Source: Planctomycetota bacterium
GTDB lineage: Bacteria > Planctomycetota > Phycisphaerae > Sedimentisphaerales > Anaerobacaceae
Reading direction: 5' to 3'
DNA: 45,119 nucleotides
Assembly (NCBI GenBank): GCA_020350405.1
Contig: CP070715.1
Span: 2,462,645 to 2,507,763, forward strand
Part shown: one piece after another, positions 1 to 45,119 of the stretch
Numbering within the stretch: position 1 is the stretch's first letter
Layout of the letters: each line of letters begins with the position of its first letter
Position numbers and translations under genes: made by a program
Notes under the pieces: generated by a model
What the model was told of the DNA's origin: nothing
Database searches by the model: none
The model's input: the letters and a program-made list of their open reading frames with translations, nothing else

Positions 1-340
1 GCCCGTAATGGACTCAGGCCCAGTACTACTCGCCGTAGAGGCCGCTGGGCTCATATGGCCCGGCGATTTGTCCGGCTGGTGGCGATTGTAACTCATTCGC
101 CGGCACTCTACAACATATCTTACCTCATCAATGTGCAAAAATGTATCTCACTCTGCACATCAATTCTTGCAAAACATGGTAAATATGGTGTATATGGTGA
201 GGCAGAGCAGATTGCGTAAATCTCTCTGTTAAAGTAAGTCGCCGCTTTCTTCATCTTTTTTGCCTCTTTCTTCGGCTGGAACCCGCGCCTCGTTTTTCAG
301 ATATGCTCAGCTGACTTGGGTCGGTGCGTAGCACATCACG
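1..340. other. Left-edge non-coding stretch
   Basis: No gene is supported here. The minus strand has an open frame of about 31 codons ending at a TAG at 26-28. Its tail reads like protein (GPYEPSGLYGE), with a possible GTG start at 104-106, but it has no clear ribosome binding site. It could be a very small gene or a remnant. The rest is plain intergenic sequence downstream of the fused spermidine-synthase-like gene, and no intrinsic terminator is obvious. Confidence 0.3.
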
Positions 341-3300
341 CTAATCTACGACCGCCTCGTCTTCTTGTCCTTCCTGGGTGAGAAGGTCCGCAAGGATTTC
401 GCGGATCTTCGCGTTTTCTGGCTCAAGGCGAAGACCCTCCCGCAACCGTGAAATTGCCTCGTCAAGTTGCCCTTTTTCCGCGAGCGCAATCCCTAATTCG
501 AAGCGAAAGCTCGCCTGCTCAGGCATAAGTCTCACTGCTGCTGTAAAGTGCTCAATTGCCTTATCGACCTGCCCGTCTTCCAAAAGAAGCCTCCCGGCGT
601 TTTCGTGGGCTGCCGCGGTGTTTGGGCTGCATTGTACCGCCTTTTCGGCGGCATTTAGCCCCGCTCGTCTGTCGTTTCTTTGTTGGAATAACCACGACTT
701 TATCAACCACGCCGGACCAAATTCTGGTTCCTGCCGCAGAATGCCGTCGATATCAAGCATCAGATGGTCCGGGTTAAACAAGCCCGCATTAAGTGCGCTC
801 GGGTAAGTCAGCAAATCACTGTCCTCCTGCTCAATTAGCGATGCGTGCTGTGGCATAATTTTCAATCCGTTAAAGCTGTGCCTAAGGCGTGTAATGAAGC
901 GGGGCTCCATTCGTAAGGCCAGCAGGTATCCGGAGGCCTTGTGGAACAGTGCATATTCCTGCAGCCATTTCTGCCGCTCATCTTGCGAAAGGCCCGTCCA
1001 GTCTATATGTTCGAAGATGCTGTCATATCGCCGAGCTTTTGCAGCAAATGCCGAGAACCACTGCTTTTTTTCGCTCAGACTTTCGTTTAATTCCATGCTG
1101 AACTCAATGTATGGGCTAAAATCGCTATTGAGGTCAAACTCCGTAATATATCGCTCCAGGTCCTTTTTATCCCCCATATAGCAACTCAGAACGTAGTGTG
1201 AGTTGTGGAAATTTAGCTCCCTTGTGCTCTCGCCGATACCATCCTGTTTTAATTTGTCATCGATGTACTTGGGCGAAAACAGTTGAGGCTCCTTTGTTCC
1301 GACCAGATAGAAAAAATCGTGCCCCGATGGCGCTGTCGTCGGAAACCATATCGTCACGTGGGGAAAAACTTCCGCAAAAGTGCCCATAATGCTCTGAATG
1401 CAGGACGCGGATATCGGCCTGATCGGCAGGTATGATGCAAATATACCTCTCGGCTTTAAGTGTTCCAGGCCCGCTTGGAAATACTCTTTCGTAAACAGAG
1501 ACGCGTTATCCGCCACCGCCTTTGGGTCGGTGCAGTCGTTTACAATCAAATCGTACTCTCGTTGTGTAAGGTTGATATAATTCTTGGCGTCCATATAAAT
1601 CATGTTGACTTTTTCATCCAGTTTCTCGCCGAGGTTAATGTGTCTGAAGAACTCCAGCGCTACCTCTACAAGCTCTGGCGCGATTTCCACCGTGTCGATG
1701 CGTTTCAGATTATGCAGTGACATACATAGCGATGTTTCACCCGCGCCGAAGCCAACTGACAGTACCTCCTGCGTGTTGCTGTTCAGAAGTATGCCTAAGT
1801 GCCCCAGCATCTTTTGTACGCCGCGCAGGTGGTCGCCCGCGACGGGCAGGCCCGACGTGGCAAGGACCAAAGTCTCTGCGCCGACCTCCCTGTGCACCGA
1901 AACCGTCGTAGTGACACCCTCTTTAACCGACAAAAGATGCGTCTCAGGCAGCTGAGCTGCAACGAGGCGACTGACGAATATGTCCGATGGTATCACAATG
2001 GCTAACACCGTCAGCCCGGTTGCTGCGGCTAAATGGCTGACGCGTCGGGTAATCGTCGGTCTGTCCGCAAATGCCTGCACCATTGCTCCGCCCAGCCATA
2101 TCCCCCCAACGCCCAAGACCGTGATTGATAGTTGCACTCCCACAAACGGAATCAGCAAAAAGCCCGTTACAAGGCCGCCCAGCACTGCTCCGATTGTGTT
2201 GACTCCGTAAACTGTTCCTGTTGTCTGCCCAACTTTGTGCCGGTAATTGCTCCACGCCTGCAAAGCCAAAGGAAAGCCTATGCCCATTGTCACTGCAGGT
2301 AGAAAAAACAAAAACGTGGTATGAAATAGCGGCCAAATCATTGCCTTGAATTCGGCAACACCCAGCGCCGTGCCGAACATGCGTGTGATATTGGGAACCA
2401 TTCTCGTATGCCACATGCTCAACCAGGGTATGTAGAATATCCCCAGCGCCCCAAGGCACGTCAAACTTACACCAAAACCCGCAGCAGGCCGTTTTAACCG
2501 TTTCGCCAGACGGCTTCCAATCCATGCCCCGACTACGTTACCCAGCAAATATACGGTAAGAACTCCGGAGAACACGTACGTAAAACCCCTCAGCAAAAAG
2601 ACTATGCTGCGCATCCAGATAAGCTCATACCCTATGCTCACGAGCCCGCTTGTGAAAAATGCAAGCATTAACAAATAGCGTCTGCCGTTTGCTGTTTGGA
2701 CGGTAGCTGTGCTGCGCTGCTGCTCGCTAGTTGCCCCTGTAACGGCTGTGCCCCCGGACTCATGTAACCGTGACAGCATCCAGCCGCCAAATGCCACTAA
2801 CATATTAATCCCCGCTGCTATATAAAGCGTTCGCATCACACCGACTAGGCGTATCAAAACAAATCCTGCCAAAAAGCATCCGACCGCCGCCCCCAGCATA
2901 TTCAGCGCATACAATCTGCCTACTAACCGGCCAACTCGACTCTTAAGCCCCGTAACGTACCGGCCCAACAGTGGCAGGGTACTGCCCATCACAGTGGACG
3001 GCACTAACAGCACTACTGTTGATACGACCACCTGTAAAAACAATAGCACCGTTGGCGAAGGTTCGAACCTGACAAAGAACCACTTGTATACGGTGCCTAC
3101 GAGCCCCAGCAACCATGGCATTGACAGCGCCGATATGGTCGCAAGTACCTCCAATAACGCATACAGACGCAGCCGCCGTCGAACCCCGTCTGCGTACCGA
3201 CCCATCACCAATGCCCCCAGCGCAAGCCCACCCATGAAAACCGATACTACTATGCTCGAAGCATATACCGTATTGCCCAGTGTCAGCTTCAGTAAGCGCA

Positions 3301-3445
3301 CCCACACCACCTCGTCTATCAAAGAGCACACCCCCGAGGCCAAGTATATCAGCATGACCCACTTGATGCCGGCCGCGTCGGGTGCCATCGACTTGGTGAC
3401 TGAACTGTCTTTGCGCCTCGGTTTTCTGCCCATATACGCCCTCAT
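341..3445 (-). CDS. Fused polytopic membrane / spermidine-synthase-like protein with C-terminal TPRs
   Basis: The first ~530 residues are two blocks of hydrophobic helices of the type fused to SpeE-like domains (fused MFS/spermidine synthase family). A Rossmann methyltransferase-like fold follows, with the glycine motif VGFGAGET near residue 563, the acidic substrate-binding segment DTVEIAPELVE, and NDCTDP near 635, where polyamine aminopropyltransferases carry the catalytic D-S-T-D-P-like motif. The last ~140 residues are about three TPR units. The open frame extends upstream to a TTG at 3526. I chose ATG 3445 because GGAG lies just before it; ATG 3433, behind AGGG, is also possible. Whether it makes polyamines is doubtful: many such fusions have no proven substrate. 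It lies downstream of the DUF6057/TolB-like pair on the same strand, 206 bp away. Confidence 0.8.
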   Translation of the reverse strand: MRAYMGRKPRRKDSSVTKSMAPDAAGIKWVMLIYLASGVCSLIDEVVWVRLLKLTLGNTVYASSIVVSVFMGGLALGALVMGRYADGVRRRLRLYALLEVLATISALSMPWLLGLVGTVYKWFFVRFEPSPTVLLFLQVVVSTVVLLVPSTVMGSTLPLLGRYVTGLKSRVGRLVGRLYALNMLGAAVGCFLAGFVLIRLVGVMRTLYIAAGINMLVAFGGWMLSRLHESGGTAVTGATSEQQRSTATVQTANGRRYLLMLAFFTSGLVSIGYELIWMRSIVFLLRGFTYVFSGVLTVYLLGNVVGAWIGSRLAKRLKRPAAGFGVSLTCLGALGIFYIPWLSMWHTRMVPNITRMFGTALGVAEFKAMIWPLFHTTFLFFLPAVTMGIGFPLALQAWSNYRHKVGQTTGTVYGVNTIGAVLGGLVTGFLLIPFVGVQLSITVLGVGGIWLGGAMVQAFADRPTITRRVSHLAAATGLTVLAIVIPSDIFVSRLVAAQLPETHLLSVKEGVTTTVSVHREVGAETLVLATSGLPVAGDHLRGVQKMLGHLGILLNSNTQEVLSVGFGAGETSLCMSLHNLKRIDTVEIAPELVEVALEFFRHINLGEKLDEKVNMIYMDAKNYINLTQREYDLIVNDCTDPKAVADNASLFTKEYFQAGLEHLKPRGIFASYLPIRPISASCIQSIMGTFAEVFPHVTIWFPTTAPSGHDFFYLVGTKEPQLFSPKYIDDKLKQDGIGESTRELNFHNSHYVLSCYMGDKKDLERYITEFDLNSDFSPYIEFSMELNESLSEKKQWFSAFAAKARRYDSIFEHIDWTGLSQDERQKWLQEYALFHKASGYLLALRMEPRFITRLRHSFNGLKIMPQHASLIEQEDSDLLTYPSALNAGLFNPDHLMLDIDGILRQEPEFGPAWLIKSWLFQQRNDRRAGLNAAEKAVQCSPNTAAAHENAGRLLLEDGQVDKAIEHFTAAVRLMPEQASFRFELGIALAEKGQLDEAISRLREGLRLEPENAKIREILADLLTQEGQEDEAVVD

Positions 3446-3560
3446 AGTGCTCCGAACCGCTGCCCCTTGCGTGACAAAAGCGCTACGAAACCCGCTTGTC
3501 TTTGCAGCTAACGCTGCCCCCTGCAAAAGGTTAATAAAGCGGTTTGGTCTATATTAATCT

Positions 3561-3646
3561 CGGGCAGCCCGGAAAGCAAAACCTTTCCATGGATTGGGGT
3601 GTCCCTTTCTGCAGGTTCCTTGCGTCACTGCGTTGAGCGCTGCCCG
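3561..3646 (-). other. Possible three-way-junction RNA in the intergenic leader
   Basis: Between the TolB-like stop and the next gene, the minus strand can fold with a closing stem CGGGCAGC/GCTGCCCG (3639-3646 with 3561-3568). It encloses a GCAG/CTGC hairpin and a GGAAAG/CTTTCC hairpin. The closing stem begins just after the TolB-like stop codon, so it could be a leader element, a processing site or a structured spacer. It does not match a riboswitch consensus I know, and no poly-U tract follows. The fold was drawn by eye only. Confidence 0.3.
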
Positions 3647-3651
3647 ATGTG

Positions 3652-5271
3652 CTATTCCCGTTCCCCCCAGAACCTGTAACCCCTTGGCTTTCCGGCCGTC
3701 GGCGTCGCCATGGTTATCGGCATAGCTGCCTCAATCTTACGCGAGCCCCGAACAACCCGCGCAAGTTCTTCTCCTGTAGTTTTAACAGGCCCGGTGACAA
3801 GTTCCGGAACGCTGAATGTTTTCAGGCAGGAATCGTAATAATCAGGGTCTCTCTGCGGAACTATTATCGGTTTATAAACGTTGCCTGCCTCGTCTACATA
3901 GCTGATATAAACTCTGGTAAATTTCCCGTAATCCCTCTTGCTGCTGAAGGCTATCCACCGGCTGTTGCTCGACCAGCTGTGCCATGAGTCACTTTGGTCG
4001 CTGTTGATTTCTAAACGACGGTACGTATAGTGGCCGGTCTCTTGCGACGCTTGAAGGTCCATCAGGTACAAATCGCTGCTTTTTTGATAGACTGGAAAGC
4101 ACCCGTAATTGCACATGCAAAATAGAAGCCACCGTCCGTCCGGACTAATCCTCGGTTCCAGAATACTCAACCCCGTATCTTCCGCCGAAAGCACCGTTTC
4201 CAGTTCGCCCCATTGGTCCTTCCCGATATCGTAACTTATTCTAAGCAGGTCATACCTGATTTCATCATACTGTTCAGGGACATTTTCTGTCGTCTCGGAC
4301 CACCGTAGAGGTGCGCTGCAGAAATAAAGATAACGCCCATCCGGAGCCCATGTGGGATACGTTTCCAGCCGGTCCTTTTTGGAAAGATTTTCGGTGGTCT
4401 TTACCGTCTCGGACCCCACCAGAAAGTAGGCCAGAAGCGAATTAAGGTCAATCACGTCGCGAACCTCGCTTCCTGCCGTGTGAAAAAACTGACCTACGCG
4501 ATTGACCGAATATGCTGCAAGCCGGCCGCTTGGATGCCAGCTCGTATAACCGAATTTTGTACCGATTTTCCTGACTGTTCCATCTGCCGCCAGGACAGCG
4601 CTGCTGCCATAGGCAGCGCTGCGAATGCCGATTAACATCTTATCCGGCTTATTTGCCCGAAACGTATGACAGTTCACGCATCCTCTCTTATAGTATTCAT
4701 TGTCGAGCACGACGGATTCCGAGAAGTTTTCGAGACTACGCTGATAAATCCCCATCCTCCTCCACAGGTTATGCCCCGGATGGATTTTTCTATATACCAG
4801 ATAACGGTCTATATCTTCGTTGGCGATTTTGTTGCTGATACTTGAAAAACGATTCCAACGTCCTTCGCTCGTTTTTACATAAACGTCAAAATACACCTGC
4901 CCCCCTCTGTTCGCCTCTAACAGCTTATGCCAACGTTTCTCACCAATGACTATCTTGGGTGAATTGCTCGAAACATCTATAGCTGGCCCTTTGTTGGAGT
5001 GTACCCTTACGTAATAACTTACGCCATCCTCTTGAATTGAAAAATTCAACGGCGCTATATTCGGCGGTATGACCGTTCCGCTGTAGTCGGGACGAATACG
5101 AGCGGGCAGCTGTGTGTCATACCACCGCTTGATTGATGCTTTGCTTTCTCTTGTAAAATAGTAGAGCACGCCACCGACCAGCACCGCCGCCGCCAATAAA
5201 ACGGCGTAAACTGTCTTATCGACTTTTGCCGGGCGAATATCTCTCGGTAATTTCTCGTAATCCCTGCTCAT
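3652..5271 (-). CDS. TolB-like beta-propeller (PD40) protein with a CxxCH haem motif
   Basis: A 539-residue protein with a membrane anchor at about residues 22-39 (AVLLAAAVLVGG), so most of it should lie outside the inner membrane. An Ig-like or beta-sandwich stretch is followed by CVNCH at residues 198-202, a single c-type haem attachment motif. The C-terminal ~320 residues carry repeated PD40/WD40-like blades (for example SWHPSGRLAAYS, TYPTWAPDGRYLYF, RISPDGRWLLF, SWSSNSRWIAF). The start ATG overlaps the stop of the upstream DUF6057-like gene in a TAATG arrangement, so the two are translationally coupled. Similar PD40 proteins with an NCH motif occur beside DUF6057 proteins in Bacteroidetes; this is from memory. 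Function unknown; an electron-transfer or sensing role is inference. Confidence 0.8.
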   Translation of the reverse strand: MSRDYEKLPRDIRPAKVDKTVYAVLLAAAVLVGGVLYYFTRESKASIKRWYDTQLPARIRPDYSGTVIPPNIAPLNFSIQEDGVSYYVRVHSNKGPAIDVSSNSPKIVIGEKRWHKLLEANRGGQVYFDVYVKTSEGRWNRFSSISNKIANEDIDRYLVYRKIHPGHNLWRRMGIYQRSLENFSESVVLDNEYYKRGCVNCHTFRANKPDKMLIGIRSAAYGSSAVLAADGTVRKIGTKFGYTSWHPSGRLAAYSVNRVGQFFHTAGSEVRDVIDLNSLLAYFLVGSETVKTTENLSKKDRLETYPTWAPDGRYLYFCSAPLRWSETTENVPEQYDEIRYDLLRISYDIGKDQWGELETVLSAEDTGLSILEPRISPDGRWLLFCMCNYGCFPVYQKSSDLYLMDLQASQETGHYTYRRLEINSDQSDSWHSWSSNSRWIAFSSKRDYGKFTRVYISYVDEAGNVYKPIIVPQRDPDYYDSCLKTFSVPELVTGPVKTTGEELARVVRGSRKIEAAMPITMATPTAGKPRGYRFWGERE

Positions 5272-7202
5272 TATTTCATGCCCGAAAGTTCATAAACATG
5301 ATAAAAGTAATAAGTATCACCGTACTTGCTCGACAGATGATTGTAAGCTGCCTGCGTATTCGATGCGTACATGCTCAAGATGCGATTAAACTCACTGAAG
5401 CTCTGCTGCGACTCCGAGCTTATCTGCCGGCCGTTCAGGTCCACCGTCCTTCGCCTCGCGTATGAGTAAAGCAAAATTGCCTCTTCATAATGCCGCGGTA
5501 TCCTTGTATATCCAAAATCATCCATACGCCCGAGGTTCCCGACAAATTTGTCCAGCTGCCTTGTCAATAGATACCAGGCCATCAGATATTCGAATGCCAT
5601 TTTGTTGTGCCTGTTTTTCTCCAACAAATCCAACAAAAGTGGTTCATTCTCGGGGAACTGCCAAATAGCGTCATCTTCCACAATCAACTCGCGCATCTGT
5701 TGAATAAACCGGTCTCTTGATAAATCCGAATCAGACTTCAAAGCAAACAGGTAATTATTGGCCCAGTCAGCGTCGAACAAAGTCTTGCCAAGCGCGCGAA
5801 GATAAACGCGGGCCGTATCAATATCACCCTTGACTATATTTAAAAGGGCAAGCCGCCTTAGAATCACCGGCCGCTCCGTGTTCGAGCCCAGCGATTCGAT
5901 TAGTGCATGCTCGGCTGAATTAATACAGCCGAGTTCAAAAAATACGCCAAATCTCTTCCACCACGCCTCAAGCACCTCTTCGGAAGTCAAAAACAAGGTG
6001 TGCCTGTTCTGATGATGGCGGAACATCTCATCTCCAAGCTGCCCCGTGTTATATAAAGCCATATTGACTGCATAAATCATAACATAGTTGTTCGGGCTGT
6101 ATTGAGCACGCTCAAGCACCTCCGGCCATAGCCCGCGGTAGGTATAATAGTCAAGTTCAAACAGAGCTTTTTGCTCGCTCTCATGGCAGATAAATACGCT
6201 GGTGCCGGCAACAACAAGCAGCAGGGATGTTCCCGCACACCATCTGCGCACCGGTGTTGCGTTACACCACGCACTCAGCTTCCGGCTCACTCCTCCGGAT
6301 CTGCGGTGCGCCTTCCTCTGTCCCTTACCCTTTTGCCCCACTGACTTTGCCTTTGGGCCAGGGCCTCCCATCCGCGAAAGGCCCACCGCAAACAAGACAA
6401 TCGGGACGAGTCCGTAAGCAATGCACGTCACAACGACTGTCTCAAAAGGATTTTCAGTCCCGAGAATCTTCCAGGATACAGGCAGCAGGTTGGCAAAAGC
6501 ATCGCCCATACTTACTCCGAAAAGCACGATGCCCTCAACGTAAATAATAGCGACAGACAGTAACACATATGCCGCGCCCATTGCCCGGCGGCGACTGAAA
6601 AACAATTCGTAAATTACACAGAGCACTGCGAACAGCAGGTACGCTCCGCCGGCTATCGTATAGACTATCGCCGACAAAAACACGTAAACCGCTGAGTTAA
6701 ACAGACTATCTTTTAAGGCTGTTCTTAGATATAGACATACAAAGAGCAGGGCCGCCAACAAAGCTGCTGCACTGTCAAAGTAGTACGTATATTCCGTGTA
6801 TGTAACCAGCAGCAGTATCGCTGGAACAAAACGTACCCAGCGAAGACGAGATGCACCTATAGCTTTTAAAATATACTCGGTGCAAACCGAAATAAGCCAC
6901 ACCTGCAGCGTTACTATAATTGCCCCCGCCCAGGAATAATAAAAAAACTGCGCCAGAAAGGCCGAGACATATTCGATAAGACCGCCCGGATATGATAAGT
7001 GGTCTCTCAGAAATCCCCAGTCCTGGAAAAAAGTCGGAAAATTTGCAACCGTCCCCACCCCATAGTAGATAAGACGCACATCGACCCCAAGCCAAAGGTA
7101 AAAATACAAGCCTATAAAAAAAACCACATCCCGAATTGACTTGCCGCTGTCTCGACTCAACAATTTCCGGCACGTCTCAAGCATCGTTTCTTTACACCAC
7201 AA
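5271..7202 (-). CDS. DUF6057-like polytopic membrane protein with TPR-like C-terminal half
   Basis: The first ~270 residues contain about eight hydrophobic segments with many aromatic residues (YFYLWLGVDVRLIYYG, TYTEYTYYFDSAAALL). A charged loop with KAKSVGQKGKGQRKAHRR and one more helix near residue 320 follow. The remaining ~300 residues are helical and TPR-like (LLNIVKGDIDTARVYLRALGK, AFEYLMAWYLLTRQLDKF). The family call to DUF6057 is from memory. The start shown is a TTG preceded by AGAGG; ATG 7184 is the alternative but has no good ribosome binding site. It is the first gene of a pair and its stop overlaps the next start. Function unknown; the fixed pairing with a haem-motif PD40 protein suggests one complex at the inner membrane. 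Confidence 0.7.
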   Translation of the reverse strand: MWCKETMLETCRKLLSRDSGKSIRDVVFFIGLYFYLWLGVDVRLIYYGVGTVANFPTFFQDWGFLRDHLSYPGGLIEYVSAFLAQFFYYSWAGAIIVTLQVWLISVCTEYILKAIGASRLRWVRFVPAILLLVTYTEYTYYFDSAAALLAALLFVCLYLRTALKDSLFNSAVYVFLSAIVYTIAGGAYLLFAVLCVIYELFFSRRRAMGAAYVLLSVAIIYVEGIVLFGVSMGDAFANLLPVSWKILGTENPFETVVVTCIAYGLVPIVLFAVGLSRMGGPGPKAKSVGQKGKGQRKAHRRSGGVSRKLSAWCNATPVRRWCAGTSLLLVVAGTSVFICHESEQKALFELDYYTYRGLWPEVLERAQYSPNNYVMIYAVNMALYNTGQLGDEMFRHHQNRHTLFLTSEEVLEAWWKRFGVFFELGCINSAEHALIESLGSNTERPVILRRLALLNIVKGDIDTARVYLRALGKTLFDADWANNYLFALKSDSDLSRDRFIQQMRELIVEDDAIWQFPENEPLLLDLLEKNRHNKMAFEYLMAWYLLTRQLDKFVGNLGRMDDFGYTRIPRHYEEAILLYSYARRRTVDLNGRQISSESQQSFSEFNRILSMYASNTQAAYNHLSSKYGDTYYFYHVYELSGMK

Positions 7203-7305
7203 AATACCTCTTGCCCATCTGCACAGCCCCCGACTAAATCATCAGCCCATAATAAAAAAGTCGGGTATTGGTTGTTCGATTTAACAAACATCGAACTGCG
7301 CGTGC

Positions 7306-7314
7306 ATTATATCA
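7306..7314 (-). promoter_or_regulatory. Extended -10 promoter for the DUF6057/TolB-like pair
   Basis: On the minus strand this reads TGATATAAT, an exact TGnTATAAT extended -10, about 100 bases before the first start codon. No good -35 is present, as is common with extended -10 promoters. A perfect 6-bp hairpin (GTTCGA/TCGAAC, 7274-7297) lies just downstream in the predicted leader. Confidence 0.5.
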
Positions 7315-7410
7315 TATCTTCTTCAGATATATAGGTTATTCGCGCAACCTGGCATGATGATACGGGTACCTGAGGAGCCATTTTACTCCCTTTGACCCAC
7401 CGACCGCCTC

Positions 7411-10400
7411 CTATGACAACCGCTTGGCTAGCTCGCTCAGGGCCTTAAGTTCTTGTGGATTGAACGGCCCAACTCCCCCTTCTTCCCGACCTGCATGTAT
7501 AATCTCTTCCAGCAGCTCCTCTTCCGAATGCTCACGTTCGCTTATTTCCCGTTGCAGCTTCTTTTTTGCTGCGGCTAATTCTTGCTCTACGCGCTTGCGC
7601 CTGCTCGCCTCCCGCCGAACCTGCGCATTCGCCGCCATCAGCTCGGCAGTCTGCCACTCCGTCTTTTCCTCAAGCTCACTCCGAAACTCCTCCCATTGCT
7701 TTTCCGACTCCTGACGCTCCGCGAGTTCCCGTTGTAACTTATCATTGGCGGCCGTCAATATCTCCTCTGACTGCTTGCCCTTCTTTATTTCCTCTACAAG
7801 CTGTTCATTTGCCGCTCTTAATTCCTCCACTGCTTGCTGAAGCTCAGCGCGATGTTCCTGCCACTGTTGCTCTGCCTGCTCACGTTCGCCGATGTGCCGT
7901 TCTGCTCTTTCATTTGCCTCCGTCAATTCTTGCTCCGACTGACTGCGCTTGCTTATCTCCTGCTGGAGCTTCTCGCCGGTGGCCGTCAGCTCAGCCGTTT
8001 GCTCTTCAATCCGATTGCGGTGCTCCTGTAGTTGTGCCTTCGACTGCTCGCTTTCGCTCATTTGCTGTTGCAGTTTTTCGTTTGCTTCTGTTAATTCTTT
8101 CTCTGATTGCTTGCGCTTATTTGTTTCGGCCTCAAGCTCCTCCTTCGCTCCCGCTAGTTCCGACCCCTGCTGCTCGATACGCTTCTCAAGCTTGCTCTGG
8201 CGTTCTTGCCATTGCTTCTCTGCCCGCTCATGCCCGGCAATTTGCTGCTCCAGTTTCTTGTTGGCTGCTTTCAATTTGGCCGTCTGCCGTTCAAGTTCGC
8301 TCCGATCCTCCTGCCACCGGTACTCTGCCTGCTCATGCTCGCCGATTTGCTGTTGCAGTTTCTCATTCGCTTCCGTTAATTCAGCGCTCTGTTGCTCGAT
8401 GCGCTTCTCAAGTTCGCTGCGGCACTCTTGCCATCGCTGCCCCGACTGCTCTCGCTCAGCAATTTGCTGTTGTAGCTTCTCATTCGCCGCCGTTAATATT
8501 TCCTCAGCCTGCTTGTATTTGCTTGTTTGCGCCTGCAGCTTTTCATTTGCCTTCGTTAGCTCGCCCACTTGCTGTTCAGTCTGCTTACGCTGTTCTTGCA
8601 GCTTCTTTTCGGCCTGCTCACGTCCCCTGACCTGCTCTTGTACTTTCTCATTTGCCGCCGCCAGTGATTCTTCTGCCTGCTCGCGCTTCTTTGTCTCTTG
8701 CTCGACCTTCTCATTCGCTGCCGTCAATTCTCCCTCTGTTTGCTTGCGCTTATTCAGTTCAGATTGAAGTTGTTCCTTTGCCGCTGTCAGTTCGGTTCCT
8801 TGCTGTTCAATGCGCTGCTCGAGCTTACTATGACGCTCTCGCCATTGCTTCTCTTCCTCTTCATGCTCCGAAGTCTGCCGTTCGAGCCTTTCATTAGCTG
8901 CTTTAAATTGTTCCTGTGACTGTCTTAGCTTGCTTATCTGCTGCTTCAGTTTCTCGTTCGCGGCCGCCAGTTCACCGGACTTCCGCTCAATCTTTCCCTC
9001 AAACTGACCGCGGCATTCCCGGCATCTTTCTTCCGAACCCTGTTGCTTGCCCACTTCCTCTTGGAGTTTCTCCTTCATTGCGGCCAGTGCCGCCTTTGCT
9101 TGTTCTTGCTTATTTACCTCCTGCCGGAGTTTCTCACCTGCTGCTGTCAGTTCCACGCTTTGCTGTTCAATCCGTTGCTCAAGCTCGCTGCGACAGTCCC
9201 GCCATTGCTGCTCCGCCTGCCCACGCTCAGCGTTTTGCTGTTGGACTTTCTCCTTCGTTGCGGCCAGCTCTGCCTTTGCTTGTTTTTGCTTATTTACCTC
9301 CCGCCGGAGTTTCTCATCGGCTGCCGTCAGCTCAGCCGTCTGCTGCTCAAGCTGATTACGGTATTCCTCTAATTGCTTCTCTGTCTGCTCGCGCTCACTG
9401 GTTTGTTGTTGAAGTTTCTCATGCGCCGCTGCCAGTTCGGTGTTTTGCTGCTCAAGCTCGCTGTAGCGCCCTTGCCACTGCTTCTCTGCCTGCTCGCGCT
9501 CGGCAACTTGTTGCACTAGTTTATCTTTGGCCGCCGCCAGCTCCGCTTTTGCTTGTTTCCTCTGATTTATCTCCTGTTGGAGTTTCTCATCTTTTGACGC
9601 TAGCTCAGCCGTCTGTTGCTCAAGCTCAATACGGCATTCTTGCCACTGCTGCTCCACCTGCTCGCGCTCACTCGTTTGTTGCCGGAGTTCCGCACTGATA
9701 GCTGCCAGTTCTTCTTCTGCTTGCTTACACTTGCTTGTTTCCTCTTGGAGCTTTTTATTTGCCTCAGTTAGCTCGGCCGTTTGCTCTTCAGTCTGCCTGT
9801 GGTGTTCTTGCAATTGCTTTTCAGCCTGTTCGCGCTCACTGATTTGCTGCTCTAATTTCTCATTGGCGGCCGTTAATAGCTCTTCAGAATCCTCTTGCTT
9901 CTTTAGCTCCGCTCGAAGTTGCTCGTTTGACGCTCTCAAACCGTTAAGTTGTTGGTCAATCTGTTTATGGTATTCCTCCAGTTGATGCTCCCACTGTTCG
10001 CGCTCGCCGGCTTGCTGTTGTAGTTTCTCCCTGGCCGCGGTCAGCTCAGTGCGCTGCTGCTTGATGCGCCGCTCAAACTGGCTGCGACACTCCTGCCACT
10101 GCTTCTCTGACTGCTCACGCTCGGCAAGTTGCTGCTGTAGTTTCTCTTTGGCCGCCGTTAATACATCCTCACTCTGCTTACCCCTGTTAATTTCCTGCCG
10201 CAGTTGTTCCTTTGTCGCTGCCAGTTCGCCCGCCTGCTGTTCAAGTTCCTGCTGGTGTGTCTCCCATTGCTTCTCCGCCTGTTCGCGCTCACTGATTTGC
10301 TGCTGGAGTCTTTCATTTGCTGCTGCTAATTGTTCCTCTGACAGACTTTGCTTGCTTATCTCCTCTTGTAGTTTCTCAGCCGTAGTGGCCAGTTGCGCCC

Positions 10401-11364
10401 TCTGCTGTTCAATCTTATCACGGTATTCCTCCAGTTGGCGTTCCCGTTGCTCGCGTTCTTTTGTTTGCTGCTCGAGTCTTTCATTTGCTGCTGCTAATTG
10501 TTCCTCCGACAGACTCTGCTTGCTTATCTCCTCTTGTAGTTTCTGATCTGTGGCGGCCAGTTGCGCCCTTTGCTGTTCAATCTTATCACGGTATTCCTCC
10601 AGTTGATGCTCTGACTGCTCGTGCTCTTTTGTTTGCTGTTGGAGGGTTTGTTTCACTGCCGCCAGTTCACCCTCCTGCAGCTCCATACACTGCTCAAGCT
10701 GGCAGCGATGCTCTTGCCACCGCTTCTCCGCCTGCTTGCGCCCGGCAGTTTCTCGTTGCAGTTTCTCATTCGCCGCCGCCAGTTCAGCCGCCTGCTGTTC
10801 GAGTCGTACCTCAAGTTCGCTCTGGTATTCCTGCCATAGCTTCTCTGCCTGCTCGCGCTCGTCAATTTGCTGTTGTAGCTGTTCACTTGCCGCTGTCACC
10901 TCGGCCGCCTGTTGCTCGATTCGTGACTTAAGCTCCGTATGGAGTTCTTGCCATTGATTCTCAACTCGCTTGCGCTCGGTTATATCCAGAGCAAAGCACA
11001 TAAAACCGATGGCCTTGCCTTGCTCATCTCTGGCTAAGGTCATTTTCATCTCTGTTATGAACTTCGTTCCGTTCTTTCGAACGTGTTCTACCGGCCCTGC
11101 TAATTGGCCTCTGCGCTGCGTCTCCGTGATGAACGGAGTAACATCGGTTTTCATCTGCTGTTCGGTATGCAATACGCTGATTTGTTTGCCAACCAGCTCA
11201 CGGGCGCTCTCGTACCCGTGCATTCTGACCCATTTTGAATTGACGAAACCAATGGTCCCGGCTAGGTCGATAACGGCAATCCCCTCCTGCGCTTGCTCGG
11301 CGATTTTAGACAGACACAACAGCGTCCGCTCGATACGTTTATGCGCGGCGATTATATCCTGCAT
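7411..11364 (-). CDS. PAS-domain protein with giant repeated coiled coil
   Basis: Residues ~15-135 form a PAS domain (GIAVIDLAGTIGFVNSKWVR ... GFMCFALDITERKR), the sensing module common in sensor kinases. From ~136 to ~1290 the protein is an unbroken heptad-rich coiled coil built from degenerate units of mostly 35 or 39 residues with the theme ELAAANEKLQQQ..EREQAEKQWQE...ELEQ. This theme resembles the 'AERKQAEEAL' helical linker seen after PAS/PAC domains in histidine kinases, here apparently amplified about thirty-fold. It ends in a short non-repetitive tail (GPFNPQELKALSELAKRLS). No kinase, GGDEF, methyl-accepting or other output domain, signal peptide or membrane helix is visible. The start ATG follows AAAGGG at good spacing. 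A cytoplasmic scaffold or filament with a sensing head is my inference. Confidence 0.85.
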   Translation of the reverse strand: MQDIIAAHKRIERTLLCLSKIAEQAQEGIAVIDLAGTIGFVNSKWVRMHGYESARELVGKQISVLHTEQQMKTDVTPFITETQRRGQLAGPVEHVRKNGTKFITEMKMTLARDEQGKAIGFMCFALDITERKRVENQWQELHTELKSRIEQQAAEVTAASEQLQQQIDEREQAEKLWQEYQSELEVRLEQQAAELAAANEKLQRETAGRKQAEKRWQEHRCQLEQCMELQEGELAAVKQTLQQQTKEHEQSEHQLEEYRDKIEQQRAQLAATDQKLQEEISKQSLSEEQLAAANERLEQQTKEREQRERQLEEYRDKIEQQRAQLATTAEKLQEEISKQSLSEEQLAAANERLQQQISEREQAEKQWETHQQELEQQAGELAATKEQLRQEINRGKQSEDVLTAAKEKLQQQLAEREQSEKQWQECRSQFERRIKQQRTELTAAREKLQQQAGEREQWEHQLEEYHKQIDQQLNGLRASNEQLRAELKKQEDSEELLTAANEKLEQQISEREQAEKQLQEHHRQTEEQTAELTEANKKLQEETSKCKQAEEELAAISAELRQQTSEREQVEQQWQECRIELEQQTAELASKDEKLQQEINQRKQAKAELAAAKDKLVQQVAEREQAEKQWQGRYSELEQQNTELAAAHEKLQQQTSEREQTEKQLEEYRNQLEQQTAELTAADEKLRREVNKQKQAKAELAATKEKVQQQNAERGQAEQQWRDCRSELEQRIEQQSVELTAAGEKLRQEVNKQEQAKAALAAMKEKLQEEVGKQQGSEERCRECRGQFEGKIERKSGELAAANEKLKQQISKLRQSQEQFKAANERLERQTSEHEEEEKQWRERHSKLEQRIEQQGTELTAAKEQLQSELNKRKQTEGELTAANEKVEQETKKREQAEESLAAANEKVQEQVRGREQAEKKLQEQRKQTEQQVGELTKANEKLQAQTSKYKQAEEILTAANEKLQQQIAEREQSGQRWQECRSELEKRIEQQSAELTEANEKLQQQIGEHEQAEYRWQEDRSELERQTAKLKAANKKLEQQIAGHERAEKQWQERQSKLEKRIEQQGSELAGAKEELEAETNKRKQSEKELTEANEKLQQQMSESEQSKAQLQEHRNRIEEQTAELTATGEKLQQEISKRSQSEQELTEANERAERHIGEREQAEQQWQEHRAELQQAVEELRAANEQLVEEIKKGKQSEEILTAANDKLQRELAERQESEKQWEEFRSELEEKTEWQTAELMAANAQVRREASRRKRVEQELAAAKKKLQREISEREHSEEELLEEIIHAGREEGGVGPFNPQELKALSELAKRLS
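7500..10960 (-). repeat. Degenerate tandem repeats coding the coiled coil
   Basis: The DNA repeats the same codon themes (plus-strand TTGCTGTTGTAGTTTCTC-like and TGCTCGCGCTC-like words) at spacings of about 105, 117 and 66 bases. These match coiled-coil units of 35, 39 and 22-24 residues. Neighbouring units near 10320-10590 are almost identical at the DNA level, which suggests recent duplication. The strand opposite the gene has long spurious open frames because of this composition. Confidence 0.75.
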
Positions 11365-11688
11365 CTAACAGGCCCTTTACAGACCACTAATACCTTCCTG
11401 GTTGGCGCTCTGAGCGCGTAATAGCACTAATTCATCGGCGAAAGTGACCCCGTCCTTTTCTACCGCAAGGCCCCGGCCGCAAACCTTTTTACAAACCGCG
11501 ATTATACGCCACTATTCCAGCTATTACCGGGCCTGCCCTTGACATACTTGGCCTCTTGCCGCATCGGACCGGCCTTCTCGGACACGATGGCTGCTTATGC
11601 CCCTGACACCATGAGCCGCTGATGAGCACAAAACATGCCCCCCAAGCAACTTAAATCGGAAGCGCCGGATTTGTAGATTGCCGTATCC
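11365..11688. other. Intergenic region between ADH gene and PAS gene
   Basis: A 324-bp gap. On the minus strand TATAAT (11501-11506) could be a -10 for the PAS/coiled-coil gene, but no matching -35 is present. The plus strand has an isolated TTGACA at 11539 without a -10. Nothing else is recognisable. Confidence 0.3.
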
Positions 11689-12843
11689 TCATAGGCTTTT
11701 TCGCAGGACTTGTACCAACTCCTCATCTGTCAGCGCAATCGGGTTGCCCTTCATACTGCTTGACTTTCGACTGTTCGCCGCCGCCGTTGCGAGGTCTTCT
11801 TCTTTCAGTCCCAATTCACCCAGCGATGGCACCTTTAATGCCTCGCAAAGCTCCTCAACCCACGCAACACCCTCGCCCGCTCGTACCGTCGATGTCCCCG
11901 TCAGAAGCTGTGCGATTTCGTCGTATCGCCCCAATGCCACCGAATCCGCCGCTCGCTCCTGCAGCACACGAACATTTACCCGCATAACATAAGGCAGCAG
12001 CCTCGCGCATATGACCCCGTGAGCCGCGTGAATCATCCCGCCCAGCGGCCCCGCAAAACCATGCACCGCCCCTAACCCTGCATTCGCCAGCGCCAGTCCG
12101 CTAAACAGGCTCGCCGTCGCCATATCTTCACGGGCCGCCTCGTTGCTCCCGTCTTCGTAAGCCTTCCGCAAAGATCGCCCCGTCCGCCTCAGTCCCTCCC
12201 GGCAGATTCCGTCCGTCAGCGGGTTCGCCTTACTGCACACATAAGCCTCCATCAACTGGGTTAGCGCATCCAGACCCGTACTCGCCGTCAGCGCCGCCGG
12301 CATCGAATAGGTCAATTCCGGGTCAACCACGGCAATCCTCGGCAGCATCAACCCGCTCCGCATGCTGACCTTCCGCTTGTGTTCCGGCACCCCTAATACC
12401 GCGTTCCGCGTCACCTCAGCCCCTGTCCCCGCCGTCGTCGGAATCGCAATATGTGGTGCGGCGCGCTTGGCTAATGCTTGACCGCGACCGACTACTTCCA
12501 GATAGTCCTCTAATTCCCCGCTGTTAGTCAGCATCGCCGCCGCCACTTTACCGGTGTCAATAGCGCTGCCGCCCCCTGTGCTGATTACCAAATCGCACCT
12601 GCCACGCCGCGCTCGCTCCACCGCCGCCTTCGCTATGGTCGTTGTCGGCTCGCCGCCCACATTAAACGTGATGTACTTTATCTCCTCTTTGTGCAGCTGT
12701 CCGACGACCCGCTCCGCCCGTTCGGTGCTTCGGCCGGTCACGACTATCGCCCGGCTTCCCATCCCCGACGCTAACGACCCGACTTCCCGGATTGTGCCCC
12801 GACCGAAAATTATCCGCTCCGCACTCGCGAATTCGAACATCAT
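11689..12843 (-). CDS. Iron-containing alcohol dehydrogenase
   Basis: A full-length group III (Fe-type) alcohol dehydrogenase, an NAD(P)-dependent oxidoreductase of alcohols and aldehydes. Visible motifs are the nucleotide-binding GGGSAIDTGK, the TTAGTGAEVT segment and the metal-site region (STGLDALTQLMEAYV, then GAVHGFAGPLGGMIHAAHG with the histidine ligands). The frame extends to 12906, but ATG 12843 is preceded by AGAGGG at normal spacing and matches the usual family N-terminus (MFEFASAERIIFGRG). It lies 31 bp after the small ABM-type monooxygenase on the same strand, so the two are probably one operon. Relatives include lactaldehyde, 1,3-propanediol and maleylacetate reductases; the substrate cannot be read from the sequence. 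Confidence 0.9.
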   Translation of the reverse strand: MMFEFASAERIIFGRGTIREVGSLASGMGSRAIVVTGRSTERAERVVGQLHKEEIKYITFNVGGEPTTTIAKAAVERARRGRCDLVISTGGGSAIDTGKVAAAMLTNSGELEDYLEVVGRGQALAKRAAPHIAIPTTAGTGAEVTRNAVLGVPEHKRKVSMRSGLMLPRIAVVDPELTYSMPAALTASTGLDALTQLMEAYVCSKANPLTDGICREGLRRTGRSLRKAYEDGSNEAAREDMATASLFSGLALANAGLGAVHGFAGPLGGMIHAAHGVICARLLPYVMRVNVRVLQERAADSVALGRYDEIAQLLTGTSTVRAGEGVAWVEELCEALKVPSLGELGLKEEDLATAAANSRKSSSMKGNPIALTDEELVQVLRKSL

Positions 12844-12874
12844 AAGCCCTCTTCTCTCGCCCAAAATGACCCCA

Positions 12875-13183
12875 CTAACCCCACCCCTGCTCGCCGGGGA
12901 ACACATTATTGTACTTGATGCTGCTCCGCGGCTCCGCCATCATCTCTGCCACCGTATCGCGCCATCTCTGATAATGTGTCGTCTCCTTGTGACGCGCAGG
13001 GTCCTCCGCCGTCCGATACACCTCCACTAATACAAATCGCGCAGCGTCATCTTGTTGTTGGATGACGTCGAATCGAGCCACCCCCGCCTCCTGAACGCTC
13101 TTGCGGGCGTTTTCAATTGTCACCGCACGGAAAGCCTCAACCGCGTCAGCTTTCACGTGCGCAAAAACATGGACTATAAGCAT
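12875..13183 (-). CDS. Putative quinol / antibiotic-biosynthesis-type monooxygenase (ABM fold)
   Basis: About 102 residues, beginning [18 protein letters not shown] and including [19 protein letters not shown] and [13 protein letters not shown]. This is the ferredoxin-like dimeric ABM fold shared by YgiN quinol monooxygenase and LsrG. Members act on quinols or small keto-sugar phosphates without a cofactor. I chose ATG 13183 because AAGGAGAG lies just upstream and the earlier 24 codons look non-native. It is the first gene of a likely pair with the iron-type alcohol dehydrogenase, so it may help clear an aldehyde or ketone made in the same pathway (inference). Confidence 0.85.
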
Positions 13184-13325
13184 AATGTCTCTCCTTACAG
13201 GTATCAATTTTCGTTCCGCAAGTTTACCAGATAATATTGGCGATAGCAACCTCACTTGCGTCTGTGTTTGATAAGTGTGATGGCCTCTGCCATGCCCTCG
13301 ATGCTCTCCCCTCTTTACCCCAGTA

Positions 13326-13373
13326 AAGACGAACAGGGCCTATACCGAACCTAATCTGTATAGGCCCCGTCTT
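13326..13373 (-). terminator. Hairpin terminator after the LamG/dockerin-like gene
   Basis: The minus strand forms a perfect 10-bp stem GGGCCTATAC/GTATAGGCCC (13358-13367 with 13336-13345). An outer AAGACG/CGTCTT stem extends it across a small internal loop. It begins 34 bases past the stop of the 941-residue gene. The following tract is only moderately U-rich, so termination may be partial. Confidence 0.5.
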
Positions 13374-13406
13374 GGTGCTATAATCATCCACCCTGCAAAT
13401 GACCTT

Positions 13407-16232
13407 TTACCAGTCCGGCCACAACCTTTGCGCCATCCAGTTGTCTGCAAATATCGCGTAGTCCGCGAAGTTCACAAACCTTTGGAGCTTGGGCTCTGGG
13501 TCGGTCAGATTGGCAACTGATGGCACAGGCCCGTAAACATTTGTAGGTGTGCCTGAATCAGCCGCTGTATAGCCCGTTGTCTCATCAAACTCGTAGCGGT
13601 ACACCGGCGCGGGATTGGGGTCTGCTGTCTGATAAGCCAGACCGTTAACATCATTGAAATCCAGAGCGTAGGCATAGATGCGGACATCGTCTATTGCGCC
13701 TTGGAAATAACCTTCTCCATCCCCCTTATCATCGCCGCCAATAACGAAGTGGTCAGAGAAATTCTTCTGTATAGAATGCGCTTCGACGTTCCTTAGCCCC
13801 GTCTGCAGATTGCCGCCGGCCTCTCTCTTGTACAAGGTAGCTCCGCACGGGTCCACTGACAGAGCGACGAAAGTCCAGACGCCGTCCGTTATATCAATCC
13901 CTGCATCCCATTGCCACTCTTCTGTGCCGCAGGACCAGTCGTAGCCTAAGCCGTCCGGGCCGCCGTACTCCCCGCCGTAAACACCTATCTCGGTGGCATC
14001 GTCGCCGCAGCCGACGTCTTCTCGGCTGCTCACTATGCCTACCCACCTATTCATACCAACGATTGGCTTTATCCAGGCTGTTATTGACATAGAGGCAACG
14101 CCGTCGAGACGCGGGTCAGTAACCGTGATGTCGCAGCCATCGTTAACTTTTACCGCGCCTGTACCCACAGCACAATCTGTAGTCCAGTGGGAAGTTTCAT
14201 CCGGGAAGCCCGTCAACGTAGCCGGCCGGTTCTCCGTGAGGGTGTCGCCGTCCGCTAAGAGCCAATCGGTCGCAATTACGTTGGCGTCATCATAATTAAC
14301 GTTGCAATCCTCGGTGAAGTCGCCTACAAGCTTGCCCAGCTCTGGCCTGCATCGCGACGGATACAGCCTGATGTCGTCAACGTACATATAACCTATGTCC
14401 AACATCGCCTTCGCTTGTCCGGTCTTTGCAGCGCCGCCGATACCGATGGTGAATCTGTCAATCGCCGAAAGCACCACGCCGCAAGCGTCGAAGATGCCTA
14501 AGTCGATGTTCCACTCATACCAGCCGTCGAACTGGGCCATTTCGCCTCGCGGGTGCACGACATAGCCGACGTTGCTGCTCGTGTCTTCTAATTCAACCCA
14601 CGGTGTCGCGCCGTCCCACGCCACGCCCTTTTTGTCGGAGTACATCACCTGAACGTTGCATGGGTCGCCCCGCAGGTACATAAACAGCGACTTGACCCCG
14701 CCGATTGTCCAGTCGGAGCCGATATCCAGTTCTGTCATGTCCTGAACGTCGAACTGCGAGCCTATTAGGCTGCCCTTGTCGGTGCTTACATTCTGGAATT
14801 TCAGCTTCGCCGACCGGTTGCCATGCGGTCCGACAATGTTCACGTCTTCCTCAAGGAAAATTTCTCCGTCGCTGCCGTTCACCCAGTAGTCGTCCCACAC
14901 CTGGTACAGTTCGCTGTTATTGGCGTAGGACTCGAAGTCGTCCACTACAAGGAACATGCCTACCTGGAACACCCAGGTATCGCCTTTCAGACCGGCGGGA
15001 TGGACCGCGCTCTTCTCATCGACGCGCCAGTAGTATGTCTCGCGTACTGTCAGGCTGCCTACCGCATAGCTCTCTGTAGCGGCCGGCAGATTCGCCTCAA
15101 ACTCCGGTGAGCTCGTCGTCGCGTCGGAAACCGCCTGTTCGTCGGTCCCAAGATAAACCAGGTGCCGCGTTGCTTCCGCGCCTGCTGTCCACTCAAGGTC
15201 CAGACCTAAGAAGATTACGTCCGTCTCGCCGTCTCGCGGGCTCGGGTCGTGCGCGTGGCCTTCTACCCTGAAGCTCCATACATCGCCCTCCCATGGTCCG
15301 GGGGGTATCCCCCCGCCGGGAGGCGTGCTGTTCACCTCGGTTATCTTCCAGTAGTAAGTCTTGCCTAACTCAAGCGGCCCCGGAGGCGTATAGCTGCACG
15401 GGTCCCGCGTGTCTATATAGATGCCCGTCGTATCAGTGTTGTCTGCATTCGCCACTGCTGTCTCATCTGTCCCGAAGTAAACCTCGTGCTGGTCCACCCA
15501 TCCCCCGGGCTCCCACGTCAGAGTCGGGTTCTTGGTCACGAGCTCGGCGCCGTCCCCCGGGTTTGGGTCATACGCTTCTGTTGCGTAGGCCCACGTCAAG
15601 TGCACGTCATCCATGAACGAGTAGTCATTGTCCGGACTCGGGGTGTTACCGGCGAACTTTATGCCGAGGGTCTCGCCCAGGTATGGCTCGCCCGACTCGG
15701 CCACGAACGTCAATTCGCCGTAATACCAATCCCACGGTCTCTCCCCGCTCTGCGCCATATCCTGCGTCACGGTCACAATCTCATTGGCGTCGTGATTGTC
15801 GCCGTAAAACAAAGTGGCGTCGAGCGCCTGGTTCCACCAAGCCAATCCCCACCAGCTCAGCGTGTACCGTCTCCCGGCTGCTATCACGGTGTTGGCATCG
15901 TTCGAATCAAGATGCTGGAAGATATGCGCGCCCACGTCCGAGTACATCCAGGCAATAATGCCCCCATCGGGCCAGAAGGTCACAGCGTCGTGGTCCCAGC
16001 AGTCGTCGCACGCTCCAGGCGCGTTACTATCACAGCTCGTACCCGTGAAACCACCCTCGCTAGCCCAGCCCAGCACCTCACCATCATCTATATCGAGGCC
16101 ACATGTCGCTTGTACCCCGTTGGCATCAAGCTCAAAGCTCGGGTTCACCACATTGATGTCCGTCTGCGCCTGCACTGCAAAGCTCAGACTAAGCACCAAA
16201 ATAACACATAAAAAACCTAATCTCTTTCCCAT
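13407..16232 (-). CDS. Secreted LamG / dockerin-like multidomain protein
   Basis: A 941-residue exported protein with a clear signal peptide (MGKRLGFLCVILVLSLSF, cleavage near AVQA). The order is an N-terminal jelly-roll-like region (~25-215, starting VVNPSFELDANG), two fibronectin-III-like repeats (~220-420, with NPTLTWEPGG and HEVYFGTDE), and a carbohydrate-binding-like region (~430-610). A dockerin-like calcium loop follows (GDFTEDCNVNYDDANVIATD, ~633-652), then a LamG/concanavalin-like domain (~680-880) and a C-terminal half-dockerin (VNFADYAIFADNWM). This is a typical Phycisphaerae surface or extracellular polysaccharide-binding layout; no catalytic domain is evident. AAGGAGGAAC precedes the start. 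The leader contains a structured region and an intrinsic terminator, so expression may be attenuated. Confidence 0.8.
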   Translation of the reverse strand: MGKRLGFLCVILVLSLSFAVQAQTDINVVNPSFELDANGVQATCGLDIDDGEVLGWASEGGFTGTSCDSNAPGACDDCWDHDAVTFWPDGGIIAWMYSDVGAHIFQHLDSNDANTVIAAGRRYTLSWWGLAWWNQALDATLFYGDNHDANEIVTVTQDMAQSGERPWDWYYGELTFVAESGEPYLGETLGIKFAGNTPSPDNDYSFMDDVHLTWAYATEAYDPNPGDGAELVTKNPTLTWEPGGWVDQHEVYFGTDETAVANADNTDTTGIYIDTRDPCSYTPPGPLELGKTYYWKITEVNSTPPGGGIPPGPWEGDVWSFRVEGHAHDPSPRDGETDVIFLGLDLEWTAGAEATRHLVYLGTDEQAVSDATTSSPEFEANLPAATESYAVGSLTVRETYYWRVDEKSAVHPAGLKGDTWVFQVGMFLVVDDFESYANNSELYQVWDDYWVNGSDGEIFLEEDVNIVGPHGNRSAKLKFQNVSTDKGSLIGSQFDVQDMTELDIGSDWTIGGVKSLFMYLRGDPCNVQVMYSDKKGVAWDGATPWVELEDTSSNVGYVVHPRGEMAQFDGWYEWNIDLGIFDACGVVLSAIDRFTIGIGGAAKTGQAKAMLDIGYMYVDDIRLYPSRCRPELGKLVGDFTEDCNVNYDDANVIATDWLLADGDTLTENRPATLTGFPDETSHWTTDCAVGTGAVKVNDGCDITVTDPRLDGVASMSITAWIKPIVGMNRWVGIVSSREDVGCGDDATEIGVYGGEYGGPDGLGYDWSCGTEEWQWDAGIDITDGVWTFVALSVDPCGATLYKREAGGNLQTGLRNVEAHSIQKNFSDHFVIGGDDKGDGEGYFQGAIDDVRIYAYALDFNDVNGLAYQTADPNPAPVYRYEFDETTGYTAADSGTPTNVYGPVPSVANLTDPEPKLQRFVNFADYAIFADNWMAQRLWPDW

Positions 16233-16260
16233 AATGTTCCTCCTTCAATCCAATAATATT

Positions 16261-16289
16261 AAAAAACCTCTTTGGCCAAAAGCCAAAGA
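16261..16289 (-). terminator. Intrinsic terminator / attenuator in front of the LamG gene
   Basis: On the minus strand TCTTTGGC-TTTT-GGCCAAAG forms an 8-bp stem (16270-16288) followed by AGG and six Ts (16261-16266). It ends only ~29 bases before the LamG gene's start codon, which places it as a leader attenuator rather than the end of another gene. No minus-strand gene lies upstream within 700 bp. Confidence 0.55.
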
Positions 16290-16293
16290 CTTC

Positions 16294-16380
16294 GTTGTTC
16301 TCAAGAGGTGCGAACCTTCGTGCAACGGGCACAAATAACCTTCGCATATTTAAAATTAATTCGCACCTGTCTCAAACAAC
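16294..16380 (-). ncRNA. Structured leader RNA upstream of the LamG gene (candidate cis-regulator)
   Basis: Reading the minus strand, GTTGTT (16375-16380) pairs with AACAAC (16294-16299), and AGGTGCGAA (16360-16368) pairs perfectly with TTCGCACCT (16306-16314). Inside lies a 7-bp hairpin TTTGTGC-CCGTT-GCACGAA (one G-U), and an unpaired AU-rich strand remains on the 5' side. The intrinsic terminator follows directly. Aptamer-like fold, terminator, ribosome binding site and start together have the layout of a transcriptional riboswitch or attenuator. I do not recognise a known class, and no clear promoter is visible upstream. Confidence 0.45.
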
Positions 16381-16897
16381 TTTCAGTTTCACAGATGACA
16401 AAGACCACAACCTGTCTTTGCACCTGTCCGATTTCAAATTCTCACCAGTTGACTATCTCCTTCTTGGGTGTCAGTGGTCCTGGAATACACCGCTTACCCT
16501 CTTGCAATCGCCCCCCACATAACAATTCCCCGCGCCTCGATATTACTATTCTCCATCACCCGAAACACTCTGACTCTTTAGCCTTAAAAAAGCCAAAAAT
16601 CCACATTTCAGCTACTTTACTTGTACCATCTTCCTGTGAGTCTGTCAAGAGAAATCTGCCCCAATCTCACATTTGCCGCCAAAACCGCATAAGATGCGTA
16701 ACCTGTTGTATTCACAAGATATTACAAGCTTCAAGTTGCTCGAAAGTACCCATTGCGCACCCCGCGCATCTTGCTTTCCCCCACGCCGCCTTAAAATATA
16801 CACACGAATATCCGGAATCTACGGAACACACGCCCCAATTCGCGCATCGTAATGGCAAAGCTAAATCGCAATGCACAAACCGCGACCGTTTATTGCC
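16381..16897. other. Intergenic region with no recognised gene
   Basis: About 500 bp between the LamG-gene leader and the pseudopilin promoter. The plus-strand open frames here have poor codon patterns and no ribosome binding sites. Nothing convincing was seen on either strand. Confidence 0.4.
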
Positions 16898-16926
16898 TTG
16901 AATTACGCGCGGTTCTCTTCTATAAT
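16898..16926 (+). promoter_or_regulatory. Sigma70-type promoter for the first pseudopilin
   Basis: TTGAAT (16898-16903), a 17-base spacer and TATAAT (16921-16926). It lies about 65 bases upstream of the pseudopilin start and points the right way. Confidence 0.65.
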
Positions 16927-16990
16927 ATTACAAGTTGAGTGGTGATTTGTAGAAAACTATCTTAGTAGCACTGACACGAGGACTTTCCTT

Positions 16991-17791
<801 letters not shown>

Positions 17792-17897
17792 CTTCCCCCT
17801 CGCCCCGGTTTATTTGTTTGATTTATAACCGCCCATCCGATTATACTTCACCTGCAAAATACTACAGTAAAACCGTCCACACTCAGGAGAACAAAAA

Positions 17898-19139
17898 ATG
17901 AATACTACTCGACGCGATTTCCTAAAGGCCGCCGCAGCACTCGGCTTGACCTCAACTCAGCTATTAAAAACGACTAAGACCTTCGGTGCCGAAAAGCCGC
18001 AGGGCCAAAATAAACTAAAAAGCGGCCATAAGGTAATGCCCCTCCCCGCCGGCCTCAAAATCAAATCACTCGAAACCTTCACCCACGGCCACGTCAGCAT
18101 CGTCCGCATCACAACCGACGACGGCTCCGAGGGCTTCGGCCAAATCTCAACATACGACGCCGACATCTCCGCAACCGTCTTCCACCGAAAAATCGCCCCC
18201 CACGCCCTGGGTAGAGACCCCGCCGACATCGACTCCCTCGTCGACACCTGCATCGAGGCAAACTACAAATACCCCTGGTCCTACGTCTGCCGCGCCCTCT
18301 CCGGCCTCGACACCGCCATCTGGGACCTCCTCGCCAAAAAACAAAATAAGACCGTCTGCGAGCTCTTAGGCGCAAAGCCAAAACCCATCGTCGCCTACGG
18401 CTCATCAATGCGAAGAGATATCACCCCTAAGGACGAAGCCGACCGCCTCCTCCGCCTCCGGGACTCCCACGGCTACCGCGCGTTCAAAATCCGCGTCGGA
18501 AAGGTCAATGGCCACGACCAGGACGAATGGCCCGGCCGAACAGAAGAACTTGTCCCAGCCGTAAGAAAGGCACTCGGTGACGACATCACAATCCTCGTCG
18601 ACGGCAATAGCTGCTACACACCTCCAAAAGCCATCGAGGTCGGTCGGCTCCTCGAAGACAACAACATCGGCCACTTCGAAGAACCCTGCCCATACTGGGA
18701 ACTGGAATGGACCGCACAGGTCACTGCCGCCCTAAGCGTCCCCGTCGCCGGCGGTGAGCAGGATAACGACCTCGCCCAGTGGCGGCGAATGATAAAAATG
18801 CCCGCCGTCGACATCGTCCAGCCCGACATCCTCTACCTCGGCGGACTCACCCGCTCGCTGCGCGTCGCCGCAATGGCCCACGAAGCCGGCATGCCCTGCG
18901 TCCCTCATTCCGCCAACCTTGCTATGGTGACCCTCTTCACCCTCCACATGCTCGCCATTATCCCGAATGCCGGTCCGCACATCGAGTTCGCCATCGAACC
19001 CTGGCCCTGGCAGTTTGGAATCTTTTCCCCCGAGCTAAAAGTAAAAGATGGCCTCGTAAACTTCCCCTCCGGCCCCGGCTGGGGTGTAACAGTTGACGAA
19101 TCCTGGCTACAAAAGGCAACCCGACAAATTTCCCAATAA
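17898..19139 (+). CDS. Tat-exported mandelate racemase / muconate lactonizing enzyme family protein
   Basis: 413 residues. The N-terminus TTRRDFLKAAAALGLTS is a twin-arginine signal, so the folded enzyme should be exported. The body is a two-domain enolase-superfamily enzyme: capping domain, then a TIM barrel with FKIRVGK (~196, the K-x-K position as K-x-R), ILVDGNS (~233, metal Asp), FEEPCP (~260, metal Glu), GGEQD (~285, third acid), VQPDILYLGG and PHSANL (~336, general-base His). Members abstract the proton alpha to a carboxylate, either dehydrating sugar acids or racemising. The exact substrate is unknown; sugar-acid dehydratase is most likely given the polysaccharide setting. AGGAGAAC precedes the ATG. 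Confidence 0.88.
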   Translation: MNTTRRDFLKAAAALGLTSTQLLKTTKTFGAEKPQGQNKLKSGHKVMPLPAGLKIKSLETFTHGHVSIVRITTDDGSEGFGQISTYDADISATVFHRKIAPHALGRDPADIDSLVDTCIEANYKYPWSYVCRALSGLDTAIWDLLAKKQNKTVCELLGAKPKPIVAYGSSMRRDITPKDEADRLLRLRDSHGYRAFKIRVGKVNGHDQDEWPGRTEELVPAVRKALGDDITILVDGNSCYTPPKAIEVGRLLEDNNIGHFEEPCPYWELEWTAQVTAALSVPVAGGEQDNDLAQWRRMIKMPAVDIVQPDILYLGGLTRSLRVAAMAHEAGMPCVPHSANLAMVTLFTLHMLAIIPNAGPHIEFAIEPWPWQFGIFSPELKVKDGLVNFPSGPGWGVTVDESWLQKATRQISQ

Positions 19140-19164
19140 CGCTCTGCCTGCGGACTTCTGTCCC

Positions 19165-19746
19165 TTATATGTCTGCCCCCCACAAATCTACGAGAACTCT
19201 AAGGTCGAGTTCATCGATAAAATCATCATTCGGCTCTGAGATGTCGCACGCTGCGTTCCAGTTATCGTCATCGGGGCCGCTCTTCCACGCCTCCGCAATA
19301 TAACCAAAATCAAAAAAGTCGACAAAGCAGTCACCATTGAAGTCCTCCACGATGCTTTCACCACAGTATTTTACCCTGAATCCTGTCACCTGTGTGTACA
19401 TCTCCGGAACCTGGGAGTATCCGATAACTTTGGCCCAAACCCTGTAGCTTCCCTCGGCCAGCGGCCCTGCATATTCTGTGTGTGACCAATCCGTAACCAC
19501 ATAGTTGCACGGACTTTTGCCAGGATGAAAAAGGTCAATGTAAATATCGTTGCCCACCACAACACTATTTAAGTTCCTCGGTATACAACTATCCGGCCAT
19601 TCCCCTCCTAAAGTTATCGCCACTACGTCGCACGGGTCTGGTCTTCCTGGAACGACCTCCCTGTAGTCTGGCGGCCAACCCATCCCGTACACTGCCCGCG
19701 CTGTTAGTACGACCACTAAAAACGTGATTTTTACCGCTGCCTTCAT
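19165..19746 (-). CDS. Small secreted protein with C-terminal dockerin-like domain
   Basis: 193 residues. A signal peptide (MKAAVKITFLVVVLTARAVYG) is followed by a short beta-rich region (YIDLFHPGKSPCNYVVTDWS, SYRVWAKVIGYSQVP). The C-terminus has two EF-hand-like calcium loops, DFNGDCFVDFFDFGYIAEAW and ISEPNDDFIDELDLRVLVDLW, the dockerin type I pattern. I chose ATG 19746 because GGAGG lies upstream and the hydrophobic signal begins there; the longer frame starts at 19803. In these bacteria such dockerin-like tails probably act in cell-surface or matrix attachment rather than in a classical cellulosome. Its stop converges with that of the enolase-superfamily gene. Confidence 0.8.
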   Translation of the reverse strand: MKAAVKITFLVVVLTARAVYGMGWPPDYREVVPGRPDPCDVVAITLGGEWPDSCIPRNLNSVVVGNDIYIDLFHPGKSPCNYVVTDWSHTEYAGPLAEGSYRVWAKVIGYSQVPEMYTQVTGFRVKYCGESIVEDFNGDCFVDFFDFGYIAEAWKSGPDDDNWNAACDISEPNDDFIDELDLRVLVDLWGADI

Positions 19747-19853
19747 CTCGCGCCCTCCACAAGAACGCTTTATCTGCCCGTATTCTACCACCATACTACC
19801 CAACTTTCAATCAATAAATCCCAACTTTTTCCGCTGATTTATCCTTTTTTCCC

Positions 19854-19882
19854 TTGACATCCCCCTACATGCCCTCTATAAT
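19854..19882 (+). promoter_or_regulatory. Perfect-consensus sigma70 promoter (P1)
   Basis: TTGACA (19854-19859), exactly 17 bases, TATAAT (19877-19882). It is a full match to both hexamers and the best promoter in the window. It fires away from the dockerin-like gene toward the cold-shock gene, whose start is still ~300 bases away. Confidence 0.8.
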
Positions 19883-19888
19883 TTGCCT

Positions 19889-20055
19889 CTAGTAAAGCGA
19901 TATTCCCGCATCCTCGCTGCTAAACAGGCCCCCGCGTTGGGATTATGCAGGTCAAAGGTCTTAACACCCACCTCCTTCCTCCGAGCCGGGGGCCTTAATT
20001 CTGCCCGGCCCTCAACCTCCCGCTCTGATTATTTTTAATCGTTTTTTCTTTTTTT
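19889..20055 (+). ncRNA. Probable small RNA or long cold-shock leader (possible 6S-like RNA)
   Basis: The transcript from P1 would run ~165 bases to a GATTA-TTTT-TAATC stem (20027-20040) and the tract TTTTTTCTTTTTTT. Its main feature is a perfect 9-bp stem AGGCCCCCG (19926-19934) with CGGGGGCCT (19987-19995), flanked by large open strands of similar length on both sides and a weak closing pairing AGTAAAGCG/CGCTCTGAT. A closing stem, wide central bubble and apical stem, with this length and promoter strength, would suit 6S RNA, and the words CTTAACACCCACCT recall 6S sequences, but I cannot confirm that. Alternatively, the T-rich tract is only an UP element of the next promoter and this is a long cold-shock 5' leader. 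Confidence 0.45.
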
Positions 20056-20056
20056 G

Positions 20057-20086
20057 TTGACCCCCCGTCAGTCCTCCTCATATAAT
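20057..20086 (+). promoter_or_regulatory. Second strong promoter (P2) for the cold-shock gene
   Basis: TTGACC (20057-20062), 18-base spacer, TATAAT (20081-20086). An AT-rich stretch directly upstream could serve as an UP element. It gives a ~100-base leader for the cold-shock gene. Confidence 0.65.
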
Positions 20087-20190
20087 CATCGGCACTGGAG
20101 CATATTCTCCCGTCTCTCAAGAATATCCTCTTAAACAAAATCCGAGGGACATAATTTATATGGCCGTTACTAGGCCAAAGGAGCACTATT

Positions 20191-20394
20191 GTGGGTACAG
20201 GTACAGTAAAATGGTTTAACGAGAAAAAAGGCTTTGGGTTTATCACCCCCGATGACGACAGTGATGACTTGTTCGTGCATCACTCCGAAATCAAGGGTGC
20301 CGGCTACGCCACCCTTCAGGAAGGCCAGAAGGTCGAGTTCGAGATCGGAGAGGGCAAAAAAGGCCCCTGCGCCACCAACGTAATGCCCGGCTGA
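20191..20394 (+). CDS. Cold-shock domain protein (CspA family)
   Basis: 67 residues with both RNA-binding motifs of the cold-shock domain: [12 protein letters not shown] (RNP1) and DLFVHHS (RNP2 region), then the usual glycine/valine-rich strands ([21 protein letters not shown]). It binds single-stranded RNA and DNA and loosens mRNA structure. The start is GTG, set by AAGGAG seven to eight bases upstream and by homology at MGTGTVKWF. Length is typical. The leader contains a CCTCCTT tract (19971-19977) that could pair with the gene's own ribosome binding site in a long transcript. An intrinsic terminator follows. Confidence 0.95.
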
Positions 20395-20422
20395 GCCAAA
20401 TCAGCTTCCTCGAAAAACCAAC

Positions 20423-20446
20423 GGGCTCCGCTTCAACGCGGAGCCC
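20423..20446 (+). terminator. Hairpin terminator after the cold-shock gene
   Basis: Perfect 9-bp stem GGGCTCCGC/GCGGAGCCC with a 6-base loop, followed by GCTTCATTT. It sits between the convergent cold-shock gene and the 2-hydroxyacid dehydrogenase gene and may serve both strands. Confidence 0.65.
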
Positions 20447-20460
20447 GCTTCATTTCCAAT

Positions 20461-21423
20461 TCACATCACCTCATTGACCACGTTCCGTGGCCTTCCGTCA
20501 ATAAACGCCGCAACATTTTCCACCGCCGCTCGATACAGCCTCTCTCTCGCCGACCGCGTCGCCCACGCAATGTGCGGCGTGATGTAGCAGTTCTTCGCCT
20601 TCAGCAGCGGATTGTCCCCACTCGGCGGCTCGGTCCTCGCCACGTCCAGACCCGCCCCCGCAATCTCCCCGTTATTCAGAGCCTCCGCCAGCGCCGTTTC
20701 ATCCACCAGCGGCCCCCGGCTGGTGTTTATAAGAAACGCCGTGTGTTTCATCAAGCTAAGCCGTTCTTTGTTTACAAGCCGCTCGGTCTCAGGCGTCAGC
20801 GGGCAATGCAGACTTACCACGTCCCCCAGCCGAAACACATCCTCCAACCCAACCATCCTGCATCCTTCCGGCAAACCCGCCGGCTGCACCACATCATACC
20901 CAATCACCTTCATCCCGAACGCTCCGGCCAGTCTCGCAACTGCCTTCCCGATTCTCCCCAATCCAACGATGCCCATTGTCAGCCCCTCCAATTCGATTAG
21001 CGGCCGCTCCCAGTAGCAAAAATCCGGACACGCGCTCCACCGCCCCTCCCTCACCGACTCCGAATGCTCCCCCACGTGTTGCGTCAGATTCAATAAATGT
21101 GCAAACACCATTTGTGCCACCGACTCCGTCCCATATGCTGGCACATTCGTCACGACCACACCTCGCTTCCGCGCCGCCTCCACATCCACAACGTTGTACC
21201 CCGTAGCTAACACACCTATATATCTCACCTGCTCGAGCTGCTCAATCACCTCCGCCGAAAGCACTGTCTTGTTAGTCAGCACAATCTCCGCGTCTTTCGC
21301 CCGCTCCACCGTCAGCTCACTCGGCGTCCTCTCGTACACCGAGCACGACCCTAACTCCTCCAACTCCTCCCAGCTAAGGTCGCCCGGATTAAGCGTGTAC
21401 CCGTCCAGCACAACGATTTTCAT
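20461..21423 (-). CDS. D-2-hydroxyacid dehydrogenase (glycerate dehydrogenase-like)
   Basis: 320 residues, normal for the family. It has the N-terminal substrate domain, then the Rossmann signature GIVGLGRIG near residue 150 for NAD(P), and the catalytic set: Arg in NTSRGPLVD, Glu in DVARTEPP and His in TPHIAWAT. It reduces or oxidises a 2-keto/2-hydroxy acid, such as hydroxypyruvate/glycerate; the closest feel is HprA-type glycerate dehydrogenase. GAGAAGG precedes the ATG. It lies 25 bp downstream of the exported hydratase-like gene on the same strand, so the two are probably one transcript. Confidence 0.9.
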   Translation of the reverse strand: MKIVVLDGYTLNPGDLSWEELEELGSCSVYERTPSELTVERAKDAEIVLTNKTVLSAEVIEQLEQVRYIGVLATGYNVVDVEAARKRGVVVTNVPAYGTESVAQMVFAHLLNLTQHVGEHSESVREGRWSACPDFCYWERPLIELEGLTMGIVGLGRIGKAVARLAGAFGMKVIGYDVVQPAGLPEGCRMVGLEDVFRLGDVVSLHCPLTPETERLVNKERLSLMKHTAFLINTSRGPLVDETALAEALNNGEIAGAGLDVARTEPPSGDNPLLKAKNCYITPHIAWATRSARERLYRAAVENVAAFIDGRPRNVVNEVM

Positions 21424-21448
21424 TCGCCTTCTCCCCGACGCCCCTCAG

Positions 21449-22333
21449 CTATTCAATCCTCAACCTAACCTTACCCAGCGCCCCGCACTCGCCCTTATAC
21501 CTGCCCTTTATCTTCTCGCCCTTGACCTTGTATGCCGGCGCCGCCGTGCCGCTCACCACAACCATACCCGGCTCCAGCGTCCCGCCGAGCTTAACGATAT
21601 GGTTCGCGCACCAAACCAGCGACTTCCACGGACTACCCATCACATTCGTCGCCGGGCTTTTCGCGATAACCTTCCCGTTCCTCGCCAGCACCAAGTCCAC
21701 CGCGTCCACATCTACTTTTTCCGGCCGCACCCCCGGCCCAAGCACAAAAAAATGCGCACCCACCCCGCTCGCAATCATATCGGCAGGCGTCGGCTTCGTC
21801 TCACCCTTCACAAACCGATAATCACCGATATCGAAAGCCGTGTGCACCCATTTGACGTAGTCCTTAATTTCTCCAACGTCCTTAACCGGCTTGTCTATCC
21901 GCTTGCCTATCGTAAAGGCAATCTCCGTCTCTAACGTAACCTCCATAAACGCACTCGCTGGAAGACTCGACCCGCTCGACACACGTTGAAGCAGGAAAAA
22001 CGGCCCGCTCGCCGGCTCATCCACACCGAACTGCTCCTGTGCCGCCTTGCTCGCATACGCAACTTTGTAACCGACCACCGGCCCTAATTCCTTGCTCACC
22101 TCCTTCGCCAAAGCAAGTTGTATCTTATAAGCCTCATCAATACCAAACTCGCCGTACGTCTTCGTCAGATATTCTATCTGTCTCTGGCCCTTCCGTGCTG
22201 CCAACATCTCCTTGACCATACCATCAACTTTTGCTTTTTTCTTGCAGCACGCCTCCTTACCCACCACCCCCGATGCAATACCAACAACTGCGATACCAAC
22301 GACCGCCAATACGATTCTTCTTGCCCGTCTCAT
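21449..22333 (-). CDS. Exported 2-keto-4-pentenoate hydratase / FAH-fold protein
   Basis: 294 residues. The body matches the MhpD/DmpE hydratase-decarboxylase type of the FAH superfamily: EAYKIQLALAKEVSKELGPVVGYKVAYAS near the start, then EVTLETEIAFTIGKRI with the metal-binding acids, DIGDYRF, and GSPWKSLVWCANHIVKLGG with GMVVVSGT near the end. Unlike the usual cytosolic enzymes it begins with a signal-like stretch (MRRARRIVLAVVGIAVVGIASG) followed by EACCKKKAK, so it should be secreted or membrane-tethered. GGAGG precedes the ATG. Copy A of the three-copy RNA element lies 111 bases upstream. A role in breakdown of aromatic or keto-acid products outside the cytosol is inference. Confidence 0.8.
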   Translation of the reverse strand: MRRARRIVLAVVGIAVVGIASGVVGKEACCKKKAKVDGMVKEMLAARKGQRQIEYLTKTYGEFGIDEAYKIQLALAKEVSKELGPVVGYKVAYASKAAQEQFGVDEPASGPFFLLQRVSSGSSLPASAFMEVTLETEIAFTIGKRIDKPVKDVGEIKDYVKWVHTAFDIGDYRFVKGETKPTPADMIASGVGAHFFVLGPGVRPEKVDVDAVDLVLARNGKVIAKSPATNVMGSPWKSLVWCANHIVKLGGTLEPGMVVVSGTAAPAYKVKGEKIKGRYKGECGALGKVRLRIE

Positions 22334-22443
22334 CGTAAAACCTCCAAAAAACCACTTTTCTTAAATCCTTTATCCTGCAGACCCTCCCCACCATACAAAA
22401 TCTCTCCACCGATAACCAACAAATTATCTCGTAGCGAAGCGAA

Positions 22444-22519
22444 GACCCCATGACATGGCGGTCACTTGCCCCTTTGCTTAGAGTCCACCGGACTCTACTG
22501 GGGGCCTATCTCACTGGGG
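22444..22519 (-). ncRNA. Three-copy structured element, copy A
   Basis: Read on the minus strand: CCCC (22516-22519), a conserved AGATAG, an 8-bp hairpin TAGAGTCC-GGT-GGACTCTA (22479-22497), GGGGC (22468-22472) able to pair with the opening CCCC, then a second hairpin GACC..GGTC (22444-22463, with inner CCAT/ATGG). Copies B (25051-25126) and C (28018-28094) share this order with changes that keep the stems. It sits 111 bases before the hydratase start, where a cis-acting 5' leader would lie. Confidence 0.6.
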
Positions 22520-22527
22520 TTTTGCTC

Positions 22528-22557
22528 TTGACCGCCCAGCCCGCCCCCCGTTATTAT
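22528..22557 (+). promoter_or_regulatory. Promoter for an orphan small RNA
   Basis: TTGACC (22528-22533), 18-base spacer, TATTAT (22552-22557). It points to the short terminator-ended transcript just downstream. No plus-strand gene follows. Confidence 0.5.
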
Positions 22558-22564
22558 TACCACT

Positions 22565-22633
22565 AAAGACTTTTTTCTCCCTTTCAGGCTGCCTGTCATC
22601 TCTTGTTCACGCAACAGGCAGCCCCTTTTTTTT
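22565..22633 (+). ncRNA. Orphan ~70-nt small RNA
   Basis: Promoter TTGACC-N18-TATTAT just upstream and a textbook terminator at the end delimit a ~69-base transcript with no coding potential. Its 5' part is the single-stranded pyrimidine tract CTTTTTTCTCCCTTTC, which could pair with G/A-rich ribosome binding sites in trans. The remainder is the terminator hairpin with a 17-base loop. Such size and layout are typical of trans-acting small RNAs. Its targets are unknown. Confidence 0.5.
22587..22633 (+). terminator. Strong intrinsic terminator of the orphan small RNA
   Basis: Perfect 10-bp stem GGCTGCCTGT (22587-22596) with ACAGGCAGCC (22614-22623), then CC and eight Ts (22626-22633). The minus-strand reading has no U-tract after the stem, so it acts on the plus strand, yet no plus-strand gene precedes it within 2 kb. 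Confidence 0.75.
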
Positions 22634-22809
22634 CGTTCCCGTGTTCTGTTCTTCTCTTGACCGCCGCGCCCGCCTCTCCCTGCGTGCCGTAGGCCGAGGT
22701 CAACAACTTCAAATTTTCCACTGTGGCTTTACACTTTCCACTTTAACTTTTAATCTTCCTTCGCCCCCCGACTCTACTTTATCCTTGGGACCCTGCGTCC
22801 GCCAGGCCC

Positions 22810-24585
22810 TCAACCTGTTGCCCCGAGTTGACCGCGAAGCTTCTTCTTCTCGCCCTTAAACTTGCTGGGGTTCGGACTATTCTCAATGCACTCAATCGCC
22901 AAACGCGTAAGTGATTCCCCTTTCTTATCTCTTGCCTCTTCGATTACTCGTTTGAGCAGCGCCTTTCCTGCCTTGTCTCCACAGCCAACCTTAAATATCA
23001 CCACGTCGCGCCACTTGAGCTCATGGATTGGAATGGCCTCTGCATCATCGACCATCTTGGCAACATAGAAACAGAAAAAGCAAGGACGACGGAACTGGTA
23101 AGTCTGGCCTTCTCTGGCATCAATCAGGCCCATCTTGTCTGCTTTCCCCAGCAGCGCGGCCACCCGTTCTTTGTCCGCTTCCAGCGGATTGTTTGCACCT
23201 TTCAGCCCTCGCGTCACATCAACGACGGTAAACTCCGGATTACGCTCGGCACCCATCGTATTAATCAACTGGGTTGCAACCGCAGCAAGCACCGATTCGA
23301 CATCGTTCACATCATTTTTCGAAAGCCCTATATTCTCCGCCCGATTCTGCACGAACGCATTCGTAAAATTATACTGCCGGAGAGAGCGCACATCCAACTC
23401 CAACAAAAAGTCCGGGTCCAAATCCAAATTCGCCGGAAGACGAAAGAACTGTAACCACAGCCGTCGTTTGTCCGGGTCGGCCAGAAGTTCAAGAAGCTTC
23501 CGGCGATTTTCAAGTGTCACACGCGGTGAGAATATCCTTTTTTCCACCGCCGCTTGGCCACTCCCGTAAAGCAACGCTGTGCTGAAGCCCTTCTTTCTAA
23601 GGGCTTCTGGTTTTCCGTGGAGAACGTCCGCATAGTCGCGAATCCGGCTCGTCACCATAACAGAAGCGTAATTCGCGTCCTCAGTAAGAGCCGCCACCGC
23701 ACCCGCAGCCTGTTTCATGCCCTGCGCTTCGTCCAGGGCATCTAACAGCAAAAGGTATCTCCGCTTCGTGAGCTTAAGATCTTTAACTTGAATTGTACTA
23801 TCCCCGAATGTCCTGGAAACATTCTTAATTTGCTCACGCAGCCCCCCCGGAGTCAGTTCATCCGCCTTCACCTTACCCAGCTCGACAAAAACTGGAACCG
23901 GAGCTTTATCGTCCGCCAGCGCACGCCGGGCGGCAACTAACTCCAGATATTGCAACATGGTCGTCTTTCCGCTTCCCGGTTCACCCAGAATCAGAACATG
24001 GGGGTTATTACTGCGCTTCAACAGGTCAACATCGCACAGGGGCGACTCCACATAATCATAGACATCCTTCGCCAAATCGCTCGGCTTGTCTCTTTTCCCA
24101 CGGACCGGGAGGACCCACCTCAATACGCCGAATACTCTGGATATCACTTTCCACCTGTGATCCACCTTGCCGAGTCCCGAGCGCCAGCGCAGCAGACCTT
24201 CGAAAACCACTATCGGAGGGGCCTCCGTTCCCGGCTCGCTGAGAACGAAAAGCGTCGACGTCGCATAATCCCGTTCGAACTTCCCGCCCCATTCTCCCTT
24301 CCTCAGTTGAACTATGCCCCGAAGGTAGGTGTTCAGCTTTTTGTCACGCTTCAACTCCTTATTTTCCCTTTGCATCCTTGTAAACACCCCTTCAAACGTG
24401 CCAAACGTCAAGCTTTCGGGCATCACTCCCATGGCGATAAATGCAGCTATTATTATCAATGGAACCGCCACGGGCACCTTCTTGCCTGCCAGCAGGATGA
24501 CTACTACACCGATCAACGCTAGGCCCGCCAGGATTAGCCCGCCGATAGGAAGGCACGTTTCCGGATCAATACTAATCAATAACAT
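22810..24585 (-). CDS. Membrane-anchored NACHT-type STAND NTPase
   Basis: About 591 residues. Two N-terminal hydrophobic helices (GLILAGLALIGVVVILLAG, and VAVPLIIIAAFIAMGVM) place it in the membrane. A basic linker and a helical region precede the NTPase core: Walker A GEPGSGKTT (~residue 201), Walker B LLLLDALDEA (~278-287) with the D-A-L-D-E form typical of NACHT domains, and the sensor-like VMVTSRIRDY. The C-terminal ~200 residues are helical without recognisable repeats. NACHT proteins are signalling switches, several of them antiphage. The start is uncertain: ATG 24585 has GGAG at good spacing, and ATG 24600 and 24621 are alternatives. It follows a small ORF (24632-24931) and copy B of the RNA element. 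Confidence 0.8.
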   Translation of the reverse strand: MLLISIDPETCLPIGGLILAGLALIGVVVILLAGKKVPVAVPLIIIAAFIAMGVMPESLTFGTFEGVFTRMQRENKELKRDKKLNTYLRGIVQLRKGEWGGKFERDYATSTLFVLSEPGTEAPPIVVFEGLLRWRSGLGKVDHRWKVISRVFGVLRWVLPVRGKRDKPSDLAKDVYDYVESPLCDVDLLKRSNNPHVLILGEPGSGKTTMLQYLELVAARRALADDKAPVPVFVELGKVKADELTPGGLREQIKNVSRTFGDSTIQVKDLKLTKRRYLLLLDALDEAQGMKQAAGAVAALTEDANYASVMVTSRIRDYADVLHGKPEALRKKGFSTALLYGSGQAAVEKRIFSPRVTLENRRKLLELLADPDKRRLWLQFFRLPANLDLDPDFLLELDVRSLRQYNFTNAFVQNRAENIGLSKNDVNDVESVLAAVATQLINTMGAERNPEFTVVDVTRGLKGANNPLEADKERVAALLGKADKMGLIDAREGQTYQFRRPCFFCFYVAKMVDDAEAIPIHELKWRDVVIFKVGCGDKAGKALLKRVIEEARDKKGESLTRLAIECIENSPNPSKFKGEKKKLRGQLGATG

Positions 24586-24631
24586 TGTACTCACTCCCAT
24601 TTTTCCAAACTGCTCACGCAAAACAAAAAAA

Positions 24632-24931
24632 TCAACCCCCTAACAAACGGCCAAAACCAACATCACGCAAAATACCACCTGTTCCGCAAATCTCTTCGAA
24701 GCCTGACCCCTGACCCGCCACCCCCTTGTCAACCTCTCGTGCAAGCTTCGTGTCCGAGACCAGGTTCTTCAGAACTCTGTCAGCGAACCTGCCGCATACC
24801 CGCCTTGTCAGACCTCCTGTCACCCTGACAGAACATATCCAACTCTTTTTTCTCTGCGGTGAACAACGTTCCCCACCCGGCTGCTTCTGGGTGTGTGTTC
24901 CCCACTTAATGGTTTTTCTCTTGTCCGCCAC
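24632..24931 (-). CDS. Small basic hypothetical protein upstream of the NACHT gene
   Basis: 99 codons from a GTG preceded by GGGAGG about nine bases upstream, ending 46 bases before the chosen NACHT start. The protein is basic and Gly/Arg/Lys-rich with a possible helix (CGRFADRVLKNLVSDTKLAREVDKGV) and a Gly-rich end (GFGRLLGG). No family is recognised and there is no signal peptide. The good ribosome binding site and operon-like spacing argue for a real gene. The unusual composition and the nearby in-frame ATG of a 9-codon ORF argue for caution. Copy B of the RNA element ends ~120 bases upstream of its start, a spacing like that of copy A to its gene. Confidence 0.4.
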   Translation of the reverse strand: MADKRKTIKWGTHTQKQPGGERCSPQRKKSWICSVRVTGGLTRRVCGRFADRVLKNLVSDTKLAREVDKGVAGQGSGFEEICGTGGILRDVGFGRLLGG

Positions 24932-25050
24932 CCATTACACACCTCCCAAACGCCTCCGTCAACAAAAAAAACCGTAAATAATAAAAAAAATATCCCAATC
25001 TTCCCTCAACCCCCCATCTTCACTCCCACCTGCCCTCGTAGCGCGGCGAA

Positions 25051-25126
25051 GACCCCGTGAGATGACGGTCAGCTTGCCCATTGCATAGAGTCCGCCCGAC
25101 TCTATTGCGCGTCTATCTAACTGGGG
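25051..25126 (-). ncRNA. Three-copy structured element, copy B
   Basis: Minus-strand order as in copy A: CCCC (25123-25126), AGATAG, hairpin TAGAGTC-GGGCG-GACTCTA (25086-25104), GGGC (25076-25079), then the GACC..GGTC hairpin (25051-25070). Similarity to copy A continues past the element through TCTTCGC and GCTACGAG (to ~25037). The strand is open for 61 codons here (24959-25144), but the same frame is broken in copies A and C, so the conserved unit is more likely RNA than protein. It lies upstream of the small ORF and NACHT gene. Confidence 0.6.
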
Positions 25127-25233
25127 CGAACCTCTCACCCCCATTTTCTCTCTGCCTTAGCGCTTGCTTGTGCTGCCTCCCGAAGCGTAGCGAATATCCT
25201 CGCATGTCGTTGGCGGGGGATGGGGAGTCTCCT

Positions 25234-25320
25234 CTAACTCAAAACCCAAAACTCAACACTAAAAACTAATCGTACTCCCTCCCCTAACTCAAAACTAAAA
25301 ACTAAAAACCAAAAACTAAT
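25234..25320. repeat. Two 37-bp A-tract-rich direct repeats
   Basis: Copies at 25234-25270 and 25284-25320 (period 50) both begin CTAACTCAAAAC and end AAAAACTAAT, differing at a few positions between. Each consists of short A-tracts separated by C/T. No gene is present in 25145-25430; apart from these repeats and a palindrome-like motif nothing was recognised there. Confidence 0.6.
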
Positions 25321-25430
25321 AATGCCGCCTCCGGCAGCACCACGCAACCTGTGCCCAAGGTATCACGTTTCCAACTTCCGAAAATCAAAACCACTTTTTA
25401 ATCCCAACTCTCCCGCATTTACCCCGCCTG

Positions 25431-25453
25431 TCCCTGCGAAGGCTGGGGTCCAG
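25431..25453. repeat. REP-like palindromic motif
   Basis: TCCCTGCGAAGGCTGGGG followed by TCCAG resembles the widespread bacterial repetitive palindromes of the form CCCGCGAAAGCGGGAATCCAG. Only one copy is present in the window, so assignment is tentative. Confidence 0.3.
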
Positions 25454-25550
25454 TCTACTCTCATTCCGTTTTGAGCGTGCAATCTTGATGTAGATGCAAA
25501 GCGCCCCTCCCCCCCCACGCCTCTCTGTGCCTCTTCGCACGTTTGTCTTT

Positions 25551-25829
25551 TTAAGCGCTGCCTGACTCCGCAATTGAAGGAGGCGCAGGCACTTCGCCCT
25601 CCATCGGTTCCGCCGGCTCTTCAACCGAAGGAACCGATAGCAATTCGTGCTCACTTGTCTCATCCAGCGGTTCCGGCGGACAAGACACAGGCCCCGCACC
25701 CTCCCCTCTCTCTTCCAAATCATCCAGAGATGGAGGCTCCGCCACCTCCCCTTCTCCGATAGTTCGCACCGCCGAAACCACCCCTCCCTCACCGGCCATC
25801 GGAATCTTGATTGTTATTTCGGTAAACAT
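25551..25829 (-). CDS. Small acidic Pro/Glu-rich protein downstream of the protease
   Basis: 92 residues from ATG 25829, which has GGAGG at good spacing; the frame runs to 25898 but without a better start. It begins with a short beta-like segment (MFTEITIKIPMAGEGGVVSA) and then becomes an acidic, low-complexity chain rich in Glu, Pro and Ser (EPPSLDDLEE, EPAEPMEGEVPAPPS). No family is recognised. It starts 88 bases after the protease stop on the same strand and is likely co-transcribed. It could be a disordered partner, substrate or inhibitor of the protease (inference only). Confidence 0.6.
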   Translation of the reverse strand: MFTEITIKIPMAGEGGVVSAVRTIGEGEVAEPPSLDDLEERGEGAGPVSCPPEPLDETSEHELLSVPSVEEPAEPMEGEVPAPPSIAESGSA

Positions 25830-25916
25830 ATGTAGACCTCCATACTTAACGGTCGTTGTTCTGGCTTCGCCCAAACAACATCTGACCGTTCCAAACACAA
25901 TACCGCCAAAACCCGA

Positions 25917-27629
25917 CTATCTGAGAGTCGCCTGTTCTATTTGGCCGTTACGGATGTACACATCCACTTTACGACTGTTCGCCAGACCTGCGCAGAGTAT
26001 CTGGAACACGTTGCTTACTCCATCGCTCGAACGTGGATTCACTCGCCGCCAGCCGCTGCCCTGCAGGTAGGCCCATGCCATTTGTGAGCCGTTCTTCGCG
26101 TGCGTCCTCACCACCGTCTTGTTGTACAGCCATGCGCTCGTTACCGCCGGAATCATTTGCCGTAAGTCCGGCCGATTCCCGATATGCTGGGTCTTCGGCC
26201 GGCCGGGGGCATCTTGCTGCGGTGAACCGTACTTACGAACCAGACTGATCGCTCGTGCCGGCGTCAGTAGCGGGCCGCCCTGTGCCCGCAACGCACCCTG
26301 GATACACCCCAGCGCCCCAACCACAATTGGAGATGCGCTCGAAGTCCCGCTGAATTGGTCCGTATACCACTCGTCTTTGTTGGACCCGCCCTGAAGGTCA
26401 CCGTAGCCCGTGCTTGTCACTTCTCGACCCCAGCCTTGACAGTCAACTCGCGCACCGTAGTTTGAGAATCCGAGCCGAGATCGGTCCGGACCATGGTTCC
26501 TGCCATGAGTCCCCGGCGGCGGCGCGCCGGCGCCCACCAAAACGGCCCCTGAGCTGGGATTGTCCGTATTAAACGGATTCCGCCACCAGCTCGGAAACCC
26601 CGTTGGTCGAGTGTTGTAGATGGCGTCGTCTAAGTTTTGAGACCCGTTGCCTGCTGCCTCGACAACGATAATACCCTTGCTGACTGCATAACGGATTGCG
26701 CTGAAGTCATCAGGCCACCACTCTACCGCGATGTAACCGAACTGCCCGGCCCCTGTCGCATTCGGACCGGCACGGTGTATCTCTAACAGTATTATGTCGC
26801 CCGCACTCAGTTTATCCGCCGCCTGCCGGATTATTTGCGCAGTGTTGCCGAAGCGAGCTGCACCAACAATCGCATCGGGGCATATCCCCAGGATACCAAA
26901 TGCGTTCCGGTCGCCGCTGATTTCACCCAGAACCGCCGTCCCGTGGTTGTCGTTGCTTGAGCTGTTGCCGATAATCACGCCCATCTGATTCTCAAGCAGG
27001 TCCTCATGTGTAAAACGCCAGCCCCACTCGCAGTCAACTATCTTCACTCCTGCGCCTCTGCCGCCGGCCACGCTCCAGGCGTAATGGGCATCGATTCCCC
27101 CCGGAGCCGGGCCCAGATAGCCCTGCCGATTGGCGAAGTCCGGCGTCGTAATCGGCGGCTCCTCCGTCGCTGGCGCCATGTCGTTAAGGACTTCTACTTC
27201 CTCCGTCGCAACCACAGGTTCGCAGGATGGCCCTTTCACGTAGGCGTTTTCTACGACCTCCAGCGCACGCAGTGATTCCGCCAGCCCGTCCAGCCGCTCA
27301 TCGGGCGCCTCAACATGGTAGAATACCGACATATCCGGAACATCCTGCCCGCTCTCCGCCGCTAACGAGCGCGTCCTCTCACGCATGCGCTCTTCGCTAA
27401 GCCCGCACAAAGGCTGCATACTCGCGCCCTCCGATTCCAGAAGCTTCGACAGCGCAGAAACATCCGTACCCGCTGCAGACGCAACACCCTCTTTGGTTGC
27501 CCGCAATCCCGCTTCCGTCTTCGCAATGACGACTAACTCACGCTGCCCCGCCTGCCCTTCCGACTTGAAAGGCCGACCACCAGACGCGCCCTTGCCCCCG
27601 CTCCTTGATGATTTTCTTTCTTTTTCCAT
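25917..27629 (-). CDS. Subtilisin-family (S8) serine protease
   Basis: 570 residues. The catalytic triad is visible: Asp199 in VKIVDCEWGW, His229 in NDNHGTAVLGE and Ser430 in GTSSASP, with the oxyanion Asn328 in EAAGNGSQN. Numbers count from ATG 27629, which is preceded by AGGAGG; the frame extends to 27728. There is no signal peptide; the N-terminus is basic and Ser/Gly-rich, followed by a ~110-residue prodomain-like region (LVVIAKTEAGLRATKEGVAS). The last ~100 residues form a beta-rich extension (SGWRRVNPRSSDGVSNVF). Absence of a signal suggests a cytosolic protease or non-classical export. It lies between copy C of the RNA element and the small acidic protein, on the same strand as the NACHT gene. 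Confidence 0.88.
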   Translation of the reverse strand: MEKERKSSRSGGKGASGGRPFKSEGQAGQRELVVIAKTEAGLRATKEGVASAAGTDVSALSKLLESEGASMQPLCGLSEERMRERTRSLAAESGQDVPDMSVFYHVEAPDERLDGLAESLRALEVVENAYVKGPSCEPVVATEEVEVLNDMAPATEEPPITTPDFANRQGYLGPAPGGIDAHYAWSVAGGRGAGVKIVDCEWGWRFTHEDLLENQMGVIIGNSSSNDNHGTAVLGEISGDRNAFGILGICPDAIVGAARFGNTAQIIRQAADKLSAGDIILLEIHRAGPNATGAGQFGYIAVEWWPDDFSAIRYAVSKGIIVVEAAGNGSQNLDDAIYNTRPTGFPSWWRNPFNTDNPSSGAVLVGAGAPPPGTHGRNHGPDRSRLGFSNYGARVDCQGWGREVTSTGYGDLQGGSNKDEWYTDQFSGTSSASPIVVGALGCIQGALRAQGGPLLTPARAISLVRKYGSPQQDAPGRPKTQHIGNRPDLRQMIPAVTSAWLYNKTVVRTHAKNGSQMAWAYLQGSGWRRVNPRSSDGVSNVFQILCAGLANSRKVDVYIRNGQIEQATLR

Positions 27630-27855
27630 GGCTACACCTCCTAAAAATTTTATTCCTGTAAGAGACACTGTTTCCGTTTGACCGCTGACAAATACCTCAC
27701 GCAATTTTCGCGACCAACTTTGACGCAAAAACCAATCTTTCCCTGCTGCATCTTATTACCGGTCCGCTCTCCAAAACGCGTTTACTTGCCCCTTCATAGG
27801 CGCCCCTTTTTAACCTTCACTGCACCCCAAAAAACTCAACCCACAACGTCAGCCT

Positions 27856-28068
27856 TCACCTCGCAAATCTAACCACCTCCGTCCAATTGTCAATCAGGCC
27901 GAAACCTGTTTTTTTTATAGGCAAAACCACTACCTCAAAAGGCGTACCTGACACATCGAAAAAGCAATCGCCATGAACCCGCGACCAAACATCTGCAGCC
28001 CCCCCGACACTAAACTTTACCCCGTCACATAACGTACACCTGCCCCATCCCTTAGAGCCCGCGCGACT
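27856..28068 (-). other. Open frame without start codon, possible coding remnant
   Basis: A 70-codon open stretch on the minus strand, with stop at 27856-27858. It has protein-like composition (VWSRVHGDCFFDVSGTPFEV ... GFGLIDNWTEVVRFAR) but no in-frame ATG and no ribosome binding site. It overlaps copy C of the RNA element. It might be the decayed 3' end of a secreted-protein gene or chance. Confidence 0.2.
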
Positions 28069-28094
28069 CTAATGAGGACCTATCTCTCCGGGGC
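28018..28094 (-). ncRNA. Three-copy structured element, copy C
   Basis: Minus-strand order as in A and B: GCCCC (28090-28094), AGATAG, hairpin TTAGAGTC-GCGCG-GGCTCTAA (28052-28072), GGGGC (28042-28046), then the second hairpin with outer pairs now TA..TA instead of GA..TC (28018-28036). In the first hairpin a U-A pair of copies A and B is a U-G wobble here on the minus strand but would be a C-A mismatch on the plus strand, which supports minus-strand RNA. It lies 389 bases upstream of the protease start. Confidence 0.6.
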
Positions 28095-28185
28095 CTCGCC
28101 CTTTGCGTCCTCCACGCCAAACAAATAATTAGCGTTAATCCGCGTTCACTTGTACCCGACCCCCGACATCTCTCCCTTTGGCCCT

Positions 28186-28212
28186 CAATTTTCGCCGCCC
28201 GGGCGAAAATTG
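28186..28212. other. Perfect 11-bp hairpin
   Basis: CAATTTTCGCC-GCCCG-GGCGAAAATTG. It could form a stem-loop on either strand. The plus strand is followed by a T-rich run. It lies ~240 bp beyond the mtaB stop codon. A terminator or protein-binding palindrome are both possible. Confidence 0.5.
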
Positions 28213-28217
28213 TTGTA

Positions 28218-28320
28218 ATTTTTCAAACGTTTGCGCATTTTTTTTGTAAAAAGCGCGCTAATTTTTGTAAATTTTTGTAAGTTTTACAACTTTGTCCAAC
28301 TTTGTCGAACGTTTCCAAAA
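28218..28320. promoter_or_regulatory. Phased T-tracts: likely intrinsically curved DNA
   Basis: Short T-tracts recur at almost exactly 10-bp steps: starts at 28262, 28272, 28282, 28291, 28301 and 28312. Two tandem 10-mers are visible, ATTTTTGTAA twice and CAACTTTGTC twice, with the small palindrome GTAAGTTTTAC between. Phased T/A-tracts bend DNA. The block lies upstream of the protease gene and copy C, and downstream of mtaB. Confidence 0.5.
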
Positions 28321-28451
28321 ACTCAATCCCCGTTTTTCCCAGAGAAACGGCGACACAATTCTTTTGCCTTTTTACTTTTTACTTTCTTCCCGCCTTTTTT
28401 CGCCCAAAATTGAGGGTCTCTCTTCCTCATCGCGAGCTTGGCCGAGCTAAT

Positions 28452-29819
28452 TCAAACTTTCCCAATTACTCCATCCTCCCTATTTTCAACCAACCTCACC
28501 TGGACTAACTCACCTTGCCTCAATTTTTTTGCGCCCGTTTTCCGCACAAAAACCATGAAATACCTCTCACTCCGCCCCTTAAACCCACCGTTTTCCACCA
28601 GAATCTCGCATTCCTCCCCGATAAACCCCTCCCGAAATCGCCGCCCCAACTCCGCATCCAAATCCCGCAACACCTTCGACCGCCTCTTTATAACTCTATT
28701 ATCCACAACACCTTGCATCTCCGCCGCCGCAGTCCCTCGACGTGCCGAAAACCCGAAAACATGCATCTTTGCGAACCCCACTGCCCTCGCCAACCCCACC
28801 GTCGCCTCAAACTCACCCTCCGTCTCACCCGGAAACCCCACTATTACGTCCGCTGTTATCGCCGGCCTATCCAGCCGCGACTTCACTAACTCCACCGCCC
28901 GCAAGAACTTACAAACACTGTACTGCCGCCCCATCCGCTTTAGCACCGCATCTGAGCCTGACTGCAGCGAAAGGTGCAGATGCGGCATAATGTTACGATG
29001 CCTGCAGAAACTATCCACCAATCGCTCCGTTACGTCCCCCGGCTCCAGCGAGCTCAGCCGTATCCTCGCAAGCCCCGGTATCCTTGCCATCTTATCAAGC
29101 AAATCAGCCAATTTATCATTTTGCTGATTCGCCCACGTCTTTCGTCTGACGCTCTCTTGGCCGTAAGCGCCGAGAAATACGCCTGTTACGACAATTTCCT
29201 TATGGCCCGCCTCCGCCAGTGCTTCCGCCTCTTGCAGGACCGCTCCGGCCGCCTTGCTGTGAACATTGGGTCGCGCCTTCGGTATAATACAGTAGCTGCA
29301 ATATCCGTCGCAGCCATCTTGAACTTTGAGAAAAGCTCGTGTATGGCCCTTAAACGATGTTAGTTGCGGCAGTTTCGCGGGATTGCGTAAGTTATTGTTC
29401 GGCCTGACTTTAGGCCCGTTTTTTGCTCTATTAACATGTTGGTCGGTCTGGAGCTTTCGGGAATTCGACTCGCCGGCTTCGCCATTGACTATTTGCGTCA
29501 AAACAGCCGCTGTGGCCGCTCGTTCCCTAATCAGACGAATGTTTTTACCCAAATGCCCTAATTCGCCGATTTCCACACTGGGCAAGCAACCGCAAACGAC
29601 GATAAATGCATCAGGGCTTAGTTTTTGGGCTCTTCGGAGACATTGTCGGCTCTTGGCCGAAGCACTGTGAGTAACACAGCAGGTATTGATTACAACTACG
29701 TCGGGCCTCTTGGCAGTTTCGGCTTGGTTGAGTCCGAGTTGTTCAAGCAGCTGCCGAATCTGCTGACCTTCGTATTGGTTAACTTTGCAGCCAAGAGTAG
29801 TTATGGCAAAGGCTTTCAT
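28452..29819 (-). CDS. mtaB: tRNA (t6A37) methylthiotransferase MtaB
   Basis: 455 residues, typical length. N-terminal UPF0004 domain beginning AITTLGCKVNQYEGQQ, with iron-sulfur cysteines at 11, 47 and ~78. The radical-SAM cluster motif C170-x3-C174-x2-C177 is in GCDGYCSYCIIP, and a C-terminal TRAM-like RNA-binding domain ends the protein. The TLGCKVNQYE signature is that of MtaB, which adds a methylthio group to t6A37 in tRNAs decoding ANN codons; MiaB has a different N-terminal signature. There is no clear ribosome binding site before the ATG, where the upstream sequence is very AT-rich (TATTATATCATATT), so a leaderless or very short-leader message is possible. It is divergent from the PilM-like gene. 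Confidence 0.92.
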   Translation of the reverse strand: MKAFAITTLGCKVNQYEGQQIRQLLEQLGLNQAETAKRPDVVVINTCCVTHSASAKSRQCLRRAQKLSPDAFIVVCGCLPSVEIGELGHLGKNIRLIRERAATAAVLTQIVNGEAGESNSRKLQTDQHVNRAKNGPKVRPNNNLRNPAKLPQLTSFKGHTRAFLKVQDGCDGYCSYCIIPKARPNVHSKAAGAVLQEAEALAEAGHKEIVVTGVFLGAYGQESVRRKTWANQQNDKLADLLDKMARIPGLARIRLSSLEPGDVTERLVDSFCRHRNIMPHLHLSLQSGSDAVLKRMGRQYSVCKFLRAVELVKSRLDRPAITADVIVGFPGETEGEFEATVGLARAVGFAKMHVFGFSARRGTAAAEMQGVVDNRVIKRRSKVLRDLDAELGRRFREGFIGEECEILVENGGFKGRSERYFMVFVRKTGAKKLRQGELVQVRLVENREDGVIGKV

Positions 29820-29842
29820 AATATGATATAATATGGTATAAT
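29814..29842 (+). promoter_or_regulatory. Possible promoter for the pilus-platform cluster
   Basis: TTTCAT (29814-29819), 17-base spacer and TATAAT (29837-29842), with a second TATAAT ten bases earlier. It gives a ~65-base leader to the PilM-like start. The -35 is poor and overlaps the first codons of the divergent mtaB. Confidence 0.4.
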
Positions 29843-29911
29843 GAAGTATTGTTGAAGCTAACTTACAAGATTATTCAAATCAGGTTTGGACCATAATCAC
29901 GAGGGCTAATT

Positions 29912-32188
29912 ATGGCGTCGGAATCCGGCTCGGTTTGGGCAATAGATATAGGCAATAACTCCTTAAAAGCGTTACATTTAAGCAATGTAGGAGGCGCCGT
30001 TGAAGTGATCGGCTTTGACAATGTCCAGCACGGCAAAATTCTTAACGGAAGTGGTGTAAAGCCTGCAGAAAGAGACGAGCTGATTGCATTAAGTTTGCGC
30101 CAGTTTGTCAAGCAGAACGATTTGAGCAAAGCTGATGTGGTTGTTTCTGTGCCGAGCCACAGTAGCTTTGCGCGGTTTGTGAAGCTGCCGCCAGTAGAGC
30201 AGAAGCGCATTCCAGAGATTGTTAAATTTGAAGCCGCTCAGCAGATTCCTTTTGATATCAACGATGTGCAGTGGGACTGGCAGTTGATGACAGAGCCGGA
30301 CAGTCCTGAGAGCAGGGTGGGTATTTTTGCGATCAAGAATGAGGTAATCAGTTCGCTGCTAGAGCATTTTAGCAGGGAGAATGTGACGGTTGGTTATGTT
30401 CAGATGGCCCCGATGGCCCTGTATAATTACGCATTGTACGACCGCGGTGATTTGGTCAAGTCCGAACGTCAAGCTGTTGTTGTTATTGATATTGGTGCTG
30501 AAAATACCGATTTGGTTGTCTGCACGAGCTCAGCGGTTTGGCAAAGGTGCATACCGATGGGCGGCAATGCTTTTACGAAGGCTATAGCCGATACGTTTAA
30601 GCTTAATTTTGAAAAAGCTGAGAAACTTAAACGCACTGCCCCTATGAGCAAGTACGCCCGGCAGGTGTTCCAAGCGATGAGGCCGGTATTTACGGACTTA
30701 GCCTCTGAAATCCAGAGGTCGCTCGGGTTTTACAACAGTTCCAACCCCAACACTAAATTATCGAGGATTATTGCGTTGGGTGGCGGAACGAAGATGCGCG
30801 GTCTGCTCAAATATCTGCAGCAGACGCTGCAGATGCCTGTTGAAAGGCCGGACTCGTTTAAGAGGCTTGCGATTAGTTCGGGTGTCTCAACGGCGAAGTT
30901 TCATGAGAGTGTCAGCGATTTTGGCATTGTGTATGGTCTTGCTTTACAGGGCTTAGGCTTGGCGAGGATAGAGAGTAACCTGCTGCCTCGCAGTATTGCC
31001 CGTTCGATGGCTTGGGCAGGTAAAGCCAATTACTTTAAAGTTGCGGCCGGTTTGCTGTTATTAGTTTCGGTTCTGGCTTTTGCGAGGACGTTTTTTGTTG
31101 ATAGGGTCAGTTACGCAAATAACAGTCAGGTTCGACAGAAAATCAATGCTGTTATTAGTGTTGCCAAGCAAGCCAGCAGCAAACTTCAAGCGCAAGAGAA
31201 CAAGGCCTCCAGTTCTGAAGCAGCAATAAAAAAGGCATTTGAACCATTTGAATATCGTGACGTGGTTCCGTTATTGCATCAGACAATATTCTCGGTTTTG
31301 CCGAACGAAAAATACAATCCTGAACAGCGCGAGCTTTACAGGGCTTTTGCCGATGGTGATGTAGAAGCGGTTTTGGAAATACCCCGCAGAGAGCGCAAAC
31401 AGGTCTTTTTGACAAATATGTCAGTGTACTTTTCAGGTGATATTGCCAAGGCAGAGTTTGGCGGCGCGGATTTACTAAGGGCGGGCCTTAGAAAGAAAAG
31501 AGGACGGGGAGGAGTTGGTGGCGGTCCTCCTGGTTACGGTGGTCCCCCTGGTTACGGTCCTCCTGGTTACGGCCCTCCTGGTTACGGCGGTCCTCCCGGT
31601 TATGGTCCTCCTGGTATGCCTGGGATGTCTGGTAGGTATGGTCCGAGGACGCGTTCGAAAAGAGGCAAGACAGATGACTCCGCAGAGGATGAAGGGGAAA
31701 AGGCCGGGTTTGTGGTAACGATAGTCGGATATAGTCCCTATAAGAACCTGGGTGAACTGATGGACCCTGCGGGGGTGGAGGACGACCCGAGCAAGTGGGG
31801 CGTTGTTACTCGGCTGCTGCATCTTGACGATATTGTTGACGGGAACAGCCCTTTTGAGCTATACAAGAAGGCCAGGATCGAACATTTCAAGCTGGAAATA
31901 AGTGAAGTAGACCTGGAGGCCGGGGTGCCGGCCGGGATAGGCATTAGGGATACTAAGCTTGAGAAAGGTAAGAAGGCCGATAGGTGGGGTGCTGAGGAGT
32001 TTTTAATTGACCCTATGACCCAGGAGACTATCGGTAAGGTTCCTGAGCTGGACGAGTACGGAAAAGAGAAAATCGACAGGTCGGGCAACGTTGTTTATAA
32101 AGTTAATGACCATTGGTTCAGGTTGGATGCTAAATTTATCTGGAGGGATGCGCCAAAGGAAGCGAGCGAGGAGGATACAGGTAGTTAA
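29912..32188 (+). CDS. pilM: PilM-like pilus assembly ATPase with membrane and periplasmic extension
   Basis: 758 residues. Residues 1 to ~340 match PilM, the actin-like cytoplasmic ring protein of type IV pilus and related secretion machines: VWAIDIGNNSLKALHL (phosphate-1), KFEAAQQIPFDINDVQWDWQ, VVVIDIGAENTDLVV (phosphate-2) and IIALGGGTKMRGLLKYLQ (adenosine). Ordinary PilM stops near residue 350. Here a membrane segment follows (KVAAGLLLLVSVLAFARTFF, ~376-395), then a long presumed periplasmic part, as if PilM were fused to a PilN-like protein. Residues ~535-575 are a GPPGYG tract, unusual for a pilus ring protein. AGGG precedes the ATG. It is the first gene of a three-gene cluster. Confidence 0.82.
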   Translation: MASESGSVWAIDIGNNSLKALHLSNVGGAVEVIGFDNVQHGKILNGSGVKPAERDELIALSLRQFVKQNDLSKADVVVSVPSHSSFARFVKLPPVEQKRIPEIVKFEAAQQIPFDINDVQWDWQLMTEPDSPESRVGIFAIKNEVISSLLEHFSRENVTVGYVQMAPMALYNYALYDRGDLVKSERQAVVVIDIGAENTDLVVCTSSAVWQRCIPMGGNAFTKAIADTFKLNFEKAEKLKRTAPMSKYARQVFQAMRPVFTDLASEIQRSLGFYNSSNPNTKLSRIIALGGGTKMRGLLKYLQQTLQMPVERPDSFKRLAISSGVSTAKFHESVSDFGIVYGLALQGLGLARIESNLLPRSIARSMAWAGKANYFKVAAGLLLLVSVLAFARTFFVDRVSYANNSQVRQKINAVISVAKQASSKLQAQENKASSSEAAIKKAFEPFEYRDVVPLLHQTIFSVLPNEKYNPEQRELYRAFADGDVEAVLEIPRRERKQVFLTNMSVYFSGDIAKAEFGGADLLRAGLRKKRGRGGVGGGPPGYGGPPGYGPPGYGPPGYGGPPGYGPPGMPGMSGRYGPRTRSKRGKTDDSAEDEGEKAGFVVTIVGYSPYKNLGELMDPAGVEDDPSKWGVVTRLLHLDDIVDGNSPFELYKKARIEHFKLEISEVDLEAGVPAGIGIRDTKLEKGKKADRWGAEEFLIDPMTQETIGKVPELDEYGKEKIDRSGNVVYKVNDHWFRLDAKFIWRDAPKEASEEDTGS

Positions 32189-32351
32189 AGCTGCGACATT
32201 GCAGGTTCGTATTATTTGCAGGGCACTATCTTGCGGGTTCTGCGAAATGGGGACCCGGAGAGCAGCGTTGCTTTAAGACACAGTTGCGCTACAGAAGTTC
32301 CGGAGAGCCGGGACAGGAGAGCCAAAGACAGAGACAGGCGGTTGAGCTAAA

Positions 32352-33578
32352 ATGAATATCTCGGGATTTAAAGAGGCCATACAGAAGCTAAGTTTCTTTA
32401 AGAATTATTCCTCGCTGTTGGTGCCGGCTATTATATTCTTGGTTGGTGTGCTTCTTTTTATACCTACCCAGTTAATGAGCAGCAGGCTCAGGGAACGGAT
32501 AGCAAGGGAAAGTGTTTCTACAGGCAGGCAAGTTAAGTCCCTAAGCAAAAATATCGTTGCCCGTGACCAATGGCAAATTGAGCAGGAGTATCAGCAAGCT
32601 TACCAGAGAGATGCTAATCAGGCAGCCCTTTTGGCTAAGCAAAGCAGCCAAAGGGAGTTGCTGAGTTACAAAATATTTCCTGAACCGAAAGATACGTCTA
32701 CGTTGATTTTCAAGGAATTTGGCCAGCGGTATCGTGGGGCTATTGATGAGCTAATCACCCGTGTAAACGCGCGTGATTGTCCTACGGAAAGCGAGTTACA
32801 GAGGAATTTGCAGAGCTCATCGGGTTTCAGTCTGAGAGGGGGAAGGGGCTTTGCGGGGAGGTTGAGCGAGGTCGATACTACCATAACGGACGTTATTTGC
32901 AAAGAGAAGGCGCAGTCTGCTTCTGTTTATGCGAACCCGGCAGACTTGGCCGGATACGAGTTCTGGGACGAATATCAGTATTTCGGAAGGGTGGAGGCAA
33001 TTGAAGATTGTTGGTATTGGCAGTTGGCTTGCTGGATCATCGAAGATGTTGCTGATACTATAGGTGCTCTAAATTCCGGCTCTAATAGTGTTTTCACCTC
33101 GCCTGTCAAGCGGCTTTTGGATATAAGTTTCGCTGGAGATGTTATGGGGGGTGCCAAGAAAGGTTCAGCCAGCAGTCCACCAGCATATGTTCTTTCGCTG
33201 GGTGAGGGGTTTGCGGAGCCTTGTACTGGAAGGTTTACTGATGATGATATTGATGTTGTGCATTTCAATGTAGTTGTTGTGGTTGGCGCGAAGGCTGTTT
33301 TGCCGTTTATGCAGCAGTTATGCAGTGCCAAGGAACATAGGTTTAGCGGGTCTTTTGGAGAGGAACAAGAGCGTGTTTACAAGCATAATCAAATAACGGT
33401 TTTGGAAAGCACTATTAGTCCGGTTGGTCGGGAGGATACAAATCATCTTTTGTACCGTTATGGTGAAGATGCTGTCGTGGAGTTGGATTTGGTTTGCGAG
33501 TATATTTTCAATAAGAGCGGCTACGATGAGATTAAGCCGGAATCGATTAAAAAGGCCTCAAAGGCTGCAGGCGATTAA
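32352..33578 (+). CDS. Single-pass membrane protein of the pilus-platform cluster (PilN/PilO-like position)
   Basis: 408 residues. A ~20-residue cytoplasmic start, one transmembrane helix (SLLVPAIIFLVGVLLFIPTQL, ~21-41), a charged helical segment that could be a coiled coil (SRLRERIARESVSTGRQVK ... EQEYQQAYQRDANQAALLA), and a large C-terminal domain. This is the topology of PilN and PilO, though I see no diagnostic motif. The ribosome binding site is weak. It lies 163 bp after the PilM-like gene and 106 bp before the next cluster member, same strand. Its function is inferred from position and topology. Confidence 0.6.
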   Translation: MNISGFKEAIQKLSFFKNYSSLLVPAIIFLVGVLLFIPTQLMSSRLRERIARESVSTGRQVKSLSKNIVARDQWQIEQEYQQAYQRDANQAALLAKQSSQRELLSYKIFPEPKDTSTLIFKEFGQRYRGAIDELITRVNARDCPTESELQRNLQSSSGFSLRGGRGFAGRLSEVDTTITDVICKEKAQSASVYANPADLAGYEFWDEYQYFGRVEAIEDCWYWQLACWIIEDVADTIGALNSGSNSVFTSPVKRLLDISFAGDVMGGAKKGSASSPPAYVLSLGEGFAEPCTGRFTDDDIDVVHFNVVVVVGAKAVLPFMQQLCSAKEHRFSGSFGEEQERVYKHNQITVLESTISPVGREDTNHLLYRYGEDAVVELDLVCEYIFNKSGYDEIKPESIKKASKAAGD

Positions 33579-33684
33579 ACGAAAGAATTTGAGAAGATGG
33601 AACTGGATTGGTTGGGAGCAGGTTGGCAGCACAGATGGCAAGTTGATTTGCCCCGGTGACGGGAATTAAAACAGGAAGGTCAAA

Positions 33685-35688
33685 ATGGCAAAGAAAAGTG
33701 GTAGCTTTTTCGAGGAGCATGTTGAAAAGATAGTGTTGGCGGCTGTCGGGCTTGTGTGCATCTGGCTTTTTGTCGCCTATGTTCTTATCGGTCGCACTTA
33801 TGTAGAGTTCGACGGCAAGAAATTCAGTTCCGGTGGCATTGATAATTACATAGTCCAACAGACCAAGGCTCTGGAGAGCAGGCTGAATAGCAAGCCCCGG
33901 CTGAAGCAACCATATGAGTCAAGAGTTAGTGATTTTGTCGCTGTGATCGACTCGGCCATAAGTAATATTGACGTTGGCCTCTGTCCCGTACAGCCTCCCG
34001 TTTTGGAGGACATAGATATTAATAAAGGCAAATATCGTTTGCCGCTAATTGGTCAGGTTAACGATATTGAGGTCGAGCATATCAGGGCAGTGGCTTATGT
34101 GCCTACCGAAGAGATTGATGAGGAAAATACTTATGATGTGGTGGAGCATGAACCAAATGACATCGATTTTGTAACTGTGGCGGCGAAGTTTGATGTTGCG
34201 GGACTATATAAGAGGTTTCGTGAATGTTTTGCTGGTGAGGTACTTCCGGAGGAGTGGCGCGACCCGTGTCTTGCCGTCCCGGTTTTTGCGGCCGTACAGT
34301 TGCAAAGACAGGAATTGCTTTCCGAAGGCAGTTGGAGCGCTTGGGAAGACGTCCCTCGAGCCCAGATTGACCATCGCAAAAGGATGTTCGAGATTATAGA
34401 AGATGTTGAAGAACTGCCGGCGGGTGGGATAAAGGTGCGTTTACTTCAGTTTGATGATCAACAGATTAGGGCGGACCTGCTGCAGCCGGCGTCCTATCAG
34501 ATTGCATCTGCCAAAGAAGAATGGTTGCCTCCATCGCTGCACAAGGAATATTTGGAGCATCAAAGAGAGATAGAAGCGCAGGAGAAACGTGAGGCCAAGG
34601 CTGCAGAAAAGGAGGATCGCGAAGAAGGACGCCCAGACCGGCGCAGCAGGACACCGAGAACACGGTCACGTCAAGGAGGAATGGGAATGAGTGGTCCTTT
34701 TGGAGGAGGAGGTGGTGGCGGACCCCCTGGTTACGGCGGCGGCGGCGGCGGTCCTTCTGGTGGTGGCCTATCCACAAGAAGAAGGGCGCCGACAAGAAGA
34801 AGGCGTGTCGATCGCGACCGTGAGAGTGATAAAGAACGTCGGGAAAGAAGTAAAGAGGCTACAAAGACAACAACGGATGTTTATAAAAAATTTGACGAGC
34901 TTTTAATTACCAGAGAAAAAGATGTTGCGAAGATGGATGAGCCGTTGATGTTCTGGGCGCACGACGATACTGTTGAACCGGAGAAGAGCTATCGGTATAG
35001 GATTCGGTTAGGTGTTTATAATCCGATAGCCGGTACGAATCAGTTCCACGAGCAATACAAATCGCTGGGGAACAGAGCTATTTTATGGAGCGAGTTTTCT
35101 GACACAACGGAGGCTGCAGATATTCCGGGGAGGTTGTACTTCTTCCCGCGAGAGATACAAGAGGCAACCGAGACGGTGACAGTGCAGGTGTGCAGATATG
35201 TGCTGGGGTATTGGTACACCAAGGACTTTACTGTGAAACAGGGTGAGATGATTGGCAACGCCAGTGAGTACAAAATGACAGAGGAGGAGGAGAAAGAAAA
35301 GGTTACCGTGCCAGAGATAGTCGAGTATGCTACTGGAGCAGTCTTGGTGGACGTTATGCCTGTAAATGACTGGTCGGGCGGAAAGAATCTGCGCGCCAGG
35401 CATTATTTTGATATGCTTTACAGTTTCGATGGGGCGAATATAGAGCGCGTACCTATTAAATCGAGGTATTGGTCCGAAGAATTGCTGAGCAAGTTTAACG
35501 AAATCAAAAGGTCTGAGAAGGAGCCGAAAGAGCCTTTGCGAGAGTGGGGCACCAGGGCGGGTCTGGATAGGCGTGTCACCAGACCGGGAGAGGTTGGGCC
35601 TCCTGGGTATGGTCCTCCCGGCTACGGGCCTCCAGGTTACGGGCCTCCGGGTTTCGGGCCACCCGGTTATGGGCCTCCTCGTCGCTGA
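33685..35688 (+). CDS. Membrane-anchored GPPGYG-rich protein of the pilus-platform cluster
   Basis: 667 residues. One N-terminal membrane helix (IVLAAVGLVCIWLFVAYVLIG), then an exported domain, a strongly charged stretch (~residues 290-325, many Lys/Glu/Arg), a Gly-rich segment with one PPGYG (~340-362), a second folded domain (~400-620) and a C-terminal tail of five PPGYG or PPGFG units. The same tract type occurs in the PilM-like protein two genes upstream, tying them to one apparatus. GGAAGG precedes the ATG. Position suggests a PilP-like or outer connector role, but no family is recognised. It converges with the beta-mannosidase gene, leaving only 12 bases between the stops. Confidence 0.65.
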   Translation: MAKKSGSFFEEHVEKIVLAAVGLVCIWLFVAYVLIGRTYVEFDGKKFSSGGIDNYIVQQTKALESRLNSKPRLKQPYESRVSDFVAVIDSAISNIDVGLCPVQPPVLEDIDINKGKYRLPLIGQVNDIEVEHIRAVAYVPTEEIDEENTYDVVEHEPNDIDFVTVAAKFDVAGLYKRFRECFAGEVLPEEWRDPCLAVPVFAAVQLQRQELLSEGSWSAWEDVPRAQIDHRKRMFEIIEDVEELPAGGIKVRLLQFDDQQIRADLLQPASYQIASAKEEWLPPSLHKEYLEHQREIEAQEKREAKAAEKEDREEGRPDRRSRTPRTRSRQGGMGMSGPFGGGGGGGPPGYGGGGGGPSGGGLSTRRRAPTRRRRVDRDRESDKERRERSKEATKTTTDVYKKFDELLITREKDVAKMDEPLMFWAHDDTVEPEKSYRYRIRLGVYNPIAGTNQFHEQYKSLGNRAILWSEFSDTTEAADIPGRLYFFPREIQEATETVTVQVCRYVLGYWYTKDFTVKQGEMIGNASEYKMTEEEEKEKVTVPEIVEYATGAVLVDVMPVNDWSGGKNLRARHYFDMLYSFDGANIERVPIKSRYWSEELLSKFNEIKRSEKEPKEPLREWGTRAGLDRRVTRPGEVGPPGYGPPGYGPPGYGPPGFGPPGYGPPRR

Positions 35689-35700
35689 CCAGGGATGTTT

Positions 35701-38223
35701 TTAAGTAGTTTGAAATGCCGATTTAACAGAGCTTAGCTGTAGTTCCGATTCAATTGAGGAGACAGGCTGCTCACAATCGAGTGTTATCTCACGCTCTTCA
35801 GGTGGTATCAGGTCTATAAAATTATCGCTGAATTCCGCTTCGACGAAACTTTTGATCTGAACGTCCTTTGCAATCGCATTTGATTTTAGTTTGAGCTTCA
35901 ATTGCCTGTCACTTATTTGGGAAATGCGCGAGGTGATTTCTGCCTCAGGCCAATCGATGTATTTGTCGGGCAGGTAGAAAAACAAATTTTCCGCGATTTT
36001 TTCGCCGTTCTTTTCAACTGTCATGTGTAAGGCGGATTTGTTCGGACAGGCGGGGGAAATGATTGCTTTGGGAAGCTTAGGGGACGCTGATGTGCTAAAT
36101 GGGGTAATCGCGACGGGGAATATGACCTGGTCGAGTAGATGTCCGAACAAATCAATCAGTCGACAACTTAGGGTAGCGTTTATTGGCTGAATGCTGTCGT
36201 TTATCACGGTGACATTGAGTGGTTGCAACGCCGGTGCCGAAGTTGTTTGGGCTTGCTCCGATTCCGACGCAATCGCAATTAAGACCTCTGAAAAAAAACG
36301 TCTTGCATAGTAATAGAGTGCTTTTGGTTTGTTGGAATAGTCCATCGCCGACCAGCTTATTGCGGGGCAGCAGTCGTTGAACTGCCAGAATAATACGCCG
36401 TGGTTTCGTACGTTGTGTGCCCTCAAGTATTCAACGTATGTTTTGACGGCCCGAGCCTGTGTGAGTTGTGATAAATACACAAAGTTTTCAAGGTTTTCAG
36501 CGCTGCCGAATAGGTCGCCCACGTAACGGTATAGGCGGCCATTGCCGTCTAATTGATAGTTGTGTTTTTCGATTGGGAAGCTGGCGACGCGCAGCTGTTC
36601 AGGGGGACAAAAATTTTTTAGGGTGTCCGTGTTTGGCAGTGATTGTAAGCCAAATTCAGTAACGAATCGCGGGATGTTTTGCGGTCGGCATAGGTATTGG
36701 CGAACGGGTTGATGGCCCGACCAGACATCCCATTGGTGTGTTGTCAAGGTCTTGCCGGTTTTGAGTTTGTCTTTTTCACCGAACGGTGTTGTCGGTATGT
36801 AGTCGGTATCAGGGTCCAATTCAGCAACCAGCTGCGGCAGAAGCTCGTGGTAAATTGTTTTGCCATGGAACTTTTTGCTCTTACCGAGCTTGCCGGTATG
36901 ATGCATCAAGTCAATTTCGTTATTGCCGCACCATAGCACCAGGCAGGGGTGGTTTCGCAACTGCCTTATAATTGTGGCTGCTTCTTCTTTTACTTGCTCG
37001 AAAAACCACTGTCGGTCGGGATAGTAAGCACAGGCAAACATGAAATCCTGCCAGACCATTATTCCAACTTGGTCGCACAGTTCATAAAATTTGTTTGCTT
37101 CGTAGTAGCCGCCGCCCCATACACGGAGCATGTTTATGTTGCGCGTGGCTGCTGCGTGGAGGAGTTTTTCGTAATCGCTGACAGTGACGGAGCCCGCAAA
37201 TATCGAGGTGGGCACCCAGTTCGCTCCTTTAGCGAATACAGGTTGGCTGTTTATTTCGAATTGAAACTTTTCGCCGTGCTCATCTGGCTGGCGGTTGAGT
37301 TTCACGGTTCTTATACCGATTTTTCTTTCTGTTTGGTCTATAATTTCATCGCCGCTTAACAGCACAAGCACCAGTTTGTAGAGGTGCTGTCGGCCGTAAC
37401 CACTCGGCCACCAAAGAAACGGCTTCTCGATGCGAATTACGGTGGATTCAGAGTCTTCGCCGGGGTTGAAAGTCAGGTTGTGCTTGATTACTTGCCCTGC
37501 ACAGGATAAATTTAGCCTGCAAAGGACTTCTGCTTCCGCAACTGTGTCGAGCTCTATCGCGATTTTGAGATCGGCATAGCGTTGGTTGCACTCAACTGTT
37601 CGGATATGTAAATTGGTGATTCTGGCTTTCTTGGTACCCTCAAGGCGAACGGCCCGCCAGATTCCGCAGCCAGGCAGTGCAGGGCAGAAGTCCCAGCCGA
37701 ATTGGTACTGCGCCTTTCTCACGTAGACGCGATATGGATTGCTGAGGTCTGTTTCGGCAAACGGAGTGTATCGATTCATTAGCTTTTGGGCGTATTGGAT
37801 TGCGGACTCGAATTTGACCAGTAGCGCATTCCTTCGTGGTTTCAAGGACGCTGTTACGTCGAACCGAAATGGAACAAACATGTTATTTGTTTTGCCGATA
37901 AGTTTGTTATTAAGCCAGATACTGGCTATTGTGTCCAGGCCGTCGAAAACCAATTCGGCTCGGTCGCAGTTGAGCAACTCAGCTGAGGCATCAAAAACTT
38001 TTTTGTATATCCACGGTGTTTCGCTGACCCAGGAGAATTTTTCCGGGTTGGCATCAATGTCAGTCTGATTTATTTGACCGGCCGCAATTAAGCTGTTAAA
38101 GATAGAGCCGGGGACGGACGTTTGCGGCCAGCCGGATGGGTCTAGGTCGCGCATTCGGCGGGCTGAGAGTGGATATTGCTTGAATTCCCATTTTCCAGTC
38201 AGGTCCAAACATATTTTCGGCAT
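35701..38223 (-). CDS. Beta-mannosidase (glycoside hydrolase family 2)
   Basis: 840 residues, the normal size for cytosolic GH2 beta-mannosidases, with no signal peptide. Sugar-binding domain, immunoglobulin-like domain, then the TIM barrel with WWPSGYG, MLRVWGGGYYE, the acid/base Glu436 in CGNNEID and the nucleophile Glu523 in RFVTEFGLQSLP. It releases mannose from the non-reducing ends of manno-oligosaccharides. GGAG precedes the ATG. No mannan-specific neighbours are visible apart from the generally polysaccharide-oriented content of the window. Confidence 0.92.
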   Translation of the reverse strand: MPKICLDLTGKWEFKQYPLSARRMRDLDPSGWPQTSVPGSIFNSLIAAGQINQTDIDANPEKFSWVSETPWIYKKVFDASAELLNCDRAELVFDGLDTIASIWLNNKLIGKTNNMFVPFRFDVTASLKPRRNALLVKFESAIQYAQKLMNRYTPFAETDLSNPYRVYVRKAQYQFGWDFCPALPGCGIWRAVRLEGTKKARITNLHIRTVECNQRYADLKIAIELDTVAEAEVLCRLNLSCAGQVIKHNLTFNPGEDSESTVIRIEKPFLWWPSGYGRQHLYKLVLVLLSGDEIIDQTERKIGIRTVKLNRQPDEHGEKFQFEINSQPVFAKGANWVPTSIFAGSVTVSDYEKLLHAAATRNINMLRVWGGGYYEANKFYELCDQVGIMVWQDFMFACAYYPDRQWFFEQVKEEAATIIRQLRNHPCLVLWCGNNEIDLMHHTGKLGKSKKFHGKTIYHELLPQLVAELDPDTDYIPTTPFGEKDKLKTGKTLTTHQWDVWSGHQPVRQYLCRPQNIPRFVTEFGLQSLPNTDTLKNFCPPEQLRVASFPIEKHNYQLDGNGRLYRYVGDLFGSAENLENFVYLSQLTQARAVKTYVEYLRAHNVRNHGVLFWQFNDCCPAISWSAMDYSNKPKALYYYARRFFSEVLIAIASESEQAQTTSAPALQPLNVTVINDSIQPINATLSCRLIDLFGHLLDQVIFPVAITPFSTSASPKLPKAIISPACPNKSALHMTVEKNGEKIAENLFFYLPDKYIDWPEAEITSRISQISDRQLKLKLKSNAIAKDVQIKSFVEAEFSDNFIDLIPPEEREITLDCEQPVSSIESELQLSSVKSAFQTT

Positions 38224-38423
38224 TAAAAGTTACTCCATTTTAGCCAAGCAGGCGTCGCTAATATAATTTGCATCAAAATAGCTTACAATAAAATTTATCC
38301 TTAACTGTAGATTCGCGCGTGTACTGGACAGTGAACGGATATCAAAAGAGGAAATAAACGCTCGGAATGAGGTTTAACTGCGTAAACTGTTTTTGGATTC
38401 GGCTGGGGCTTTTTGTGCGGCGG

Positions 38424-39293
38424 TTATTTTAAGCGGTCTTTGAATCTTCTCATCCAGCCATCACCGGCTGTATTGAATTCCTCCTCCGGCGGTACCAAGT
38501 CAAGGTTATAGTTTCGATGCCACTTAAGCTTCCACAGCCCCTTCAGGCCCACTGACTTGACAGAATAGTCCATAAAAACCCAGTTTACATAGCCATCGTG
38601 GCGGTTCAGGCATACGCGTACCATGTGGCTATAATTGGCAGCAGGTCCCCATGGCTCGCCATCACATGACGGGATTACATCGGTTACCTCCGGCCAGCAA
38701 TCAATCCACTGTTCATCACCAAGCAGAGGTATCTCAGATGCGCCCGTGATGGTGAGAGTCCTCCAGTTGTTTTTCGCTACGTTATGTCGCTGGAATTCTG
38801 GTGCATCGGGCGGTGGGTTGCAAATCCAGGCGTTCATTCCGTAACTGCCGTAATCACCCCCCGTCACGGCTGGCCACCAGCTCGAGGGCTTCCCAAGCTC
38901 GCCTGGAAATGTGCCCCAACCCACAAGCGCGCCAAGCTGTCCTGTATAAAATCCTGCCCGTACTTCGGAGCCGGGCTTTATGGCTCTTGGGCAGCAGCGC
39001 AACTGGTGTTCATTACCATAGTACGACCGCAGGGCTTCCATCCAATAATCAGTGTGTTTCACCTGCAGACCACTCGCACTGTTCTGCCACCAGCCTCTGG
39101 GGGCAGAACCTTCCCAATCACTGGCATACATCGAAAAGCAGGCGCCCCACTGTTTCAAATTAGATTGGCCGAGGACGTTCTGTGCCTGCCTCCGTGTCCG
39201 CATCAGCGCCGGCAGCAGTATTGACATAAGAAGTGCAATAATGGATATCACCACCATCACTTCCGCCAAGGAAAAGCCTTTTCTCCTGCTCAT
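38424..39293 (-). CDS. Prepilin-type N-terminal cleavage/methylation protein (second pseudopilin)
   Basis: 289 residues. Class III prepilin N-terminus MSRRKGFSLAEVMVVISIIA with cleavage after Gly and Glu at mature position 5. The C-terminal half ends NRHDGYVNWVFMDYSVKSV and LWKLKWHRNYNLDLVPPEEE, clearly paralogous to 16991-17791; the middle (Trp/Gly-rich, with CCPRAIKPGS) also corresponds. GAGGAG precedes the ATG. It has its own near-consensus promoter and stands alone, like its paralogue, far from the platform genes. The conserved 'NRHDG..MDYSV' motif corresponds to the H-x9-DG motif described in planctomycete pseudopilins. Confidence 0.85.
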   Translation of the reverse strand: MSRRKGFSLAEVMVVISIIALLMSILLPALMRTRRQAQNVLGQSNLKQWGACFSMYASDWEGSAPRGWWQNSASGLQVKHTDYWMEALRSYYGNEHQLRCCPRAIKPGSEVRAGFYTGQLGALVGWGTFPGELGKPSSWWPAVTGGDYGSYGMNAWICNPPPDAPEFQRHNVAKNNWRTLTITGASEIPLLGDEQWIDCWPEVTDVIPSCDGEPWGPAANYSHMVRVCLNRHDGYVNWVFMDYSVKSVGLKGLWKLKWHRNYNLDLVPPEEEFNTAGDGWMRRFKDRLK

Positions 39294-39387
39294 CCTGTAC
39301 TCCTCGATTCCGACCAGACCTATACCCCCACCTTACGGGGCACCCTAAGCTGGCCTTTCATATTCACGGTTTTTCCTCGTTTTTTGC

Positions 39388-39416
39388 ATTTTAACTGTAA
39401 TCAGGCTCTCCGTCAA
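39388..39416 (-). promoter_or_regulatory. Promoter for the second pseudopilin
   Basis: On the minus strand TTGACG (39411-39416), 17-base spacer, TAAAAT (39388-39393), about 95 bases before the start codon. Confidence 0.6.
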
Positions 39417-39739
39417 CCCCTATTTTGCCACGAAAAAATTTTTTTTTGGGCACTACCGTAGCGTTTGGGATGCAGCTGTTGGCCGGTTTTTGGCGTTTTT
39501 AGCCGCTTAGGGCCCGAAAAAAGCCGAATTTAACCTGTTGGCCGTTGTTAGCTGGCTTTAGGGGCTTATCAGTAAAGGATTTAAATAAGTTTTACTTGCG
39601 CGTTTGCGATTACTTGCAGAAACGAAGGTTTAGTGAGTCGCATAATCGCCTCGACAGTGCGGCACTGGGATTTCTTTTCCTTTGTCAGCTTTTTTGGCTG
39701 CAGTGGGTAGAATGTATGCCATGTTTGCGGAAATAAAGG

Positions 39740-39768
39740 TTGCAAATTTTGGCTTTTTTTCTTATATT
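39740..39768 (+). promoter_or_regulatory. Promoter for ahcY
   Basis: TTGCAA (39740-39745), 17-base spacer, TATATT (39763-39768), about 35 bases before the ahcY start. I looked for an S-adenosylhomocysteine riboswitch in 39294-39802 and saw none; the rest of this ~500-bp divergent region holds only T-rich runs and the two promoters. Confidence 0.5.
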
Positions 39769-39802
39769 TCTGGCTTTGAGTGGTGTTCGAAAGGGTTTGT
39801 AA

Positions 39803-41062
39803 ATGAAGAAAGATGTAGCTAATTTATCGTTAGCCGCAGAGGGCAAGAGGCGGATTCTGTGGGCTGATAATGATATGCCGGTGTTGGCGGCGATACGTAA
39901 GCGCTTCGCGAAATCAAAGCCATTGAAGGGCAAGAACGTTTCGGCCTGCCTGCACATAACCGCCGAGACAGCGAATCTGGCGAGGACGCTGAAGGCGGGG
40001 GGGGCAAATGCTGTATTGTGTGCATCAAATCCGCTGAGCACGCAGGATGATGTAGCGGCTTCTCTGGTGAAGGATTTCGGGATACCGGTCTTTGCCATCT
40101 GTGGTGAGAATCGCAGCACGTATTACAAGCACATCCACGCGGCGATTGACCACAAGCCGGTTATTACGTTTGATGATGGGGCGGATTTGGTGAATGAGCT
40201 GCATACGAGCAGAAAGAAGGAGGCCGGGCGGATTATCGCGAGTATGGAGGAGACGACGACCGGTGTTATTCGTCTGCGGGCGATGGCGAATAAGGGCAAA
40301 TTGAAATTTCCGGTGATTGCGGTAAATGACGCTGACAGCAAACATTTGTTTGACAATCGGTACGGTACGGGTCAATCGACTGTTGACGGTATTATTCGAG
40401 CGACGGATTTTCTTATGGCGGGCAACAAGGTTGTTGTGGCGGGTTACGGCTGGTGTGGCCGGGGCTTTGCCATGCGGGCCAGAGGTATGGGGGCCATCGT
40501 TATCGTTACTGAAGTAGACCCAATCAAGGCGATTGAGGCGGCGATGGACGGCTTTGAGGTTATGCCGATGGGACAGGCGGCAAAGGTGGGAGATTTGTTC
40601 GTAACTCTTACCGGTAACAAGAACGTGATACGTGCCGAGCACTTCCGCGCGATGAAAGACAGGGCAGTTGTTGCGAACAGCGGGCATTTCAATGTCGAGA
40701 TAGATATACCGGCTTTGAAGAGGCTCAGCAAAAGGGTAAGGCGCGATGTTCGCAATTACGTTGATGAGTATGTCCTGCGGAATAATAAGCGGATTCACCT
40801 TCTGGCGGAAGGGCGATTGATTAACCTTGCCGCCGCCGAGGGGCACCCGGCAAGCGTGATGGATATGAGCTTTGCCACTCAGGCGTTAGAGGCGGAATAT
40901 GTGATAAAAAGACGGAGCAAGCTTGCTGTTGCGGTTCACGATGTTCCGATGGAGATAGAACACCGGGTGTGCAAGCTCAAGCTACAATCAATGGGAGTTG
41001 GCATAGACAAGTTGACGCCAGAGCAGGTTGAGTATCTTGCCAGCAGCGGCGAGGGGACATGA
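39803..41062 (+). CDS. ahcY: S-adenosylhomocysteine hydrolase (adenosylhomocysteinase)
   Basis: 419 residues. It splits S-adenosylhomocysteine into homocysteine and adenosine, relieving inhibition of methyltransferases. Motifs include HITAETANLARTLKAGGA, CASNPLSTQDDVAA, the EETTTGV segment, NDADSKHLFDNRYGTGQS (NAD/substrate site) and the Rossmann loop VVVAGYGWCGRGFAMRARG near residue 211. The length and missing C-terminal K-x5-Y tail match the shorter, archaeal-like or thermophilic form rather than the ~470-residue form. AAGGG precedes the ATG and a promoter lies just upstream. Confidence 0.95.
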   Translation: MKKDVANLSLAAEGKRRILWADNDMPVLAAIRKRFAKSKPLKGKNVSACLHITAETANLARTLKAGGANAVLCASNPLSTQDDVAASLVKDFGIPVFAICGENRSTYYKHIHAAIDHKPVITFDDGADLVNELHTSRKKEAGRIIASMEETTTGVIRLRAMANKGKLKFPVIAVNDADSKHLFDNRYGTGQSTVDGIIRATDFLMAGNKVVVAGYGWCGRGFAMRARGMGAIVIVTEVDPIKAIEAAMDGFEVMPMGQAAKVGDLFVTLTGNKNVIRAEHFRAMKDRAVVANSGHFNVEIDIPALKRLSKRVRRDVRNYVDEYVLRNNKRIHLLAEGRLINLAAAEGHPASVMDMSFATQALEAEYVIKRRSKLAVAVHDVPMEIEHRVCKLKLQSMGVGIDKLTPEQVEYLASSGEGT

Positions 41063-41145
41063 CGGACCGGTATCTCGTTTGGCGTATTTTTTTGAAGCGC
41101 ATCGTCCGAGGCGTGAAATAAAAACGAAATGCGAGATTGAGGCCT

Positions 41146-43014
41146 ATGGATAACAAAGAGACTGAAAAGGCGCCGAAGGTAGTCTCGAAGTCTTTTATGG
41201 CTGTTGGTCCTACGTTGCATTACAGCCATGAGAATGTCCAAAGATGCTGGCTGCTTGCTGTTGTGGCATTTGGGACGAGCTGCCTTTTCTGGTCGAAGAT
41301 ACTGACGGGGGCGTTCTGGTCGTTTAATTTCAGGACGTTAACCTCTGCGGAATTCCGGCACCTGGGTCAGTTTGTCATAAGTGGGGTGGGAATATTTGAA
41401 TATCCGTGGCAGATTCTGGTGTTAGGGCTGCTTATGGGTATTCTGGCAATTGTGCCGGTACTGATATCACAGCTTATGAGTTTTGCCTACAGTTTGCCAT
41501 TTATATTGGGGGTAGCCTTTTTGGCCAATTTGCGAGGCTTTGCGATATGTCTTTTGGTAAGTTGTGTTGCCGCGGCATGCCGGCCTCTTCGTTTTCGCTC
41601 GCGTTTTACCGCGATAGCGTTGTGCACGGCGCCGCAGCTTCTTTATTGGGCATACTTCGGGGGTGCAAGGGGGGTCGAACCTATTAAGGTGGGTTTTTCT
41701 TTCACGCCGTGGATTTGTGCCTGGCTTGTCGGGCTGGGTATAGCCGGACTGGTTCTTGGCATAGGACATTTTACGCGTTATCGCCCCGGGCTGGTCTGGA
41801 TGTTTACCTGTCTTTTTGTTGTTATAGCCGTTGCTGTATTTGAGGTAAAAGTCGGTTTTGCCGAGTTGGACTATCAGCTCTACGTGGCCAAGAATAATCC
41901 GGAAAAAACAATCGAATTTCACGACCACAGCATAACTGAGGCCCTGGACGAGACTCTTACAAATCCTGCTGTCAGGAGTTATTTGGCGGGTTTCTTTTAT
42001 CCTACCGAGCCAATACCGCTGCGTGCGGAGTTAAAGAAGGAAATCCAGATTCAGTTAGGTCACGGTCGCTGGCCCAGCTGGTTTATAGTTCCTGAAGAGT
42101 TAGAGTACCAGGCGAAGAGGCAGTGGCTCTTCGAGCAATATGACTTATTTATAAGCAGGCGGCCTAAAACCCGTCGGATGCCCATAGCGCTTTACTATAA
42201 GGCACTTCTGAGCGAATACAGCCCCGAGACGCAGGCCCTTGGGCAAAAAGAAGTACTGCATTTTTCCAGCGATTATCCGCGCGAGAGGTCACGCGAGATA
42301 TGGTATCAGCTGTACAGGGAATTTCCAGACAGCCCGGAGTCTTTGGAGGCGCGGTGGCGTATCGCCAAGCATTGGGCCGGGCAAGGTAGATTTGAGCAGG
42401 CCGATGAGCTTCTTGCAGAGGCACAAACCAGGCTCGGCGAGCAGCTGGAGCTACTTGAAAAAGAGCCAACCCGGGACGAGACATTCTTTAGCTTGTTTCG
42501 TCCGCCGGCTGATTCCGTGATGACGGCGTTCAAACTGGCCGAATTGCAAAGGAAATTAAATCAGTTGCGGACCCTTATAAGCCCGGAAAATCGTACCCCC
42601 AAACCGGCATCGGCCAAACGTCAGGCGGAATTTGTCATGCTGGACCCGCACGCCTCCGATTATGCCCAGCGTCTTGACCAATTGCTTGGGCAAACCGGCA
42701 AGAACGACCCGCTCCGCGATAATATCTTATTGGAGCAGACGAAGCTTGTTGCCGATGACCAACTGCGGGGCGAAAAGTTGAACCAGCTACACGAAGAATT
42801 TCAGGACACCGACGGGGGGATGCAGGCATTATATGAGCTGGCGATTCTGAAGATTCATTTATGGCGTCAGCAGAGTGAGTCCAATCTCCAGCAGAGAAAA
42901 AAGTATCTGGCTGATGCGAGAGCAACCCTTATGAGCTTTCTAAGTTTGTATCCGGAGGGCATCTGTACCGAGCAGGTCAAAAAGAATCTGGAAGACCTGC
43001 CTACAGTCGATTAA
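41146..43014 (+). CDS. Polytopic membrane protein with helical TPR-like C-terminal half
   Basis: About 622 residues. The first ~260 contain around five to seven hydrophobic helices (ILVLGLLMGILAIVPVLI, GFAICLLVSCVAAA, LVGLGIAGLVLGIGHF). The rest is soluble and helical with TPR-like or outer-membrane-lipoprotein-like repeats (EIWYQLYREFPDSPESLEAR, GMQALYELAILKIHLW) resembling YfiO/YbgF-type TPRs. No family is recognised with confidence. The layout (membrane N-half, TPR C-half) parallels the DUF6057-like protein at 5271-7202, but no specific similarity is visible. The frame extends to a TTG at 41137; ATG 41146 is preferred although GAGG is close. Confidence 0.6.
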   Translation: MDNKETEKAPKVVSKSFMAVGPTLHYSHENVQRCWLLAVVAFGTSCLFWSKILTGAFWSFNFRTLTSAEFRHLGQFVISGVGIFEYPWQILVLGLLMGILAIVPVLISQLMSFAYSLPFILGVAFLANLRGFAICLLVSCVAAACRPLRFRSRFTAIALCTAPQLLYWAYFGGARGVEPIKVGFSFTPWICAWLVGLGIAGLVLGIGHFTRYRPGLVWMFTCLFVVIAVAVFEVKVGFAELDYQLYVAKNNPEKTIEFHDHSITEALDETLTNPAVRSYLAGFFYPTEPIPLRAELKKEIQIQLGHGRWPSWFIVPEELEYQAKRQWLFEQYDLFISRRPKTRRMPIALYYKALLSEYSPETQALGQKEVLHFSSDYPRERSREIWYQLYREFPDSPESLEARWRIAKHWAGQGRFEQADELLAEAQTRLGEQLELLEKEPTRDETFFSLFRPPADSVMTAFKLAELQRKLNQLRTLISPENRTPKPASAKRQAEFVMLDPHASDYAQRLDQLLGQTGKNDPLRDNILLEQTKLVADDQLRGEKLNQLHEEFQDTDGGMQALYELAILKIHLWRQQSESNLQQRKKYLADARATLMSFLSLYPEGICTEQVKKNLEDLPTVD

Positions 43015-43135
43015 CGGCAAATAGTATATAATGCTTTTTGTCTGATTTAGGTTTTTTCAGCGAGCCGCCGTTTAATCGGCCCGTCCTAAGACAGGGCCTT
43101 GTAGTACACAGCATACCGAATATATTAAAGCTGTT

Positions 43136-43822
43136 ATGGTCGTTGACCTGCCTGAGCTGCGAGAGAAACTGGGGGTTTTTAAGGACCGACAGGATGCTGG
43201 CATAAGGCTGGCTGAGATGCTCCAGGCCTACAGGGATAGTTCCGCGATAGTCTTTGCCATTCCTGCCGGGGGTGTACCGGTAGCGGCTACCTTAGCGGAA
43301 AAGCTGAATCTGTCTCTGGATGTTGCAGTTGTCAGTAAGATAACGCTGCCCTGGAACACAGAGGCGGGCTTTGGGGCGGTCGCCTTCGATGGTACGGTGC
43401 GTTTAAATAATCGGATGCTGGGACATATAGGCCTAACCGACCAAGAAGTCCGACAAAGAATCGAGCTGACAACAGTTAAGGTGCAAAAACGTTTCAAAGA
43501 GCTGCGGGGCGCCGAGCCAATGCCCGACCTGTCAGGCAGGAAAGTCTTTTTGGTTGATGATGGGATAGCCTCGGGATTTACCTTTCGGGTCGCTGTTGAG
43601 GCGCTAAAGAACCACGGGACAGATGAGATTATTGCCGCTGTTCCTACAGGCCACCGCCACGCGCTGCAGCCTGTAGCTCCGCAGGTTCAGGCGGTGTACT
43701 GCGCGAACGTCCGCAGCGGCTGGAGCTTTGCCGTGGCGGCAGCGTACCAGAGATGGTCCGATGTCGATGACGCCGAGGTATTGCAAATCCTTACACGTTT
43801 CCGCGGCCGCAGGGGAGCTTAA
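43136..43822 (+). CDS. Phosphoribosyltransferase-fold protein
   Basis: 228 residues of type I phosphoribosyltransferase fold: PAGGVPVAATLAEKLNLSLD near the start and the PRPP-binding-like loop VFLVDDGIASGFT around residues 138-150. This resembles the stand-alone 'phosphoribosyltransferase' proteins often paired with dienelactone-hydrolase or erythromycin-esterase-like domains, not a specific purine or pyrimidine salvage enzyme. The ATG has no strong ribosome binding site. It follows the membrane/TPR-like gene by ~120 bp; TATAAT at 43027-43032 could be a weak promoter. The substrate is unknown. Confidence 0.8.
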   Translation: MVVDLPELREKLGVFKDRQDAGIRLAEMLQAYRDSSAIVFAIPAGGVPVAATLAEKLNLSLDVAVVSKITLPWNTEAGFGAVAFDGTVRLNNRMLGHIGLTDQEVRQRIELTTVKVQKRFKELRGAEPMPDLSGRKVFLVDDGIASGFTFRVAVEALKNHGTDEIIAAVPTGHRHALQPVAPQVQAVYCANVRSGWSFAVAAAYQRWSDVDDAEVLQILTRFRGRRGA

Positions 43823-43905
43823 AGCTTTTTAATATTGACCTGTGGCTTAACCAGCCGTTGGCGTTAGGATTTGACGTTTGTGTGGATTACGCTACTATAA
43901 CTTCC

Positions 43906-45119
43906 ATGGTTCAGAGACAAAAATCCGCTGGCGTAAGGAATATGCGGTGGGTGACTGTATTGCTGCTGCTGGTCGCGGTAGGGGGGTGGCTGGTGCTGCG
44001 CTTGGGGATTTTGCGAAGAGAAGTTCGCCGCGTTGTCCTTATCAGTATCGACACCTGCCGGGCCGACTACCTGAGCTGCTACGGCTATCCTCGCAGTACT
44101 ACGCCTAACATTGACCGGCTCGCGCGGCAAAGCGTCCTTTTCACCAATGTAATTACTCCCATTCCCACGACACTTCCGGCCCACTGCTCGATGCTCACCG
44201 GCACCATCCCGCCATATCACGGTGTACATTATAATGTCGGCTACAGGCTGGGCCAGTCCAATGTAACCTTGGCGGAGATTTTGCGCCCAATGGGATTTAC
44301 CACCGCCGCTTTCATCAGCGCTTTTGTGTTGGACTCTGACTTCGGCCTTGACCAGGGATTTGACACCTACGACGACAGCTTTGAAGAGATTCGCCGAAAT
44401 ATTTTCGGCAGTGAGCGCAGGGCCGGTGAGACCAGCCGTCTTGCTATCGAATGGCTCCAGCAACGCGACAAGGGCGAAAAATTTTTCCTGTTTTTGCATT
44501 ACTATGACCCTCATCTTGAATATGAACCGCCGGAGCCGTTCGCATCCGAATTTGCCGACAATCTCTATGCCGGCGAAATCGCCTATACCGATTATTGCAT
44601 AGATCTCGTGATTGACAAGCTTAAGGAGCTGGGTGTGTACGACTCGACCCTTATTATTGTTACCAGCGACCACGGCGAGATGCTAGGCGAACACGGTGAG
44701 CCGGACCACGGCTATTTCATTTACGAGAGCGCCATCAACGTTCCGCTCATTTTCAAGTTACCCCGGCGAAACGAAGGCAGAAAGGTGGACGGCGTGGCCG
44801 ATATAATCGATATTGTGCCAACGATTTGCGGAATGGTTGGCGCAGATGTGCCGCCTGCGGTGCGGGCAAAGGACCTGTCGGTTTTTTTTGGTTCGGGCCG
44901 GCCGGGCCGCGAAGAAAGGCATCTTTACTGCGAGAGTATGATGCCGACAAGATATAATGCCAGTTCTTTGCTGGGCGTTGTCACCGACCGCTTCAAATAC
45001 ATCCAAACCACCCGGCCGGAACTCTACGACCTTGTTGAAGACCCCAATGAAACAAACAATCTGGCAGAGCGGCAGCCCCATCAGGGCCGTATTTTGCAGG
45101 ACCGATTAAAGCAGATATT
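43906..45119 (+). CDS. Sulfatase-superfamily (alkaline phosphatase fold) enzyme, cut by window end
   Basis: At least 404 residues, running off the right edge. An N-terminal membrane or signal helix (VTVLLLLVAVGGWLVLRLGIL) comes first. The metal-binding start is VLISIDTCRADYLSCYGYPR, and the core segment TPIPTTLPAHCSMLTGTIPP follows. Then come HYYDPHLEYEPP and the metal site TSDHGEMLGEHGEPDHG. The place where true sulfatases carry C-x-P-S-R for formylglycine reads T-L-P-A-H, so it is more likely a phosphatase or phosphotransferase-like member with Thr as nucleophile. The end reads ELYDLVEDPNETNNLAE, usual for sulfatase-like proteins. The start ATG 43906 lacks a clear ribosome binding site; 43942 is an alternative. 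The frame on the opposite strand is a shadow. Confidence 0.82.
   Translation, partial: MVQRQKSAGVRNMRWVTVLLLLVAVGGWLVLRLGILRREVRRVVLISIDTCRADYLSCYGYPRSTTPNIDRLARQSVLFTNVITPIPTTLPAHCSMLTGTIPPYHGVHYNVGYRLGQSNVTLAEILRPMGFTTAAFISAFVLDSDFGLDQGFDTYDDSFEEIRRNIFGSERRAGETSRLAIEWLQQRDKGEKFFLFLHYYDPHLEYEPPEPFASEFADNLYAGEIAYTDYCIDLVIDKLKELGVYDSTLIIVTSDHGEMLGEHGEPDHGYFIYESAINVPLIFKLPRRNEGRKVDGVADIIDIVPTICGMVGADVPPAVRAKDLSVFFGSGRPGREERHLYCESMMPTRYNASSLLGVVTDRFKYIQTTRPELYDLVEDPNETNNLAERQPHQGRILQDRLKQI

Follow-up and report, generated by a model that had tools for sequence, protein, structure and literature searches.

A PilM-like fusion gene and its two neighbours in a planctomycete: the probable inner-membrane part of an Akkermansia-type type IV filament machine

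Layout of the cluster and domains of P1

The window, by which we mean the whole stretch of 45,119 nucleotides analysed here, carries three genes on the forward strand, P1, P2 and P3, and their open reading frames of 758, 408 and 667 amino acids (29912..32188, 32352..33578 and 33685..35688, respectively) are those proposed in the initial annotation. P1 consists of a PilM actin-fold ATPase followed by a membrane-anchored periplasmic part that looks PilN-like, P2 is a bitopic protein resembling Amuc_1100 and PilO, and P3 is also bitopic, with two conserved blocks in its alignments that are joined by a charged Gly-rich linker and followed by a variable tail. According to the sequences and, for P1 and P2, to the AlphaFold2 models, a single membrane helix is present in each of the three proteins; it is internal in P1, whereas P2 and P3 have it near the N-terminus.

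The PilM domain of P1 occupies residues 1-347 (29912..30952) and has the phosphate/adenosine motifs of the actin fold at residues 10, 190 and 288. In the profile searches it matched PilM_2 (PF11104) with 134.9 bits at residues 11-346 and TIGR01175 (PilM) with 152.9 bits over residues 8-347, the latter above the curated cut-off of 133 bits, and a sequence search also paired residues 1-347 with solved PilM chains. About 410 residues lie past the PilM_2 match, so P1 is indeed longer than a PilM, as had been noted before.

Directly after this domain comes the motif NLLP (residues 356-359, 30977..30988), at the junction of PilM and membrane helix as at the start of PilN, and then the membrane helix itself with a periplasmic coiled coil (residues about 360-448, 30989..31255). 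The AlphaFold2 model of the C-terminal part, which starts at residue 354 and has a pLDDT of 82.7, places helices here at model residues 7-50 and 52-95. NLLP is invariant in an alignment of 17 diverse relatives, and it is present in 69 of 82 P1 orthologs, most of the remainder having close variants. Comparable start motifs such as INFVP occur in the solo PilN proteins of the same order, and INLLP-like junctions in many of the PilM-PilN fusions that Pfam recognises there. Furthermore, PilM accommodates a highly conserved motif of the PilN N-terminus in a pocket (PMC5805733), and PulL (GspL) is a PilM-PilN fusion (PMC10191384). Considering the junction motif and the topology together with these two precedents, the most likely reading of P1 is a fusion of PilM and PilN comparable to GspL, and this is how the initial annotation had already read it.

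No match to PilN was obtained in sequence or in fold. PF05137 (PilN) did not match P1 in the Pfam search, and PilN and PilO were absent from the structure matches listed for its C-terminal part (Foldseek and VIA), which were mainly phage neck/tail-terminator-type folds with Z up to 7, several of them scoring against P2 as well. In profile-profile comparison neither this part nor P2 nor P3 matched the PilN or PilO sets of the relatives, with the PilN-PilN and PilO-PilO controls at 97-98%. Another type of PilM-PilN fusion, distinct from P1 and with about 500 amino acids and a Pfam-recognised PilN part, is common in the order (L206-L232).

Regarding the families to which P1 could belong, Amuc_1101_fam (NF045709) gave a higher score than TIGR01175, with 246.9 bits over residues 49-443, against a curated cut-off of 650 bits that P1 does not reach. 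The genome has four other PilM proteins, and these showed the reverse preference (Amuc_1101_fam/pilM scores of 103/153, 66/105, 37/53 and 38/63). As GspL is itself a PilM-PilN fusion, one could also take P1-P2-P3 for the GspL/GspM/GspC-like part of a type II secretion system and not of a pilus; the fusion architecture and the bitopic partners are alike, and P1 does give a faint GspL/T2SSL match. However, P1 scored 17.5 bits with GspL (TIGR01709), whose cut-off is 65, and the genome has a separate type II secretion cluster at 1412-1425 kb with secretin, ATPase, platform and pseudopilins and with GspL-like and GspM-like genes of its own. We regard this reading as very unlikely, and the secretin described below argues against it as well.

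P2, P3 and their relatives

The AlphaFold2 model of P2, made from an input alignment of 65 sequences, has a pLDDT of 87.2 and a pTM of 0.78 and consists of a long N-terminal helix, a helical part and an alpha/beta core. When it was compared with the PDB by Foldseek, the best nine matches were all Amuc_1100 and PilO came next. The same ranking was found by VIA-align: Amuc_1100 (6lad_D) gave a Z of 12.8 with an rmsd of 3.6 over 171 of 190 residues at 9% identity, two further Amuc_1100 entries gave 11.9, and PilO gave 7.4 (2rjz) and 6.2 (5uvr), the next unrelated rows being at about 5. Thus, the predicted structure of P2 matches the solved Amuc_1100, and the lead of Amuc_1100 and then PilO among the matches of this predicted fold agrees with the earlier idea of a PilO-like bitopic protein. 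In some relatives and in other classes, Gly-rich insertions stand between the first two strands of the core.

At the sequence level, the PDB profile search with P2 returned nothing. Amuc_1100_fam (NF038287) did not match the P2 of the window and matched only 1 of 65 P2 orthologs, weakly (E 0.0041) and without reaching its cut-off. This single match stayed alone after more orthologs were added, and therefore the kinship of P2 rests on structure and gene order. For P3, there was no sequence match in Pfam, NCBIfam or the PDB.

The three genes are well conserved. P3 was found in 96 of the 99 relatives of the order and in all of the 50 near-complete genomes, and the order P1-P2-P3 was constant in every locus long enough to be read. 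P2 was found beyond the order, in other orders of the class and in a single family of another class; wherever the gene order was readable there, it was unchanged. The long PilM of the Amuc_1101 kind is spread over the phylum, in at least 103 of 195 genomes by a hand count of the listed matches, which included the open frames of at least 600 amino acids with a match past position 420 of the Amuc_1101 model. In another class the model was matched to position 558 of 608; the cut-off of Amuc_1101_fam was passed by none of the 195 genomes.

The GPPGYG tracts

Tracts of GPPGYG had been pointed out at three sites, and all three are where they were said to be. The tract of P1 (residues about 536-572, about 31517..31627) is a run of PPGYG units, and the C-terminal tail of P3 (residues 637-667, 35593..35685) is made of PPGYG/PPGFG units up to the C-terminus. 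The description of the segments as repeated holds for these two, but not for the middle site in the linker of P3 (residues about 341-362, about 34705..34770), where a single GPPGYG lies inside poly-Gly. The DNA pattern for two units (GPPGYGPPGYG) was found 6 times in the 2.96-Mb genome, whereas it was absent from the other strand, and the reversed pattern, used as a control, was absent altogether; therefore, the tracts are not there by chance. Five of the 6 places are in P1 or P3 and one is in an unrelated protein.

It had been suggested that the tracts give the proteins a shared self-associating or matrix-binding property, and such a functional module might then define the machine. The presence of the tracts at three sites, in two proteins from the same operon, would fit this, and so would a protein sequence kept with varied synonymous codons and the retention of the tracts in a second species of the genus. 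Nevertheless, PPGYG was confined to the genus of the window, that is, to 2 of 72 P1 orthologs and 2 of 55 P3 orthologs (the window and L066, the second species), and it was absent from the other 70 and 53. Outside the genus these positions are occupied by PGM repeats, GGG runs or charged sequence, or are almost empty, the insertion of P1 varying from 18 to 95 residues and the tail of P3 from 0 to 42, and the unrelated protein of the genome has an identical tract. The sites are thus hypervariable linkers and the suggestion was not upheld; a shared module of this kind seems to us highly improbable. The tracts are not absent from all relatives, which would have counted against the earlier reading, but the only relatives that have them belong to the same genus.

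In the AlphaFold2 model the periplasmic domain of P1 has the insertion with the tract between the beta strands 146-155 and 246-255 (model numbering), and the pLDDT is below 50 at most of the model residues 180-228 (P1 533-581), remaining low to about 595. All this fits disordered lineage-specific spacers better than a conserved binding module. GPPGYG was also tried as a mark of the pilus machine, and it was dropped because of the ortholog survey and of the same tract in an unrelated protein.

The protein at the sixth site has 210 amino acids and a signal-peptide-like start, with QPPGYGGPPGYGPPGYGPP right behind this start (G000:C1:2648141; locus L062 1414-2046). Its gene sits between ParB-like and dtd-like genes, named by eye, and otherwise it looks unrelated to P1-P3.

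The secretin and the proposed machine

Neither in the window nor in the Phycisphaerae loci that were read does a secretin gene adjoin the trio. In other classes, a long secretin was close by in 13 of the 19 loci with a P1-type gene, and at least 9 of the 19 had the full order P1-P2-P3-secretin. The genes in the position of P2 in these operons align to P2 over 275 columns with a probability of 97-98%. The third genes align to P3 mainly in the region of the membrane helix, and that of L303 also matches the C-terminal block of P3 (E 8e-13). A fifth gene, for a protein of about 750-1000 amino acids, follows the secretin in several of these operons (L300, L301, L303, L308 and L309).

The genome of the window has seven secretins. 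A lone gene of 1024 amino acids at G000:C1 1668475-1671547, 0.8 Mb from the trio, was the best match of all 13 operon secretins of other classes, and in a maximum-likelihood tree it falls into one clade with them (support 100/99), apart from the six others, on a long branch whose position within the clade is not settled. Its N-terminal part was found in 88 of 99 genomes of the order. The scores of this secretin were 98.9 for MshL, 83.6 for Amuc_1098, 66.6 for PilQ and 62.0 for GspD, a ranking that the other secretins of the genome do not show. Judging from these sequence comparisons, the cognate secretin of the trio is most likely this gene, and its being closer to MshL and Amuc_1098 than to GspD is a further point against a type II secretion system.

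The trio could alternatively serve another pilus cluster that lacks PilM, together with a secretin other than the one of 1024 amino acids. Two clusters come into question, PilB-PilT-PilB-PilC at 884-902 kb and PilB-PilC-pilins at 957-962 kb, since both have ATPase, platform and pilins and no PilMNOQ within the stretch read, and there are two further secretins, at 270 kb and 1.92 Mb, that are likewise separate from PilM genes. However, the kinship of the secretins points to the 1024-aa gene, and as far as the motor is concerned this alternative is compatible with an Akkermansia-type machine. As a whole we find it unlikely. The trio of this genome is not linked to an ATPase, platform or pilin gene dedicated to it, and the genome has several clusters for pili or secretion that carry parts of their own. 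At about 224.4-229.8 kb of G000:C1 (L037 5365-10845) there are genes for PilM, PilN and PilO and then for a ParA/Soj-like ATPase and PilQ, the motor genes being absent in the stretch read.

In Akkermansia, the locus Amuc_1098-1102 has the neighbour order Amuc_1101, 1100, 1099, 1098 (PMC5332112). Amuc_1099-1102 have been termed MUL2, described in Verrucomicrobia orders only in the literature consulted, and Amuc_1101 was named PilM (PMC13174399), whereas Amuc_1098 was termed PilQ (PMC10688800). Our trio is alike in its PilM-like protein with a C-terminal extension, its bitopic protein with a predicted Amuc_1100 fold, its third bitopic protein and a long secretin, and other planctomycete classes have the complete neighbour order. 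However, the planctomycete sequences are far under the curated family cut-offs, and for this reason the proteins are kept out of the NCBI Amuc families; the secretin is split off in the genome of the window, and the planctomycete proteins have Gly/Pro-rich insertions. Compared with the PilMNOP of type IVa pili, the PilM domain of P1 above the TIGR01175 cut-off, the PilN-like NLLP junction, the possibly PilO-like predicted fold of P2 and the likely coupling to a secretin are alike, but a single chain contains both PilM and the PilN-like part, the sizes of P2 and P3 are much greater, and P1-P3 match none of the PilN, PilO and PilP profiles. We conclude that the trio is most likely homologous to the Akkermansia machine and works like it.

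From the domain make-up, the junction motif, the predicted fold of P2, the gene order and the kinship of the secretin, we think it quite probable that P1-P2-P3 belong to a type IV filament machine of the Akkermansia type (Amuc_1098-1102, MUL2), in which they make up the alignment subcomplex of the inner membrane. In P1, the PilM domain in the cytoplasm would dock at the motor side and would be coupled, via the junction with NLLP, to the membrane-anchored PilN-like part that the same protein has in the periplasm. P2 would pair with this PilN-like part, and P3, as the third periplasmic partner, would extend towards the secretin. The Gly/Pro-rich tracts, whose sequence drifts between genera, may provide reach or spacing as disordered loops, linkers and tails. 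We infer here the formation of the complex, the direction of transport and the role of the tracts, and also the function of the filament, which is probably attachment to polysaccharide.

The machine had been supposed before to be a planctomycete-specific pseudopilus machine handling two pseudopilins of the window. A machine of the pseudopilus type that is wide in Planctomycetota is supported, but its specificity is not, because the neighbour order and the predicted fold of P2 match the Amuc_1098-1102 (MUL2) locus of Akkermansia. The link to the two pseudopilins is not borne out either, since they are two among 52 N-methyl pilin-like genes of the genome, many of which, with 260-310 amino acids, are in the same size class.

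Akkermansia uses its type IV pilus machine for attachment to mucus, and Planctomycetota are known for polysaccharide breakdown. Amuc_1100 has been studied as an outer-surface immune ligand, is used as a probiotic protein and has been described on the cell surface. Our comparison argues for placing it in a PilO-like family that is encoded beside a PilM-PilN fusion and a secretin. It also extends the MUL2/Amuc_1100 kind of machine to Planctomycetota, names the missing secretin and gives a testable part list for an unstudied and widespread pilus system. More tentatively, and with the chances somewhat below even, the machine of PilM-N, Amuc_1100, third protein and secretin might be ancestral in Planctomycetota and present in nearly the whole phylum, be shared with Verrucomicrobiota and serve polysaccharide capture in environmental planctomycetes, and Amuc_1100 might by origin be a PilO-type inner-membrane alignment protein.

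Regarding the surroundings of the operon, its divergent neighbour on the reverse strand (28452..29819) is an MtaB/MiaB-like methylthiotransferase gene, named by eye from the sequence. It adjoins the operon in most of the listed loci of relatives (L042-L052) and in several loci of other classes (L300, L303, L308 and L309), and this constant neighbour has no evident role in pili; it is probably not part of the machine. In several Phycisphaerae (L236, L238, L246, L247, L251 and others) recurring open reading frames like antisense frames of 23S rRNA are found near the operon, which suggests an rRNA operon next door. Finally, genes for a NACHT NTPase and a subtilase-family peptidase lie on the reverse strand of the window at 22810-24621 and 25917-27728, with an open reading frame of 135 amino acids between them, and these two might be a conflict or signalling pair.
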